Position numbers and translations under genes: made by a program. A stretch of 52,707 bases of DNA, from the NCBI GenBank assembly GCA_009861545.1, contig VXME01000157.1:18735-71441 (forward strand), read 5' to 3'. Positions within the stretch are counted from its first letter, which is position 1. Every line of letters begins with the position of its first letter. A model generated the notes under the pieces. That model searched no databases and was not told where the DNA came from. It saw nothing but the letters and a program-made list of their open reading frames with translations. This DNA comes from Acidobacteriota bacterium. GTDB taxonomy: Bacteria > Acidobacteriota > Vicinamibacteria > Vicinamibacterales > UBA8438. This document shows, one piece after another, positions 1 through 52,707 of this stretch.

Positions 1-111
1 GGCCCCGGGCGGCCCCCCCCGCCCCTCCCCGCCCCGCCCCCGCCCCCCCCCCCCCCCCCCAGCGCCCCCCCCCGCGCCCGCCGGGCCGCGCCCCCCCCCC
101 CCCCCCCCGCG
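1..111. other. Low-complexity C-rich contig edge, probable artefact
   Basis: The first ~110 bases are almost pure C with scattered G and very few A or T, including uninterrupted C runs of more than ten. Nothing else in the window looks like this. The pattern resembles the reverse complement of poly-G tails from two-colour Illumina chemistry assembled at a contig end. No biological feature should be called here, and the 5' end of the neighbouring GGDEF gene is probably lost in it. Confidence 0.7.
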
Positions 112-159
112 CCGCTTCTGGTCCGTCGTCTGGGTCGCGCGACCACCGTCGTCGAGTTG

Positions 160-1130
160 ATGCGGGCGGCCGGCGCGGCTCCGGACCCGAGCCGCGTCGC
201 CGACGTGGTGACCGCGCGCGCTGACGCCTGGCTGCCTGCGCCGTGCTGGGCCGTGGTGGGTCCGCAGGCGGGGGGGGCGCCGGTCGTGCTGGCCGGGCGC
301 GGGCTGGGCCCCCGGGAGGCGCCGGCGGTCCGGGCCCTCGGCTCGTGGGTGCTGCGGCGATCGCGCGTTGCGAGCTCGGCCGATCTCAGCCGGGACGCTC
401 GCGTGCCGCATGGACCGGCGGCGGCGGCGGTGGCGCTTCCGCTCGCGTGCCGTGCGCGTACCGTGGCCGCGCTCGTGGGTCTGGACAGTGGGGTGGCTTC
501 GAGGGCGCCCCGCCTGCCCGGCGCACTCCGGCGCGCGTTGCGGCTGGTGCTCGAACCGGCTGCGTTCGCACTCGACGACGCCCGCCGACTCGAGCAGGCC
601 GAGCGACTTGCCGGCACGGATGATCTGACGGGCCTCTTTAACGTGCGGGCACTAACTGATACGCTTCGCAGGGAGTCGGCGCGTGCGTCTCTCACCGCTC
701 GGCCGCTGTCCGTGCTCGTCATCGACCTCGACGGTTTCAAGAAGGTCAACGACGAACATGGTCACTTGTGCGGCAGCCGTGTGCTCATCGAGGTGGCCGC
801 GCTGCTCCGCGACGGCCTGCGGGAGACCGACGCCGTTGCCCGCTGCGGTGGCGACGAGTTCGCCCTCGTGCTCCCGGAGACTCGCGCGGAAGGCGCGGTC
901 GCGGCCGGCGAGCGCCTGCGTGCACGCATTGCGGGCCATGTATTCCTGCGGCGGGCGGGGCGCGCCGTCCGGCTGACGGCCTCGGTGGGAGCGGCGACGA
1001 CGAACGGCGCGGCCATGTCCGGAACCGGGCTTCTGGATCTGGCGGACAGGGCCTTGTACGACATGAAGGCGGCCGGGGGAAACCGTACCGGAATGCGGCC
1101 CGTCGGCTGCGTGGACGTGGAGCGGGCGAA

Positions 1131-1134
<4 letters not shown>
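160..1134 (+). CDS. GGDEF-domain diguanylate cyclase, 5' end probably missing
   Basis: Predicted diguanylate cyclase making cyclic di-GMP from two GTP. The C-terminal half is a GGDEF domain: the family opening DDLTGLFN is followed by the GGDEF signature at residues 230-234 (counted from ATG 160). An RxxD inhibitory site (RETD) lies exactly five residues before it, so product feedback is likely. Residues 1-150 look like a degenerate GAF-type sensory domain. A TTG at 157 is also in frame, and the frame stays open with protein-like codons back to about 112, where the C-rich artefact begins, so the true start is probably upstream. Its stop overlaps the GTG of mreB (GTGA), suggesting coupling to the elongation operon. 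Function is well supported; the N terminus is uncertain. Confidence 0.85.
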
Positions 1135-2156
<1,022 letters not shown>

Positions 2157-2252
2157 TTGCCCGACAGTTCGCATGCTTGCGGGCGAAGCCGGCAGTCGGA
2201 CGCTGCGCGCGGACGGCGCTGTCCGGTTGCCCGGGATCGGGGTACGTGCAGC

Positions 2253-3089
2253 ATGAAGAGACAACGTGCCGGCTACCTGGTGCTGGGCGTGCTCGTGGCG
2301 CACCTCGTCGTCATCTCGGTGCAGGTGGATACCTCTCCCGGTACGAGTGTCCTGCACGCCGTCACCTTCGGCCTGCTGTCCGAGGCGCAGCGGCTGGTGA
2401 GCTCCACGGTGGCCTCCGGACGTGACCTGTGGGACGGCTACGTCTCGCTGCGGGGCGCGCACGAGGAGAAGATCGAGCTGCAGGAGCAGGTCGCGAGGCT
2501 CCGGTTGCGCCTGCAGGCGCAGGACGCCCTGGTTCAGCAGGCCCACAGCCTCGAGCGACTGCTCGAGCTCGACCGGACGGTCGAGCTGATGACGCTCAGC
2601 GCCCGCGTCATCGGCATCGACGCGACGCCCTGGTTCCGAACGATTACGGTCGACCGCGGCCTCCGTGACGGAGTGGAGGCCGAGTTGGCGGTGATCGCCC
2701 CCGGCGGCGTCGTGGGACGGGTGGTGGGCACGCCCGGAATGCGGGCGGCCAGGGTGCAACTGATCATCGATCGGAACGCCGCAGCCGGCGCGCTCATCGA
2801 GCGGACGCGCGTGCCGGGCGTGGTCGTCGGGACCGGCGACGGCGTGTCCCTGCGCATGGAGTACGTATCGAACCTCGAGGATGTGCAGGTGGGGGACGCC
2901 ATCGTCACGTCCGGGGCCGACGGCATCTATCCGCACGGACTCACTTTGGGGACGGTCACCTCGGTGCGGCGCGGCCCCAGCCTGTACAAGACGATCGACG
3001 TCGAGCCGGCAATGGAGTTCGACCGCATGGAGCATGTCCTGATCGTCACCCACGACGAGCGGCTCGCGGCCGCCGGCGATGTCCGATGA
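2253..3089 (+). CDS. mreC: Rod shape-determining protein MreC
   Basis: Periplasmic scaffold of the elongasome that links MreB and MreD to PBP2. The 278-residue protein has a short cytoplasmic N terminus, one membrane segment (about residues 7-24), a periplasmic coiled coil (about 70-105, rich in Glu, Leu and Arg) and the two-lobed beta domain with the family motif IAPGGVVGRVV near the middle. The ATG at 2253 is chosen because the frame upstream is not MreC-like. A 96-base gap separates it from mreB, whereas its stop overlaps mreD by ATGA. Confidence 0.95.
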   Translation: MKRQRAGYLVLGVLVAHLVVISVQVDTSPGTSVLHAVTFGLLSEAQRLVSSTVASGRDLWDGYVSLRGAHEEKIELQEQVARLRLRLQAQDALVQQAHSLERLLELDRTVELMTLSARVIGIDATPWFRTITVDRGLRDGVEAELAVIAPGGVVGRVVGTPGMRAARVQLIIDRNAAAGALIERTRVPGVVVGTGDGVSLRMEYVSNLEDVQVGDAIVTSGADGIYPHGLTLGTVTSVRRGPSLYKTIDVEPAMEFDRMEHVLIVTHDERLAAAGDVR

Positions 3090-3622
3090 GCCCCGCGCAG
3101 GTAGCGATCGCCGCTGCGGCGGCGGTGACGGTGCAGACCACACTGGCCTGGTCGGTCAGCGGCACCGTCGTCAACCTGGATCTGCCGCTGGTGGTCGTGG
3201 TCCTGGCCGCGCTGTCCGGTGGACCGCTGGCCGGGCTGTGGACCGGAACCGCGACAGGGCTCGCGCAGGACGTGCTGTCGGGCGGAATCGTCGGCGTGAG
3301 CGGCCTGTGCAAGTGCGTGGCCGGCGTTGCGGTGGGGCTGGCGGGTGAGAAACTGCTCGTGACGACCACCTGGCAGCGGAGCCTCGTGGCGGCGGGCGCG
3401 ACCCTGCTCCACGCCGGTTGCTTCTTCGGGGCCTATGCCTTGATCCCCACGGCGACCCTGATCGGCGGGTGGACGGAGGTGGCGGCTCAGGCAGTCGCGA
3501 ATGCGGTGGCGGCGAGCATCGTCATCGGCGCCGTGGGACCCGTGCGCCGATGGCAGAGACCCGCGCAGCGCCGGCGTCCGGGGCCGGCCGCCGAACGCTG
3601 GCGGAGTCGGTACGCGCCATGA
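3086..3622 (+). CDS. mreD: Rod shape-determining protein MreD
   Basis: Small polytopic inner-membrane partner of MreC. The 178-residue protein is mostly hydrophobic with about five predicted membrane segments and a basic C-terminal tail. Sequence conservation in this family is low. The call rests on size, the conserved stretch GLWTGTATGLAQDVLSGGI (the MreD signature G-x-x-x-G-L-x-x-D) and the position between mreC and PBP2, both joined by ATGA overlaps. Confidence 0.92.
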   Translation: MSPAQVAIAAAAAVTVQTTLAWSVSGTVVNLDLPLVVVVLAALSGGPLAGLWTGTATGLAQDVLSGGIVGVSGLCKCVAGVAVGLAGEKLLVTTTWQRSLVAAGATLLHAGCFFGAYALIPTATLIGGWTEVAAQAVANAVAASIVIGAVGPVRRWQRPAQRRRPGPAAERWRSRYAP

Positions 3623-5520
3623 TGAGCATCCCGCCGCCGCCGTCGCGCGACGCGCTCAGAGCTCGATCGCTGCTGGGGTTGCTCCAGCACGCCGTCGTCG
3701 TGATCTTCGCCGCGCTCCTCGTCAGTTTCTGGCACGTCCAGATCAGCCAGCACGAACGGTTCCTGGCGATGGCGGAGAACAACCACCAGCGCCGGCTGTT
3801 GCTGCGTGCGCCGCGCGGCGCGGTCCTGGACCGCGACGGCGAGGTGCTGGTGGAAAACCGTCACTCGCTGAACATCTCGTTGGTGCGTGAGCAGGTCGAG
3901 GACGTCGACGCCTGGATTGCCCGGCTGGCGCGCACCACCGGCGCCGATGAAGCGGCGATCGCCGGCATCGTCGAGCGTCAACCGCCCGCATCCGCATCGC
4001 GTCCGGTAGTCGTCATCAGGGACGCCCCGCTGTCCCAGGTGGCTGCCGTAGCAGCCCGCAAGCCGGAGCTGCCGGGGCTCGTCGTCGAGCAGGTTCCCAC
4101 GCGCCATTATCCGGGTGCGACGTTCGGCGCGCATGCGCTGGGTTACGTCGGAGAGGTCACCGACGTGCAACTTTCGCTGCCCCAGTTCGAGGGGCTGCGC
4201 AGCGGCGCGATCGTCGGCCACGCAGGCATCGAACACGCCTACAACGATCGGCTCATGGGGACCGACGGCGCGCGCCACGTCGTCGTGAACAGCGTTGGCC
4301 GGGAGATCGAGACGGTTCGCGAGGTCGCGCCGATCGAGGGTGCGCCCCTGGAGCTGACGATCGACTACGACCTCCAGCGGGCTGCCGAGGAAGGGTTCCA
4401 GGCGGCCGGGTTCGACGGCGCCGCCGTCGTGCTCGATCCGCGCTCGGGCGAGGTGCTGGCCCTGGTGAGCCGGCCGGCTTACGACCCGAACGACTTCGCT
4501 TCCGGAATCGACGCCGCCGCCTGGGGCGAGTTGCTCGCGGATCCGCTCAATCCACTGCAGAACCGGGCCCTGCGGGGTCGCTATTCGCCCGGCTCGACGT
4601 TCAAGATCGTCATGGCGATAGCGGCCCTTGAAGAGGGGGTGGTGGATCCGCACGACGAGATCGTGTGCCGCGGCGGCGGCGTCTTCTACGGCCGGTTCTT
4701 CGCGTGCCACTCCACGCACGGCAGCGTCGACATGGCGCGGGCGCTGGCGCAGTCGTGCAACACCTACTTCTACCGGCTGGGGCAGTCGCTCGGCATCGAT
4801 CTGATTCACAAGTGGGCCACCGCGCTCGGCCTGGGGAGCATGAGCGGCATCGACCTGCCGCACGAGGTGCAGGGACTGGTGCCGTCCCGGGAGTGGAAGC
4901 GCGCCACGCACGGCGAGCGCTGGTATGCCGGCGAGACGATCTCGGTCGCCATCGGACAGGGCCAGGTGTCCGTGACGCCGCTGTCGATGGCCGTGATGAT
5001 GGCGGCGGTGGCGAACGACGGGCAGGTCCCGACGCCGCGGGTGCTCCGGCCGGCGTTCCCCGGTCGGGGTGCGGTGGAGGAGGTCCGCGCGGGGGCGGGT
5101 CTGCAGCTTGCGCCGGAGACCCTCGCCACGGTGCGGCGCGGACTCTGGACGGCGGTCAACGGCGTGGGAACAGCGCGGCGCGCGCGCCTGCCGGGACGCG
5201 ACGTGATCGGCAAGACCGGTACCGCGCAGGTCGTGTCGCTGTCCGGCCGCAGGGCCGCGACGGATTCCGAGGCGGACTTGCGGGACCACGGGTGGTTCGT
5301 CTTCGCCGCTCCGCGCGACGACGCCCGCATCGCCGGCGTGGTCTTCGCCGAGCACGGAGAGCACGGCTATCTGGCCGCCCCGATTGCCCGCCACGTGATC
5401 GAGACCTTCTTCGCCAAGGAGGAGGGGCTTCCGCTGCCCGCTTCTCCGCTGCCGGCGAGTCATCCCGTGACGACCGTGGCGGACGCGGCGCAGCCGGAGG
5501 CCGCGGGCGGAGGCCAGTGA
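3619..5520 (+). CDS. mrdA: Penicillin-binding protein 2, elongation transpeptidase
   Basis: Class B PBP that crosslinks peptidoglycan during cell elongation, partner of RodA. The protein has 633 residues: one N-terminal membrane anchor (about 16-36), a pedestal region (RGAVLDRDGEVLVEN near 60-75), and a transpeptidase domain with the catalytic SxxK motif STFK (Ser326), SCN at 379-381 and KTGT at 532-535. Two consecutive ATGs (3619, 3622) are possible starts; the first overlaps the mreD stop. The C-terminal Pro/Ala-rich tail is poorly conserved. No key residue is missing. Confidence 0.97.
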   Translation: MMSIPPPPSRDALRARSLLGLLQHAVVVIFAALLVSFWHVQISQHERFLAMAENNHQRRLLLRAPRGAVLDRDGEVLVENRHSLNISLVREQVEDVDAWIARLARTTGADEAAIAGIVERQPPASASRPVVVIRDAPLSQVAAVAARKPELPGLVVEQVPTRHYPGATFGAHALGYVGEVTDVQLSLPQFEGLRSGAIVGHAGIEHAYNDRLMGTDGARHVVVNSVGREIETVREVAPIEGAPLELTIDYDLQRAAEEGFQAAGFDGAAVVLDPRSGEVLALVSRPAYDPNDFASGIDAAAWGELLADPLNPLQNRALRGRYSPGSTFKIVMAIAALEEGVVDPHDEIVCRGGGVFYGRFFACHSTHGSVDMARALAQSCNTYFYRLGQSLGIDLIHKWATALGLGSMSGIDLPHEVQGLVPSREWKRATHGERWYAGETISVAIGQGQVSVTPLSMAVMMAAVANDGQVPTPRVLRPAFPGRGAVEEVRAGAGLQLAPETLATVRRGLWTAVNGVGTARRARLPGRDVIGKTGTAQVVSLSGRRAATDSEADLRDHGWFVFAAPRDDARIAGVVFAEHGEHGYLAAPIARHVIETFFAKEEGLPLPASPLPASHPVTTVADAAQPEAAGGGQ

Positions 5521-6620
5521 TGTTCGAGCATCGCCTGGCCGTCTACATCGACTGGGCGTTGCTGGGCGCAATCGGGATACTCTGCGCCATCGGCGCGACG
5601 ATGGTGTTCAGCGCCACTTACGACCCCGCCAGCGGCAGCGTCGGCGCCGAGTTCTATCGTCACCTGGTGGCGCTTGCGATTGGCGCGGTCGCGCTCGTCG
5701 GCTGCCTGGTGGTCGACTACCGCACCCTGGCGGATCGTTCCCTGTTCATCTACGCCGGTCTCGTGGCCGTCCTGGTCCTCACGCTGTTCGTGGGTACCGA
5801 GCAGGGCGGCGCCCGGCGCTGGGTCGGCATCGGTTCGCTCTCCGGCCAGCCGTCGGAGCTCGCGCGCCTCGTTCTGGCCCTCGTTCTGGCTTCGGTTTAC
5901 ACCCGGAACAGCCCGGCCCGGCGCGCGTTGCGCGACTGGATCGTGGGCGGCGCGGTCGTGGCCCTGCCTTTCGTGCTGATCGCGCGGCAGCCGGATCTCG
6001 GGACCGCGGTCATCCTGTTGCCGGTCTGCCTGACCGTCATGGTGTTCGCGGGCCTGCGAATCCGGGTCCTCGCGGTCGTGGCTCTGCTCGGCGTGCTCGC
6101 GACGCCTCTCGTCTGGGCCTACGGGCTAGAGGAGTATCAGCAGCGTCGCATCTCCAGCTTCCTGGACCCGGAGCAGGATCCGCAGGGCGCCGGTTACCAG
6201 CAGCGGCAGGCGCGCATCACGGTCGGCTCGGGAGGGATGACGGGACGCGGGTTCCTGCAGGGCACGCAGAACCAGTACAACTTCCTGCCGGTCGCGCACA
6301 ACGACTTCATCTTCTCGGTGCTGGCGGAGGAGCACGGGTTCGTCGGCGTATCGGTCGCGCTGGCCCTGTATCTGTTCGTCATCCTGCGTTCGCTCGATGC
6401 GGCGCGGGTCGCGCGGGACAGTACCGGCATGTACCTGGTCGCCGGCGTCGCCGCCGGGTTCACGTTTCAGGTCGTATACAACATCACGATGTCGGTGGGG
6501 CTGGCGCCGGTCAAGGGACTGACCCTGCCGTTGATGAGCTTCGGAGGCTCGTCGATCATCGCGACACTGATGGGATTCGGGCTCATCCTGAACGTCCGGA
6601 TGCGCCGATTCAGAAACTGA
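5520..6620 (+). CDS. rodA: Peptidoglycan glycosyltransferase RodA (SEDS family)
   Basis: SEDS-family lipid II polymerase of the elongasome, functional partner of the PBP2 encoded just upstream. The 366 residues carry about ten membrane segments. SEDS signatures seen are the WVGIGSLSGQPSELAR stretch, QPDLGTAVILLP, the extracellular loop with QNQYNFLPVAHNDFIFSV and the C-terminal KGLTLPLMSFGGSSI. The ATG shares its A with the PBP2 stop (TGATG). It ends the elongation operon; the next gene follows after a 152-base gap. Confidence 0.97.
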   Translation: MFEHRLAVYIDWALLGAIGILCAIGATMVFSATYDPASGSVGAEFYRHLVALAIGAVALVGCLVVDYRTLADRSLFIYAGLVAVLVLTLFVGTEQGGARRWVGIGSLSGQPSELARLVLALVLASVYTRNSPARRALRDWIVGGAVVALPFVLIARQPDLGTAVILLPVCLTVMVFAGLRIRVLAVVALLGVLATPLVWAYGLEEYQQRRISSFLDPEQDPQGAGYQQRQARITVGSGGMTGRGFLQGTQNQYNFLPVAHNDFIFSVLAEEHGFVGVSVALALYLFVILRSLDAARVARDSTGMYLVAGVAAGFTFQVVYNITMSVGLAPVKGLTLPLMSFGGSSIIATLMGFGLILNVRMRRFRN

Positions 6621-6682
6621 GATCATGGTCCGGAAGGGCAGCGGCGCGAGGCGTTGCGAAGGCGTCCGGATGGCGGCCCGAC

Positions 6683-6731
6683 CGGCGGGCGCGCCGCCGT
6701 GCGATCGCGCACGCGCGCGACGTGCGCGCGC
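6683..6731 (+). promoter_or_regulatory. Three tandem GC hairpins in the rng leader
   Basis: Three consecutive inverted repeats lie 40-90 nt before the rng ATG: arms at 6683-6688/6694-6699 (6 bp, 5-nt loop), 6699-6703/6708-6712 (5 bp, 4-nt loop) and 6713-6719/6725-6731 (7 bp, 5-nt loop). The first two share base 6699. RNase E genes are known to autoregulate through leader hairpins; a similar role here is inference only. There is no T-run, so an intrinsic terminator for rodA is unlikely. Confidence 0.4.
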
Positions 6732-6772
6732 CTGGAGCGCTGCGAGCCCGGACCGGCGGGAGATCGTTACGC

Positions 6773-8353
6773 ATGAACAAGGAATTGATCGTCTCCTCGA
6801 ACCGCCACGAGACGATGGCGGCCATTCTCGAGGACGACCAGGTGGCCGAGATCCACATCGAACGCGAGCACCAGCGCGGCGTCGCCGGCAACATCTACAA
6901 GGGGCGTGTGAACAAGGTCCTGCCCGGGATGCAGTCGGCCTTCGTCGACATCGGTCTCGAGCGCGACGCCTTCCTGTACGTCTCCGACGTCGTCGACACC
7001 ATCGAGGAGTTCGAGCGTCTGGAGTCGGGTGACGGCGACGACTCGCCCGCGGACGGCGGCGAGGCCAACGGCGACGCCGCACGCCCGCGCGGCAACGGTC
7101 GGAGCCGGTCGCCCCAGCGCTCCGCGCAGAGGCCGACGCAGCAGATCGAGGATCTGCTGAAGGCCGGGCAGGAGATCCTGGTGCAGGTGGTCAAGGAGCC
7201 GCTCGGCACCAAGGGCGCGCGGGTCACCTCCCACGCCAGCATCCCCGGGCGCTTCCTGGTGTTCATGCCGACCGCCGACAACATCGGCGTGTCGCGCAAG
7301 ATCGACTCGCGCGAGGAGCGCAGCCGCCTGCGCGGCATCGTGCGACAGTTTCGCGACGAGCACGGTTTCACCGGCGGGATCATCATCCGTACGGCCGCGG
7401 CCAGGCGCCCCAAGGAGGATATCGAAGGCGACTTGCGGTACTTCCACGAGCTCTGGTCCGAGATGCGCGGCAACATGGAGTCGTTGCGGGCGCCCGCGGT
7501 CATTCATCACGAGGAGAGCCTCGTCGCGAAGCTCATCCGCGACTTCCTGAACGACGATTTTTCGGCGATCCGGATCGACGACCGCGACGAGCATGCACGC
7601 GTCCTGCGGTTGGTCGAGCGCATCATGCCGGGCATGGTGGAGCGCGTGCGGCACTACGCGAAGGAGTTTCCGATCTTCGAGGAATACGGCGTGCAGGCCG
7701 AGATCGACAAGGCGATCCGGAGCAAGGTGTGGCTCAAGTCGGGCGGTTACATCGTGATCAACCAGACGGAGGCCCTCGTCGCGATCGACGTCAACACCGG
7801 GCGCTACGTCGGCAAGCGCAGCGGCGGTCTCGAGGACACCATCGTCAAGACCAACCTGGAAGCGGCCAAGGAGATCGTCCGGCAAGTCCGGCTGCGGGAT
7901 CTCGGCGGCATCATCGTGGCCGACTTCATCGATATGGATGATCGCAAGAACCGCCAGAAGGTCGCACAGGCGTTCGAGCGAGAGCTCCGGCGCGACCGGG
8001 CGCCGTCGAAGACCATCCAGGTGTCCGACTTCGGCCTGATCATCCTGACCCGAAAGCGCGTCCGCAAGAGCCTGGAGCGGCAGTTGACCGACCCGTGCCC
8101 GTACTGTTCCGGCAGCGCGGTCATCAAGTCGTCGTCGACGATCTGTTACGACCTGCTGTCGGAGGTGCGCAAGATTGGCCCCGAGCTCAACGGGCACGCC
8201 GTGCAGTTGCGGGTCAATCCCGACATCGCGCGGGTCCTCGAGCAGGAGCAGCGCGGGGTGCTACGGGACCTCGAGCGCGTGCTCGGACGCGGGGTCACCG
8301 TGCAGCCGGACGTCCGGCTGCACCACGAGCAGTTCGACGTGATGGCTACCTGA
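6773..8353 (+). CDS. rng: Ribonuclease E/G family endoribonuclease
   Basis: Single-strand-specific endoribonuclease for rRNA maturation and mRNA decay. The protein has 526 residues, the length of RNase G rather than RNase E with its long scaffold tail. The N-terminal S1 domain (about 35-165) has an acidic then Arg/Pro-rich insertion of roughly 45 residues (about 83-130). The DNase I-like core has both metal-binding aspartates, D339 in AIDVNTGR and D384 in VADFIDMDD. The Zn-link CPYC lies at 442-445. The ATG at 6773 follows GGGAG with suitable spacing and gives the standard N terminus (MNKELIVSS). Confidence 0.96.
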   Translation: MNKELIVSSNRHETMAAILEDDQVAEIHIEREHQRGVAGNIYKGRVNKVLPGMQSAFVDIGLERDAFLYVSDVVDTIEEFERLESGDGDDSPADGGEANGDAARPRGNGRSRSPQRSAQRPTQQIEDLLKAGQEILVQVVKEPLGTKGARVTSHASIPGRFLVFMPTADNIGVSRKIDSREERSRLRGIVRQFRDEHGFTGGIIIRTAAARRPKEDIEGDLRYFHELWSEMRGNMESLRAPAVIHHEESLVAKLIRDFLNDDFSAIRIDDRDEHARVLRLVERIMPGMVERVRHYAKEFPIFEEYGVQAEIDKAIRSKVWLKSGGYIVINQTEALVAIDVNTGRYVGKRSGGLEDTIVKTNLEAAKEIVRQVRLRDLGGIIVADFIDMDDRKNRQKVAQAFERELRRDRAPSKTIQVSDFGLIILTRKRVRKSLERQLTDPCPYCSGSAVIKSSSTICYDLLSEVRKIGPELNGHAVQLRVNPDIARVLEQEQRGVLRDLERVLGRGVTVQPDVRLHHEQFDVMAT

Positions 8354-8357
8354 ACGG

Positions 8358-8843
8358 TCAACCCGCGGCGAGGTGAATCAGATAGTGCGTGCCGTCCCGG
8401 TTGATCCAGACGCGCACGTAGTCGTTCCCGCGCAGAACTTCGACGCGCGCACTGCCGTTCGCCGGCGGGGCGGCCCCGGCGACGTCGCCGATCTCCGCCG
8501 CGGGGACGATGGAGGCCAGCTCGCGTCCCATGACCGCGTCGCCCTGCCGGAACTCCACCCAGCGTTCGAGCTCCGCGAGCGCCCCGGTGGCTTCCGGGCT
8601 CGCCGTCAGGCTCGTCAGATGCACGCTGTAGGCGCCGGGCGACAAGGCCTGACCGTTCGCCAGCACGCGCCGGGGCAACTCGATCGTGCCGAGCGCCAGC
8701 TCCCCGGGCGGGACGCTGACGCTCCCCGGGAGCTGCCCGGAAGCTCCCGGCAGCGAGCTGCCGGCGACGAAGAGGAGCGCGGCGGCCAACGCGCGCAAGC
8801 GGTACGACCCCTTCATGGACGGCTGATTCATGACTGAAATCAT
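8358..8843 (-). CDS. Hypothetical secreted protein
   Basis: Not recognised. The 161-residue product has an N-terminal hydrophobic segment (ALAAALLFVAGSSL) followed by a small-residue region typical of a signal peptide, so it is probably exported. The mature part is a small, beta-rich sequence including LSPGAYSVHLTSL and a C-terminal GNDYVRVWINRDG stretch. I chose the ATG at 8843 because it overlaps the upstream gene's stop (ATGA); internal ATGs at 8831 and 8816 would also keep the signal peptide. It ends only 4 bp from the convergent rng gene. Confidence 0.6.
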   Translation of the reverse strand: MISVMNQPSMKGSYRLRALAAALLFVAGSSLPGASGQLPGSVSVPPGELALGTIELPRRVLANGQALSPGAYSVHLTSLTASPEATGALAELERWVEFRQGDAVMGRELASIVPAAEIGDVAGAAPPANGSARVEVLRGNDYVRVWINRDGTHYLIHLAAG

Positions 8844-9169
8844 AGCATCGGGCCCTGCCAGCGCACCGCGGCGAAACGGTGCAGCCGGTCCCCGGTCACG
8901 CGGATCCCTTCCGCAACGAGCAGGCCCCGCTTGACGGCGCGATCGCCGTAGCCGCCCAGCCGCCCGCCGGCGCCGACGACACGGTGGCACGGCACCCCGG
9001 GTCGCGTGCATCTCCGCATGACGTTGCCCACCGCGCGGGAGGCGAGCGGCCGCCCCGCCAGGGCGGCGACATCCCCGTACGTCGCGACGCGCCCGGGCGG
9101 GATGCGGCGCACTATGGCCAGCACACGCCGCGCGAACGGCGTCGCCGGTCGCCTGGTGTCGCTGTTCAC
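8840..9169 (-). CDS. Methylated-DNA--protein-cysteine S-methyltransferase-type domain, short form
   Basis: At 109 residues it contains only the C-terminal DNA-binding and active-site domain of the MGMT/Ogt family. The winged helix (PPGRVATYGDVAALAG) and recognition region (AVGNVMRR) are clear, and the active-site motif is PCHRVV with the acceptor Cys at residue 61. Alkyltransferase-like proteins of similar size usually have Trp in place of this Cys, so this one may be able to accept alkyl groups. That is inference. It starts at GTG 9169 and is coupled to the downstream secreted protein by ATGA. Confidence 0.85.
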   Translation of the reverse strand: MNSDTRRPATPFARRVLAIVRRIPPGRVATYGDVAALAGRPLASRAVGNVMRRCTRPGVPCHRVVGAGGRLGGYGDRAVKRGLLVAEGIRVTGDRLHRFAAVRWQGPML

Positions 9170-9223
9170 GCCGTCCAGCCGATCCGCCGGTCCGGTCGTT
9201 CCGAGAAGGAGATCCTGCAGCGC

Positions 9224-9727
9224 TCAGTGTCCCGGTGTCGTCCGCCAGATCTCGTGGATGGCATGGGCGTCCATCAGCTTCGTGGCGTACGCAATCTGCC
9301 CGGCGTGGAGAGCGTAGTGCGTCAACTGCAGGCTGATGGCTTCGAGCAGCGTCATGGGTTTCGGCGTCCGCTCGGTCGTGGCGATCAGGTCGGCCGGATC
9401 GACCTGCGCCAGCACCTCGTCGGCCTCCTCGATGGCCATGTCGAGTCTGGCCCGCAGCTCCGCGGCCGGCAGCTCGCGCCGCTCCGCGAACTCGGCGGCC
9501 CGATCCCGTACGAACTCGCGTTTCCCGACGACGTGTCCGATGTAGAAGCGGGTCGATCCGACGCAGTGCAGGACGAGGTTGCCGATGGCGTTCGACGATT
9601 CGTTGGGGCGCCACCAGATCTGCTCTACCTTCAGCGCGTCCAGGCAGGTGCGAATCTGCCCCGTCAGGTGGATGCAGAGGCGCGTGCGGGCAGACTCGAT
9701 GAACGTGGATTCGATGGTGCGAGTCAT
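9224..9727 (-). CDS. DinB-like / DUF1572-type protein
   Basis: The roughly 167-residue all-helical protein has the layout of the DinB/YfiT superfamily (four-helix bundle, often a divalent-metal site). Histidines occur in the expected places: in HCVGSTRFYIGH in the second helix and in LTHYALHAGQIAYA in the last. The LTHYxxHxGQI stretch is the typical DinB-like motif. Family members act in thiol-dependent or detoxifying chemistry, but the substrate here is unknown. ATG 9727 is preferred over GTG 9733 because a -10-like TAAGCT lies six bases before it. It lies 54 bases upstream of the alkyltransferase gene on the same strand. Confidence 0.75.
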   Translation of the reverse strand: MTRTIESTFIESARTRLCIHLTGQIRTCLDALKVEQIWWRPNESSNAIGNLVLHCVGSTRFYIGHVVGKREFVRDRAAEFAERRELPAAELRARLDMAIEEADEVLAQVDPADLIATTERTPKPMTLLEAISLQLTHYALHAGQIAYATKLMDAHAIHEIWRTTPGH

Positions 9728-9807
9728 GCGCACAGCTTAGCAGCCGGCGATGGAGGGGGGAGCGCCGTGCCGGGCTGCCCGCGTCCATCCCGAATCCGTG
9801 TTCCGTT

Positions 9808-10260
9808 TCAGCGTCGGAGGACCGGCAGGTAGCAGAGCGCGGCGATGAGCAAGTCGTACGTCGCAGAGGCTGCCGGGTACCAGTGCGGGACCATCTCCGG
9901 CGGGAGCAGCCCGGCGCCATGCGCAAGGCCGGCTGCCGCGTGCGCGCCCCAGGCGGCGGCCAGCGCCGTCAGCGCGCGAACCGGTTCCCACGTGGTGACC
10001 AGGGCCGCCACCGCGAAGCAGCCGGCGGCGATGGCCACGACGAGGCCGGCGCCGGGGACGTCGTCGTGCCCGAGGGCGAAGCCGATGGGGACGGCGGCGG
10101 CCAGCGCCAGCAGCAGCGCCGCGAACTGGGCGAGCCGCAACTCGGCTACGAGCCGTTGTCCACTGGTCGGATCCGCGCGCCGGGCGCCGAGCGACAGCCA
10201 CGCGGCGGTCGTCCCGAAGGCGAGAAAGACGACGGCGAACGAGAGTACTGCATCGGTCAC
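9808..10260 (-). CDS. Hypothetical small integral membrane protein
   Basis: Not recognised. About 150 residues with roughly five hydrophobic helices, Ala/Leu/Gly-rich, ending in LLIAALCYLPVLRR. A conserved-looking loop, AGLLPPEMVPHWYPAASATYD, sits before the last helix. The GTG at 10260 is chosen because the open frame upstream is Arg/Pro-rich with no membrane character. An extended -10 (TGC TATACT) about 40 bases upstream supports this start region. Confidence 0.55.
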   Translation of the reverse strand: MTDAVLSFAVVFLAFGTTAAWLSLGARRADPTSGQRLVAELRLAQFAALLLALAAAVPIGFALGHDDVPGAGLVVAIAAGCFAVAALVTTWEPVRALTALAAAWGAHAAAGLAHGAGLLPPEMVPHWYPAASATYDLLIAALCYLPVLRR

Positions 10261-10298
10261 GGGATTCCCGTCGCGGGGCGCGCCGCTGGAGGCTCGCG

Positions 10299-10307
10299 AG
10301 TATAGCA
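10299..10307 (-). promoter_or_regulatory. Extended -10 promoter element
   Basis: On the minus strand the sequence reads TGC TATACT, a close match to the extended -10 consensus TGnTATAAT. It would drive the small membrane protein starting at 10260 with a leader of about 30 nt. No good -35 is visible, as expected for an extended -10 promoter. Confidence 0.45.
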
Positions 10308-10351
10308 GCCGTCTCGGGTAGGCTTGTCGCGCGGGCGGAAGAGGAGGACGC

Positions 10352-11683
10352 GTGGAGAGTATGCACGATGCCCGGCGGATTCGCGCCGCGGCGGCCACGA
10401 CCGCCGTCCTGCTGGCGTTGGCGGCGTTCGCGTTTCAGGAGCTGCTGCCGGGACGCCTGCGGGCGCTGATGGGCATGGCGGCGTTCATCCTCACTGCCAT
10501 CGCCTGCTCGGCGAACGTGGCCGCCATCCGCTGGCGCACCGTCGCCTGGGGAATCGGTCTGCAGGTGTTCCTGGCCGTGGCGATACTGAAGCTCGCGGTC
10601 GGCGGCGTCCGGCCGGGCTACGCCCTGTTCTCCGCGCTGGCCGCCGTCGTCACGCGCTTCCTGGAGTTCACCAGCGTCGGGGCGCAGTTCGTCTTCGGGG
10701 TTCTTGCCGATCCGGTGGCGATGGGGGAGCGGTTCCCCAACGGCCTCGTGCTCGCCTTCTCCGCGTTTCCAATCATCATCTTCGCGTCGTCGGTCTTCAC
10801 CGTGCTCTACCACCTGGGCGTCCTGCAGGCGGCCGTGCGGCTGCTGGCGCGCGTGATGATGCCGCTGATGGGCACCAGCGGGGCGGAGACGCTGTCGGCG
10901 GCGGCCAACGTTTTCATGGGGCAAACGGAGGCGCCGATCATCGTCCGCCCGTACATCGCGCGGATGACGCAGTCGGAGCTGCTCGCGTTGATGACGGGCG
11001 GCCTGGCGACCATCGCCGGCAGCATGTTCGCCATCTACGTCAACCTGGGCGCCGATCCGGTGGCGATGCTGACGACGAGCGTCATGGCGGCGCCCTGCGG
11101 CCTGTATCTGGCCAAGATACTGCTACCGGAGACCGGCGAGCCGGTGACCGCCGGCCGGGTGGTCGTCAATCCGGCGCGGGAGCACGTCAACGTGGTCGAT
11201 GCAGCGGCCGCCGGCGCGTCGAGCGGTATGCAACTTGCCTTCAACGTGACGGCGATGCTGATCGCGTTCCTGGCGTTCATCGCCATGTTCGACTACCTGC
11301 TGGGCTTCCTGCGGCCGGGCCTGTCGATGGCCGGCATCTTCGCGGTGGTCTTTGCGCCGGTCGCCGCGCTCATCGGGACGCCGGCCGGCGACGTGCCGGC
11401 GGTTGCGGATCTGCTCGGCACGAAGCTCGTCACGAACGAGTTCGTCGCCTACCTCAAGCTGAGCGGCGAGTACGCGGACTCGATCAGCGACCGCGCGCGG
11501 TCGCTTTCCGCCTTCGCGCTCACCGGCTTCGCCAACTTCGGCTCGATCGGCATCGTGCTGGGCGGGATCGGCAGCATGGCGCCCGAGCGCCGCGGCGATC
11601 TGGCGCGACTCAGCGCCCGCGCGCTCCTCGCCGGCTTCATGGCGACGCTGATCAACGCTTCGGTGGCGGCCGTCCTGCTCTAG
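10352..11683 (+). CDS. Concentrative nucleoside transporter (CNT/NupC family)
   Basis: Cation-coupled nucleoside uptake permease of the inner membrane. The 443 residues have about ten membrane segments. CNT signatures are present: the gate region VFTVLYHLGVLQ, the substrate-site stretch GQTEAPIIVRPYIARMTQSE, SAAANVFMG and NEFVAYLKLSG, and a second half containing GFANFGSIGI. GTG 10352 is preferred because AGGAGG ends four bases before it; ATG 10361 is the alternative. Coupling ion (Na+ or H+) cannot be told from the sequence by eye. Confidence 0.92.
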   Translation: MESMHDARRIRAAAATTAVLLALAAFAFQELLPGRLRALMGMAAFILTAIACSANVAAIRWRTVAWGIGLQVFLAVAILKLAVGGVRPGYALFSALAAVVTRFLEFTSVGAQFVFGVLADPVAMGERFPNGLVLAFSAFPIIIFASSVFTVLYHLGVLQAAVRLLARVMMPLMGTSGAETLSAAANVFMGQTEAPIIVRPYIARMTQSELLALMTGGLATIAGSMFAIYVNLGADPVAMLTTSVMAAPCGLYLAKILLPETGEPVTAGRVVVNPAREHVNVVDAAAAGASSGMQLAFNVTAMLIAFLAFIAMFDYLLGFLRPGLSMAGIFAVVFAPVAALIGTPAGDVPAVADLLGTKLVTNEFVAYLKLSGEYADSISDRARSLSAFALTGFANFGSIGIVLGGIGSMAPERRGDLARLSARALLAGFMATLINASVAAVLL

Positions 11684-11738
11684 CGCACACCCCCCGGCGG
11701 CGTCGCGTCGGGGCGGCCGGGCGCCGACGACCGGGTTG

Positions 11739-11744
11739 TATGAT
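11739..11744 (+). promoter_or_regulatory. -10 element of a probable leaderless mtnA transcript
   Basis: TATGAT ends eight bases before the mtnA ATG and there is no Shine-Dalgarno sequence, so transcription probably begins at or next to the start codon. No convincing -35 is visible. Confidence 0.45.
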
Positions 11745-11752
11745 TCCCCTCG

Positions 11753-12799
11753 ATGTTGCCGACCGTTGCGTGGAAGGACGACCGCGTCGTCATGGTCGAC
11801 CAGCGCAAGCTGCCCGGCCGGGAGGTCTACGTGGAGCTCCGCACGGCCCGCGAGGTGGCTCGCGCCATCGAGAAGATGGTGATCCGGGGGGCGCCCGCGA
11901 TCGGCGTCGCCGCGGCGATGGGGCTGGCGCTCGGCGTGACGAAGAGCCGGGCGAAAGGGAGCGCGGCGCTGGCCGCCGAGTTCTACCGGTTGTGCGACAC
12001 GATGGCCGCGACGCGCCCGACGGCGGTGAATCTCTTCTGGGCGATAGACCGCATGAAGGGGGTGTTCTCCGCCGCGGCGCGGGCCGGGCGGTCGCCGGCG
12101 GAGATCAGCGCGATCCTGGTGGCCGAAGCCGCGCGCATCCACGACGAGGACGTCGCTTGCTGCAGGGCGCTCGGGGCGCACGGCGCTGCGCTGCTGCCCG
12201 ACGACGGCCGCGTGCTGACGCACTGCAACGCCGGCGCGCTGGCGACCGGCGGCTACGGAACCGCGCTCGGGGTGATACGGGCGGCGGTGGAGGGGGGCAA
12301 GCGGATCGCCGTCTACGCCGACGAGACCCGGCCGTTCCTGCAGGGCAGCCGGCTGACCGCCTGGGAGCTGCTGCGGGACGGCATCGATACGACGATCGTG
12401 ACCGACGGGATGGCCGGCTCCCTCTTCAGCGGCGGCACGATCGACGCGGTGGTGGTCGGCGCCGACCGCATTGCCGCGAACGGAGACGTCGCCAACAAGA
12501 TAGGCACCTATACCGTGGCCGTGCTCGCCCGTGAGCACGAGGTGCCGTTCTATGTCGCCGCGCCGACGTCGACGATAGACTTGGCGACCGCCGACGGCGG
12601 CGGCATCCCCATAGAGGAACGGAACAGTCGGGAGGTCACCCACGTCGGATCTTCCCGCGTCGCTCCCGAGGGCGCGGGCGTCTGGAATCCGGCCTTCGAC
12701 GTCACTCCGCACCGTTTCGTGGCCGGCATCATCACGGAGCGCGGCATCTGTCGTCCGCCCTACGGCGAGAGTCTGGCCGCGGCCTGCGTCGGGGCCTGA
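11753..12799 (+). CDS. mtnA: S-methyl-5-thioribose-1-phosphate isomerase
   Basis: Methionine salvage enzyme converting methylthioribose-1-phosphate to methylthioribulose-1-phosphate, of the eIF2B-like fold. The 348 residues match the family length. Signatures are [13 protein letters not shown] near residue 45, the catalytic-cysteine region [19 protein letters not shown] and [18 protein letters not shown] containing the catalytic Asp. The rest of the salvage pathway is not in this window. tsaD follows after 14 bases and may be co-transcribed. Confidence 0.96.
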
Positions 12800-12813
12800 A
12801 TCGAGTCGACCCG

Positions 12814-13944
12814 ATGGATGTTCTCGCCATCGAGACCTCGTGCGACGAGACGGCCGCGGCGGTCGTGGCGGACTCCGGCGACCCGGCGCGGCCCTGGACC
12901 GTGCGGTCCAACGTGGTCGCCTCGCAGGCGGAAATCCACCGCGAATGGGGCGGCGTGGTGCCCGAGCTCGCGTCCCGGCAGCACGTGCGCGACATCTGCG
13001 GCGTGGTGGAACGCGCGCTCGGGGATGCCGGCGCGGACTGGCCCGACATCGACGCCGTCGCGGTGACGCAGGGGCCCGGCCTCGTCGGCTCGCTGCTGGT
13101 GGGCGTCGCCTTCGCCAAGGCGCTGGCCGTATCGCTCGACCTGCCGCTGGTCCCGGTGCAGCACTTGGCCGGGCACATCGAATCGCTCGTGGTGGAGGGC
13201 GGCCGGATGCCGCTGCCGGCGGTGGTGCTGGTCGTCTCGGGAGGTCACACCAACCTGTACCTGACGACCGCGGCGGGCGCGGAGGGACTGTCGCATCGCC
13301 TGATCGGCCGTACGCGCGACGACGCCGCCGGCGAGGCCTACGACAAGGTCGCCTCGCTTCTGGGCCTCGACTATCCCGGCGGGCCGGTCATCGATCGCAT
13401 CGCGCGCACCGGCGACGACCGCGCCGTCGATTTTCCTTTCGCCAGGATGACCCACGACGACCGCAACGCCGGTCCGGCGATGGTCCGGCCGGCCGGTCTG
13501 GCCGAGACCCGCAGCGGCCGGCAGCTCGAGTTCAGCTTCAGCGGGCTGAAGACGGCGGTCAAACGTCACGTGCAACGGCGGCGCGCCGCGCTCGCCTGCG
13601 ACGGCAGGCTGCCGGAGGAAGAGACCGCGGGCATCTGCGCCAGCTTCCAGCGGGTGGTGGTGAGGACGCTGCTCGACCGGACTTTCCTCGCGGCGCGCCG
13701 TTTCGGGGCGCACAGCGTCGGCATCTCCGGCGGGGTGTCGGCCAACGCCAGGCTGCGGGCGGACGCCGCGGCGCGGGCGGCACGCGCGGGGCTGCCCCTG
13801 TTTCTGCCGTCGCTGGCGCTGGCGACCGACAACGCCGCGATGATCGGCGCGGCGGGGTTGCGGCGGCTGCACGCCGGCGTCACCGCGCCGCTCGACCTCA
13901 ACGCGAAGGCGTCGCTGCCGCTGGACGACGGGCCCGGCGTGTAG
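12814..13944 (+). CDS. tsaD: tRNA N6-adenosine threonylcarbamoyltransferase TsaD
   Basis: Catalytic subunit that transfers threonylcarbamoyl to A37 of ANN-decoding tRNAs. At 376 residues it is slightly longer than usual. The N terminus (VLAIETSCDETAAAVV) and the metal-binding HLAGH (H117, H121) are intact, as are the ASKH-fold motifs VSGGHTNLYL and GISGGVSANARLR. Partners TsaB, TsaC and TsaE are not seen here. It is 14 bases downstream of mtnA. Confidence 0.97.
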   Translation: MDVLAIETSCDETAAAVVADSGDPARPWTVRSNVVASQAEIHREWGGVVPELASRQHVRDICGVVERALGDAGADWPDIDAVAVTQGPGLVGSLLVGVAFAKALAVSLDLPLVPVQHLAGHIESLVVEGGRMPLPAVVLVVSGGHTNLYLTTAAGAEGLSHRLIGRTRDDAAGEAYDKVASLLGLDYPGGPVIDRIARTGDDRAVDFPFARMTHDDRNAGPAMVRPAGLAETRSGRQLEFSFSGLKTAVKRHVQRRRAALACDGRLPEEETAGICASFQRVVVRTLLDRTFLAARRFGAHSVGISGGVSANARLRADAAARAARAGLPLFLPSLALATDNAAMIGAAGLRRLHAGVTAPLDLNAKASLPLDDGPGV

Positions 13945-14007
13945 CGCGAGCCGGCGCATCCGGCCGGAGAGGCCGCCTGTCGCTGCCGCGTTTCGTCCCG
14001 GGCGCGG

Positions 14008-14013
14008 TAGAGT
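14008..14013 (+). promoter_or_regulatory. -10 element of a probable leaderless symporter transcript
   Basis: TAGAGT ends seven bases before the ATG at 14021, with no Shine-Dalgarno between them. The geometry puts the transcription start on the start codon. Confidence 0.4.
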
Positions 14014-14020
14014 AGACGCC

Positions 14021-15367
14021 ATGGCTTGGCATCAGCAGACACACTGGCGGATCCTCATCGCGCTGGGACTCGGCATCGTCTACGGCATCATCGCGGCGCT
14101 CGCCGGCTGGGGCGGGTTCACCGGCGACTGGATCGCGCCTTTCGGGACGATCTTCATGCGCCTGCTGCTCCTGATCGCCGTTCCCCTGGTGTTGGCGTCG
14201 CTCGTCACGGGCGTCGCGTCCCTGGCCGATCTGCAGAAGCTGTCCCGGATCGGGGGCAAGACGATCGCGGTTTATCTGGCTACCACCCTGGTGGCCCTGC
14301 TCATCGGTCTCGTCCTGGTGAACGTCATTCAGCCGGGGGGGTCGATACCGGAGAGCCTCCGTGCGAGTCTCCAGGAAACCTATCGGGGAGATCTGGCCGA
14401 CCGGCAGGCGGCGATCGACCAGGCGATGGACGCCGGACCGCTGCAGCCGCTCGTCGACATGGTGCCCGAGAACATCCTGGGCGCGGCCACGAACAACCGC
14501 GCCATGCTCAGCGTTGTCTTCGTGGCCTTCCTCTTCGGCGTGGCGCTCATGCAGATTCCCCGGCCGCGGGCGCAGCCGCTCCTCGACCTGTTCGAGAGCC
14601 TCAACGCCGCCATCATCGCGATCGTGGGGCTCATCCTGAAGGTCGCACCGATAGGAGTATTCGCGCTGATCGCGGGAACCATCACGACGGTGGCGGGCGA
14701 CGACCCGGCCGACGTGGCGCAGCTTCTCGGCGCGCTCGGCCTCTACAGCTTCACGGTGCTCCTCGGCCTGGCCATCCACGCCTTCCTGACCTATCCCATG
14801 CTGCTGCAGTTCCTCACGCCCATCACGCCGGTGCGTTTCCTGCGCGGCATCGTGCCGGCGCAGCTCGTGGCCTTCTCCACCTCGTCGAGCGCGGCGACCC
14901 TGCCGGTGACCATGGAAAAGGCCGAGCACGACCTGGGGGTGTCTGAGGAGGTCGCCTCGTTCGCGCTGCCGCTCGGGGCCACCATCAACATGGACGGCAC
15001 CGCCGTGTACATGTCGGTGGCGGCCGTCTTCATCGCGCAGACTCTCGGCATTCCGCTCGATATCGGGGCGCAGGCGACGATCGTCTTCACCGCGATGCTG
15101 GCGTCGATCGGGACCGCCGCGGTGCCGAGCGCCGGCATCGTGATGCTGGTCATCGTCCTCGAGGCGATCGGCGTGCCCCCGGCCGGTATCGCCCTCATCT
15201 TCGGCGTGGACCGGATCCTCGACATGTGCCGCACGGCGACGAACATCACCGGCGACGCGGCCGTCGCGACGGTCGTGGCCGCGAGCGAGGGGCAGTTGCG
15301 CCCGACCGCCCTCAATGGTCTCGCCGGCGCGGCGGCCGGCGGTGCATCTGCCGGGGCCGGATCATGA
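14021..15367 (+). CDS. Dicarboxylate/amino acid:cation symporter (DAACS family)
   Basis: Secondary transporter for C4-dicarboxylates or glutamate/aspartate, driven by Na+ or H+. The 448 residues have about eight membrane segments and two re-entrant hairpins. Family signatures are the serine-rich hairpin AFSTSSSAATLPVTM, the ion-site motif GATINMDGTAVYM, the second hairpin AAVPSAGIVMLVIVLEA and DRILDMCRTATNITGDA, where Arg and Asn contact substrate in GltPh-type proteins. Its stop overlaps the HD gene by ATGA. Confidence 0.94.
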   Translation: MAWHQQTHWRILIALGLGIVYGIIAALAGWGGFTGDWIAPFGTIFMRLLLLIAVPLVLASLVTGVASLADLQKLSRIGGKTIAVYLATTLVALLIGLVLVNVIQPGGSIPESLRASLQETYRGDLADRQAAIDQAMDAGPLQPLVDMVPENILGAATNNRAMLSVVFVAFLFGVALMQIPRPRAQPLLDLFESLNAAIIAIVGLILKVAPIGVFALIAGTITTVAGDDPADVAQLLGALGLYSFTVLLGLAIHAFLTYPMLLQFLTPITPVRFLRGIVPAQLVAFSTSSSAATLPVTMEKAEHDLGVSEEVASFALPLGATINMDGTAVYMSVAAVFIAQTLGIPLDIGAQATIVFTAMLASIGTAAVPSAGIVMLVIVLEAIGVPPAGIALIFGVDRILDMCRTATNITGDAAVATVVAASEGQLRPTALNGLAGAAAGGASAGAGS

Positions 15368-15933
15368 CGCCGACGCGTGCCGATGCCTGGGCGCTGCTGA
15401 CCGAGTTCACTGCCGGTGACAGCTTGCGGAAACACGCGCTGGCCGTCGAAGCCGCGGTCCGCGGCTACGCCCGCCGGTTCGGCGAGGACGAGGAGGCGTG
15501 GGGCATCGTCGGCCTGATTCACGATTTCGACTACGAGCGGTGGCCCGATGCGAAGGATCATCCCTTCCGCGGCAGCGAGATCCTGCGCGAGCGGGGCTGG
15601 CCGGAGTACATGATCCGCGCCATCCTCTCGCACGCCGACTACAGCGGCGTCCCGCGGGAGTCGCGGCTGGAGCACACGCTCTTCGCCTGCGACGAGCTGG
15701 CCGGCTTCATCACCGCGGCAGCGCTCGTGCGGCCCACGAAGAGCGTCCTCGATCTGGAGGCGCGCTCCGTGAAGAAGCGCATGAAGGACAAGGCGTTCGC
15801 CCGCGCGGTCAGCCGCGACGACCTGCGCCTGGGGGCCGACGAGCTCGGGTTGCCTCTCGACGAGCACATCGCCAACGTCATCGGTTTCCTGCGCGCGGAG
15901 GCGGACGCGCTGGGCCTGCGGGGCTCGCTGTGA
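15364..15933 (+). CDS. HD-domain metal-dependent phosphohydrolase-like protein
   Basis: 189 residues. Metal-binding HD superfamily residues are visible: a first His in SLRKHALAVEAA, the HD pair in IVGLIHDFDYERWPDAKDHP and a later His in ILSHADYSGVPR. The family contains nucleotide phosphohydrolases and often annotates only as HDIG-type predicted hydrolase. The substrate is unknown. It is translationally coupled to the symporter (ATGA overlap), which makes an accessory role possible but unproven. Confidence 0.85.
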   Translation: MTPTRADAWALLTEFTAGDSLRKHALAVEAAVRGYARRFGEDEEAWGIVGLIHDFDYERWPDAKDHPFRGSEILRERGWPEYMIRAILSHADYSGVPRESRLEHTLFACDELAGFITAAALVRPTKSVLDLEARSVKKRMKDKAFARAVSRDDLRLGADELGLPLDEHIANVIGFLRAEADALGLRGSL

Positions 15934-15977
15934 CCCCGGCGCGGGGCGGCCGCAGAACCTGCACGGCGCCCATTCCG

Positions 15978-15983
15978 TATAGT
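15978..15983 (+). promoter_or_regulatory. -10 element upstream of the ABC operon
   Basis: TATAGT ends eight bases before the GTG at 15992 and no ribosome-binding site lies between them. This fits a leaderless transcript beginning at the start codon of the first ABC ATPase. Confidence 0.5.
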
Positions 15984-15991
15984 CGTTCGAC

Positions 15992-16969
15992 GTGGACGCG
16001 ACGACGCAGGATGCGGTGACGGAGGCCGGGGCGGCAGGTCGGGGAGACGACGCCCCGCCGGTGGCCCGGCTCGCGGCGGTCACCGTCTCCTATGGTCGGC
16101 GCCACGCCCTGCAGAGCGTCGACGCGGTCTTTCCGTCCGGTGCGGTCGGGTTGCTCGGCCCGAACGGCGCCGGCAAGAGCACGTTGCTCAAGGCGTTGCT
16201 CGGATTCGTCCGTCCGGACGGCGGCCGGATGCAGGTGCTCGGCATGGACGTCGTCGATCGCCCGCTCGACATCCGGGCGCGGCTCGGCTACATGCCCGAG
16301 TCGGACGCCCACATTCCGGGCGTCAACGCGGTCACCTTCGTCGCCTACTGCGGGCGGCTTGCGGGGCTGCCGGCGGCCGACGCGATGCAGCGCGCGCATG
16401 CCGTGCTGCAGTACGTCGGGCTCGGCGAGGCGCGCTACCGCGCGGTCGACACCTACTCGACCGGCATGAAGCAGCGCATCAAGCTGGCGCAGGCGCTCGT
16501 GCACGATCCGGATCTGCTGTTCCTCGACGAGCCGACCAACGGCATGGATCCGCGGGGACGCGAGGAGATGCTCGCGCTGATTCGGGATCTGGCGCAGCGC
16601 AAGGGCGTCAACGTCATCGTCTCGTCCCACGTGCTGCCGGACGTGGAGACGGCGTGCGAGCGGGTCGTCGTTCTGCACCAGGGGCGCGTGGTCGCGCAGG
16701 GGCCGATCGCCGAGTTGAAGGGGCGGAGCCGCCGGGCCTTCGAGCTCCGCGTGAAGGGTGACGTCGCACGTTTCGTGAGCGGCCTCCGCGACGCGGGCGT
16801 CGAGTGCCACGACACGGACGAAGACGTGATGCGCGTGTTGATCGGCGAGGACCGGGGCGCACGGGATCTGTTCGCACTCGCGGTGCGCCACGACGTGCAG
16901 GTGCGGCATCTGCGTCCCAGCGTGCAGACCCTGGAGGACGTCTTCGCGAAGGCGATCGGCGAGTCCTGA
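15992..16969 (+). CDS. ABC transporter ATP-binding protein (first pair)
   Basis: Cytoplasmic ATPase of an ABC-2-type system. The 325 residues carry Walker A GPNGAGKST, a degenerate ABC signature YSTGMKQR (normally LSGGQ-like, but this form is common in ABC-2 ATPases), Walker B DLLFLDEPTNGMDP and the H-loop VSSHVLPDVE. A 25-residue Asp/Ala-rich leader precedes the domain if the GTG at 15992 is used. It overlaps the next permease by TGATG, the first of three such overlaps in the four-gene cluster. Substrate unknown. Confidence 0.92.
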   Translation: MDATTQDAVTEAGAAGRGDDAPPVARLAAVTVSYGRRHALQSVDAVFPSGAVGLLGPNGAGKSTLLKALLGFVRPDGGRMQVLGMDVVDRPLDIRARLGYMPESDAHIPGVNAVTFVAYCGRLAGLPAADAMQRAHAVLQYVGLGEARYRAVDTYSTGMKQRIKLAQALVHDPDLLFLDEPTNGMDPRGREEMLALIRDLAQRKGVNVIVSSHVLPDVETACERVVVLHQGRVVAQGPIAELKGRSRRAFELRVKGDVARFVSGLRDAGVECHDTDEDVMRVLIGEDRGARDLFALAVRHDVQVRHLRPSVQTLEDVFAKAIGES

Positions 16970-17808
16970 TGCCCATTCACGATCACGGTTACGCCCGCTA
17001 CCAGGGAACGCGCACCCCGCCCGGCCGGGCCTGGGCCGTCATCGCCGGCGCCGGCATCCGCGGCATGCTCTCGTCGCGCCCGTTCCTGCTCGTCCTGCTG
17101 TTCGCGTGGCTGCAGTTCTTCGTGCGTGCGGTCCTGCTGTACCTGGCCGCCAACGTGCCGCAGGCCGACGTCATCGCGCCGTCGCCGGCGACCTTCCGCG
17201 AGTTCTTCGATCAGCAGGGGTTCTTCGTCTTCGTGGTGGCCGTCTATGTCGGCGCCGGGCTGCTCGCCAACGACCGGCGGGCGAACGCGCTGCAGATCTA
17301 CCTGTCCAAGCCGTTGACGCGGATCGAGTACATCGCGGGCAAGCTCGCCGTCGTGATGGCGTTCCTGGCGTTCGTGACCTGGGTGCCGGCGCTGCTGCTG
17401 CTGGGACTTCAGGCGATGTTCACCGGCAGCCTGGCGTTCGTGCGGGAGCACGCGTTCCTGATCCCGGCGATCACCCTCTTCGGATTCCTGCAGGTGCTGC
17501 TGGCTTCGATCACGATGCTGGCGCTGTCGTCGCTCTCGACCAGCGCGCGCTACGTCGGGATGCTCTATGCCGGGGCCGTGATCTTCAGCGAGGCGGTGTT
17601 CCAGACGCTGCGCGGCGTCACCGGCGGCACCGGGCTGTCCTGGGTGTCGTTCAGCGCGAGCCTCGCGCAGGTGGGGGACGTCATCTTTCGCGCCGAGCCG
17701 CGCTACGACACCCCGTGGGGCGTCTCGCTGCTGGCCGTCGCGTCCGTGATCGCGCTGTCGGCCTGGGTGCTCGCCCGGCGCGTGCGGGGCGTGGAGATCG
17801 TCACGTGA
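16969..17808 (+). CDS. ABC-2 type transporter permease (first pair)
   Basis: 279 residues with about six membrane segments. The topology is that of ABC-2 permeases: a first segment (FLLVLLFAWLQFFVRAVLLYL), the loop DRRANALQIYLSKPLTRIEYIAGK (family motif: returnable-subdomain SKPLTRxEyxxGK), then four to five more helices. It pairs with the ATPase just upstream. Cargo cannot be deduced; similar cassettes serve drug, lipid or copper-related export or complex biogenesis. Confidence 0.88.
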   Translation: MPIHDHGYARYQGTRTPPGRAWAVIAGAGIRGMLSSRPFLLVLLFAWLQFFVRAVLLYLAANVPQADVIAPSPATFREFFDQQGFFVFVVAVYVGAGLLANDRRANALQIYLSKPLTRIEYIAGKLAVVMAFLAFVTWVPALLLLGLQAMFTGSLAFVREHAFLIPAITLFGFLQVLLASITMLALSSLSTSARYVGMLYAGAVIFSEAVFQTLRGVTGGTGLSWVSFSASLAQVGDVIFRAEPRYDTPWGVSLLAVASVIALSAWVLARRVRGVEIVT

Positions 17809-18731
17809 GCCGGCCGGTGGTCGTCGCCGACCGGATGTCGAAGTGGTACGGGCAGGTGATCGGTCTCAACGACGTGACCGTCTCGATCCCGCCGGGCATC
17901 AGCGGGCTGCTCGGACCCAACGGCGCCGGCAAGTCGACCTTGCTGAAGCTCGTCACCGGCCAGCTCAAGCCGAGCAAGGGGCACGTGGAGGTGCTCGGCG
18001 AGCCGGTCTGGGGCAATCCGGGGACCTACCGGCGCATCGGCTACTGCCCGGATCACGACGCGTTCTACGAGCGGTTCACCGGGCGGGAATGGCTGACGGC
18101 GCTGCTCGGTCTCAGCGGGTTCGAGGGCGACCGGGCCGCCGGCGCCGCCGAACGCGCCCTCGAAACGGTCGGGCTCACGACCGCCGCCGACCGGAAGATC
18201 GGCGGCTACAGCAAGGGCATGCGGCAGCGGATCAAGCTGGCGCAGGCGATCGCGCACGAGCCGGAGCTGCTGGTGCTGGACGAGCCTCTGGCCGGGCTCG
18301 ACCCGATCGGGCGCCGCCGCGTAATCGACGTAATCAAGGCGTGGAGCCGCGACGGCCGCAGCGTCGTCGTCTCCAGCCACGTCCTGCACGAGATCGAGTT
18401 GATGACCTCCAACATCCTGCTGCTGCACAACGGGCGCATCCTGGCGGAGGGGAACGTGCACCGGATTCGCGAGCTGATCGACGAGCATCCGCACACCGTA
18501 CGCATCACGGCGGACGATCCCCGGCGGCTCGCGCGCCATCTGCTCGGCTACCCGCACGTCATCGCCATGCAGTTGCAGGACGGCGCCGTGGTCGCGCAGA
18601 CGAGCCGGCCGGACGCCTTCTACAGCGAGCTCACTTCGCTGGCGGCGGGCGACGAGGCCGGCGCCGTGCGAGAGGTCACATCGCCGGACGACAATCTGCA
18701 GGCGGTCTTCTCCTATCTGGTCGAGCACTGA
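17805..18731 (+). CDS. ABC transporter ATP-binding protein (second pair)
   Basis: 308 residues, a second ATPase of the same type. It has Walker A GPNGAGKST, signature YSKGMRQR, Walker B LLVLDEPLAGLDP and H-loop VSSHVLHEIE. A C-terminal domain of about 80 residues (TVRITADDPRRLARHLLGYP) follows. The GTG start overlaps the stop of the permease (GTGA). It resembles the first ATPase of the cluster and probably arose by duplication of the ATPase/permease pair. Confidence 0.92.
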   Translation: MSRPVVVADRMSKWYGQVIGLNDVTVSIPPGISGLLGPNGAGKSTLLKLVTGQLKPSKGHVEVLGEPVWGNPGTYRRIGYCPDHDAFYERFTGREWLTALLGLSGFEGDRAAGAAERALETVGLTTAADRKIGGYSKGMRQRIKLAQAIAHEPELLVLDEPLAGLDPIGRRRVIDVIKAWSRDGRSVVVSSHVLHEIELMTSNILLLHNGRILAEGNVHRIRELIDEHPHTVRITADDPRRLARHLLGYPHVIAMQLQDGAVVAQTSRPDAFYSELTSLAAGDEAGAVREVTSPDDNLQAVFSYLVEH

Positions 18732-19591
18732 TGGCCGATTCGCATGCCGCCCCCGCTTTCGGCCCCGCGGCGCTGAGGGTCTTCGATCTCGGCCTCGGGC
18801 AGATGCTCTGGTCGCGGCGAACCGTCTTCATGGCGCTGGTGGCGGGCGGACCCGTCCTGATTGCCGTGCTGCTGCGGGCGCTGGCCTCGCTGGCGGCCTT
18901 CGACGAGGGAGCGGGACAGATCGCCGGGCGGCCGGTGAGCCTGGCCGGGCCGGACATCTTCGGCCTCATGATCTGGACGTTCTACCTGCGCTTCACCGTG
19001 CCGGTGCTCGGCGTGTTCTACGGCACCGCGCTCATCGCGGACGAGGTCGAGGACCGGACCGTCACCTACCTGTTCACCCGTCCCGTGGCGCGCGGAGCGG
19101 TTCTGGCCGGCAAGTACCTGGCCTACCTGGTCTGTACGGCGGTCGTGGTACTGCCCTCCGTGGTGCTGGTCTACTTCCTGGTCGTGCCGCTGCTGGGGGG
19201 CGACATCGGCCGCAACTTTCCCGCTCTGCTGGTCGACCTCGGCCTGATTGGCGCCGGGCTCGCCGTCTACGGCGCGGTCTTCGCGCTCGTGGGCGCCTGG
19301 TTCCGGCGCCCCCTGCTGACCGGCCTCGTCTTCGTCTTCGGATGGGAGCCGCTGGTCGTCGTTCTGCCCGGGTACATGAAGCACCTGAGCGTGGCGTACT
19401 ATCTCCAGGGGCTGGCGCCGCACGCCATGCCGCAGGGCGACGCGCTCAGCGTGATCCAGGCCCTGTTGACCTCGGTCCAGACGCCGCTGGGCACCTGGGT
19501 GAACCTGTTCGCGTTGGCCGTCATCTGGGTGGCTGCGCTGGCGGCGGCGATGCGCGTAGTCGAGCGGCGCGAGTACGTTCTCGGACAGTGA
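18731..19591 (+). CDS. ABC-2 type transporter permease (second pair)
   Basis: 286 residues, about six membrane segments. The loop DEVEDRTVTYLFTRPVARGAVLAGKYLAYL matches the motif seen in the first permease. Start ATG shares its A with the upstream stop (TGATG). It closes a cluster of four overlapping genes that most simply makes two heteromeric transporters or one with two ATPases and two permeases. Confidence 0.88.
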   Translation: MADSHAAPAFGPAALRVFDLGLGQMLWSRRTVFMALVAGGPVLIAVLLRALASLAAFDEGAGQIAGRPVSLAGPDIFGLMIWTFYLRFTVPVLGVFYGTALIADEVEDRTVTYLFTRPVARGAVLAGKYLAYLVCTAVVVLPSVVLVYFLVVPLLGGDIGRNFPALLVDLGLIGAGLAVYGAVFALVGAWFRRPLLTGLVFVFGWEPLVVVLPGYMKHLSVAYYLQGLAPHAMPQGDALSVIQALLTSVQTPLGTWVNLFALAVIWVAALAAAMRVVERREYVLGQ

Positions 19592-19622
19592 GCGAGGCGG
19601 AACTTTTGGCCGACCCCGCCGG

Positions 19623-19628
19623 TATACT
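19623..19628 (+). promoter_or_regulatory. -10 element upstream of the membrane-anchored unknown
   Basis: TATACT lies 12 bases before the ATG at 19641, giving a leader of about five bases or fewer. It suggests the gene has its own promoter in addition to read-through from the ABC operon. Confidence 0.4.
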
Positions 19629-19640
19629 GGTTACGAACTC

Positions 19641-20618
19641 ATGACCATGACGACGCGCACGCGGTATGTCCTGCTCGGCGGCGCCGGCGTGATGGCGGTC
19701 GGGCTCGCGGGAGGGCTCGCGGCCTGGGTGGGCAGCAGGCTGCCGCCGCTCGTCGCGCAGGAGCGGCCCGACGAGTTGCGGTACGTTCCGCCGGAGGCGA
19801 CGATTCTCTCCTTCGCCAACGTGCGCGAGGTGATGGATTCGGATCTCCGGCGGCGCCTGCACGAGATTCAGCCCGAGCTCGACGGACAACGCGAGTTCCA
19901 GGAGCGGACCGGCATCGATCTCGAGCGGGACATCGATTACGTCGTCGGCGGGCTGGTGCCGGACGGGGCGGACGCCACGCGCGGGATCGCCATCCTCGCG
20001 GGCAGCTTCGATGTGGATCGGCTCGAGACGCTGGCGCTCGAGCAGGGCGGCGCAGCGTCCGACTACCGGGGGCGCAGGCTGATAACCATCCCCGACGAAT
20101 CCGTGGCGATGGCGTTCCTCGAGGCGGGGGTGATCGCCGTCGGATCGGAGCCGCTCGTCAAGCGGACCATCGACCTGCCGTTCGCCGAGGGCGGCGTCGA
20201 CGCGAACGACTCGTTGATGAGGCTGTTGCGACACGTCGAACGCGGGAGCACCGCGTGGACCATCGGCCGACTCGACGATCCGCGCAGCGGCGAGTGGCTT
20301 CCGGACGAGGTCGAATCGCAGGTGTCGCAGGTCGCCGCGTTCGCGGCCGGCGCTCGCGTCAACGGCGGCGTGAGCGGGACGTTGACGGCGGAGGCGCGGG
20401 ACGAGGAGACCGGGCGGAATCTGCGTGATCTGCTGCAGGGTTTTCTCGCCCTCGCCCGCCTGCAGGTCGGTTCGCGCCCGGAGTTGCGCGGGCTGCTCGA
20501 TTCGATTCAGCTCACCGCCGCCGGTACGAACGTGACTCTGACCTTCGATCTGCCTTCCGACGCGGTCCTGGAGCTGTTGCCGGACCGTTCGGACGCGGAT
20601 GTCGCCGCCGCCCCGTAG
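19641..20618 (+). CDS. Membrane-anchored hypothetical protein
   Basis: Not assigned to a family with confidence. The 325 residues begin with a single hydrophobic anchor (about 9-30) and the rest is predicted periplasmic. The body opens with LRYVPPEATILSFANVREVM and has repeated short helices and strands, reminiscent of the DUF3352-like proteins that start with a PxxAxxxxxANV stretch. It lies 49 bases after the second ABC permease and could be an accessory protein of that transporter; this is inference. Confidence 0.6.
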   Translation: MTMTTRTRYVLLGGAGVMAVGLAGGLAAWVGSRLPPLVAQERPDELRYVPPEATILSFANVREVMDSDLRRRLHEIQPELDGQREFQERTGIDLERDIDYVVGGLVPDGADATRGIAILAGSFDVDRLETLALEQGGAASDYRGRRLITIPDESVAMAFLEAGVIAVGSEPLVKRTIDLPFAEGGVDANDSLMRLLRHVERGSTAWTIGRLDDPRSGEWLPDEVESQVSQVAAFAAGARVNGGVSGTLTAEARDEETGRNLRDLLQGFLALARLQVGSRPELRGLLDSIQLTAAGTNVTLTFDLPSDAVLELLPDRSDADVAAAP

Positions 20619-20737
20619 CGCCCCGAAGCGTCTGCCGGCCCTCCACGTCTACAATCGATCCGTTGCCGCGGCCGAATTCGTGGTGGGCGGCGACTATCGC
20701 CGGTGCATTGCATCGCGCGGTCGCGCGGCAGGGTCTT

Positions 20738-20746
20738 TGCTATGAT
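20738..20746 (+). promoter_or_regulatory. Extended -10 promoter element
   Basis: TGC TATGAT is a good extended -10 (TGnTATAAT). It would start a transcript about 35 nt ahead of the 3-hydroxyacyl-CoA dehydrogenase gene at 20788. Confidence 0.45.
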
Positions 20747-20787
20747 CCGGGTTTGCGTGCGCTCCCGGAGCAGCGCGCAATCAGCAC

Positions 20788-21636
20788 ATGGATTATCGGA
20801 CTATCGGCGTCGTCGGATGCGGCCTCATGGGTTCGGGCATCGCGCAGGTTGCGGCGCAGGCCGGTTACCGCACGATCGTGCGCGAGGTCGACGATTCCAC
20901 CGTGGCGGCGGGAATCGGGCGCATCGAGTCGTTTCTGGCGGCCGGCGTGGAACGGGGCAAGCTGACCGCAGCCGATCGGGACCGGACCCTGGCCAACCTC
21001 GGCGGCACCAGCCGTCTCGAAGACCTGGCGGACTGCGATCTGATCATCGAGGCGATCGTCGAGCAGGTCGGCGCGAAGCGCGAGGTGTTCGAGACGCTGG
21101 AAGCGGTGGTCGGGCCGGAGACCGTCTTCGCGAGCAACACGTCGTCGCTCTGCATCACGGAGCTGGCGGCGGCGACCCGGCGGCCCGAACGGTTCATCGG
21201 GTTGCATTTCTTCAGCCCGGTGCCGGTCATGAAGCTGGTCGAGGTCATTCGGGGCCTCGCGACCAGCGATGAAACCTGCGAGAACGTGTTCGCGTTCGGC
21301 CGCAGCGTCGGCAAGGACCCCGTGACCGCACCGGATCGGCCCGGGTTCATCGCGAACCGCCTGCTCATCCCGTACCTGCTGGACGCCGTTCGCGCCCATG
21401 AGGAGGGAGTCGGGACAATAGAGGACATCGACAAGACCATGTCCCTCGGGTGCGGCTACCCGATGGGTCCCTTCACGCTCCTCGATTTCGTGGGCCTCGA
21501 TACGACGTGCTACATCGCCGGCATCATGTACGACGAGTTCAAGGATCCGCGGTACGCGCCGCCGCCGTTGCTGAAGCGGATGGTGCTGGCAGGCCGGCAC
21601 GGCCGCAAGACGGGACGAGGGTTCTACACGTACTGA
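20788..21636 (+). CDS. hbd: 3-hydroxybutyryl-CoA dehydrogenase family protein
   Basis: NAD(P)-dependent oxidoreductase of 3-hydroxyacyl-CoA, used in beta-oxidation or butyrate-type metabolism. At 282 residues it is the single-function short form. The N-terminal Rossmann motif is GVVGCGLMGSGIAQVAAQAG. Catalytic-site segments are SNTSSLCITELAA, GLHFFSPVPVMKLVEVI (catalytic His) and PGFIANRLLIPYLLDAV; the C terminus has PMGPFTLLDFVGLDT and GRKTGRGFYTY. Its stop overlaps the folE start (TGATG). The specific chain length is not determinable. Confidence 0.94.
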   Translation: MDYRTIGVVGCGLMGSGIAQVAAQAGYRTIVREVDDSTVAAGIGRIESFLAAGVERGKLTAADRDRTLANLGGTSRLEDLADCDLIIEAIVEQVGAKREVFETLEAVVGPETVFASNTSSLCITELAAATRRPERFIGLHFFSPVPVMKLVEVIRGLATSDETCENVFAFGRSVGKDPVTAPDRPGFIANRLLIPYLLDAVRAHEEGVGTIEDIDKTMSLGCGYPMGPFTLLDFVGLDTTCYIAGIMYDEFKDPRYAPPPLLKRMVLAGRHGRKTGRGFYTY

Positions 21637-22274
21637 TGTCGCTGCCGATGAACGAGGAACGCGTGAAGGCGGCGGTGGAGACGCTGCTGGCCGAGGTCGG
21701 TGAGGACCCGACGCGCGAGGGTCTGGTCCGCACGCCGGCCCGTGTCGCCGAGGCGCTCAAGTTCCTTACCAGCGGCTACGGGCAGGATGTCGATGCCGTG
21801 CTGAACAACGCGCTCTTCACGGTCGAGTGCAGCGAGATGGTGATCGTCAGGGACATCGACTTCTACAGTCTCTGCGAGCATCACATGCTGCCGTTCTTCG
21901 GCAAGTGCCATATCGCGTACCTGCCGCGCGATCGGGTCGTGGGGCTGAGCAAGCTGCCGCGTCTTCTGGACGTCTTCAGCCGGCGGCTCCAGATCCAGGA
22001 GCGGCTCACCAACCAGATTGCGGAGGTCATCTCGAAGGCGCTCGACCCGCTGGGCGTCGGCGTCGTCATCGAGGCGACGCATCTGTGCGTGCTGATGCGG
22101 GGCGTGGAGAAGCAGAACGCGTTTGCCCTCACCAGCGCCATGCGCGGCGCGTTTCGCTCCGACGCCCGCACGCGGATGGAGTTCCTCGAGCTTCTCAAGC
22201 TGCGCGGCGACATGCGCGCCGCGCTCGATCCGGCGCGGCTCGTGGCCGGGGCCGGGGAGGTGGCGCCGACATGA
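21636..22274 (+). CDS. folE: GTP cyclohydrolase I
   Basis: First enzyme of tetrahydrofolate/pterin synthesis, making 7,8-dihydroneopterin triphosphate from GTP. 212 residues. The zinc ligands are present: Cys80 and His83 in SLCEHHMLPF and Cys151 in THLCVLMRG. GREGLVRTPARV-type substrate motif (TREGLVRTPARVAEA) and GLSKLPRLLDVFSRRLQ are intact. ATG 21636 overlaps the dehydrogenase stop; ATG 21648 is an alternative start. The full zinc-site Cys set makes this the canonical zinc-dependent FolE rather than FolE2. Confidence 0.97.
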   Translation: MSLPMNEERVKAAVETLLAEVGEDPTREGLVRTPARVAEALKFLTSGYGQDVDAVLNNALFTVECSEMVIVRDIDFYSLCEHHMLPFFGKCHIAYLPRDRVVGLSKLPRLLDVFSRRLQIQERLTNQIAEVISKALDPLGVGVVIEATHLCVLMRGVEKQNAFALTSAMRGAFRSDARTRMEFLELLKLRGDMRAALDPARLVAGAGEVAPT

Positions 22275-22894
22275 ACGGATTGCGTAGCCGGCGGCGTTCG
22301 TGGCCCGTGCTGATCGGCCTCCTGGCGGGCGTCGTTCCGGCGTCGGCCGCCGGGCAGGGGCGTCTGGTCGAATCGGTGGAGGTACGCTGTCCGTCGGTCC
22401 TCGGCATCGGTGTCGAAACCGATCTCGTCTTCTGCGACGTCCTCGCGCAACAGGACCCGGCGCTGGGCGTCATCGTCGTTCTTCCGCCGCGCCGGGGCGA
22501 GGCGAACCTTTCCTTCAACCTGCACAATCGGCACATGTACTCCGAGGACGACGTCCGTCGCGGCCGCGCCTACGCCCGGTACCTGGCCGAGGTGGCGGTG
22601 GCGTCGCCGGCGGGCGACGTGCTCGGACGGCGCTACGTGCTCAACGAGTTCAGGACCGGGGAAGACCTCTTCGATCGCGTTACCGGGGGCGCCGGTCCAG
22701 AGGGCGTCAAGGCGATCGCGCCGACCGGTCTGGAGCGGGTCTCGGTGGCGATCCCGGGCAATCTGAATCAGGTGGTCATCGTCGGGCAGACGCTGGAGGT
22801 GACCCTGTTCGACGGCAATCTGGAACGCACCTGGTCGCCGGGCCGGCCGGTCGCGGTCATCAGCGAAGTACAGCTCGAGTACGCATCCCGCTAG
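22271..22894 (+). CDS. Hypothetical secreted protein
   Basis: Not recognised. 207 residues with an N-terminal signal peptide (basic RSRRRS, hydrophobic VLIGLLAGVVPASAAGQ, cleavage probably after ASA or AAG). The mature part is predicted mainly beta, with two Cys near its start (VRCPSVLGIGVETDLVFCD) that could form a disulfide. It is coupled to folE by ATGA overlap and followed by the YpdA-like reductase 26 bases later, but no functional link is visible. Confidence 0.6.
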   Translation: MNGLRSRRRSWPVLIGLLAGVVPASAAGQGRLVESVEVRCPSVLGIGVETDLVFCDVLAQQDPALGVIVVLPPRRGEANLSFNLHNRHMYSEDDVRRGRAYARYLAEVAVASPAGDVLGRRYVLNEFRTGEDLFDRVTGGAGPEGVKAIAPTGLERVSVAIPGNLNQVVIVGQTLEVTLFDGNLERTWSPGRPVAVISEVQLEYASR

Positions 22895-22920
22895 CGAACG
22901 AGCGCACAGGCAAGACGCCA

Positions 22921-23913
22921 ATGCACGATCTCATCATCGTCGGGGCCGGACCGGCCGGTCTCGCCGCCGCGATCGCCGCCAGACAGGCCGGTCTCGACTT
23001 CCGTACGTTCGAGAAGGGCGTGCTGGTCAACGCCCTGTTCCATTTTCCTCCGCAGATGGTCTTCTTCACGACGCCGGATCTGCTCGAGGTCGGCGGCCTG
23101 CCGTTCGTGACGCCGCACGGGAAGCCCACGCGCGACGAGACGCTGCGCTACTACCGGCGCGTCGTCGACACCTACGACCTGGCCATCGACTTCGGCTACT
23201 CGGTGACCGGGATCCGCCGCGGCGACGATGACGCGTTCACCGTGCGGACGGCGCACGAGGCGCGCGGCGCGGAGACGTGGCGCGCGCGGGCGGTGGTCGT
23301 CGCCAGCGGTTGCTACGATCACCCCAACCAGCTCGGTGTTCCGGGCGAGGATCTGCCGCACGTCTCGCACTACTACACGGAGCCGCACGAGTTCTACCGG
23401 AAGCCGGTGGTCGTCGTCGGCGGGAAGAACTCCGCGGCGGAAGCAGCGCTGGATCTCTACCGCAGCGGCGCGCACGTCACTCTCGTGCACCGGCGGGCCG
23501 AGCTCGGGGCGTCCATCAAGTACTGGGTCAAGCCCGACATCGAGAACCGCATCAAGGAAGGCTCGATCGCGGCGCGCTTCGAGACCCGCGTCGCCGAGAT
23601 TCGGCCGCGGGAGGTGGTCGTCGAGCGCGACGGCGTGCGCGAGACGCTGCCCGCTGAAGGCGTCTTCCTGTTGACCGGCTACCTCGCCGACCTCGAGTTT
23701 CTCCGCGGCGTCGGCATCGAGGTCGCGTCGAACAACGTGCCGCGGCACGATCCGGAGACGTTCGAGACCAACGTGCCGGGCCTCTATCTTGCCGGCGCGG
23801 TTGTCGCCGGCGCCAATCGGGGCGAGGTGTTCATCGAGAACGGCCGGTTCCACGGCCGGGTCGTCGTCGAGCACATCGCACGCCGCCTGGGGCGCGAGCC
23901 GGTCGGCGCGTGA
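22921..23913 (+). CDS. YpdA-like FAD/NAD(P)-dependent disulfide reductase
   Basis: 330 residues with the two-dinucleotide-binding-domain flavoprotein fold. FAD motif GAGPAGLAAAIAARQAG is at the N terminus, the NAD(P) motif VVVVGGKNSAAEAALDLYR is in the middle, and a C-terminal FAD segment reads PGLYLAGAVVAGANRGEVFIENG. It lacks the redox CxxC of thioredoxin reductase. The features FEKGVLVNALFHFPPQMVFFTT and HYYTEPHEFYRKPVVVVGG match the YpdA family, which reduces bacillithiol disulfide in Firmicutes. The thiol partner in this organism is unknown. Confidence 0.85.
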   Translation: MHDLIIVGAGPAGLAAAIAARQAGLDFRTFEKGVLVNALFHFPPQMVFFTTPDLLEVGGLPFVTPHGKPTRDETLRYYRRVVDTYDLAIDFGYSVTGIRRGDDDAFTVRTAHEARGAETWRARAVVVASGCYDHPNQLGVPGEDLPHVSHYYTEPHEFYRKPVVVVGGKNSAAEAALDLYRSGAHVTLVHRRAELGASIKYWVKPDIENRIKEGSIAARFETRVAEIRPREVVVERDGVRETLPAEGVFLLTGYLADLEFLRGVGIEVASNNVPRHDPETFETNVPGLYLAGAVVAGANRGEVFIENGRFHGRVVVEHIARRLGREPVGA

Positions 23914-23932
23914 TTGCCGGTCGGAGGTTCCG

Positions 23933-24574
23933 CTACTGCACGCCGTCGGCGGAGAACGGCCTGCCGCTGGTCATCAGGCGCATCTCCAGGAGATCGATCA
24001 GCGCCGCGCACCGTTCGCACGGGCCGCCTTTCTCGAGTAGCGCCTGCTTCTCGATCGGCTCGAACGCTAGGTACTGGGACAGGACGTTCACCAGCTCGGC
24101 GTCGGCCATGCCCGGGGGAATCCGGGCTGCCGCCCCGACGGTTGCCTGCCGGTCGAGAAGGTCCTCTATACGTTGCCGGCCCGCCTGCAGATGTTCCTGC
24201 CGTCCGGCCGTGGAGCCGTCGGCCAGCAGTTCGATGACGCCGATCCGGTACGCCCGCGACTGGTCCTCGTCCCGAACCCGAAAGCGATCCACCCCCCGCA
24301 GCACGATGTTGTAGCGCCCGTCGGGCAGCGAGGCGACGTGGGTGATCCTGCCGGCGCAGCCGATCGGGAAGATCGGGGGATTCGGACCGGCGTGCCGCTG
24401 CCAGCCCTCGCGGAGCAGCGTCATCCCGATCAGCCGGTCGCTGTCGATGGCGTCGGCCACCATCTCGCGGTAGCGGGGCTCGAAGATGTGGAGCGGCAGG
24501 AAGACCTGCGGGAACAGCACGACGTTCGGGAGCGGAAAGATCGGGATCCGTTCCGGCAGGCTCTCGCTGGACAC
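23933..24574 (-). CDS. LON-type substrate-binding domain protein
   Basis: 213 residues containing only the N-terminal (LAN/PUA-like) domain of Lon protease, without ATPase or protease parts. The opening RIPIFPLPNVVLFPQVFLPLHIFEPRYREM is diagnostic. A helical C terminus follows, with one CxxC (GGPCERCAALIDLLEMRL). GTG 24574 directly abuts the stop of the VWA gene (no gap), so the three genes AAA-VWA-LON form one operon. The role is unknown; binding of unfolded or specific substrates is plausible. Confidence 0.88.
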   Translation of the reverse strand: MSSESLPERIPIFPLPNVVLFPQVFLPLHIFEPRYREMVADAIDSDRLIGMTLLREGWQRHAGPNPPIFPIGCAGRITHVASLPDGRYNIVLRGVDRFRVRDEDQSRAYRIGVIELLADGSTAGRQEHLQAGRQRIEDLLDRQATVGAAARIPPGMADAELVNVLSQYLAFEPIEKQALLEKGGPCERCAALIDLLEMRLMTSGRPFSADGVQ

Positions 24575-25846
24575 TCAGTGCACCGTCCTGGTCTTCTTGT
24601 CCATGTAGTCCATCAGCACGTAGCGGCCCAGGGTGTACGGCGTCGTGAAGTACGCCTTGCCGCGGCAGATGGCGGCCACGCGCCGCACGAAGCTCATCAA
24701 CTCGTAGTCGCGGGCCAGCATGAACGTGTTGATCATGATCCCGGCGCGGCGGCAGTTGGCCACCTCGGCGAACGTCTCGCGGATGATCATCGGGTCGAGA
24801 CCGAACGCGTTGCGGTAGATGCGCCCGTCGGGCTGCGTGAGGGCCGACGGCTTGCCGTCGGTGATCATCACGATTTGGCGCATGTCCTTGCGCTGGCGTT
24901 CGAGTACCCGTCGCGCGAGGCGCAACCCCTCGCGGGTGTTGGTGTAGTAGGGGCCGACGCGCACGCGCGCGAGGTGCTTGAGCGGGATTTCCTCCGCCGA
25001 ATCGTGGAACAGCACGGCGTTGAGGGCGTCGCCCGGGTACTGGCTGCGGATCAGATGGGCCAGCGCCAGCGCCACCTGCTTGGCGGGCGTGAAGCGATCC
25101 TCGCCATAGAGGATCATGCTGTGGCTGCAGTCGAGCATGAGCACCGTCGCGCACGAGCTCTGGTACTCGCCCTGCGCCACCATCAGATCCTGGTACCGCA
25201 CGTCGATCGCGCCGCCTTCGCCCGCCGGCGCGCGCCGCACGGCGTTCAGGATCGTGCCGCTGGCGTCGATGTTCAGGGTGTCGCCGAACTCGTAGGGTTT
25301 CGAGGCGCCGCCCGCTTCCACCCCGGTGGCGAGCTCGCGCGTGTCGTGCCGGCCGACGCTGCTGCGCCCGCTCGAGCCGAGCAGGTCCCGCAGCGCACGA
25401 TAGCCCAGGAAGTCGAGGCTCTTGTCGGTGACCTGGAAGCGCGCGGGAGAGGTGTCCTGTCCCCGGCCGGCGCCCGCGTCCGCGCCGGGTGCTTCGTCGG
25501 AATCCAGGGAGATGTACCCCTGGTCGGCCAGTTGCCGGATCAGTTCCTGGATCAGCTCCTCCAGCCGCGACTTTCCGCCGGCCTGGTCCGCGTCGGCGGG
25601 GTCGCCGAGCAGGCGCTGCACGGCATCGTCCGAGAGCAGGCCGCCGTTGAGGAGCGCGTCCAGAATGGCGTCGTGCAGCGACTGCAGGCTCCGGTCGCCG
25701 TCATCCTGATCGGCGTTGCCGTGGTACTGGCCGTAGGGTTCGTCGAATCCGCTGGACAGCAGGAGCCGGGAGAGCTTCGAGACCAGCTCGTCGAGGTCGA
25801 TGCCCTCCAGGCCCTCGCCGGTGTAGCGCGTGTAGCGATAGCGCAT
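24575..25846 (-). CDS. VWA-domain protein, partner of the MoxR-like ATPase
   Basis: 423 residues. The N-terminal half is helical and acidic and poorly conserved. The C-terminal half is a von Willebrand factor A domain with an intact metal-ion-dependent adhesion site, DCSHS at residues 239-243, and later [14 protein letters not shown] and [12 protein letters not shown]. Together with the AAA gene ending nine bases upstream it forms the MoxR/VWA pair known to act in metal insertion, complex maturation or stress response. No signal peptide, so it is probably cytoplasmic. Confidence 0.9.
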
Positions 25847-25855
25847 CCGCCCGTG

Positions 25856-27355
25856 TCAGTTGTAGTACTTCTTCTTGTTGCCGGCGCGCGGCATCGGCCG
25901 CCGGGGATCGAAGTCCGGCTCGGAGGGTTGCACCGGCGTGCGCGGCTTCTCGACCGCCTCGTAGCCGCCGCCGTCGCTGCGACTGATCTTGCGCTGGGCG
26001 CAGAGCCCCTCGAGAACGAAATCCACTCCCGCGGCGATCTGCGCCGGCGGGTCGCCGGCTGCGATGCCGGCGTGCGCGGCCAGCTCCAGCAGCCCGTGGA
26101 TCTCCGCGACGTCGGCGAGGAAAGACGCCGACGATGTCGTGTCGCTCTCCTGCAGCGTGCCGCCCATCTCGAACCACTCGACGACCTGATGCGTGTCGAC
26201 GCCGTCGAACCAGCCGCCGAAGACGACGCCGACGGCGGCGCGTATCAACTCGCGTCCCACGGCGTCGGCCCCGCGCAACTCGCCTTCGTACTCCAGCTCG
26301 AACTTGCCGGTCATGGCCGGCAGCGCGGCGTATACGTCGGTGACGCGGGCCGCCGGCGCCTCGCCGGACGCCAGGGCGCGGCGCTCCGCGTTGGACACCA
26401 CGTTCTCCAGGCAGGTGATCGGCATCCGCTGACTGACGCCCGAGCGGCCGTCGATCTTCTTGTTGATCCGCGCCTGGAAGGCGATCTCCTCGACCACTTC
26501 GCGTACGTAGAGCGGGACGGCGACGTCGGTTCCGGCGTCGCGCGCGACCCAGGCTTCCTGCTCGGTGATGGCGATGGCTTCGTGGCGGGTCCGCGGATAG
26601 TGGGTCCGGATCTCGGATCCGATGCGGTCCTTGAGCGGGGTGACTATCTTGCCCCGCGCCGTGTAGTCCTCCGGGTTCGCGGTGAACGCCATCGCCACGT
26701 CCAGCCGCAGGCGAACGGGGTAACCGCGGATCTGGATGTCGCCTTCCTGCAGAATGTTGAACAGGCCGACCTGGATCTTGCCGGCCAGGTCGGGCAGCTC
26801 GTTGATGGCGAAGATGCAGCGGTTGGCGCGCGGCACCAGCCCGTAGTGAACGGTGAGCTCGTCCGAGAGCCGGCGCCCCTCCGCGGCGGCCTTGATCGGA
26901 TCGATGTCGCCGATCATGTCGGCGATCGTGACGTCCGGGGTCGCGAGCTTCTCGACGTAGCGCATCGAGCGGTCGAGCCAGGCGACGGGCAGGTCGTCGC
27001 CTTCCTCCCGGAGGCGGGCGCGGCACGCGCCGCAGATCGGCGCGAGCGGGTCGCAATTGATGCCGCATCCGGGCACGACCGGGACCGATTCGTCGAGCAG
27101 CTCGGCGAGCCCCCGGATCAACCGTGTCTTGGCCTGCCCGCGCAGCCCCAGCATGACGAAGTCGTGCTGCGACAGGATGGCGTTGACCACCTGCGGGACG
27201 ACCGAGTCGTCGTAGCCGACGATGCCGGGGAAGAGCGGCCCGGTGCTGCGCAGCCGGGCCATGAGGTTGTCGCGCAACTCGCGCTTGACGCTCCGGCGGG
27301 GAATCCTGCCCTTGTCGACCGCGCGGCGCAGGCTTCCCAGGGAGGTGGGCCGCAT
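25856..27355 (-). CDS. MoxR/Mg-chelatase-like AAA ATPase with a Cys4 insertion
   Basis: 499 residues of the helix-2-insert AAA+ clade. Walker A is GLRGQAKT (70-77) with Ala before Lys, as often in MoxR proteins. Between Walker A and Walker B lies a four-cysteine insertion (C97, C101, C108, C111: spacing 3-6-2), which could bind zinc or an Fe-S cluster. The Walker B region FAINELPDLAGKIQVGLFNIL and sensor region VAMAFTANPEDYTARGK follow. The product of the next gene has the MIDAS-containing VWA domain. TAAGAT lies six bases before the ATG, so the mRNA may be leaderless. Confidence 0.9.
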   Translation of the reverse strand: MRPTSLGSLRRAVDKGRIPRRSVKRELRDNLMARLRSTGPLFPGIVGYDDSVVPQVVNAILSQHDFVMLGLRGQAKTRLIRGLAELLDESVPVVPGCGINCDPLAPICGACRARLREEGDDLPVAWLDRSMRYVEKLATPDVTIADMIGDIDPIKAAAEGRRLSDELTVHYGLVPRANRCIFAINELPDLAGKIQVGLFNILQEGDIQIRGYPVRLRLDVAMAFTANPEDYTARGKIVTPLKDRIGSEIRTHYPRTRHEAIAITEQEAWVARDAGTDVAVPLYVREVVEEIAFQARINKKIDGRSGVSQRMPITCLENVVSNAERRALASGEAPAARVTDVYAALPAMTGKFELEYEGELRGADAVGRELIRAAVGVVFGGWFDGVDTHQVVEWFEMGGTLQESDTTSSASFLADVAEIHGLLELAAHAGIAAGDPPAQIAAGVDFVLEGLCAQRKISRSDGGGYEAVEKPRTPVQPSEPDFDPRRPMPRAGNKKKYYN

Positions 27356-27361
27356 GAACGG

Positions 27362-27367
27362 ATCTTA
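27362..27367 (-). promoter_or_regulatory. -10 element of the AAA-VWA-LON operon
   Basis: On the minus strand TAAGAT ends six bases before the ATG at 27355, with no ribosome-binding site between them, fitting a leaderless transcript. Confidence 0.45.
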
Positions 27368-27409
27368 CCCGAATCGTTTCGGGCCACCCCCGGTGGGCGG
27401 CCCGCGGGA

Positions 27410-27438
27410 TTGCCGCGCGGCCCCGCCGTCGCTACAAT
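27410..27438 (+). promoter_or_regulatory. Sigma-70-type promoter of the PFOR gene
   Basis: TTGCCG (27410-27415), a 17-base spacer and TACAAT (27433-27438). Spacing is ideal and the hexamers match the consensus at four and five of six positions. Transcription would begin near 27446, leaving a leader of about 85 nt with GGAG eight to ten bases before the ATG. Confidence 0.6.
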
Positions 27439-27531
27439 GCGGGTGGACCGTGGGCCGGTGCGCCATCCGTCCGTCGGGCGCGCGGTCGTGCAACGCGGTC
27501 CGACCGGTTCCGAAATCCCTGGAGAACTCGC

Positions 27532-32238
<4,707 letters not shown>

Positions 32239-32246
32239 GGGCGGAT

Positions 32247-32492
32247 GTGGTGTGGTTCAGGTCGCCGGCACAGACGCTGGCCGACCCCGTGCTCTTTCTG
32301 AGCCACGTGATGACCTGCGGTACGGTCGATGATCTCCGGGTGGTCCGGGCGCACTTCACCGACGATCAACTGAGGCAGGCTTTGCACGACGGTCTGCCGG
32401 GCATCTTCGATGCGCGCTCCTGGGCGTACTGGCACGCCGTGCTCGGCGTCGATCCCGTACCGCCGCTGCCGGCGAGGCGCCTGCCCGGCTGA
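32247..32492 (+). CDS. Small protein resembling AbiEii-associated partners
   Basis: 81 residues from GTG 32247 (GTG 32250 is equally possible). The sequence LSHVMTCGTVDDLRVVRAHF and the C-terminal PPGIFDARSWAYWHAVLGV-like stretch (here DGLPGIFDARSWAYWHAVLG, then VPPLPARRLP) resemble a widespread small protein that I recall next to AbiEii-type nucleotidyltransferase genes. That recollection needs a database search. Here no such toxin gene is adjacent: it lies eight bases after the PFOR stop. Confidence 0.6.
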   Translation: MVWFRSPAQTLADPVLFLSHVMTCGTVDDLRVVRAHFTDDQLRQALHDGLPGIFDARSWAYWHAVLGVDPVPPLPARRLPG

Positions 32493-32572
32493 CTCGAGGC
32501 GCGGCGGCGGTTTACGTCGAAGCCGCCCGGAGCCGGCGATCGATGGCAGCCGGGCATTCCGAGCCTCATGCG

Positions 32573-34240
32573 CTACCTGCGGTCCCCGGCAAGTTCTTCC
32601 GCGGTGACGTAGCGCGGCTGGATGTCGATGGGCACGCCGGCCAGCCGGTCGAGCACCCGCTGCACCTCCGGCCGCACCACGCCGAGCGTCTCCAGCACGC
32701 GATTCGCTTCGTCGTAGTCGCCCTCGGCCTGGATGGTCATCAGCCGCCGCGTCAGCTCCTCGACCGCGTCCCGGATGCGCGCGTGATCCACCCGGAACCG
32801 GCCGTCCACGCCGACGATCACGGCGCCGGCGTCGAGGAAGGTGTTGAGCTGGATCGCCACCCCGCGACCGTGTGCCCCGCCGATACCGAAGCGAATCGAA
32901 CGGAACGTCGAGGCGAGAAAGGTCGTGTAGATCTGCCGCTCCAGAGAGCGATCGATGACGCCCTTGTCGATCAGGAAATGGAGTGCCCACAGACCCGAGA
33001 CGTCGGCCTTCGCCTCCTCGATGGTGCTGTAGGTCTCGCGGAGGGCCTGACGGACCGTGGTCTCGCCCCCGTCGCCCGCGACGGTGTGCGGTCCGAGGCC
33101 GTGCATCAGCTCGTGCATCAGGATGTGGGTGAAGAACGCGTCGAAGGAGACGTCGACCCGCTCGTTGAACGCCAGCGCGACGGCGGCGATGGGCGTCAGC
33201 ACCTGTCGGAACTTCGCTTCCTGGACGTTCTTCAGCATGACGCGCTTGGAGCCGTGGTCGCGGATGACCCGCTCGTCGTTCGGCAGGTTGAACGCCGCCG
33301 TCTGCACGCCGCTGTTGGCGTCGCCGGCGGTGAAGACGACGTTGACGACTCGAATCGGCGCCAGGGCGCCGAGCTCCGGATCGCGGTAGGCGGGATCGAT
33401 CGGCAGGTTGTCCTCGAGGCCCTGCAGCTCCGCCCCGAAACGGGCGAGTTGCGCGGTCTCGGCATCGTCGCGGATGGTGACGAAGGCCTCGAAGGCCGCC
33501 TTGTAGTTGAACCACTCGTCCTCGTACACCTCGTACGGGCCGATCGTCGGCTCTATCGCGGCGTCGAGCTCCATCCACGCCACGTCGCTCTCGTAGTATT
33601 CGTTCGACGCGAAGGCGTCCGCGCGGGTCCGCAGGTAGCGCGCCAGCGTCGGCTCGGCGGTCAAATCGGCCGCGGCCCGCAGGTGTTCGGCGGCCACGGC
33701 GAGCGGTCCCTGGTACTCCAGGCTGTAGGGCACTGCCCGCAGTCCGCCGTCCGGATCCCGGCGGATGACGGTGAAGAAGCCGGTGGCGGTCGCCCGCTCC
33801 TCTGCGGACAGTCCATCGATCCATGCCGCGACCTCGTCGCGCGTGGCGTCGGGTGGATAATAGGCGGCGCCTTCCGGCTTGGGAGGGACCCCGGGTACGA
33901 ACGCCCGGTTCTCCTCGACGCGGGACCAGGGTCCCTTGTTCACGAGAAAGAAGGCGAGCTGCGCGCGACGGGCCGGACCTCGATCACCCTGGAGCGCGAG
34001 CAGCAGGGAGGGGTTGCCGGGCCAGACCTGCTCCAGGAACAGGGCATCCATGACGCGGGCCGCGTCGATGGTCCGCGCGAGCGCCGCGCGTTCCGACCGC
34101 GGCAACGAGGAGATGTCGGCGCCGATGTCGACCGGGGCGAACAGAGGCGTCATGGTGGTTCCGAACTGCCGGCCCTGCGCGGAGCTGATGGCGGCGAACA
34201 GGACGGCGAGGCTGACAGCGACGAGGGCGGCTCTGATCAT
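32573..34240 (-). CDS. Secreted M49-like (dipeptidyl-peptidase III-type) metallopeptidase
   Basis: 555 residues with a signal peptide (ALVAVSLAVLFAAISSAQG). The zinc site is HELMH at 376-380 followed by GLGPH, and EEAKAD at 408-413 supplies the second Glu. This is the M49 layout, in which eukaryotic enzymes have the hexapeptide HExxxH; a pentapeptide HExxH form is known in Caldithrix. Such enzymes remove dipeptides from the N terminus of short peptides. A secreted enzyme would act in the periplasm or outside. ATG 34240 follows AGGAGG at good spacing. Divergent from lpdA with a 37-base gap. Confidence 0.85.
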   Translation of the reverse strand: MIRAALVAVSLAVLFAAISSAQGRQFGTTMTPLFAPVDIGADISSLPRSERAALARTIDAARVMDALFLEQVWPGNPSLLLALQGDRGPARRAQLAFFLVNKGPWSRVEENRAFVPGVPPKPEGAAYYPPDATRDEVAAWIDGLSAEERATATGFFTVIRRDPDGGLRAVPYSLEYQGPLAVAAEHLRAAADLTAEPTLARYLRTRADAFASNEYYESDVAWMELDAAIEPTIGPYEVYEDEWFNYKAAFEAFVTIRDDAETAQLARFGAELQGLEDNLPIDPAYRDPELGALAPIRVVNVVFTAGDANSGVQTAAFNLPNDERVIRDHGSKRVMLKNVQEAKFRQVLTPIAAVALAFNERVDVSFDAFFTHILMHELMHGLGPHTVAGDGGETTVRQALRETYSTIEEAKADVSGLWALHFLIDKGVIDRSLERQIYTTFLASTFRSIRFGIGGAHGRGVAIQLNTFLDAGAVIVGVDGRFRVDHARIRDAVEELTRRLMTIQAEGDYDEANRVLETLGVVRPEVQRVLDRLAGVPIDIQPRYVTAEELAGDRR

Positions 34241-34254
34241 CTCCCCCGACCTCC

Positions 34255-34260
34255 TACAAT
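34255..34260 (+). promoter_or_regulatory. -10-like element of lpdA
   Basis: TACAAT lies 17 bases upstream of the lpdA ATG, inside the 37-base gap shared with the divergent peptidase gene. TAGTGT (34261-34266) directly follows and is an alternative. A short leader without a Shine-Dalgarno would result. Confidence 0.35.
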
Positions 34261-34277
34261 TAGTGTAGACGAGCCTG

Positions 34278-35711
34278 ATGACCGAAGAGACGCAGCTTGC
34301 CGTCATCGGTGCCGGTCCGGGCGGCTACACCGCGGCCTTTCTTGCGGCCGACCTCGGACTGCGCGTCACCCTGATCGACGAGGCCCCGCGGCCCGGCGGC
34401 GTCTGCCTCTACCGCGGCTGCATGCCGTCGAAGGCGCTGCTGCACGCCGCGAGGGTGGTGACCGACGCGCGCGCCGCAGCCGCCTGGGGCGTGTCGTTCG
34501 GCGACCCGACCATCGACGTCGCCCGACTTCGGGCCTGGAAGGACGACGTGGTCGCGAAGCTGACCGGCGGGCTGGCCTTGCTGTCGAGGCAACGGAAGGT
34601 CGCCTTCGTGCAGGGCCGCGCATCGTTCGAGGACGCGCACGCGCTGCGCGTCGCTCCGACCGGCGAGGATGCGGCGGACGGCGTCCGGACGATTGCGTTC
34701 GAACACGCCATCGTGGCGACCGGCTCGCGCCCCACCCGTCCGGCGGCGCTGGCCCTCGACGATCCCCGGGTGCTCGACTCGACGCGCGCGCTCGATCTCG
34801 ATGGTGTTCCGGGGTCGCTGCTGGTGGTCGGGGGCGGCTACATCGGACTCGAGCTCGGGACCGTCTACGCGGCCCTCGGATCGGCCGTCACGATCGTCGA
34901 GTTGACCGACAGCCTGCTGCCGGGTGCGGACCCGGATCTCGTGCGGGTGCTGGCGCGGCGGATCGCCGGCACCGTCCACGCGGTGCACCTGAAGACGGCC
35001 GTGAACGGGCTGGCCGCCTGCCCTGACGGGATCGAAGTGATGCTCGAACCGGCCGGCGCCGCCGTGCGGACGGAGCGGTTCGACCAGGTGCTGGTGGCGG
35101 TCGGTCGGTCGCCGAATTCGGAAGTGCCCGGTCTCGTCGAGCGGACGCGGGCGGAGCTCGACGCCCGCGGGTTCATCCGGGTGGATGCGCAGCGGCGCAC
35201 CGCCGAGCAGTCGATCTTCGCCATCGGCGACGTCGCGGGAGAACCGATGCTCGCGCACAAGGCCTTCGCCGAGGCCCGCGTCGCGGTCGACACGATTGCG
35301 GGCAACGCGGCCTCGTTCGCCCCGCGGGCGGTGCCGGCGGTCGTCTTCACCGATCCGGAGGTGGCGTGGTGCGGGCTGACCGAAGCCGCCGCCGCGGCGT
35401 CCGGCCGCGCGGTGACGGTGGCCCGCTTTCCCTGGGGCGCCTCGGGGCGGGCGCTCACTCTGGACCGGCCCGATGGCGCGACCAAGCTGGTGCTCGATCC
35501 CGAGTCGGGCCGGGTGCTCGGGGTGGGACTGGTCGGCGCCGGGGCAGGAGAGCTGATCGCGGAAGGCGTGGTCGCCGTGGAGAAGGGCCTGACCGCGGCC
35601 GACCTCGCCGGCGCCATTCATCCCCACCCGACCGTGTCGGAGACCTTCGCCGAAGCCGCCGAGGTCTTCTTCGGACGCAGCACGCACGTCTACCGTCCGA
35701 AGCGGCGTTGA
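34278..35711 (+). CDS. lpdA: Dihydrolipoyl dehydrogenase
   Basis: E3 flavoenzyme that reoxidises dihydrolipoyl groups in 2-oxoacid dehydrogenase and glycine cleavage complexes, passing electrons to NAD+. 477 residues. FAD motif GAGPGGYTAAFLAADLG, redox-active disulfide C43/C48 in CLYRGCMPSK, NAD motif GGGYIGLELGTVYAALG, FAD motif SIFAIGDVAGEPMLAHKA and the C-terminal catalytic His-Glu region AIHPHPTVSETFAEAAE are all intact. The divergent 37-base gap to the peptidase suggests its own promoter; lipA converges from the other side. Confidence 0.96.
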   Translation: MTEETQLAVIGAGPGGYTAAFLAADLGLRVTLIDEAPRPGGVCLYRGCMPSKALLHAARVVTDARAAAAWGVSFGDPTIDVARLRAWKDDVVAKLTGGLALLSRQRKVAFVQGRASFEDAHALRVAPTGEDAADGVRTIAFEHAIVATGSRPTRPAALALDDPRVLDSTRALDLDGVPGSLLVVGGGYIGLELGTVYAALGSAVTIVELTDSLLPGADPDLVRVLARRIAGTVHAVHLKTAVNGLAACPDGIEVMLEPAGAAVRTERFDQVLVAVGRSPNSEVPGLVERTRAELDARGFIRVDAQRRTAEQSIFAIGDVAGEPMLAHKAFAEARVAVDTIAGNAASFAPRAVPAVVFTDPEVAWCGLTEAAAAASGRAVTVARFPWGASGRALTLDRPDGATKLVLDPESGRVLGVGLVGAGAGELIAEGVVAVEKGLTAADLAGAIHPHPTVSETFAEAAEVFFGRSTHVYRPKRR

Positions 35712-35744
35712 CTCCCTTTCCCGCTCTCCACCCGCAGAGTCGCG

Positions 35745-36674
35745 CTACGAGGCGCAGCGGTCGAACGCTTCGGCCTGCTCGTGCGCGTGGTAGGAGCTTC
35801 GCACCAGCGGTCCCGACTCCACGTGCCCGAATCCGAGGCCGAGCGCCTGCGACTTGAGGTCGGCGAACTCGTCGGGGTGGTAGTAGCGGGCCACGGGCAG
35901 GTGCGCAATGGACGGCCGCAGGTACTGGCCGATGGTGAGGATGTCGCAGCCCGCGCCCCGCAGGTCCCGCAGCGCCGTCAGAACCTCGCCGCGCGATTCG
36001 CCGAGGCCCACCATGATCCCGGACTTGGTCGGTGTGTCGGGGCGGTGACGGCGGGCATGCTCGAGCAGTCGCAATGCCAGCCGGTAGCGCCCGCCGGGCC
36101 GGGCGCTGCGGTAGAGCCGCTCGACGGTTTCCAGGTTGTGGTTGAGCACGTCCGGGCCCGCGTCGAGCACCCACTCGAGATCGCGGGCGCGGCCCGAGAA
36201 ATCGGGAATGAGCACTTCTATGCGGCAGTCCGGCTTCCGCCGCCGGATCGCGCGGATGGAATCGGCGAACACCGCGGCGCCGCCGTCGGGCAGATCGTCG
36301 CGGTCGACCGACGTGACGACCACGTACTCGAGGTCGAGGGCCGCCACGGCCTCGGCCAGACGCTCGGGCTCGGTCCGGTCCACGGCGCCGGGCGTGCCGT
36401 GGACCACGTTGCAGTAGCCGCAGGATCGCGTGCAGACGCTGCCGAGGATCATGAACGTCGCCGTGCCGTGCTGCCAGCACTCGCCGATGTTCGGACAGCT
36501 CGCCTCCCGGCACACCGTGTTCAGGGAGAGACCGCGCGTCAACCGCTCGAGCCGCAGGTAGCCGGGGCTGCCGGGCGCCTTGACGCGGAGCCAGGGAGGC
36601 TTGGGGCCGCGCGGCGATTCTGCGAACCGTGGTGGGCGTCCGCGTACGAGCGTGACGGGAACAGGCTCTGCCAT
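35745..36674 (-). CDS. lipA: Lipoyl synthase
   Basis: Radical SAM enzyme inserting two sulfurs into octanoyl groups on carrier proteins. 309 residues. The auxiliary-cluster motif is CREASCPNIGEC (Cx4Cx5C), the radical SAM motif is CTRSCGYC (Cx3Cx2C), and the C-terminal ligand segment is GPLVRSSYHA. All cluster cysteines are present. It is convergent with lpdA, which encodes a lipoyl-dependent partner, and divergent from the ferredoxin gene. TACCAT about ten bases before the ATG on its strand may be a -10. No lipB is seen in the window. Confidence 0.97.
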   Translation of the reverse strand: MAEPVPVTLVRGRPPRFAESPRGPKPPWLRVKAPGSPGYLRLERLTRGLSLNTVCREASCPNIGECWQHGTATFMILGSVCTRSCGYCNVVHGTPGAVDRTEPERLAEAVAALDLEYVVVTSVDRDDLPDGGAAVFADSIRAIRRRKPDCRIEVLIPDFSGRARDLEWVLDAGPDVLNHNLETVERLYRSARPGGRYRLALRLLEHARRHRPDTPTKSGIMVGLGESRGEVLTALRDLRGAGCDILTIGQYLRPSIAHLPVARYYHPDEFADLKSQALGLGFGHVESGPLVRSSYHAHEQAEAFDRCAS

Positions 36675-36755
36675 GCCGAATCCGATGGTACCGCGGGTCC
36701 GTCGGCAGCGTCCACCGCGGGCGCCGGGGCCCGCCCATGGTCGCCCCGCTTCGCC

Positions 36756-36784
36756 TTGATCCCAGGCGGGCCAGCCTGTATTCT
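36756..36784 (+). promoter_or_regulatory. Sigma-70-type promoter of the fdxA-nuoBI operon
   Basis: TTGATC (36756-36761), a 17-base spacer and TATTCT (36779-36784), each a four-of-six match to consensus with ideal spacing. A start near 36791 gives a leader of about 33 nt containing GGAGG (36813-36817) six bases before the fdxA ATG. Confidence 0.5.
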
Positions 36785-36823
36785 GTGAGCGGGAAACTGG
36801 TTGGCGTAGTTCGGAGGAAATGA

Positions 36824-37087
36824 ATGGCCTATTCGATCTGTGAGCCGTGTGTCGGGACGAAGGACACTGCCTGCGTCGACGTGTGTCCGGTCGATTGCAT
36901 CCACCCGCGCAAGGACGAGGAAGAGTTCGAAGCCGAGACGATGCTCTACATTCACCCGGACGAGTGCATCGACTGCGGCGCGTGCGTGCCCGCGTGCCCC
37001 GTGGAGGCGATCTTCGCCAACGACGAGGTGCCGGACGAGTGGGAGAGCTTCATCGAAACCAACGCCCAGTGGTACGAGGGCAAGTAG
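36824..37087 (+). CDS. fdxA: 7Fe-type (3Fe-4S/4Fe-4S) ferredoxin
   Basis: 87 residues. The first motif, [19 protein letters not shown], has the insert typical of FdxA-type ferredoxins, with the first cluster lacking a usual CxxCxxC, and the second motif [15 protein letters not shown] is a canonical 4Fe-4S site. Small soluble electron carrier. Its location directly ahead of nuoB and nuoI, and 4.6 kb after the PFOR gene, makes it a candidate acceptor of PFOR electrons. The strong ribosome-binding site fixes ATG 36824. Confidence 0.95.
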
Positions 37088-37102
37088 CGGTCGTCCATGG
37101 CC

Positions 37103-37123
37103 GCCGGCCGGTTTGCGGCCGGC
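37103..37123 (+). promoter_or_regulatory. Perfect hairpin in the fdxA-nuoB gap
   Basis: An 8-bp perfect inverted repeat (GCCGGCCG at 37103-37110, CGGCCGGC at 37116-37123) with loop GTTTG sits 16 bases before the nuoB ATG. There is no T-run after it, so it is not an ordinary intrinsic terminator. It may stabilise or process the ferredoxin mRNA, or lower nuoB translation; this is inference. Confidence 0.45.
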
Positions 37124-37139
37124 AGCGGAATCCATCCAG

Positions 37140-37676
37140 ATGGGTCTCATCGATCATCGCTTCGAAGACAACTTCATCACGACCAATCTCGATCGCGTCC
37201 TGAACTGGGCGCGGCAGTCCTCGCTCTGGCCGATGGGGTTCGGCCTCGCCTGCTGCGCGATCGAGATGATCGCCACGTCGACGTCGCGCTACGACATCGC
37301 CCGGTTCGGCGCCGAGGTGTTTCGCGCATCGCCGCGCCAGTCGGACCTGATGATCGTGGCGGGTACCGTCACGAAGAAGATGGCGCCCGTGCTGCGGCGG
37401 CTGTACGACCAGATGCCGGAGCCGAAGTGGGTCATCTCGATGGGTAGCTGCTCGAACGCGGGCGGTCCGTTTCCGACCTACAGCGTGCTGCAGGGCGTCG
37501 ACAAGATCGTGCCGGTCGACGTCTACGTCTCCGGCTGTCCGCCCCGTCCGGAAGCGCTCCTCTACGGATTGATGCGGCTGCAGGACAAGATTCGCAAGGA
37601 GAACACGATCCTCCGCAAGGAGCGGGTGATCATGGCGGGGCAGACCGAGCCTGTCATCGTCGAGGATCGGGGGTAG
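37140..37676 (+). CDS. nuoB: NADH-quinone oxidoreductase subunit B
   Basis: Peripheral-arm subunit of complex I carrying the terminal N2 [4Fe-4S] cluster next to the quinone site. 178 residues. Cluster ligands are in GLACCAIEM (tandem Cys), GSCSNAGGP and SGCPPRPEA. The long motif [22 protein letters not shown] is the family signature. nuoI follows with no gap, yet nuoA, C, D and the other subunits are not beside it. Start chosen as the only ATG ahead of the conserved N terminus. Confidence 0.97.
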
Positions 37677-38153
37677 GTGGACGTGCTGTTCCTGGCCAAG
37701 TTCTTTCGGACGGTGTTCCTGGTGGACCTGCTCAAGGGACTCTGGGTCACGCTCAAGTACACCCCGCAGCCGGCGTTCACGTTTCAGTATCCGGAGGAGC
37801 GCCGGCCGGTGGCGCCCCGGTTCAGGGGGGTGCTGCGCCTGCAGGTGGAGCCCGAGACCGGCGCCCAGACCTGCATCGTGTGCGATCAGTGCGCCAAGGT
37901 CTGCCCGGACGAGCTGATCAATCTGGGTGGGCACCGGGAGCCGGGACACAAGATCAAGGTGCTCGACTTCTTCGACTTCAACCTGTCGCGCTGCTCCTTC
38001 TGTGGCCTCTGCGCGGAGGTATGCCCGACCAAGCCGGTGAAGGCGCTCATCATGAGCGAGGACTACGAGCTGGGCACCTACAGCCGGAACGCCCAGATCC
38101 TGCGCGTCGACGAGATGTACGACGGCGTTCCCATCGAGCACTACACCCGGTAG
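37677..38153 (+). CDS. nuoI: NADH-quinone oxidoreductase subunit I
   Basis: Complex I subunit with two [4Fe-4S] clusters (N6a, N6b). 158 residues. Motifs CIVCDQCAKVCPDE and CSFCGLCAEVCPTKP are each complete CxxCxxCxxxCP. The N terminus (about 1-30) is a short amphipathic or membrane-associated region as usual for NuoI. GTG 37677 starts directly after the nuoB stop. Confidence 0.96.
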   Translation: MDVLFLAKFFRTVFLVDLLKGLWVTLKYTPQPAFTFQYPEERRPVAPRFRGVLRLQVEPETGAQTCIVCDQCAKVCPDELINLGGHREPGHKIKVLDFFDFNLSRCSFCGLCAEVCPTKPVKALIMSEDYELGTYSRNAQILRVDEMYDGVPIEHYTR

Positions 38154-38233
38154 TCCCACCGGCGACGGTTTCTCGATCCCCGAATCCCCGGACTCGGCAA
38201 GAGCGCCGGAACGCGGTCCTCATGACGCCGATC

Positions 38234-38262
38234 TTGTCTTGATCGGGGCGATGAGGCATAGT
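38234..38262 (+). promoter_or_regulatory. Putative promoter of the TPR/aspartic protease gene
   Basis: TTGTCT (38234-38239), a 17-base spacer and CATAGT (38257-38262). The inferred leader of about 60 nt ends with GGGAGGAG before the ATG at 38332. Confidence 0.4.
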
Positions 38263-38331
38263 TGCATTCGCTGGTCCGAGCCGCGGGGCGGATGCAGGCG
38301 GCGCGGGGCGGTTCTTGTGCGGGAGGAGCTG

Positions 38332-39837
38332 ATGCGGGTCCGAGGAATCATCGTTGCACTGACCTTCTGCGTAGCGGCGCCCATCCTCATCGGCGCCGAG
38401 TCGACCACCGACTCCGCGCGCAGCGAGGTGCGCCTCCAGCTTGCCGAACTGCTCTATGGAGATCAGCGCTACTGGGAGGCGCTGTCCGCCTACGAGAACG
38501 CGAAACAGGGGGCTCGGAACGATCAGCTCCTGCGTGCGTCGAGCGGGCTGCTCAGGTCGCTGTTGCACATCGCCGAGTTCTCCCGTGCGCAGCAGGAGGC
38601 CGACTTCCTCTACAGCCTCGACCCCGTCGAGCCGGAGTACCGGGCGCTGTACGCCGACGCATTGTGGGCGTTCGGTCTGTTCGAGGAAGCCGAGCAGGTG
38701 TACCAGGAGGTTCTCGCGAGGAGCCCGGACAGCGCCATGGCCCGCCATGGGCTCGGCCGCAGCCTCGCGGCGCGAGGCCGGCTGGAGGAAGGGCTCGTCG
38801 AGCTGCAGGCGGCCGTAGCCCGGGACCCGCGCGGCGAGTTCTACCATTCCATCGGGTCGGTCCATCGCCGCATGCAGCGTTACGATCTGGCGGCCGACGC
38901 GTTCGAGTCGTACGTCGAAGACCTGGTCGGCACGCGGATGGATCAGAAGATCGAATGGGCCCGATCCGAGATCCGCTTCCTGCGGTCGTTCGGTGAACGC
39001 ATTCCCGTCTACGTGTCGCCGGAAGGGTTGGACACGGCCCACACCATTCCGTTCCGACTCGAGCGCGACAAGGTAATCGTTCGCGGGCGCGTGAACGGTG
39101 ACGAGATCGATCTCGTCGTGGACACCGGCGCCGAGCAGATGGTGCTGTCGCAGGAGACGGCGCAGCGCGTCGGCGTCCGTCCGATCACGAACACCCTGAG
39201 CGCCGGCGTCGGCCGGGTCGGCATGCGCGGGCTCGAGCTGGGGCGGGCGGATACGCTCGAGATCGGCACGCTGCGCGTGGAGAACGTTCCCGCGCTCATC
39301 AAGAACCCGCCGCTGACCGGCCTGCCCGCAACCCGCAGCGAGAACAGCTTCTCGCCCCTTGCGCTGGGGATGTCGGCCATCGTCGACTACCAGCATCATC
39401 GCATGGTGGTGGCTCGCGAGCTGCCGCCCGGGCCGCCCGCGGACGTCGAGCTCCCGATGCGCTTCCATCGTCTGGCGCTGGTGCGGGGTGTATTGAACGG
39501 ATCGGTCCAGAAGAGCTTCATCGTCGATACCGGCGGCGAGGTCATCTCTATCAGCTTGAGCACGGCCAACGCCCTCGGGATGGTGCCGGTTCGCCACATC
39601 CCGTTGCGCGTCTACGGCACCTCGGGCTGGGACGACGACGCGTTTCTGCTGCCCGGCGTCAACCTCGGATTCGACCGCATCCGGTTCGACAACCTCGCTG
39701 TCGTCGTTCTCAATCTGCACCGCCCGAGCGCCCTGCTCGGGTTCCACATCGGCGGCATCATCGGCCACATGTTCCTGGGCGACTACCGCGTGGCCCTCGA
39801 CCTGCAGGACAGCGTTCTCCGACTCTCCGAGATCTAG
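38332..39837 (+). CDS. Secreted TPR protein with two retropepsin-like aspartic protease domains
   Basis: 501 residues with a signal peptide (GIIVALTFCVAAPILIGAES). Residues ~25-230 are TPR-type helical repeats (for example RYWEALSAYENAK and FEEAEQVYQEVLARSP). The C-terminal half has two retropepsin-like halves, each with an intact DTG: DTGAEQMVLS at 264 and DTGGEVISIS at 399. Retroviral-type proteases need two DTGs to form an active site, so the two copies could make a single pseudo-dimeric enzyme. Activity is inferred, not shown. GGGAGG precedes the ATG at 38332. Confidence 0.82.
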   Translation: MRVRGIIVALTFCVAAPILIGAESTTDSARSEVRLQLAELLYGDQRYWEALSAYENAKQGARNDQLLRASSGLLRSLLHIAEFSRAQQEADFLYSLDPVEPEYRALYADALWAFGLFEEAEQVYQEVLARSPDSAMARHGLGRSLAARGRLEEGLVELQAAVARDPRGEFYHSIGSVHRRMQRYDLAADAFESYVEDLVGTRMDQKIEWARSEIRFLRSFGERIPVYVSPEGLDTAHTIPFRLERDKVIVRGRVNGDEIDLVVDTGAEQMVLSQETAQRVGVRPITNTLSAGVGRVGMRGLELGRADTLEIGTLRVENVPALIKNPPLTGLPATRSENSFSPLALGMSAIVDYQHHRMVVARELPPGPPADVELPMRFHRLALVRGVLNGSVQKSFIVDTGGEVISISLSTANALGMVPVRHIPLRVYGTSGWDDDAFLLPGVNLGFDRIRFDNLAVVVLNLHRPSALLGFHIGGIIGHMFLGDYRVALDLQDSVLRLSEI

Positions 39838-39843
39838 CGCCCC

Positions 39844-42800
39844 TTAGAAGTCGTAGCCTATCCAGATCGACATGCGCACCTTGCGGAAGTAGTCACTGCC
39901 GCGCAGGAAGCCGGCGAACTGCGCCTCGGTCGCGAAAACCGTGTCTTCCCACTCCCGATTGAAGAGCGTCGGCCATGTCCAGTCGATGTGGACGGGGAAA
40001 CCGATGGCGAACGTCGTGAGACCGAAGCCGTACGAGGCGCGTGCGTTGTTGAGACGGAACCCCTTGATCGGGACGGGCAGACCGAAGACCGGCTCCGAGG
40101 CCTGCCCCTCGACGTTCGCCAGGTAGTTCGCGCGGTAGCCGGTGATCGGTCGCACCCATTCGTCGCCCGTGGACCACAGGTTCCAGGGCTGACCGGCAAT
40201 GGCCGCCGCGCCGATGTTGAAGAAGAAGGTGCCCCGGATGCCGCCCAGGATGCCGATGGGCGTCGCCATCGCCTCGACGAGGGGAAAGCGCAGCTCGACG
40301 TTGCCGAAGAACGCCTTGTGGCCGAGGAAGTGCAGGTAGTCGTAGCCGCGCATCTCGGACTGGCCGCCGAAGAAGATGAAGTCGGGGAAGTCGCCCCAAC
40401 TGTTGAACGCGCGCCCGCGAAACGCCAGGACCCCGTTCTCGGCGACCCGCAGGTAGTAGCGGGCATCGAGATCGACGGTCTGGCGCGACAGAAACCCGCC
40501 GAACCCGGGCGCGTACTCGTAGCCGGCCATCACCGTGTTGCCGGCGACCGGGCCGTACTCCCGGAAGACGGTCGTCTCCTGGAAGAAGCGGGTGCCGAAC
40601 GGCATGAACGAGCCGTCGCGGAAGAGCGTGGTTCCGAACTGTTGTTGTTGAAACGCGTCCGACTGCGCCTGCAGCGCCTCGTTGGCGAACGTCTCGTTGA
40701 AGTTGTAGACGCCCGCGGAGAACTCGACCCGCCGGAAGCGGTCGAGCGGATAGATGCCGATGGCGCTGCCGCCGTTCGACCGCCGCGTGGCGATGGCGTC
40801 GTCGCGGCTCAGGAAAGCCAGGCTGGGAGCGAAGTACGCCCCGAGACCGTAGAAATACTGCTCGGACGAGATGCCCTGCAGGGCGTACTGCAGCCGGCCG
40901 GCCAGGTTCACGTATGACGCACCGTAGGTGCGGTAGGTCTGGATGGAGTAGGCCTGGATGTTGAACACCTGGTCGCCGAGCACGTCGGCAAAGCTGATCA
41001 TCGTGCCGCCGAGCACGTCGCCGCTATTGGTCAGGCCGACGCCGAAGTTCGGCCGGCCCTGCATGTACATGTTCTCGAACCGGCCCTTGCGCCGCGAGTT
41101 GGCGGGATTCAGGGTGTGGGTCAGCGGCGCCTGGAAGTCGATCAGCGGGCCCGGCCCGCCGAAATCGGTGGCGTCGGCCGTATAGAGCGGCTCGTCGTAC
41201 TCGATGGTGTACAGCCCGTACTCCGCCCTGAAATAGGTGATGAACCCGATGCGTGGCAGGTCGGATTCTTCATCCGGCGAGAGGACGACCGGATTGACCA
41301 CGCCGGTCGCATTGTCCGTGAGCTGGTGCAGCGCGCCGTTCTCGAGATCGAGTGTCCAGAGATTGAAGATCTCGCCGTCGCGGGCCGTCTCCGGGTCGAT
41401 CGGCTGCGTCGGATCGACCGCGGTCGAGGCGAACACGATGGTACGCTCGTCGATGAACTGCCCGCCGGCTTCGTCATGCGTTCCGAAGGTCAGTTGCCGG
41501 CGCTGTCCGGTCTCCCGATCGAGCCGGAACAGCTTGTTGTTGCCGCTGACGCGCGCCAGATAGACCACCGAGCGGCCGTCCGGCGAGTAGAACGGCGCGT
41601 AGTCGGCCAGCGCGCTGTTCGTCAGGTTGGTGATCTCCTCGGTCTCCAGGTCGATCTCGTAGATGTCGCCCACGGCGCGGTTCAGCGCGGCGAAGACCAC
41701 CGAGCGGCCGTCCGGCGAGAAGTCGGGCGATTCCGGCTCGTCGACCACCTCGAGATCGATCAGCCGCTCGATCTCGCGCGTGACGATGTTCTGGACAGCG
41801 AGCGCCTTGCCCTTGCCGTGGCGCACGATGTACGCGATTCGGTCGCCGTCCGGCGACCACGACATCCAGGGCACGGTGTTCCAGCGGGGAGTCTGGGCGA
41901 TGTAGTCGAACCCGAACTCCTGGTCGAATCCCTCCGTCAGGTTCAGGATGACCTCACCCGTCCGGGACGACAGCAGCACGATGTCGGCCTCCCGGTCCTT
42001 CCGGTTGACCGCAATCGCCGCGATCACCTCGCCCGAGGGAGACGCCTCGAGCGAGTAGACCACCGGATAGCGGCTCCGCAGGGGATCGGGAGCGAGATTG
42101 CGCCCGTAGTCGGTCGGGCGCTCCTTGTCGCGAAACGCCTCGAACCGGTCGTCGAGATAGGACTTGAACGCGTCGTCCCATTCCTCCGCCTCGAGGTCGA
42201 ACGCTTCCTCGTAGGGGTCCTCGCCGCCGCCGATCGCATTGCGCCGGAGCGCGAAGAGGAACTGCCGGATCCCTTCGAGTCCCCAGCGCTCGTCGATGAA
42301 CTCGAAGACGGCGTGGCCCAGGTTGTAGACCACGCGTCCGCTCGCGAAGCCGCCGTAGCCCTGGAACTCCGTCATGGACGGCACGATGTCGGCGACCGCC
42401 ACGTCCCGGACCTGCATCAGGTCGAGCGGACGCCAGACGCCGGCCATGAACTCGGCGAGTCCTTCGTCGACCCACAGCGGGACCGTCTGCCGGATCATGG
42501 ACCGCGGGATGATGTCGAACTCGAAGATGTGGGTCAGCTCGTGCGTGATGAGGCGGTAGAGTCCGTCGGGCGGCTCGTCGATGGGCAGCGCGATGCGGTT
42601 GCGGTAGGGCTCGGCGAACGCCCCGACCCCTTCCGGGCTGGCGCCGGGGAAGATGTTCTGCTGCTCGAACTCGCTGTGCGTCTTGAAGACCACGAGGGGG
42701 ACGCTGAACGCCAGATCGTGACGCAGGTCGGCGCTGAGCTGCTGGTACGCGCTCTCGGCGTAGGCGGCCACGCGCTCGAGGTGCTCCTCGAGCTCCGGGT

Positions 42801-42987
42801 AGTAGTAGATGTCGAAGTGGTCCGTCGTATAGATGTGCCAGTCGAACTTGTCCCACTTGACGCGGTTCTTGCCGTAGTACGGCGCAAACTGCTGAGCGGC
42901 GGCCGGCGCGGCGATCGCCGCGATGAGCAGCGCGACCAGCGCGGTCATCCACCGTCGGGATTGGCGTTCGGGGTGGTTGCGGATCAT
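39844..42987 (-). CDS. Gluzincin peptidase-like / beta-propeller / outer-membrane barrel protein
   Basis: 1047 residues with a signal peptide (ALVALLIAAIAAPAAAQ). Residues ~45-290 resemble a peptidase-MA gluzincin: HELTH at 149-153 and the third ligand E175 in WVDEGLAEF. Residues ~300-620 are PD40/TolB-like propeller repeats with SWSPDGDRIAYI, FSPDGRSVVFAAL and YSPDGRSVVYLA. The C-terminal ~400 residues are aromatic/Gly-rich strands ending in WIGYDF, a typical outer-membrane barrel terminal residue. The likely picture is a surface-exposed or periplasmic peptidase anchored by its own barrel. Convergent with the TPR protein, gap 6 bases. Confidence 0.8.
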   Translation of the reverse strand: MIRNHPERQSRRWMTALVALLIAAIAAPAAAQQFAPYYGKNRVKWDKFDWHIYTTDHFDIYYYPELEEHLERVAAYAESAYQQLSADLRHDLAFSVPLVVFKTHSEFEQQNIFPGASPEGVGAFAEPYRNRIALPIDEPPDGLYRLITHELTHIFEFDIIPRSMIRQTVPLWVDEGLAEFMAGVWRPLDLMQVRDVAVADIVPSMTEFQGYGGFASGRVVYNLGHAVFEFIDERWGLEGIRQFLFALRRNAIGGGEDPYEEAFDLEAEEWDDAFKSYLDDRFEAFRDKERPTDYGRNLAPDPLRSRYPVVYSLEASPSGEVIAAIAVNRKDREADIVLLSSRTGEVILNLTEGFDQEFGFDYIAQTPRWNTVPWMSWSPDGDRIAYIVRHGKGKALAVQNIVTREIERLIDLEVVDEPESPDFSPDGRSVVFAALNRAVGDIYEIDLETEEITNLTNSALADYAPFYSPDGRSVVYLARVSGNNKLFRLDRETGQRRQLTFGTHDEAGGQFIDERTIVFASTAVDPTQPIDPETARDGEIFNLWTLDLENGALHQLTDNATGVVNPVVLSPDEESDLPRIGFITYFRAEYGLYTIEYDEPLYTADATDFGGPGPLIDFQAPLTHTLNPANSRRKGRFENMYMQGRPNFGVGLTNSGDVLGGTMISFADVLGDQVFNIQAYSIQTYRTYGASYVNLAGRLQYALQGISSEQYFYGLGAYFAPSLAFLSRDDAIATRRSNGGSAIGIYPLDRFRRVEFSAGVYNFNETFANEALQAQSDAFQQQQFGTTLFRDGSFMPFGTRFFQETTVFREYGPVAGNTVMAGYEYAPGFGGFLSRQTVDLDARYYLRVAENGVLAFRGRAFNSWGDFPDFIFFGGQSEMRGYDYLHFLGHKAFFGNVELRFPLVEAMATPIGILGGIRGTFFFNIGAAAIAGQPWNLWSTGDEWVRPITGYRANYLANVEGQASEPVFGLPVPIKGFRLNNARASYGFGLTTFAIGFPVHIDWTWPTLFNREWEDTVFATEAQFAGFLRGSDYFRKVRMSIWIGYDF

Positions 42988-43046
42988 GTGAACCTCACGG
43001 CGGCCGGCGGGCCGGGTGGCTTGGCCGATGGACAGCACCTTCAGCC

Positions 43047-43075
43047 ATCTTATCCCCTGGTCCGGCCGCCGGCAA
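43047..43075 (-). promoter_or_regulatory. Sigma-70-type promoter of the gluzincin/barrel gene
   Basis: On the minus strand: TTGCCG (43075-43070), a 17-base spacer and TAAGAT (43052-43047). The -35 is identical to that of the PFOR promoter. The leader would be about 50 nt, with GTGAGG shortly before the ATG at 42987. Confidence 0.55.
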
Positions 43076-43206
43076 TTGCAGGAATCTTCGGAAGCAAGGC
43101 GCGTGCCGCTCTTGCGCGCGGGGGGGCGGACGAGACTGTCGCCTGCCGGTGACGCCGGCGCACTCGCAGGGGGACACTGCGCGCGGAAGCGGGTTCGCCG
43201 GGTCCC

Positions 43207-43236
43207 TTGAGATTCACCCGTCGCAGGCGTTAATCT
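43207..43236 (+). promoter_or_regulatory. Putative promoter of the TlpA-like gene
   Basis: TTGAGA (43207-43212), an 18-base spacer and TAATCT (43231-43236). The leader would be about 85 nt and ends with GGAGAGG before ATG 43331. Confidence 0.45.
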
Positions 43237-43330
43237 GGAGGTGGGCGACGGGTGGCGCCGTCGCTTACCCGCCCGTGAAGGCCGGACGCGGTCCCGGGAC
43301 GGGCAGGGCGCCGATTCAGCAGGAGAGGAT

Positions 43331-43894
43331 ATGACAGCCAGGCGGTGGATCGTAGCAATCGGTGCGGCGTTCGCCCTCGCGTTCCTGACGCTGCCGGCGG
43401 TGCGCAGCGCCCCGTTGCTCTCGTTTGCGCCCTTCGAGCGCGGCACGACCCAGGAGGGACGCTGCGACGCCGACGCCAAGCCCGCGCCGCTCGACTTCAC
43501 GCTACGCGACATCGACGGCAACGCGGTGAACCTGGCGGAGCTCAAGGGCAATGTCATACTCTTGAACTTCTGGGCCACCTGGTGCGGTCCCTGCAAGATC
43601 GAGATTCCCTGGTTCGTCGAGTTCCAGCGCCGGTACAGGGACGACGGGCTCGTCGTGCTCGGACTCTCCGTGGACGACACTCCCGAGCAGATCAGGCCCT
43701 TCGCCGCCCAGTTCCAGGTCAACTACCCGATGCTGGTGGGGCTCGGGCGGGAGGATTTTCACCAGGAAGCGTACGGGCCGATCTGGGGCTTGCCGGTCAC
43801 TTTTTTCATCGATCGGGACGGTACCCTGTGCCGTACGCACATGGGCATCGCCACGCGCGAAGCGTTTCAGCGAGACATCGAGGCGTTGCTGTAG
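43331..43894 (+). CDS. TlpA/ResA-like periplasmic thioredoxin
   Basis: 187 residues with an N-terminal anchor or signal peptide (WIVAIGAAFALAFLTLPAV) and a thioredoxin-fold domain. The active site is WCGPCK with Cys85 and Cys88, the upstream strand motif is LKGNVILLNFWAT, and the cis-Pro segment is WGLPVTFFIDRDG. TlpA/ResA-type proteins reduce disulfides in the periplasm, often for cytochrome c maturation. No cytochrome genes are nearby, so the client is unknown. ATG 43331 follows GGAGAGG. Confidence 0.92.
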   Translation: MTARRWIVAIGAAFALAFLTLPAVRSAPLLSFAPFERGTTQEGRCDADAKPAPLDFTLRDIDGNAVNLAELKGNVILLNFWATWCGPCKIEIPWFVEFQRRYRDDGLVVLGLSVDDTPEQIRPFAAQFQVNYPMLVGLGREDFHQEAYGPIWGLPVTFFIDRDGTLCRTHMGIATREAFQRDIEALL

Positions 43895-43953
43895 CGGACG
43901 GCCGACGGCGCGGCGTGCCGGACGCGGTTCCGGCCGGGAATTCCGCGCGGCTG

Positions 43954-43959
43954 TAGTAT
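43954..43959 (+). promoter_or_regulatory. -10 element of a probable leaderless small gene
   Basis: TAGTAT ends eight bases before ATG 43968 with no ribosome-binding site between, so the mRNA likely starts at the start codon. Confidence 0.4.
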
Positions 43960-43967
43960 CATTCCGT

Positions 43968-44192
43968 ATGCTCAAAGGATTCGAGCACGCTCGGCTTGCG
44001 TGCGGGTGCCGTGTCAGCTTTCGTGATGGTGTCGAGGGCAGTCCGGTGACCGTGGTGATCGACCGCAAGGGGCCGGCGTGCCGGGTCCCCGTCCACGTGG
44101 GCGGTTTGCCGGTCTACGACCACCGCGAAGCGCTCCGCCCGCCGACCAGGCTGATTCCGCCCATCGAGGGCGACTACGAAGAGGAAGGTTAG
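43968..44192 (+). CDS. Small hypothetical protein with conserved-looking cysteines
   Basis: 74 residues, not recognised. An N-terminal CGC (residues 12-14, LACGCRVSFRDG) and a later Cys in KGPACRVPVHVGG could bind a metal or form a disulfide, and the C-terminal EGDYEEEG is acidic. No signal peptide. It is followed 34 bases later by a second small Cys-containing protein. Leaderless-type promoter upstream supports expression. Confidence 0.55.
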   Translation: MLKGFEHARLACGCRVSFRDGVEGSPVTVVIDRKGPACRVPVHVGGLPVYDHREALRPPTRLIPPIEGDYEEEG

Positions 44193-44226
44193 GCGAGTCG
44201 CCGCGGAGCGCCTGCCGTTGAGCCCG

Positions 44227-44529
44227 ATGTCGCAGCTCTCCTCCGAGTTCGAGTTCGGTTGTCCTTGTTGCGGCGCGATTCTGGTGGTCGACGCCAAGCT
44301 GCGGCGTCTGATCTCGCATCGCCAGCCCCCGCGCGAGGACGTACCGGAACTCGGTGACGCGCAGCGCATTCTGGCCGCCGCCGCCGCGCGCCGGGAGGCG
44401 ATCTTCGAACGCTCGGTCGCCGATGAGAAAGGGCGTAGCGATGCGCTGTCGAAGCGCTTCGACGAGGCGCTGAAGCAGGCGCGCGCCGAGCCGGTCTCCC
44501 GGCCGGCGCGAGATTTCGACCTCGACTAG
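44227..44529 (+). CDS. Small zinc-ribbon-like protein
   Basis: About 100 residues from ATG 44227 (an in-frame TTG at 44218 is possible). The N-terminal GCPCCGAILVVDAKLRR contains a CxCC motif resembling one half of a zinc ribbon. The rest is a charged helix with Ala/Glu/Arg (AAAARREAIFERSVADEKG) and a C-terminal acidic tail. Only one Cys pair is visible, so a complete zinc site would need a partner or dimerisation. Function unknown. Confidence 0.55.
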   Translation: MSQLSSEFEFGCPCCGAILVVDAKLRRLISHRQPPREDVPELGDAQRILAAAAARREAIFERSVADEKGRSDALSKRFDEALKQARAEPVSRPARDFDLD

Positions 44530-44535
44530 AGCCTG

Positions 44536-44560
44536 GCCGCAGAACGCAGCGGCGCGAAGT
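44536..44560 (+). repeat. Intergenic 25-bp repeat, copy 1
   Basis: This 25-base sequence recurs at 52657-52681: the first 16 bases are identical and seven of the last nine match. It lies in the gap between the zinc-ribbon-like gene and the DUF72 gene. Confidence 0.5.
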
Positions 44561-44606
44561 CTGTCGCGCCCGAAGGAGCGCCCGCGGCCGGCCGGCCCTT
44601 CCCCGA

Positions 44607-45317
44607 ATGCCTCGCTACCGGGTCGGTACCTCCGGCTACAACTACCCCGAGTGGAAGGGCTCCTTCTACCCGGAGAAGTTTCCGCAGAAAAAGATGCTCC
44701 CGTACTACGCGGAGCGGCTGGACACGGTCGAGATCAACTACACGTTCTATCGCCTGCCGACCCAGCGGCTACTCGCGGGCTGGTCGGCCGTGACGCCGGC
44801 CGGCTTCCGCTTTACGCTCAAGGCGCCGCGCCGCATCACGCACGAGGCGCGGTTGGCCGACTGCGCCGAGATCACGCGCGCATTCTGCGGCGCCGCGGCG
44901 ACCCTCGGCGACAAGCGCGGGGCGCTGCTGTTCCAGCTTCCCCCGTGGTTCCGCAAGAACGTCGACGTGCTCGCGCGATTCCTCGACACTCTGCCGCCGG
45001 ACGCCCGCGCGGCCTTCGAGTTCAGGCACGCCTCGTGGCACGACCCGGCGGTCACGGAGCTTCTGGCCGCGCACGGGGCGGCGCTGTGCATCGCCGACAG
45101 TGAGCGACTGCGGACGCCGATTCACGTGACCGCCCGGCACGGCTATTTCAGGCTGCGTGACCAGGGGTACGGCGACGCCGACCTCGCCCGGTGGGCCGAG
45201 ACGATCACCGGCAGCACCGGTGATTGTCAAGAGGTCTACGTCTACTTCAAGCACGAGGAGCGCGGGGCGGGACCCGACTTCGCGAAGCGTCTGCTCGAAC
45301 GCCTGGCTCCGGGCTGA
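44607..45317 (+). CDS. DUF72 (YecE-like) protein
   Basis: 236 residues of the DUF72/YecE family, predicted TIM-barrel-like. The N-terminal signature RVGTSGYNYPEWKGSFYPEKFP, the middle EINYTFYRLP and FTLKAPRRITHEARL are diagnostic. Later family segments are AFEFRHASWHDP and the C-terminal EVYVYFKHEERG. Some genes of this family lie by peroxidase or restriction genes, but the function is unknown. No ribosome-binding site or clear -10 precedes the ATG. Confidence 0.9.
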   Translation: MPRYRVGTSGYNYPEWKGSFYPEKFPQKKMLPYYAERLDTVEINYTFYRLPTQRLLAGWSAVTPAGFRFTLKAPRRITHEARLADCAEITRAFCGAAATLGDKRGALLFQLPPWFRKNVDVLARFLDTLPPDARAAFEFRHASWHDPAVTELLAAHGAALCIADSERLRTPIHVTARHGYFRLRDQGYGDADLARWAETITGSTGDCQEVYVYFKHEERGAGPDFAKRLLERLAPG

Positions 45318-45338
45318 GCGCGGGTGCGAGACCCGGCG

Positions 45339-46322
45339 TCAGCGGAGATGGCGGCGCGCGAAGTCGATCGCCGTCCGTTCGGCCCAGTACCCGTCGAAGC
45401 CGGGGGTCGGATCCGCGTAGTAGCCGCAGTGCCCGCCGTGGCGCGTGATGGCAGTGGTGAGGTTCGGATTCGCGGCCGCCGCCGGGTCCCGAAACTGCTC
45501 GGGAGGCACGAAGGGGTCGTCCTCGGCGCTGATGATCAGCGTCGGCGCCGCGATGCGGTCGACGACCCGCAGGCTGCTGGCCCGGTGGTAGTAGTCCGCG
45601 GCGTCCCGGAACCCGTGGTGCGGCGCCGTGAACGCATCGTCGAACTCGCGGACGGTGCGGATTCGGTCGAGCGCGCCGAGGTTGAACGCGCCGGGCAGGA
45701 CGTTCGCCTTTCGCCGCATGCGGCGCTTCAGGTTGCGCACGAAGTTCCACTGATAGATGGCGTTCGGCCGTCGCTCGAGCGCGTCCACGCACCGTCCCAG
45801 ATCCATGGTCGGCGAGATGGCGCAGACCGCGCGCAGGGCGGGCGGGGGCGCCGTGCCGGCCAGCCGCAGCCCGAGGTTGCCGCCCAGGGAGTACCCCACC
45901 ACGGCGATGGCCGGCAGGCGGTCCACCTCGGTCAGCTCGCGAATGACCGCGGCGGGATCGGACGAGAGTCCGGAGTGGTAGAGGCCTTGCGACAGATGCT
46001 CGGTATCCCCGCAGTTGCGCTGGTTGAGCAGCACCACGTTGAGGCCGGCGGTGAACGCCTTGTCCGCCAGCCCGCGCATGTAGTGCGCGTTGCTCGAGCC
46101 CTCGAGACCGTGCAGCGCCAGCAGCGTGGGCCGCGCCGACGGCGACCGCTGCCAGTGACAGTGCGCCAGCACGCGTGCGTCCGGGGCGACGTCGAAGTAG
46201 CGCCGCACCGGCGCCGGCAACCGCGGAAAGTGCCGCGGTCTGGCCCACGTGTAGAGGGTCATCCTGTGCCCGCCGTCGAGACCGCGGGCCGGTAGGAACG
46301 CACGAGGGATATCCACGTTCAT
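45339..46322 (-). CDS. YheT-like alpha/beta hydrolase
   Basis: 327 residues of the AB hydrolase-4 (YheT) family. The nucleophile elbow is GYSLGGN, the oxyanion region ALHGLEGSSNAHYM, the Asp is likely in ISAEDDPFVPP, and the catalytic His in TRHGGHCGYY. Members are proposed esterases or lipases with poorly known substrates. Its start is ten bases after the stop of the membrane protein upstream, suggesting an operon. ATG 46322 was chosen as the first Met giving the family N terminus. Confidence 0.9.
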   Translation of the reverse strand: MNVDIPRAFLPARGLDGGHRMTLYTWARPRHFPRLPAPVRRYFDVAPDARVLAHCHWQRSPSARPTLLALHGLEGSSNAHYMRGLADKAFTAGLNVVLLNQRNCGDTEHLSQGLYHSGLSSDPAAVIRELTEVDRLPAIAVVGYSLGGNLGLRLAGTAPPPALRAVCAISPTMDLGRCVDALERRPNAIYQWNFVRNLKRRMRRKANVLPGAFNLGALDRIRTVREFDDAFTAPHHGFRDAADYYHRASSLRVVDRIAAPTLIISAEDDPFVPPEQFRDPAAAANPNLTTAITRHGGHCGYYADPTPGFDGYWAERTAIDFARRHLR

Positions 46323-46332
46323 GCGCGCCGGT

Positions 46333-47904
46333 TCAATCCCCGTCGCTCCGGGAATCGCGCCGCGCCATCCGGGCGTCGTCGCGCAGATCGTACACCGCGA
46401 ACCGATCGTTCCGGTGCACCAGCGGCAGGTCGATGGCGTGCTCCGTGATGAGGTAATCGAGGTCGTGGCGTTTGGCGAGCCAGCGCGCATGGGCCGCCTC
46501 GAGCGCTGCGAAGTCGCCGAGCTCGGCGATGCGGCTGCTGATGCGTGCGGCGATGGCTCTCGAATATATGGCGATGCCGATGTCCTTGACCGATTCGAGG
46601 TAGACATCGCGACTGGCGGCCGCCCGGACGCTCGATCCGTAGCGCCAGGCGTGCCCCGGATCGGTCAGGAAGTTGGTGCCCACGGGGCGTTCGCCGGCCC
46701 ATCGCATCACGTCGGTCCACTCCGACGCCGGCAGGTCGATCTCGATCAGCGGGTGGTCGGCGCGTTCGACGAACGTCACGTAGCCTCCGCGCGCCAGGGA
46801 CGCGAGAACGATCAGGACGATGGCGGCGCGGCGCACGCGCGGCTGGAGCAGACGGGCGGCCGTCGACCGGAGGAGCCCGTGCCCGCGAACTGCCAGGGGG
46901 CTCTCGACCACGAGCCACGCCGCGTAGGCGATGGCAACGACGTCGAGCAGCCAGAAGATCCGGCTGAACTGCAACTGGACGACGAGCGCCACGCCGATGG
47001 AGGCCAGCGGAACCGAGACGAGAAAGAGCGCCAGAAGCACCAGGCAGCCGGCGACGATTCCCGTCTCCCGACGGGTGGCCACGCCGAGCGACAGGCGATA
47101 GTCGTAGACGGCGGCGATGATCGCCGTCAGGCCCAGGTTGGCGAACCAGGTCATCATCGGCCACTGCGTCGCCAGCAGATAGTCCTTGGATTCCAGCAGC
47201 GTGCTCCAGGCCGGGCTCATCACGTCGAGTTGCTCGCGGAACCCGCCGACCAGGAGCACGACGGTCACCGGCAGCAGCGCGGCGACCACGATGAGGATCG
47301 GCCGGCGGGCCGCGGGGTCGGCCACCAGGCCGGCCACGCCGACCAGCATCACGAACCACAGCGCGGTCGTCGGATGGAACAGGCAGGCGCCGGCGACGGC
47401 CGCCACTGCGCCGACCATGTGGCCGCGAAGGAAGAGGCCCACCGCCAGCAGCCCGACGGCGAAGCCGAGTTGCCGGGGATGCAGGAACGCCTCGATCGAG
47501 TTGACGGCCGTGTCCGGAATCCGATGGCGCAGCGTCAGAGCCGCGGCGAGCGCGGCAACGCCCCACCAGGTCCGATACAGCGAACGTCCCAGGACCACGC
47601 ACGCGGCGTAGAGCAGAGCCAGCCCCGCCAGGTAGGCGGCGAAGAATGCGACCGGCAGACTCTGGCCGCTCAGCCTGACGAGGGGCGCGAACCAGTCGTC
47701 GAATGCGAGCAACCGGTTCTGGACGGCGAGCAGCGCCGCATCGTGCGGAAAGAGGCCCGGCTCGAGGTTCTGCAGGACGATGGGAATGTAGAAGGCCTGG
47801 TCGGAAACGCCATAGCGGTAGCCGCCCACGTTGAGCAGCGCCAGCAGGCAGAAGGCCGGAGCACCCAGGGAGAGAGCGACGCGGCGGACAGTGGTCGGTT
47901 GCAT
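46333..47904 (-). CDS. Polytopic membrane protein, GT-C-like (possibly DUF6798-type)
   Basis: 523 residues with about ten to twelve predicted membrane segments in the N-terminal two-thirds and a soluble C-terminal domain (from about 370). The N-terminal layout with FDDWFAP and the charged loop before helix 3 resembles GT-C glycosyltransferases or related exporters; I recall a similar family named DUF6798 but cannot confirm it. No sugar-nucleotide motif is visible. It precedes the YheT-like gene. Confidence 0.6.
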   Translation of the reverse strand: MQPTTVRRVALSLGAPAFCLLALLNVGGYRYGVSDQAFYIPIVLQNLEPGLFPHDAALLAVQNRLLAFDDWFAPLVRLSGQSLPVAFFAAYLAGLALLYAACVVLGRSLYRTWWGVAALAAALTLRHRIPDTAVNSIEAFLHPRQLGFAVGLLAVGLFLRGHMVGAVAAVAGACLFHPTTALWFVMLVGVAGLVADPAARRPILIVVAALLPVTVVLLVGGFREQLDVMSPAWSTLLESKDYLLATQWPMMTWFANLGLTAIIAAVYDYRLSLGVATRRETGIVAGCLVLLALFLVSVPLASIGVALVVQLQFSRIFWLLDVVAIAYAAWLVVESPLAVRGHGLLRSTAARLLQPRVRRAAIVLIVLASLARGGYVTFVERADHPLIEIDLPASEWTDVMRWAGERPVGTNFLTDPGHAWRYGSSVRAAASRDVYLESVKDIGIAIYSRAIAARISSRIAELGDFAALEAAHARWLAKRHDLDYLITEHAIDLPLVHRNDRFAVYDLRDDARMARRDSRSDGD

Positions 47905-48034
47905 GTCTCGATGGTCGGCGAGGGGACATAGGGCTTATCGACACGACACGAAGTTTCGTGCAGGGACGAATTTTGCCGAATCCCGTCGCGCGGCCGGGCG
48001 GCGTTCGTTGCCGGGCGGGCTCCGGCGGGGTGTG

Positions 48035-48043
48035 TGGCATAAT
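48035..48043 (+). promoter_or_regulatory. Extended -10 of a probable leaderless yvcK transcript
   Basis: TGGCATAAT is an extended -10 (TGnTATAAT with C for the first T). It overlaps the ATG at 48042 and lies seven bases before GTG 48051, which points to GTG 48051 as the true start of a leaderless mRNA. Confidence 0.5.
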
Positions 48044-48050
48044 GCGCCGC

Positions 48051-49016
48051 GTGCGGCTGCGGGAAGTCAATGTCGGGTGCTTCGGCGGCGGAACCGGGCT
48101 GCCCAGCCTGCTCGGCGGCCTCAAGCAGAACCCGTGGCTGCGGGTGAACGCCGTCGTCACGATGTTCGACAGCGGCGGCAGCTCGGGTCAGCTTCGCGAC
48201 GAGCTCGGCGTGCTGCCTCCCGGCGACGTGCTGAAGTGCGCGCTCGCGCTCGCCAGGAACGAGGGCGAAGCCCGGCGCCTGCTTCTCTCGCGCCTGCCGG
48301 CCCTGGAGAACGGCCGGCTTCGCGGGCATACCGGCGGCAACCTGCTCCTCTCGATGATGGAGCAGTACAGCGGCGATTTTCTCGCCGCCGTGGACGGCTT
48401 GCGGACGCTGCTCGACTGCAACGGCCGCGTCCTGCCGGTCAGCGTGGAGCAGTCGACCCTCTACGCGGAGTACGAGGACGGCTCGCGCGCGGTCAGCGAG
48501 GTCGGCGTGGACCGCGAGCAGACCGATGGGCGGCGAATCAGGCGGATCTGGCTCGATCCGGAGCCGAACGTGCACGGAGCAGCTTCGGAGGCCATCCGCG
48601 GGTTCGACGCCGTGGTGATCGGGCCGGGAAGCTTCTACACCAGCCTGATGCCGATCCTCCTGGTCCGGGGCGTGGCGGAAGCGGTTCGCGCGACCGCGGG
48701 GCCCATCGTGCTCGTCACGAACATCCTGACCGAGGGACGGGGAATGCACGGTTTCTCGGTGGGCGAGGCGGTGCGCCGCGTCGGAGACGCGATCGGCCGG
48801 CCCGTGGACGTCGCCATCGCCAACAACGCCACACCGCCGCCGGACGTGCTCGCCCGGTACGCGAAGGAGCACAAGGAGCTGCTGCCCGTCGGCGACATTC
48901 CCGCGGCGTGCGAGCTGGTCACCGGTCACTTCTCCCAGCGCCAGATCGCCCGTCATTCGCGCCGGCGCCTCGCCTACGCCGTCTGGAGCGTCCTGGCGCA
49001 ACGGCTCCTGCAATAG
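48051..49016 (+). CDS. yvcK: YvcK/CofD-like gluconeogenesis factor
   Basis: 321 residues if GTG 48051 is used (ATG 48042 would add three). The N-terminal motif GCFGGGTGLPSLLGGLK and FDSGGSSGQLRDELG are the YvcK/CofD signatures. Later VIGPGSFYTSLMPILLV and VTNILTEGRGMHGFSVGEA also match. YvcK proteins bind UDP-sugars and act in carbon metabolism and cell shape. CofD homologues make the F420 precursor, but the YvcK form is far more common and no F420 genes are here. GTG 48051 is favoured by an extended -10 seven bases upstream. Confidence 0.9.
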   Translation: MRLREVNVGCFGGGTGLPSLLGGLKQNPWLRVNAVVTMFDSGGSSGQLRDELGVLPPGDVLKCALALARNEGEARRLLLSRLPALENGRLRGHTGGNLLLSMMEQYSGDFLAAVDGLRTLLDCNGRVLPVSVEQSTLYAEYEDGSRAVSEVGVDREQTDGRRIRRIWLDPEPNVHGAASEAIRGFDAVVIGPGSFYTSLMPILLVRGVAEAVRATAGPIVLVTNILTEGRGMHGFSVGEAVRRVGDAIGRPVDVAIANNATPPPDVLARYAKEHKELLPVGDIPAACELVTGHFSQRQIARHSRRRLAYAVWSVLAQRLLQ

Positions 49017-49019
49017 CCG

Positions 49020-49739
49020 TCAACCCCGGCGGGCGAGGATCTTCCTCGCGGCCCGCTCGATGACCTCACGGGTCAGGGCGGCGGCGCGGCCGTTGCCGGC
49101 GGCCGTTGCCGGACGGCCGGTGATCCAGAGCTCCGGCATGTCCGCGGCCAGGATGTCGTCGAAGTCTCCCTCGCTCTTCACGCTGAGGGGCGCGACCGCC
49201 GTGATGTCGATCGGCCCCGACCAGAAGTCGGCGTGCTTGATGAGCAGCCAGTTGCGGCCGCGCTGCCGCGGCGCGGTTCCGGCGCGGTCTCGGGTGCGCA
49301 CCAGCGCCCAGGAGCCCTTGAGCTTGTAGCCGTCGAGCGAGAACTTCAGGTCGCCCTTCTCCAGGGCGGCGCCCACGTCGTCGACCTCCGGCTTCCAGGC
49401 GCCGTGGTCCCACAGCATCACGATGCCGGCCCCGTAGCCCTCCGGGATGACGCCCTCGAAGCTTCCGTACTCGTACGGATGGTCCTCGGTCCGCACCGCC
49501 ATCCGCTTGTCGGCCGGTTGCAGCGACGGACCCTTGGGTACGGCCCACGAGAGCAGGACGCCGTCGTGCTCGAGCCGCAGGTCGTAGTGGAGATGGCTGG
49601 CGAGGTGTTTCTGGACGCAGAAGTAGCCGTCCGGACCGTTCGCGGTCGCCTGCCGCCGTCGGTTCCGGCGGGCCGCGGCGCCCTCCGGTTCCGGCGTCCG
49701 ACTGAAGTCCCGCTTGCGCCGGTATTCGTCGAGCGCCAT
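49020..49739 (-). CDS. Stand-alone LigD-type 3'-phosphoesterase domain protein
   Basis: 239 residues with the phosphoesterase module of bacterial DNA ligase D only. The signature HLASHLHYDLRLEHDG (His and Asp of the metal site), TEDHPYEYGSFEGVIPEGYGAG (His/Tyr), and WLLIKHAD near the end are present; polymerase and ligase domains are absent. LigD modules remove 3'-terminal ribonucleosides and phosphates at break ends. Ku is not near. MALDEY at 49739 is preferred; longer N-terminal starts overlap the divergent symporter. It ends 3 bases from the convergent yvcK. Confidence 0.9.
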   Translation of the reverse strand: MALDEYRRKRDFSRTPEPEGAAARRNRRRQATANGPDGYFCVQKHLASHLHYDLRLEHDGVLLSWAVPKGPSLQPADKRMAVRTEDHPYEYGSFEGVIPEGYGAGIVMLWDHGAWKPEVDDVGAALEKGDLKFSLDGYKLKGSWALVRTRDRAGTAPRQRGRNWLLIKHADFWSGPIDITAVAPLSVKSEGDFDDILAADMPELWITGRPATAAGNGRAAALTREVIERAARKILARRG

Positions 49740-49747
49740 CGACCGCT

Positions 49748-49756
49748 CATTATGAT
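49748..49756. promoter_or_regulatory. Overlapping divergent -10 elements in a 22-base gap
   Basis: On the minus strand CATAAT (49754-49749) lies nine bases before the phosphoesterase ATG at 49739. On the plus strand CATTAT (49748-49753) or TATGAT (49751-49756) lies eight or five bases before the symporter ATG at 49762. The two -10s share bases, so the gap appears to be a bidirectional, leaderless promoter. Confidence 0.45.
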
Positions 49757-49761
49757 CCACA

Positions 49762-51198
49762 ATGGCCGGCATGCTGACGGCGGTCATCGTCTACATGTCG
49801 GTGCTGGTGCTGGTCGGCGCCTGGCGCAGTCGCCGCGTCCGGACCGGCGACGATTTCCTGGTCGCCGGGCGGCGGCTGCCGGCGCGCGTGCTCGTCTTCA
49901 CGCTGCTCGCCACCTGGATCGGCTCCGGCAGTCTGTTCGGCGGGGCCGGGCTGGGCTATCGTTCCGGCTTCTCCGCGCTGTGGCAGTCGGCCGGCGCGTG
50001 GGTGGGCATCGCCCTCGTCTATTTCATCGCCCCGCGCGTGCGCCGCATCGCGCAGTACACGGTGCCCGACATCCTCGAGCTGCGCTACGGGCCGGCCGCG
50101 CGCGTGCTCGGGACGCTGACCACCGTGCTGGCCTACGCCACCATCGCGGCGTACCAGTTCCGCGGCGGCGGTCGCCTGCTGGCTCTGGTGGCCGGGGTCG
50201 ATCCGGATACCGGCGCCCTGATCACGGCCGTGTTCTGCATCCTCTTCACGTCGCTCGCCGGCATGCTGTCGATCGCCTACCTGGACGTCGGCAACGGCCT
50301 GGTGATGACCGTTGCGGTGATGTTCGGCGTCGCGTTCCTGATCGGCGACGCGGGAGGCCTCTCGGCTTCGCTCGCGGCCCTGGAGCCGCACCAGGTGTCG
50401 CTGTTCGGGGACATGGGCGCGCAGGCGGCGTTCGCTCTGTTTCTGCCGACGATGTTCCTGCTGCTCGGCGAAGCCAACATGTACCAGAAGTTCTTTTCGG
50501 CGCGGGACGAGCGCGCGGCGCGCCTGGCCGTCGTCGGCTGGATCGCCGGCACGATCGTCGTCGAGACCCTGATCGATTCGATCGGCATCTTCGGCAGCCT
50601 GTCCCTCGGCGGACTCGGTGTGGCGGAATCGGAGGAGATAGTCATCCGCGTCGCCACCGACGCGCTGCCGCCGGTGCTCGGCGTGCTGTTGGTCTGCGGC
50701 GCCGCGGCGATCGTCGTCTCCACCGCGAACAGCTTCCTGCTGACGCCGTCGACGAACCTGATCCGCGACGTCTATCAGCGCTTCGTCAACCCCGCCGTCA
50801 CGGATCGGCAGGTGGTGCTCTACACGCGCCTCATCGTGGTCGCGGTCGGCGCTCTCGGTTATGTCGCCGGAAGTTTCTTCCCGACCATTCTCGCGATGGC
50901 GCTCTGGGCCTACACGATGTACGGGGCCGGCATCACGCCCGCGCTCCTCGGCGCGCTGCTGTGGAAGCGGGCGACGCGGGCGGGGGGCGTCGCGTCCATC
51001 CTGGCCGGCATGCTCACGACGCTCGTCTGGGAGATCGTCGGCCTGGCGCGTGCCGTCGACGGGAATCCGGAGTACCTCTTCGGTTGGCAGACCGCCTACC
51101 CGGCGCTCGCTCTGTCCATCGCGACCCTCGTGGTCGTCAGTCTCGCGACCCCGCCTCCCACCGCCGCGGAGGTCGAGTTGCGACCCGCCGGGCCATGA
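49762..51198 (+). CDS. Sodium:solute symporter (SSS family)
   Basis: 478 residues with about 13 membrane segments. SSS signatures include the first-helix region RRVRTGDDFLVAGRRLPAR, ATWIGSGSLFGGAGLGYRSG (Na+-site area), DILELRYGPAARVLG and QFRGGGRLL. The substrate cannot be assigned; SSS members carry sugars, amino acids, vitamins or choline-type solutes. Its stop overlaps the radical SAM gene by ATGA, so the two proteins may act in one pathway. Confidence 0.9.
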   Translation: MAGMLTAVIVYMSVLVLVGAWRSRRVRTGDDFLVAGRRLPARVLVFTLLATWIGSGSLFGGAGLGYRSGFSALWQSAGAWVGIALVYFIAPRVRRIAQYTVPDILELRYGPAARVLGTLTTVLAYATIAAYQFRGGGRLLALVAGVDPDTGALITAVFCILFTSLAGMLSIAYLDVGNGLVMTVAVMFGVAFLIGDAGGLSASLAALEPHQVSLFGDMGAQAAFALFLPTMFLLLGEANMYQKFFSARDERAARLAVVGWIAGTIVVETLIDSIGIFGSLSLGGLGVAESEEIVIRVATDALPPVLGVLLVCGAAAIVVSTANSFLLTPSTNLIRDVYQRFVNPAVTDRQVVLYTRLIVVAVGALGYVAGSFFPTILAMALWAYTMYGAGITPALLGALLWKRATRAGGVASILAGMLTTLVWEIVGLARAVDGNPEYLFGWQTAYPALALSIATLVVVSLATPPPTAAEVELRPAGP

Positions 51199-52565
51199 GA
51201 GTCGCTCTCGTCGCCACCTACGAGCTGGGCCGCCAGCCGTTCGGCCTTGCGTCGCCTGCGGCCTGGCTGCGCCGCGCGGGGATGGACGTCGCCTGCCTCG
51301 ACCTGTCGCGCGAGCCGTTCGACGCCGGCGTGGCAGAGGCCGGCCTCGTGGCGTTCCACCTGCCCATGCACACCGCGACGAGGCTCGCGATCCCGGTGAT
51401 GGAGCGCGTCCGACGACTCAATCCGGGCGCCCGTCTGTGCGCCTACGGCCTCTACGCGCCCCTCAACGGCGAGTTCCTCCGCTCGATCGGTGTCGATCAC
51501 GTGCTCGGCGGCGAGTTCGAGGCCGATCTGGTCCGCCTGGCAACCGAGGTCTCGACCGGCGGAGCCGGTTTCGTCCCGGCGTCCGGTCTCCCGCGGCTGG
51601 AGCTGATGCCGCCCTGGCGCGCGGGGTTGCCGCCGCTCGATCGCTACGCGACGCTGCAGCAGGGCGCGGTCCGGAAGATTGCCGGCTATACGGAGGCGAG
51701 CCGTGGCTGCAAGCACGCCTGCCGCCACTGCCCGGTCGTCCCGGTCTACGGCGGCCGATTCCGCGTCGTGAGCCCGGACGTGGTGATCGCCGACGTGGCG
51801 GCGCAGGTGGAGCAGGGAGCGGAGCACGTCACGTTCGGCGATCCGGACTTCTTCAACGGCGTCGGGCACGCCATGCGGGTGGTCGAGGGGATTGCACGAC
51901 GGTTTCCCGGTCTCACCTACGACGTCACGATCAAGGTGGAACACCTGGTCGCCCATGCCGACCTGCTGTCGCGCTTGCGCGAGACCGGCTGCCTCTTCGT
52001 CACCAGCGCCGTCGAGTCGTTCGACGACTCGATCCTGCGCCGTCTGGAAAAGGGCCACACGCGCGACGACGTCGCCCGCGCCGCGGCGCTCTGCCGCACG
52101 GCCGGACTGACCCTGACGCCGACCTTCGTGGCCTTCACGCCGTGGACCACCCTCGACGGCTACCGCCGGATGCTGGCCGAGATCGAAGCGCTCGATCTGG
52201 TCGAGCAGGTCGCCCCGATCCAGCTTGCGCTGCGGCTGCTCGTGACGGCCGGATCCGGGCTGCTCGAGCTGGAGGACCTCCGCGGGTGGATCGGTCCGTT
52301 CGATCGCGAGCTCCTGGTCTACCCGTGGCGGCATCCCGATCCCCGCGTCGACCGGATGGCCGACGACGTGACGGCTCTGGTCGGCCGGCGCCTCACTGCT
52401 TCCCGGCGCGACGTGTTCAACGCCGTGCTGTCGTGCGCACACGAAGGACGCGTCCCGCCACCTGCGTATTCGAGGGCGGCGAGGCGGAGGGCCGAGGTTT
52501 CATACCTGAACGAGCCGTGGTACTGCTGAGTCGAGCCCACGACCGGGCAGGTGGCCCTGGTCTGA
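51195..52565 (+). CDS. B12-binding/radical SAM protein, probable selenoprotein (CUAEP-tail type)
   Basis: Residues 1-130 resemble a cobalamin-binding-type domain. The radical SAM motif is CKHACRHC (C172, C176, C179), followed by HVTFGDPDFFNG. Read to the UGA at 52527-52529 the protein would end ...NEPWYC (444 aa). In frame, the codons after it read Val-Glu-Pro-Thr-Thr-Gly-Gln-Val-Ala-Leu-Val, then UGA at 52563-52565, giving 456 residues with selenocysteine at 445 (CUVEP tail). A SECIS-like hairpin follows at 52541-52562. I recall a family with CUAEP or CCAEP tails. Readthrough is inferred; the substrate is unknown. Confidence 0.75.
52527..52529 (+). other. Candidate selenocysteine UGA codon
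   Basis: TGA directly after the Cys codon (TGC) that ends the PWYC motif, followed by codons for Val-Glu-Pro-Thr. The reading is C-U-V-E-P. A second in-frame TGA (52563-52565) gives the natural end 11 sense codons later. Confidence 0.7.
52541..52562 (+). promoter_or_regulatory. Bacterial SECIS-like hairpin
   Basis: Stem GACCGGGC (52541-52548) pairs with GCCC (52554-52557) and GGTC (52559-52562), with T52558 bulged. The loop is AGGTG (52549-52553). Eight perfect base pairs, one bulged U and a GGU in the loop match the key features of bacterial SECIS elements. The loop begins 19 nt after the UGA, within the usual range. The bulge is on the 3' side, whereas in E. coli fdhF it is on the 5' side. 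Confidence 0.7.
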
Positions 52566-52707
52566 TACCGGCGTGGATCCTCGCTGCTCTGCCGAGGGCT
52601 ATAGCCGTGGGCGCTACCGCGGACGGCGTGACGCCGGCTGCGGGCTAGGAGTCTGCGCCGCAGAACGCAGCGCAGCGAAGTGCCGCGGCGCAGGGTCATG
52701 GAGTGGG
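52566..52707. other. Downstream edge of the window
   Basis: After the presumed end of the radical SAM selenoprotein I see no ribosome-binding site or recognisable gene start. I looked for a selenocysteine tRNA (selC) here because of the neighbour and found no acceptor-stem or T-loop motif. The only structure is the repeat and inverted repeat listed at 52657-52681. Confidence 0.4.
52657..52681 (+). repeat. Intergenic 25-bp repeat, copy 2
   Basis: Same unit as 44536-44560 with two mismatches. Here it lies inside a larger inverted repeat: GCGCCGC (52655-52661) pairs with GCGGCGC (52685-52691). No T-run follows, so a terminator role is not obvious. Confidence 0.5.

What the first reader, a model, noticed from the sequence alone, without database searches (positions are those of the whole stretch)
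51195..52565. Probable selenoprotein: radical SAM enzyme with a Cys-UGA-Val-Glu-Pro tail and a SECIS hairpin
Read to the first UGA the protein ends ...EPWYC, and the codons after the UGA continue in frame as VEPTTGQVALV before a second UGA. A hairpin of eight perfect pairs with one bulged U and an AGGUG loop starts 11 nt after the first UGA, with the loop 19 nt after it. Seen directly: the codons, the hairpin and the CxxxCxxC motif. Established: bacterial SECIS elements lie just 3' of the UGA, have a small GU-containing loop and a bulged U. From memory: a CUAEP/CCAEP-tail radical SAM family exists with Sec or Cys here; the CUVEP variant and the overlap with an SSS symporter may be new. A standard annotation would truncate the tail.
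Basis: partly seen in the sequence, partly recalled or inferred. Interest (0 to 1): 0.88.

Follow-up and report, generated by a model that had tools for sequence, protein, structure and literature searches.

The report
Selenocysteine-tailed radical SAM enzyme
This is very probably a real selenocysteine-containing radical SAM enzyme from an Acidobacteriota genome, read through one UGA codon near its end with the help of an RNA hairpin; it belongs to a family NCBI already names, but its conserved partner gene (an amino-acid ligase) hints at an unstudied small-molecule pathway.

Summary
ORF 51195-52565 is an in-frame UGA gene (Sec445). It matches NCBIfam NF040546, 'CUAEP/CCAEP-tail radical SAM (seleno)protein', at 609 bits (cut-off 500), so the family is known. 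The genome has selA, selB (N-terminal part seen), selD and tRNA-Sec. Of 79 relatives with an assignable codon, 59 have TGA and 20 Cys, all followed by AEP. In TGA forms the hairpin is conserved beyond synonymous-codon expectation (321/360 paired cells against 221, sd 6); Cys forms are near expectation. A covariance model trained without the window finds it at E=1e-12. All 40 TGA-form genomes checked have SelA; 5 of 11 complete Cys forms lack a convincing one. Sec and Cys interchanged at least 8 times on the tree. Two details fail: the bulged U is not a family feature, and CUVEP is a one-base private variant (the 92%-identical relative has CUAEP). Alone, the hairpin folds no better than shuffles. 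Additional: in 61 of 76 relatives the next gene is an ATP-grasp L-amino-acid ligase; the nearest other family is ArsL (arsinothricin synthesis). I propose a two-enzyme pathway making a modified amino acid and joining it into a peptide; that chemistry is inferred, not shown.

The parts
51195..52565 (+). CUAEP/CCAEP-tail radical SAM selenoprotein gene, 456 residues with Sec445, including the final TGA stop
   Evidence: Translation; NF040546 609 bits, cut-off 500; single copy above the cut-off in the genome, with 1 TGA inside
51708..51731 (+). CxxxCxxC motif (C172, C176, C179) for the radical SAM [4Fe-4S] cluster
   Evidence: Sequence; Pfam Radical_SAM 55.6 bits; all three Cys invariant in 38 aligned sequences
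52524..52538 (+). Tail motif codons TGC TGA GTC GAG CCC = Cys-Sec-Val-Glu-Pro; TGA at 52527-52529 is Sec445
   Evidence: relatives have C[U/C]AEP at the same place
52541..52562 (+). SECIS hairpin GACCGGGC-AGGUG-GCCC(U)GGUC, loop 52549-52553
   Evidence: Synonymous-codon null, covariation, independent covariance model 46.4 bits E=1.1e-12
49762..51198 (+). SSF-family sodium:solute symporter gene whose stop overlaps the radical SAM start (ATGA), probably co-transcribed
   Evidence: Pfam SSF 122 bits; a homologous cluster of about 476 aa sits directly upstream on the same strand in 15 relatives

Best explanation
A selenoprotein radical SAM enzyme of the NF040546 family. SelB with Sec-tRNA-Sec reads UGA 52527-52529 as selenocysteine, directed by the hairpin 12-33 nt downstream, giving a C-terminal Cys-Sec-x-Glu-Pro tail (strongly supported by comparison; Sec itself not chemically shown). 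Domain layout: an N-terminal domain resembling B12-binding domains plus a radical SAM core, as in ArsL. Inferred only: the tail Cys-Sec pair, like the RCCLKC tail of ArsL, holds a soft or thiophilic substrate such as a metalloid, or acts as a redox or nucleophilic residue, while SAM is cleaved, yielding a modified amino acid, possibly by 3-amino-3-carboxypropyl transfer as proposed for ArsL. The ATP-grasp L-amino-acid ligase encoded next door in relatives then forms a peptide bond to it, and neighbouring transporters move product or precursor. The stated confidence is for Sec readthrough and family membership; the pathway is about 0.25.
For: Family: NF040546 609 bits; one copy with one TGA. 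Sec machinery: SelA, tRNA-Sec anticodon TCA, SelB N-terminal part 273.6 bits, SelD 294 bits. Sec/Cys pairing: window plus 59 relatives TGA, 20 Cys, all followed by xEP. Coding after the UGA: entropy summed over 10 codons 3.7, 5.2, 11.9 bits at codon positions 1, 2, 3. SECIS: 321/360 paired against 220.7 sd 6.3; Cys forms 56/120 against 50.6 sd 3.2; 95.1% paired, 21 double-change cells against 6.3 shuffled; independent model hit. Co-occurrence: all 40 TGA-form genomes have SelA. Partner: ATP-grasp with LAL_C2 domain adjacent in 61 of 76 loci with enough sequence; own-genome copy near the end of contig C90. ArsL kinship 30% identity over 412 columns; ArsL chemistry from PMC8552651.
Against: Sec content is not measured. 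SelB is seen only as its N-terminal part on a contig. The pathway is inferred: no arsenic genes were found by BLAST near the 80 relatives, which argues against an arsenic product. The tail is poorly placed in the model (pLDDT about 55-76), so contact with the active site is not shown. The ligase is not on the window's contig, and 15 of 76 relatives lack it directly downstream.
Confidence: 0.93

Rival explanations
1. UGA 52527 is the ordinary stop and the protein ends ...EPWYC; the downstream hairpin is chance or a terminator-like structure.
For: The hairpin alone is not unusually stable for its composition. RefSeq annotates a relative that way.
Against: 59 other TGA relatives keep AEP in frame after the UGA with mainly third-position variation; 20 relatives have Cys codons instead; the hairpin exceeds the synonymous-codon null; SelA is present in all 40 TGA-form genomes.
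Confidence: 0.03
2. Pathway rival: an organoarsenical synthase like ArsL, transferring the 3-amino-3-carboxypropyl group of SAM to arsenite held by the Cys-Sec pair.
For: Closest other named family is ArsL. Both tails carry a CC or CU pair near the C-terminus. An ArsL-type cluster on pAACI01 also contains ArsM and an ATP-grasp protein distantly related to the ligase here (25% identity).
Against: No ArsM, ArsR, ArsC, ArsN1, ArsQ or ArsB-type relatives at E<=1e-6 near the 80 relatives; ArsL score 256 bits is far under its 450 cut-off.
Confidence: 0.2
3. Pathway rival: a cobalamin-dependent radical SAM enzyme acting on an amino acid, peptide or other small molecule, with the Sec as a redox or electron-transfer residue.
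For: Weak Pfam B12-binding match, 23.2 bits under the 32.1 cut-off. Foldseek neighbours include TsrM and OxsB.
Against: The best structural match is AprD4, a radical SAM dehydratase; the B12 match is below its cut-off.
Confidence: 0.25

Closest known systems
NCBIfam NF040546, CUAEP/CCAEP-tail radical SAM (seleno)protein
   Same: Full-length match at 609 bits against a 500 cut-off, through the tail (profile 1-467 of 468); Sec or Cys at the same place
   Different: Val instead of Ala after Sec; the only such case among 80 tails read (79 relatives and the window)
ArsL, arsinothricin biosynthesis radical SAM protein (NF040542, RCCLKC tail)
   Same: About 30% identity over 412 columns; radical SAM core; paired cysteines in the C-terminal tail
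   Different: No Sec; the window protein is below the ArsL cut-off (256 against 450 bits); no arsenic genes found near relatives
Other bacterial radical SAM selenoproteins (TIGR04167 rSAM_SeCys, NF045646 TrsS)
   Same: Radical SAM proteins listed as selenoproteins in PMC13188914
   Different: Neither is among the families this protein matches at E<=0.01
AprD4 (PDB 6fd2)
   Same: Best fold match, TM about 0.68-0.70, 20% identity
   Different: Acts on an aminoglycoside precursor; membership not claimed

Membership tests
NF040546 CUAEP/CCAEP-tail radical SAM (seleno)protein | Score above the curated cut-off over the whole length | tested here: met
   609.4 bits against 500, profile 1-467 of 468
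NF040546 CUAEP/CCAEP-tail radical SAM (seleno)protein | C-[U/C]-A-E-P tail | tested here: met
   CUVEP here: Cys, Sec codon, Glu and Pro kept, Ala replaced by Val; relatives C[U/C]AEP
Bacterial selenoprotein | In-frame UGA aligned with Cys in homologues | tested here: met
   20 of 79 assignable relatives have TGC or TGT at this codon
Bacterial selenoprotein | Conserved SECIS hairpin just 3' of the UGA | tested here: met
Bacterial selenoprotein | selA, selB, selC, selD in the genome | tested here: met
   SelB seen only as its N-terminal part near a contig edge
Bacterial selenoprotein | Selenium in the protein | not testable with these tools
   Needs labelling or mass spectrometry
ArsL (NF040542) | Score above the curated cut-off | tested here: not met
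   255.7 bits against 450
ArsL (NF040542) | RCCLKC tail and ars gene neighbourhood | tested here: not met
   Tail is CUVEP; no ars relatives near the 80 loci
Cobalamin-binding radical SAM | B12-binding domain above the Pfam cut-off | tested here: not met
   23.2 bits against 32.1; cobalamin binding itself not testable here

The most novel reading that the evidence does not exclude
The Sec-tailed radical SAM enzyme and its ATP-grasp L-amino-acid ligase form an undescribed biosynthetic unit, widespread in Acidobacteriota, in which a selenol-thiol pair holds a soft substrate while SAM donates a carbon chain; the new amino acid is then joined into a dipeptide.
Probability: 0.25. Interest if true: 0.75.

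Novelty: new member of a known kind. Interest (0 to 1): 0.4.

Why it matters
The family is named in NCBIfam, but I found no paper on its function in the library searched. It offers natural Sec/Cys versions of one enzyme that switched repeatedly, useful for asking why selenium is kept. The conserved ligase partner gives a concrete, testable lead to a small-molecule pathway in hard-to-culture bacteria. A relative in Thermomicrobium roseum DSM 5159, a named strain, is annotated as ending at the UGA, so automated records lose the tail.

Tried and rejected
Rfam SECIS: no match in the scan of the region; the own-genome search with RF00031 rang in no control genome either, so it is uninformative. Single-sequence fold energy: not significant. 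Bulged U as a family feature: rejected, that position pairs in most relatives. CUVEP as a new class: rejected, one of 80 tails. The second tRNA-Sec-like hit, on C158, is tRNA-Ser; the second SelA piece, on C112, is partial and was not pursued. Arsenic link by neighbourhood: not supported. SelA for Thermomicrobium roseum: absent from the megaplasmid; the chromosome was not searched. Two Haft selenoprotein papers cited in PMC13188914 are not held, so whether they discuss this family is unchecked. A last NCBIfam scan failed on coordinates and was not repeated.

Full report
Observation. The protein reads ...EPWYC-UGA-VEPTTGQVALV-UGA, with the first UGA at 52527-52529 and the final stop at 52563-52565. 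The hairpin begins 11 nt after the UGA and its loop 19 nt after it, with eight pairs and one bulged U. Taken alone the hairpin is not remarkable: 95 of 200 shuffles fold as well. Rfam gave no SECIS match there.

Family. The protein matches NCBIfam NF040546 at 609 bits (cut-off 500) over profile positions 1-467 of 468, tail included. The next best family is ArsL, NF040542, at 256 bits (cut-off 450). Pfam finds Radical_SAM (55.6 bits) and a sub-threshold B12-binding match. An AlphaFold2 model of mean pLDDT 90.8 resembles AprD4 and cobalamin radical SAM enzymes. The last 40 or so residues are of lower confidence (about 55-76), so nothing is claimed about tail contacts.

Selenocysteine machinery. 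The window's own genome has SelA (434 bits), SelD (294 bits), a tRNA-Sec with anticodon TCA by ARAGORN and an N-terminal SelB stretch of 273.6 bits near the end of a contig. The C-terminal, SECIS-binding part of SelB was not seen.

Relatives. Of 80 relatives, 59 have TGA and 20 have TGC or TGT at the aligned codon; one (L054) is cut off there. All 79 continue with AEP; the window alone has VEP. Its 92%-identical relative L003 reads GCC where the window reads GTC, so CUVEP is one base change. After the UGA, entropy summed over ten codons is 3.7, 5.2 and 11.9 bits for codon positions 1, 2 and 3, the pattern of translated sequence.

Hairpin. In the family register the stem is six contiguous pairs. 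TGA forms (window included) pair in 321 of 360 cells; re-drawing synonymous codons from each gene's own usage gives 220.7 (sd 6.3, maximum 239 in 1000 draws). Cys forms pair in 56 of 120 against 50.6 (sd 3.2). On 44 TGA tails, 95.1% of cells pair, with 21 cells changed on both sides against 6.3 in shuffles. A covariance model from those 44, without the window or L003, finds the window at 52527-52574 with 46.4 bits, E = 1.1e-12; the next match in the window is at E = 0.34. That score includes coding conservation as well as structure. Most Cys forms score poorly, but L055 and L048 keep a recognisable hairpin, which suggests recent Sec-to-Cys change. A subgroup with a shorter loop (for example L062, L079) still folds a stem at the same place.

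Distribution. In 396 Acidobacteriota genomes, 54 pass the family cut-off. I counted 40 genomes with the TGA form (in two of them the TGA lies on a separate tail fragment) and 11 with a complete Cys form. All 40 have SelA (one as two pieces, G318); of the 11, four have no match and one has only a 24-bit partial match. Fisher p = 0.0002, not corrected for relatedness. On a tree of 80 proteins the Sec/Cys label changes 12 times, at least 8 forced by well-supported branches.

Neighbourhood. Directly downstream on the same strand in 61 of 76 relatives with enough sequence lies an ATP-grasp protein; the two examined in Pfam carry the L-amino-acid ligase C-terminal domain LAL_C2. Fifteen of the 61 are Cys forms. 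The window's contig ends 142 nt after the radical SAM stop. The genome's own ligase, 53% identical to that of L070, starts 281 nt from the end of contig C90, and the sequence before it resembles the L003 intergenic stretch, so the two contigs are probably neighbours; this is inference. Upstream neighbours include a symporter cluster (15 loci on the same strand) and a POT-family peptide transporter cluster (19 loci, seven members examined).

ArsL comparison. ArsL is predicted to move the 3-amino-3-carboxypropyl group of SAM to arsenite (PMC8552651). It shares 30% identity with this protein and ends RCCLKC. One ArsL-type cluster, on plasmid pAACI01, also has an ATP-grasp gene, 25% identical to the L070 ligase. 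But BLAST with ArsC, ArsB-type transporter, ArsR, ArsQ, ArsM and ArsN1 found no relatives near the 80 loci. I therefore treat the paired tail residues as a possible shared way of holding a soft substrate and leave the substrate open.

Annotation. The T. roseum plasmid gene is annotated to end ...LTESWFC, with TGA GCG GAG CCG there in frame; the stretch after the UGA folds to a stem at -19.0 kcal/mol. SelA is not on that megaplasmid.

Confidence. 0.93 is for Sec readthrough and family membership. The pathway proposal is much less certain and is scored under the novel case.

Noticed in passing
L145 5935-7371 (Thermomicrobium roseum plasmid NC_011961.1): Annotated CUAEP/CCAEP-tail gene stops at the UGA; codons after it read AEP, so the deposited protein probably lacks its tail.
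   Followed up: partly
L055 1595-1642 and L048 7339-7386: Cys-form genes that still score 35.8 and 29 bits with the SECIS model: likely fossil hairpins after Sec-to-Cys change.
   Followed up: partly
L003 8887-9183 and 45 other relatives: A Fe(2+) trafficking protein (PF04362) usually lies near the ligase, mostly on the opposite strand; could be simple synteny.
   Followed up: no
L007 4451-5938, L008 2771-4276, L016 4400-5830 and others: POT-family peptide transporters directly upstream in up to 19 relatives, which would fit a dipeptide product.
   Followed up: partly
L002 (G000 contig C112 1836-2210): Second, partial SelA match (80.7 bits, profile 239-366); paralogue, pseudogene or contamination not resolved.
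   Followed up: no
L147 1436-2668 (Alicyclobacillus plasmid pAACI01): ATP-grasp gene in an ArsL/ArsM cluster, suggesting some arsinothricin-type clusters also make a conjugate.
   Followed up: partly
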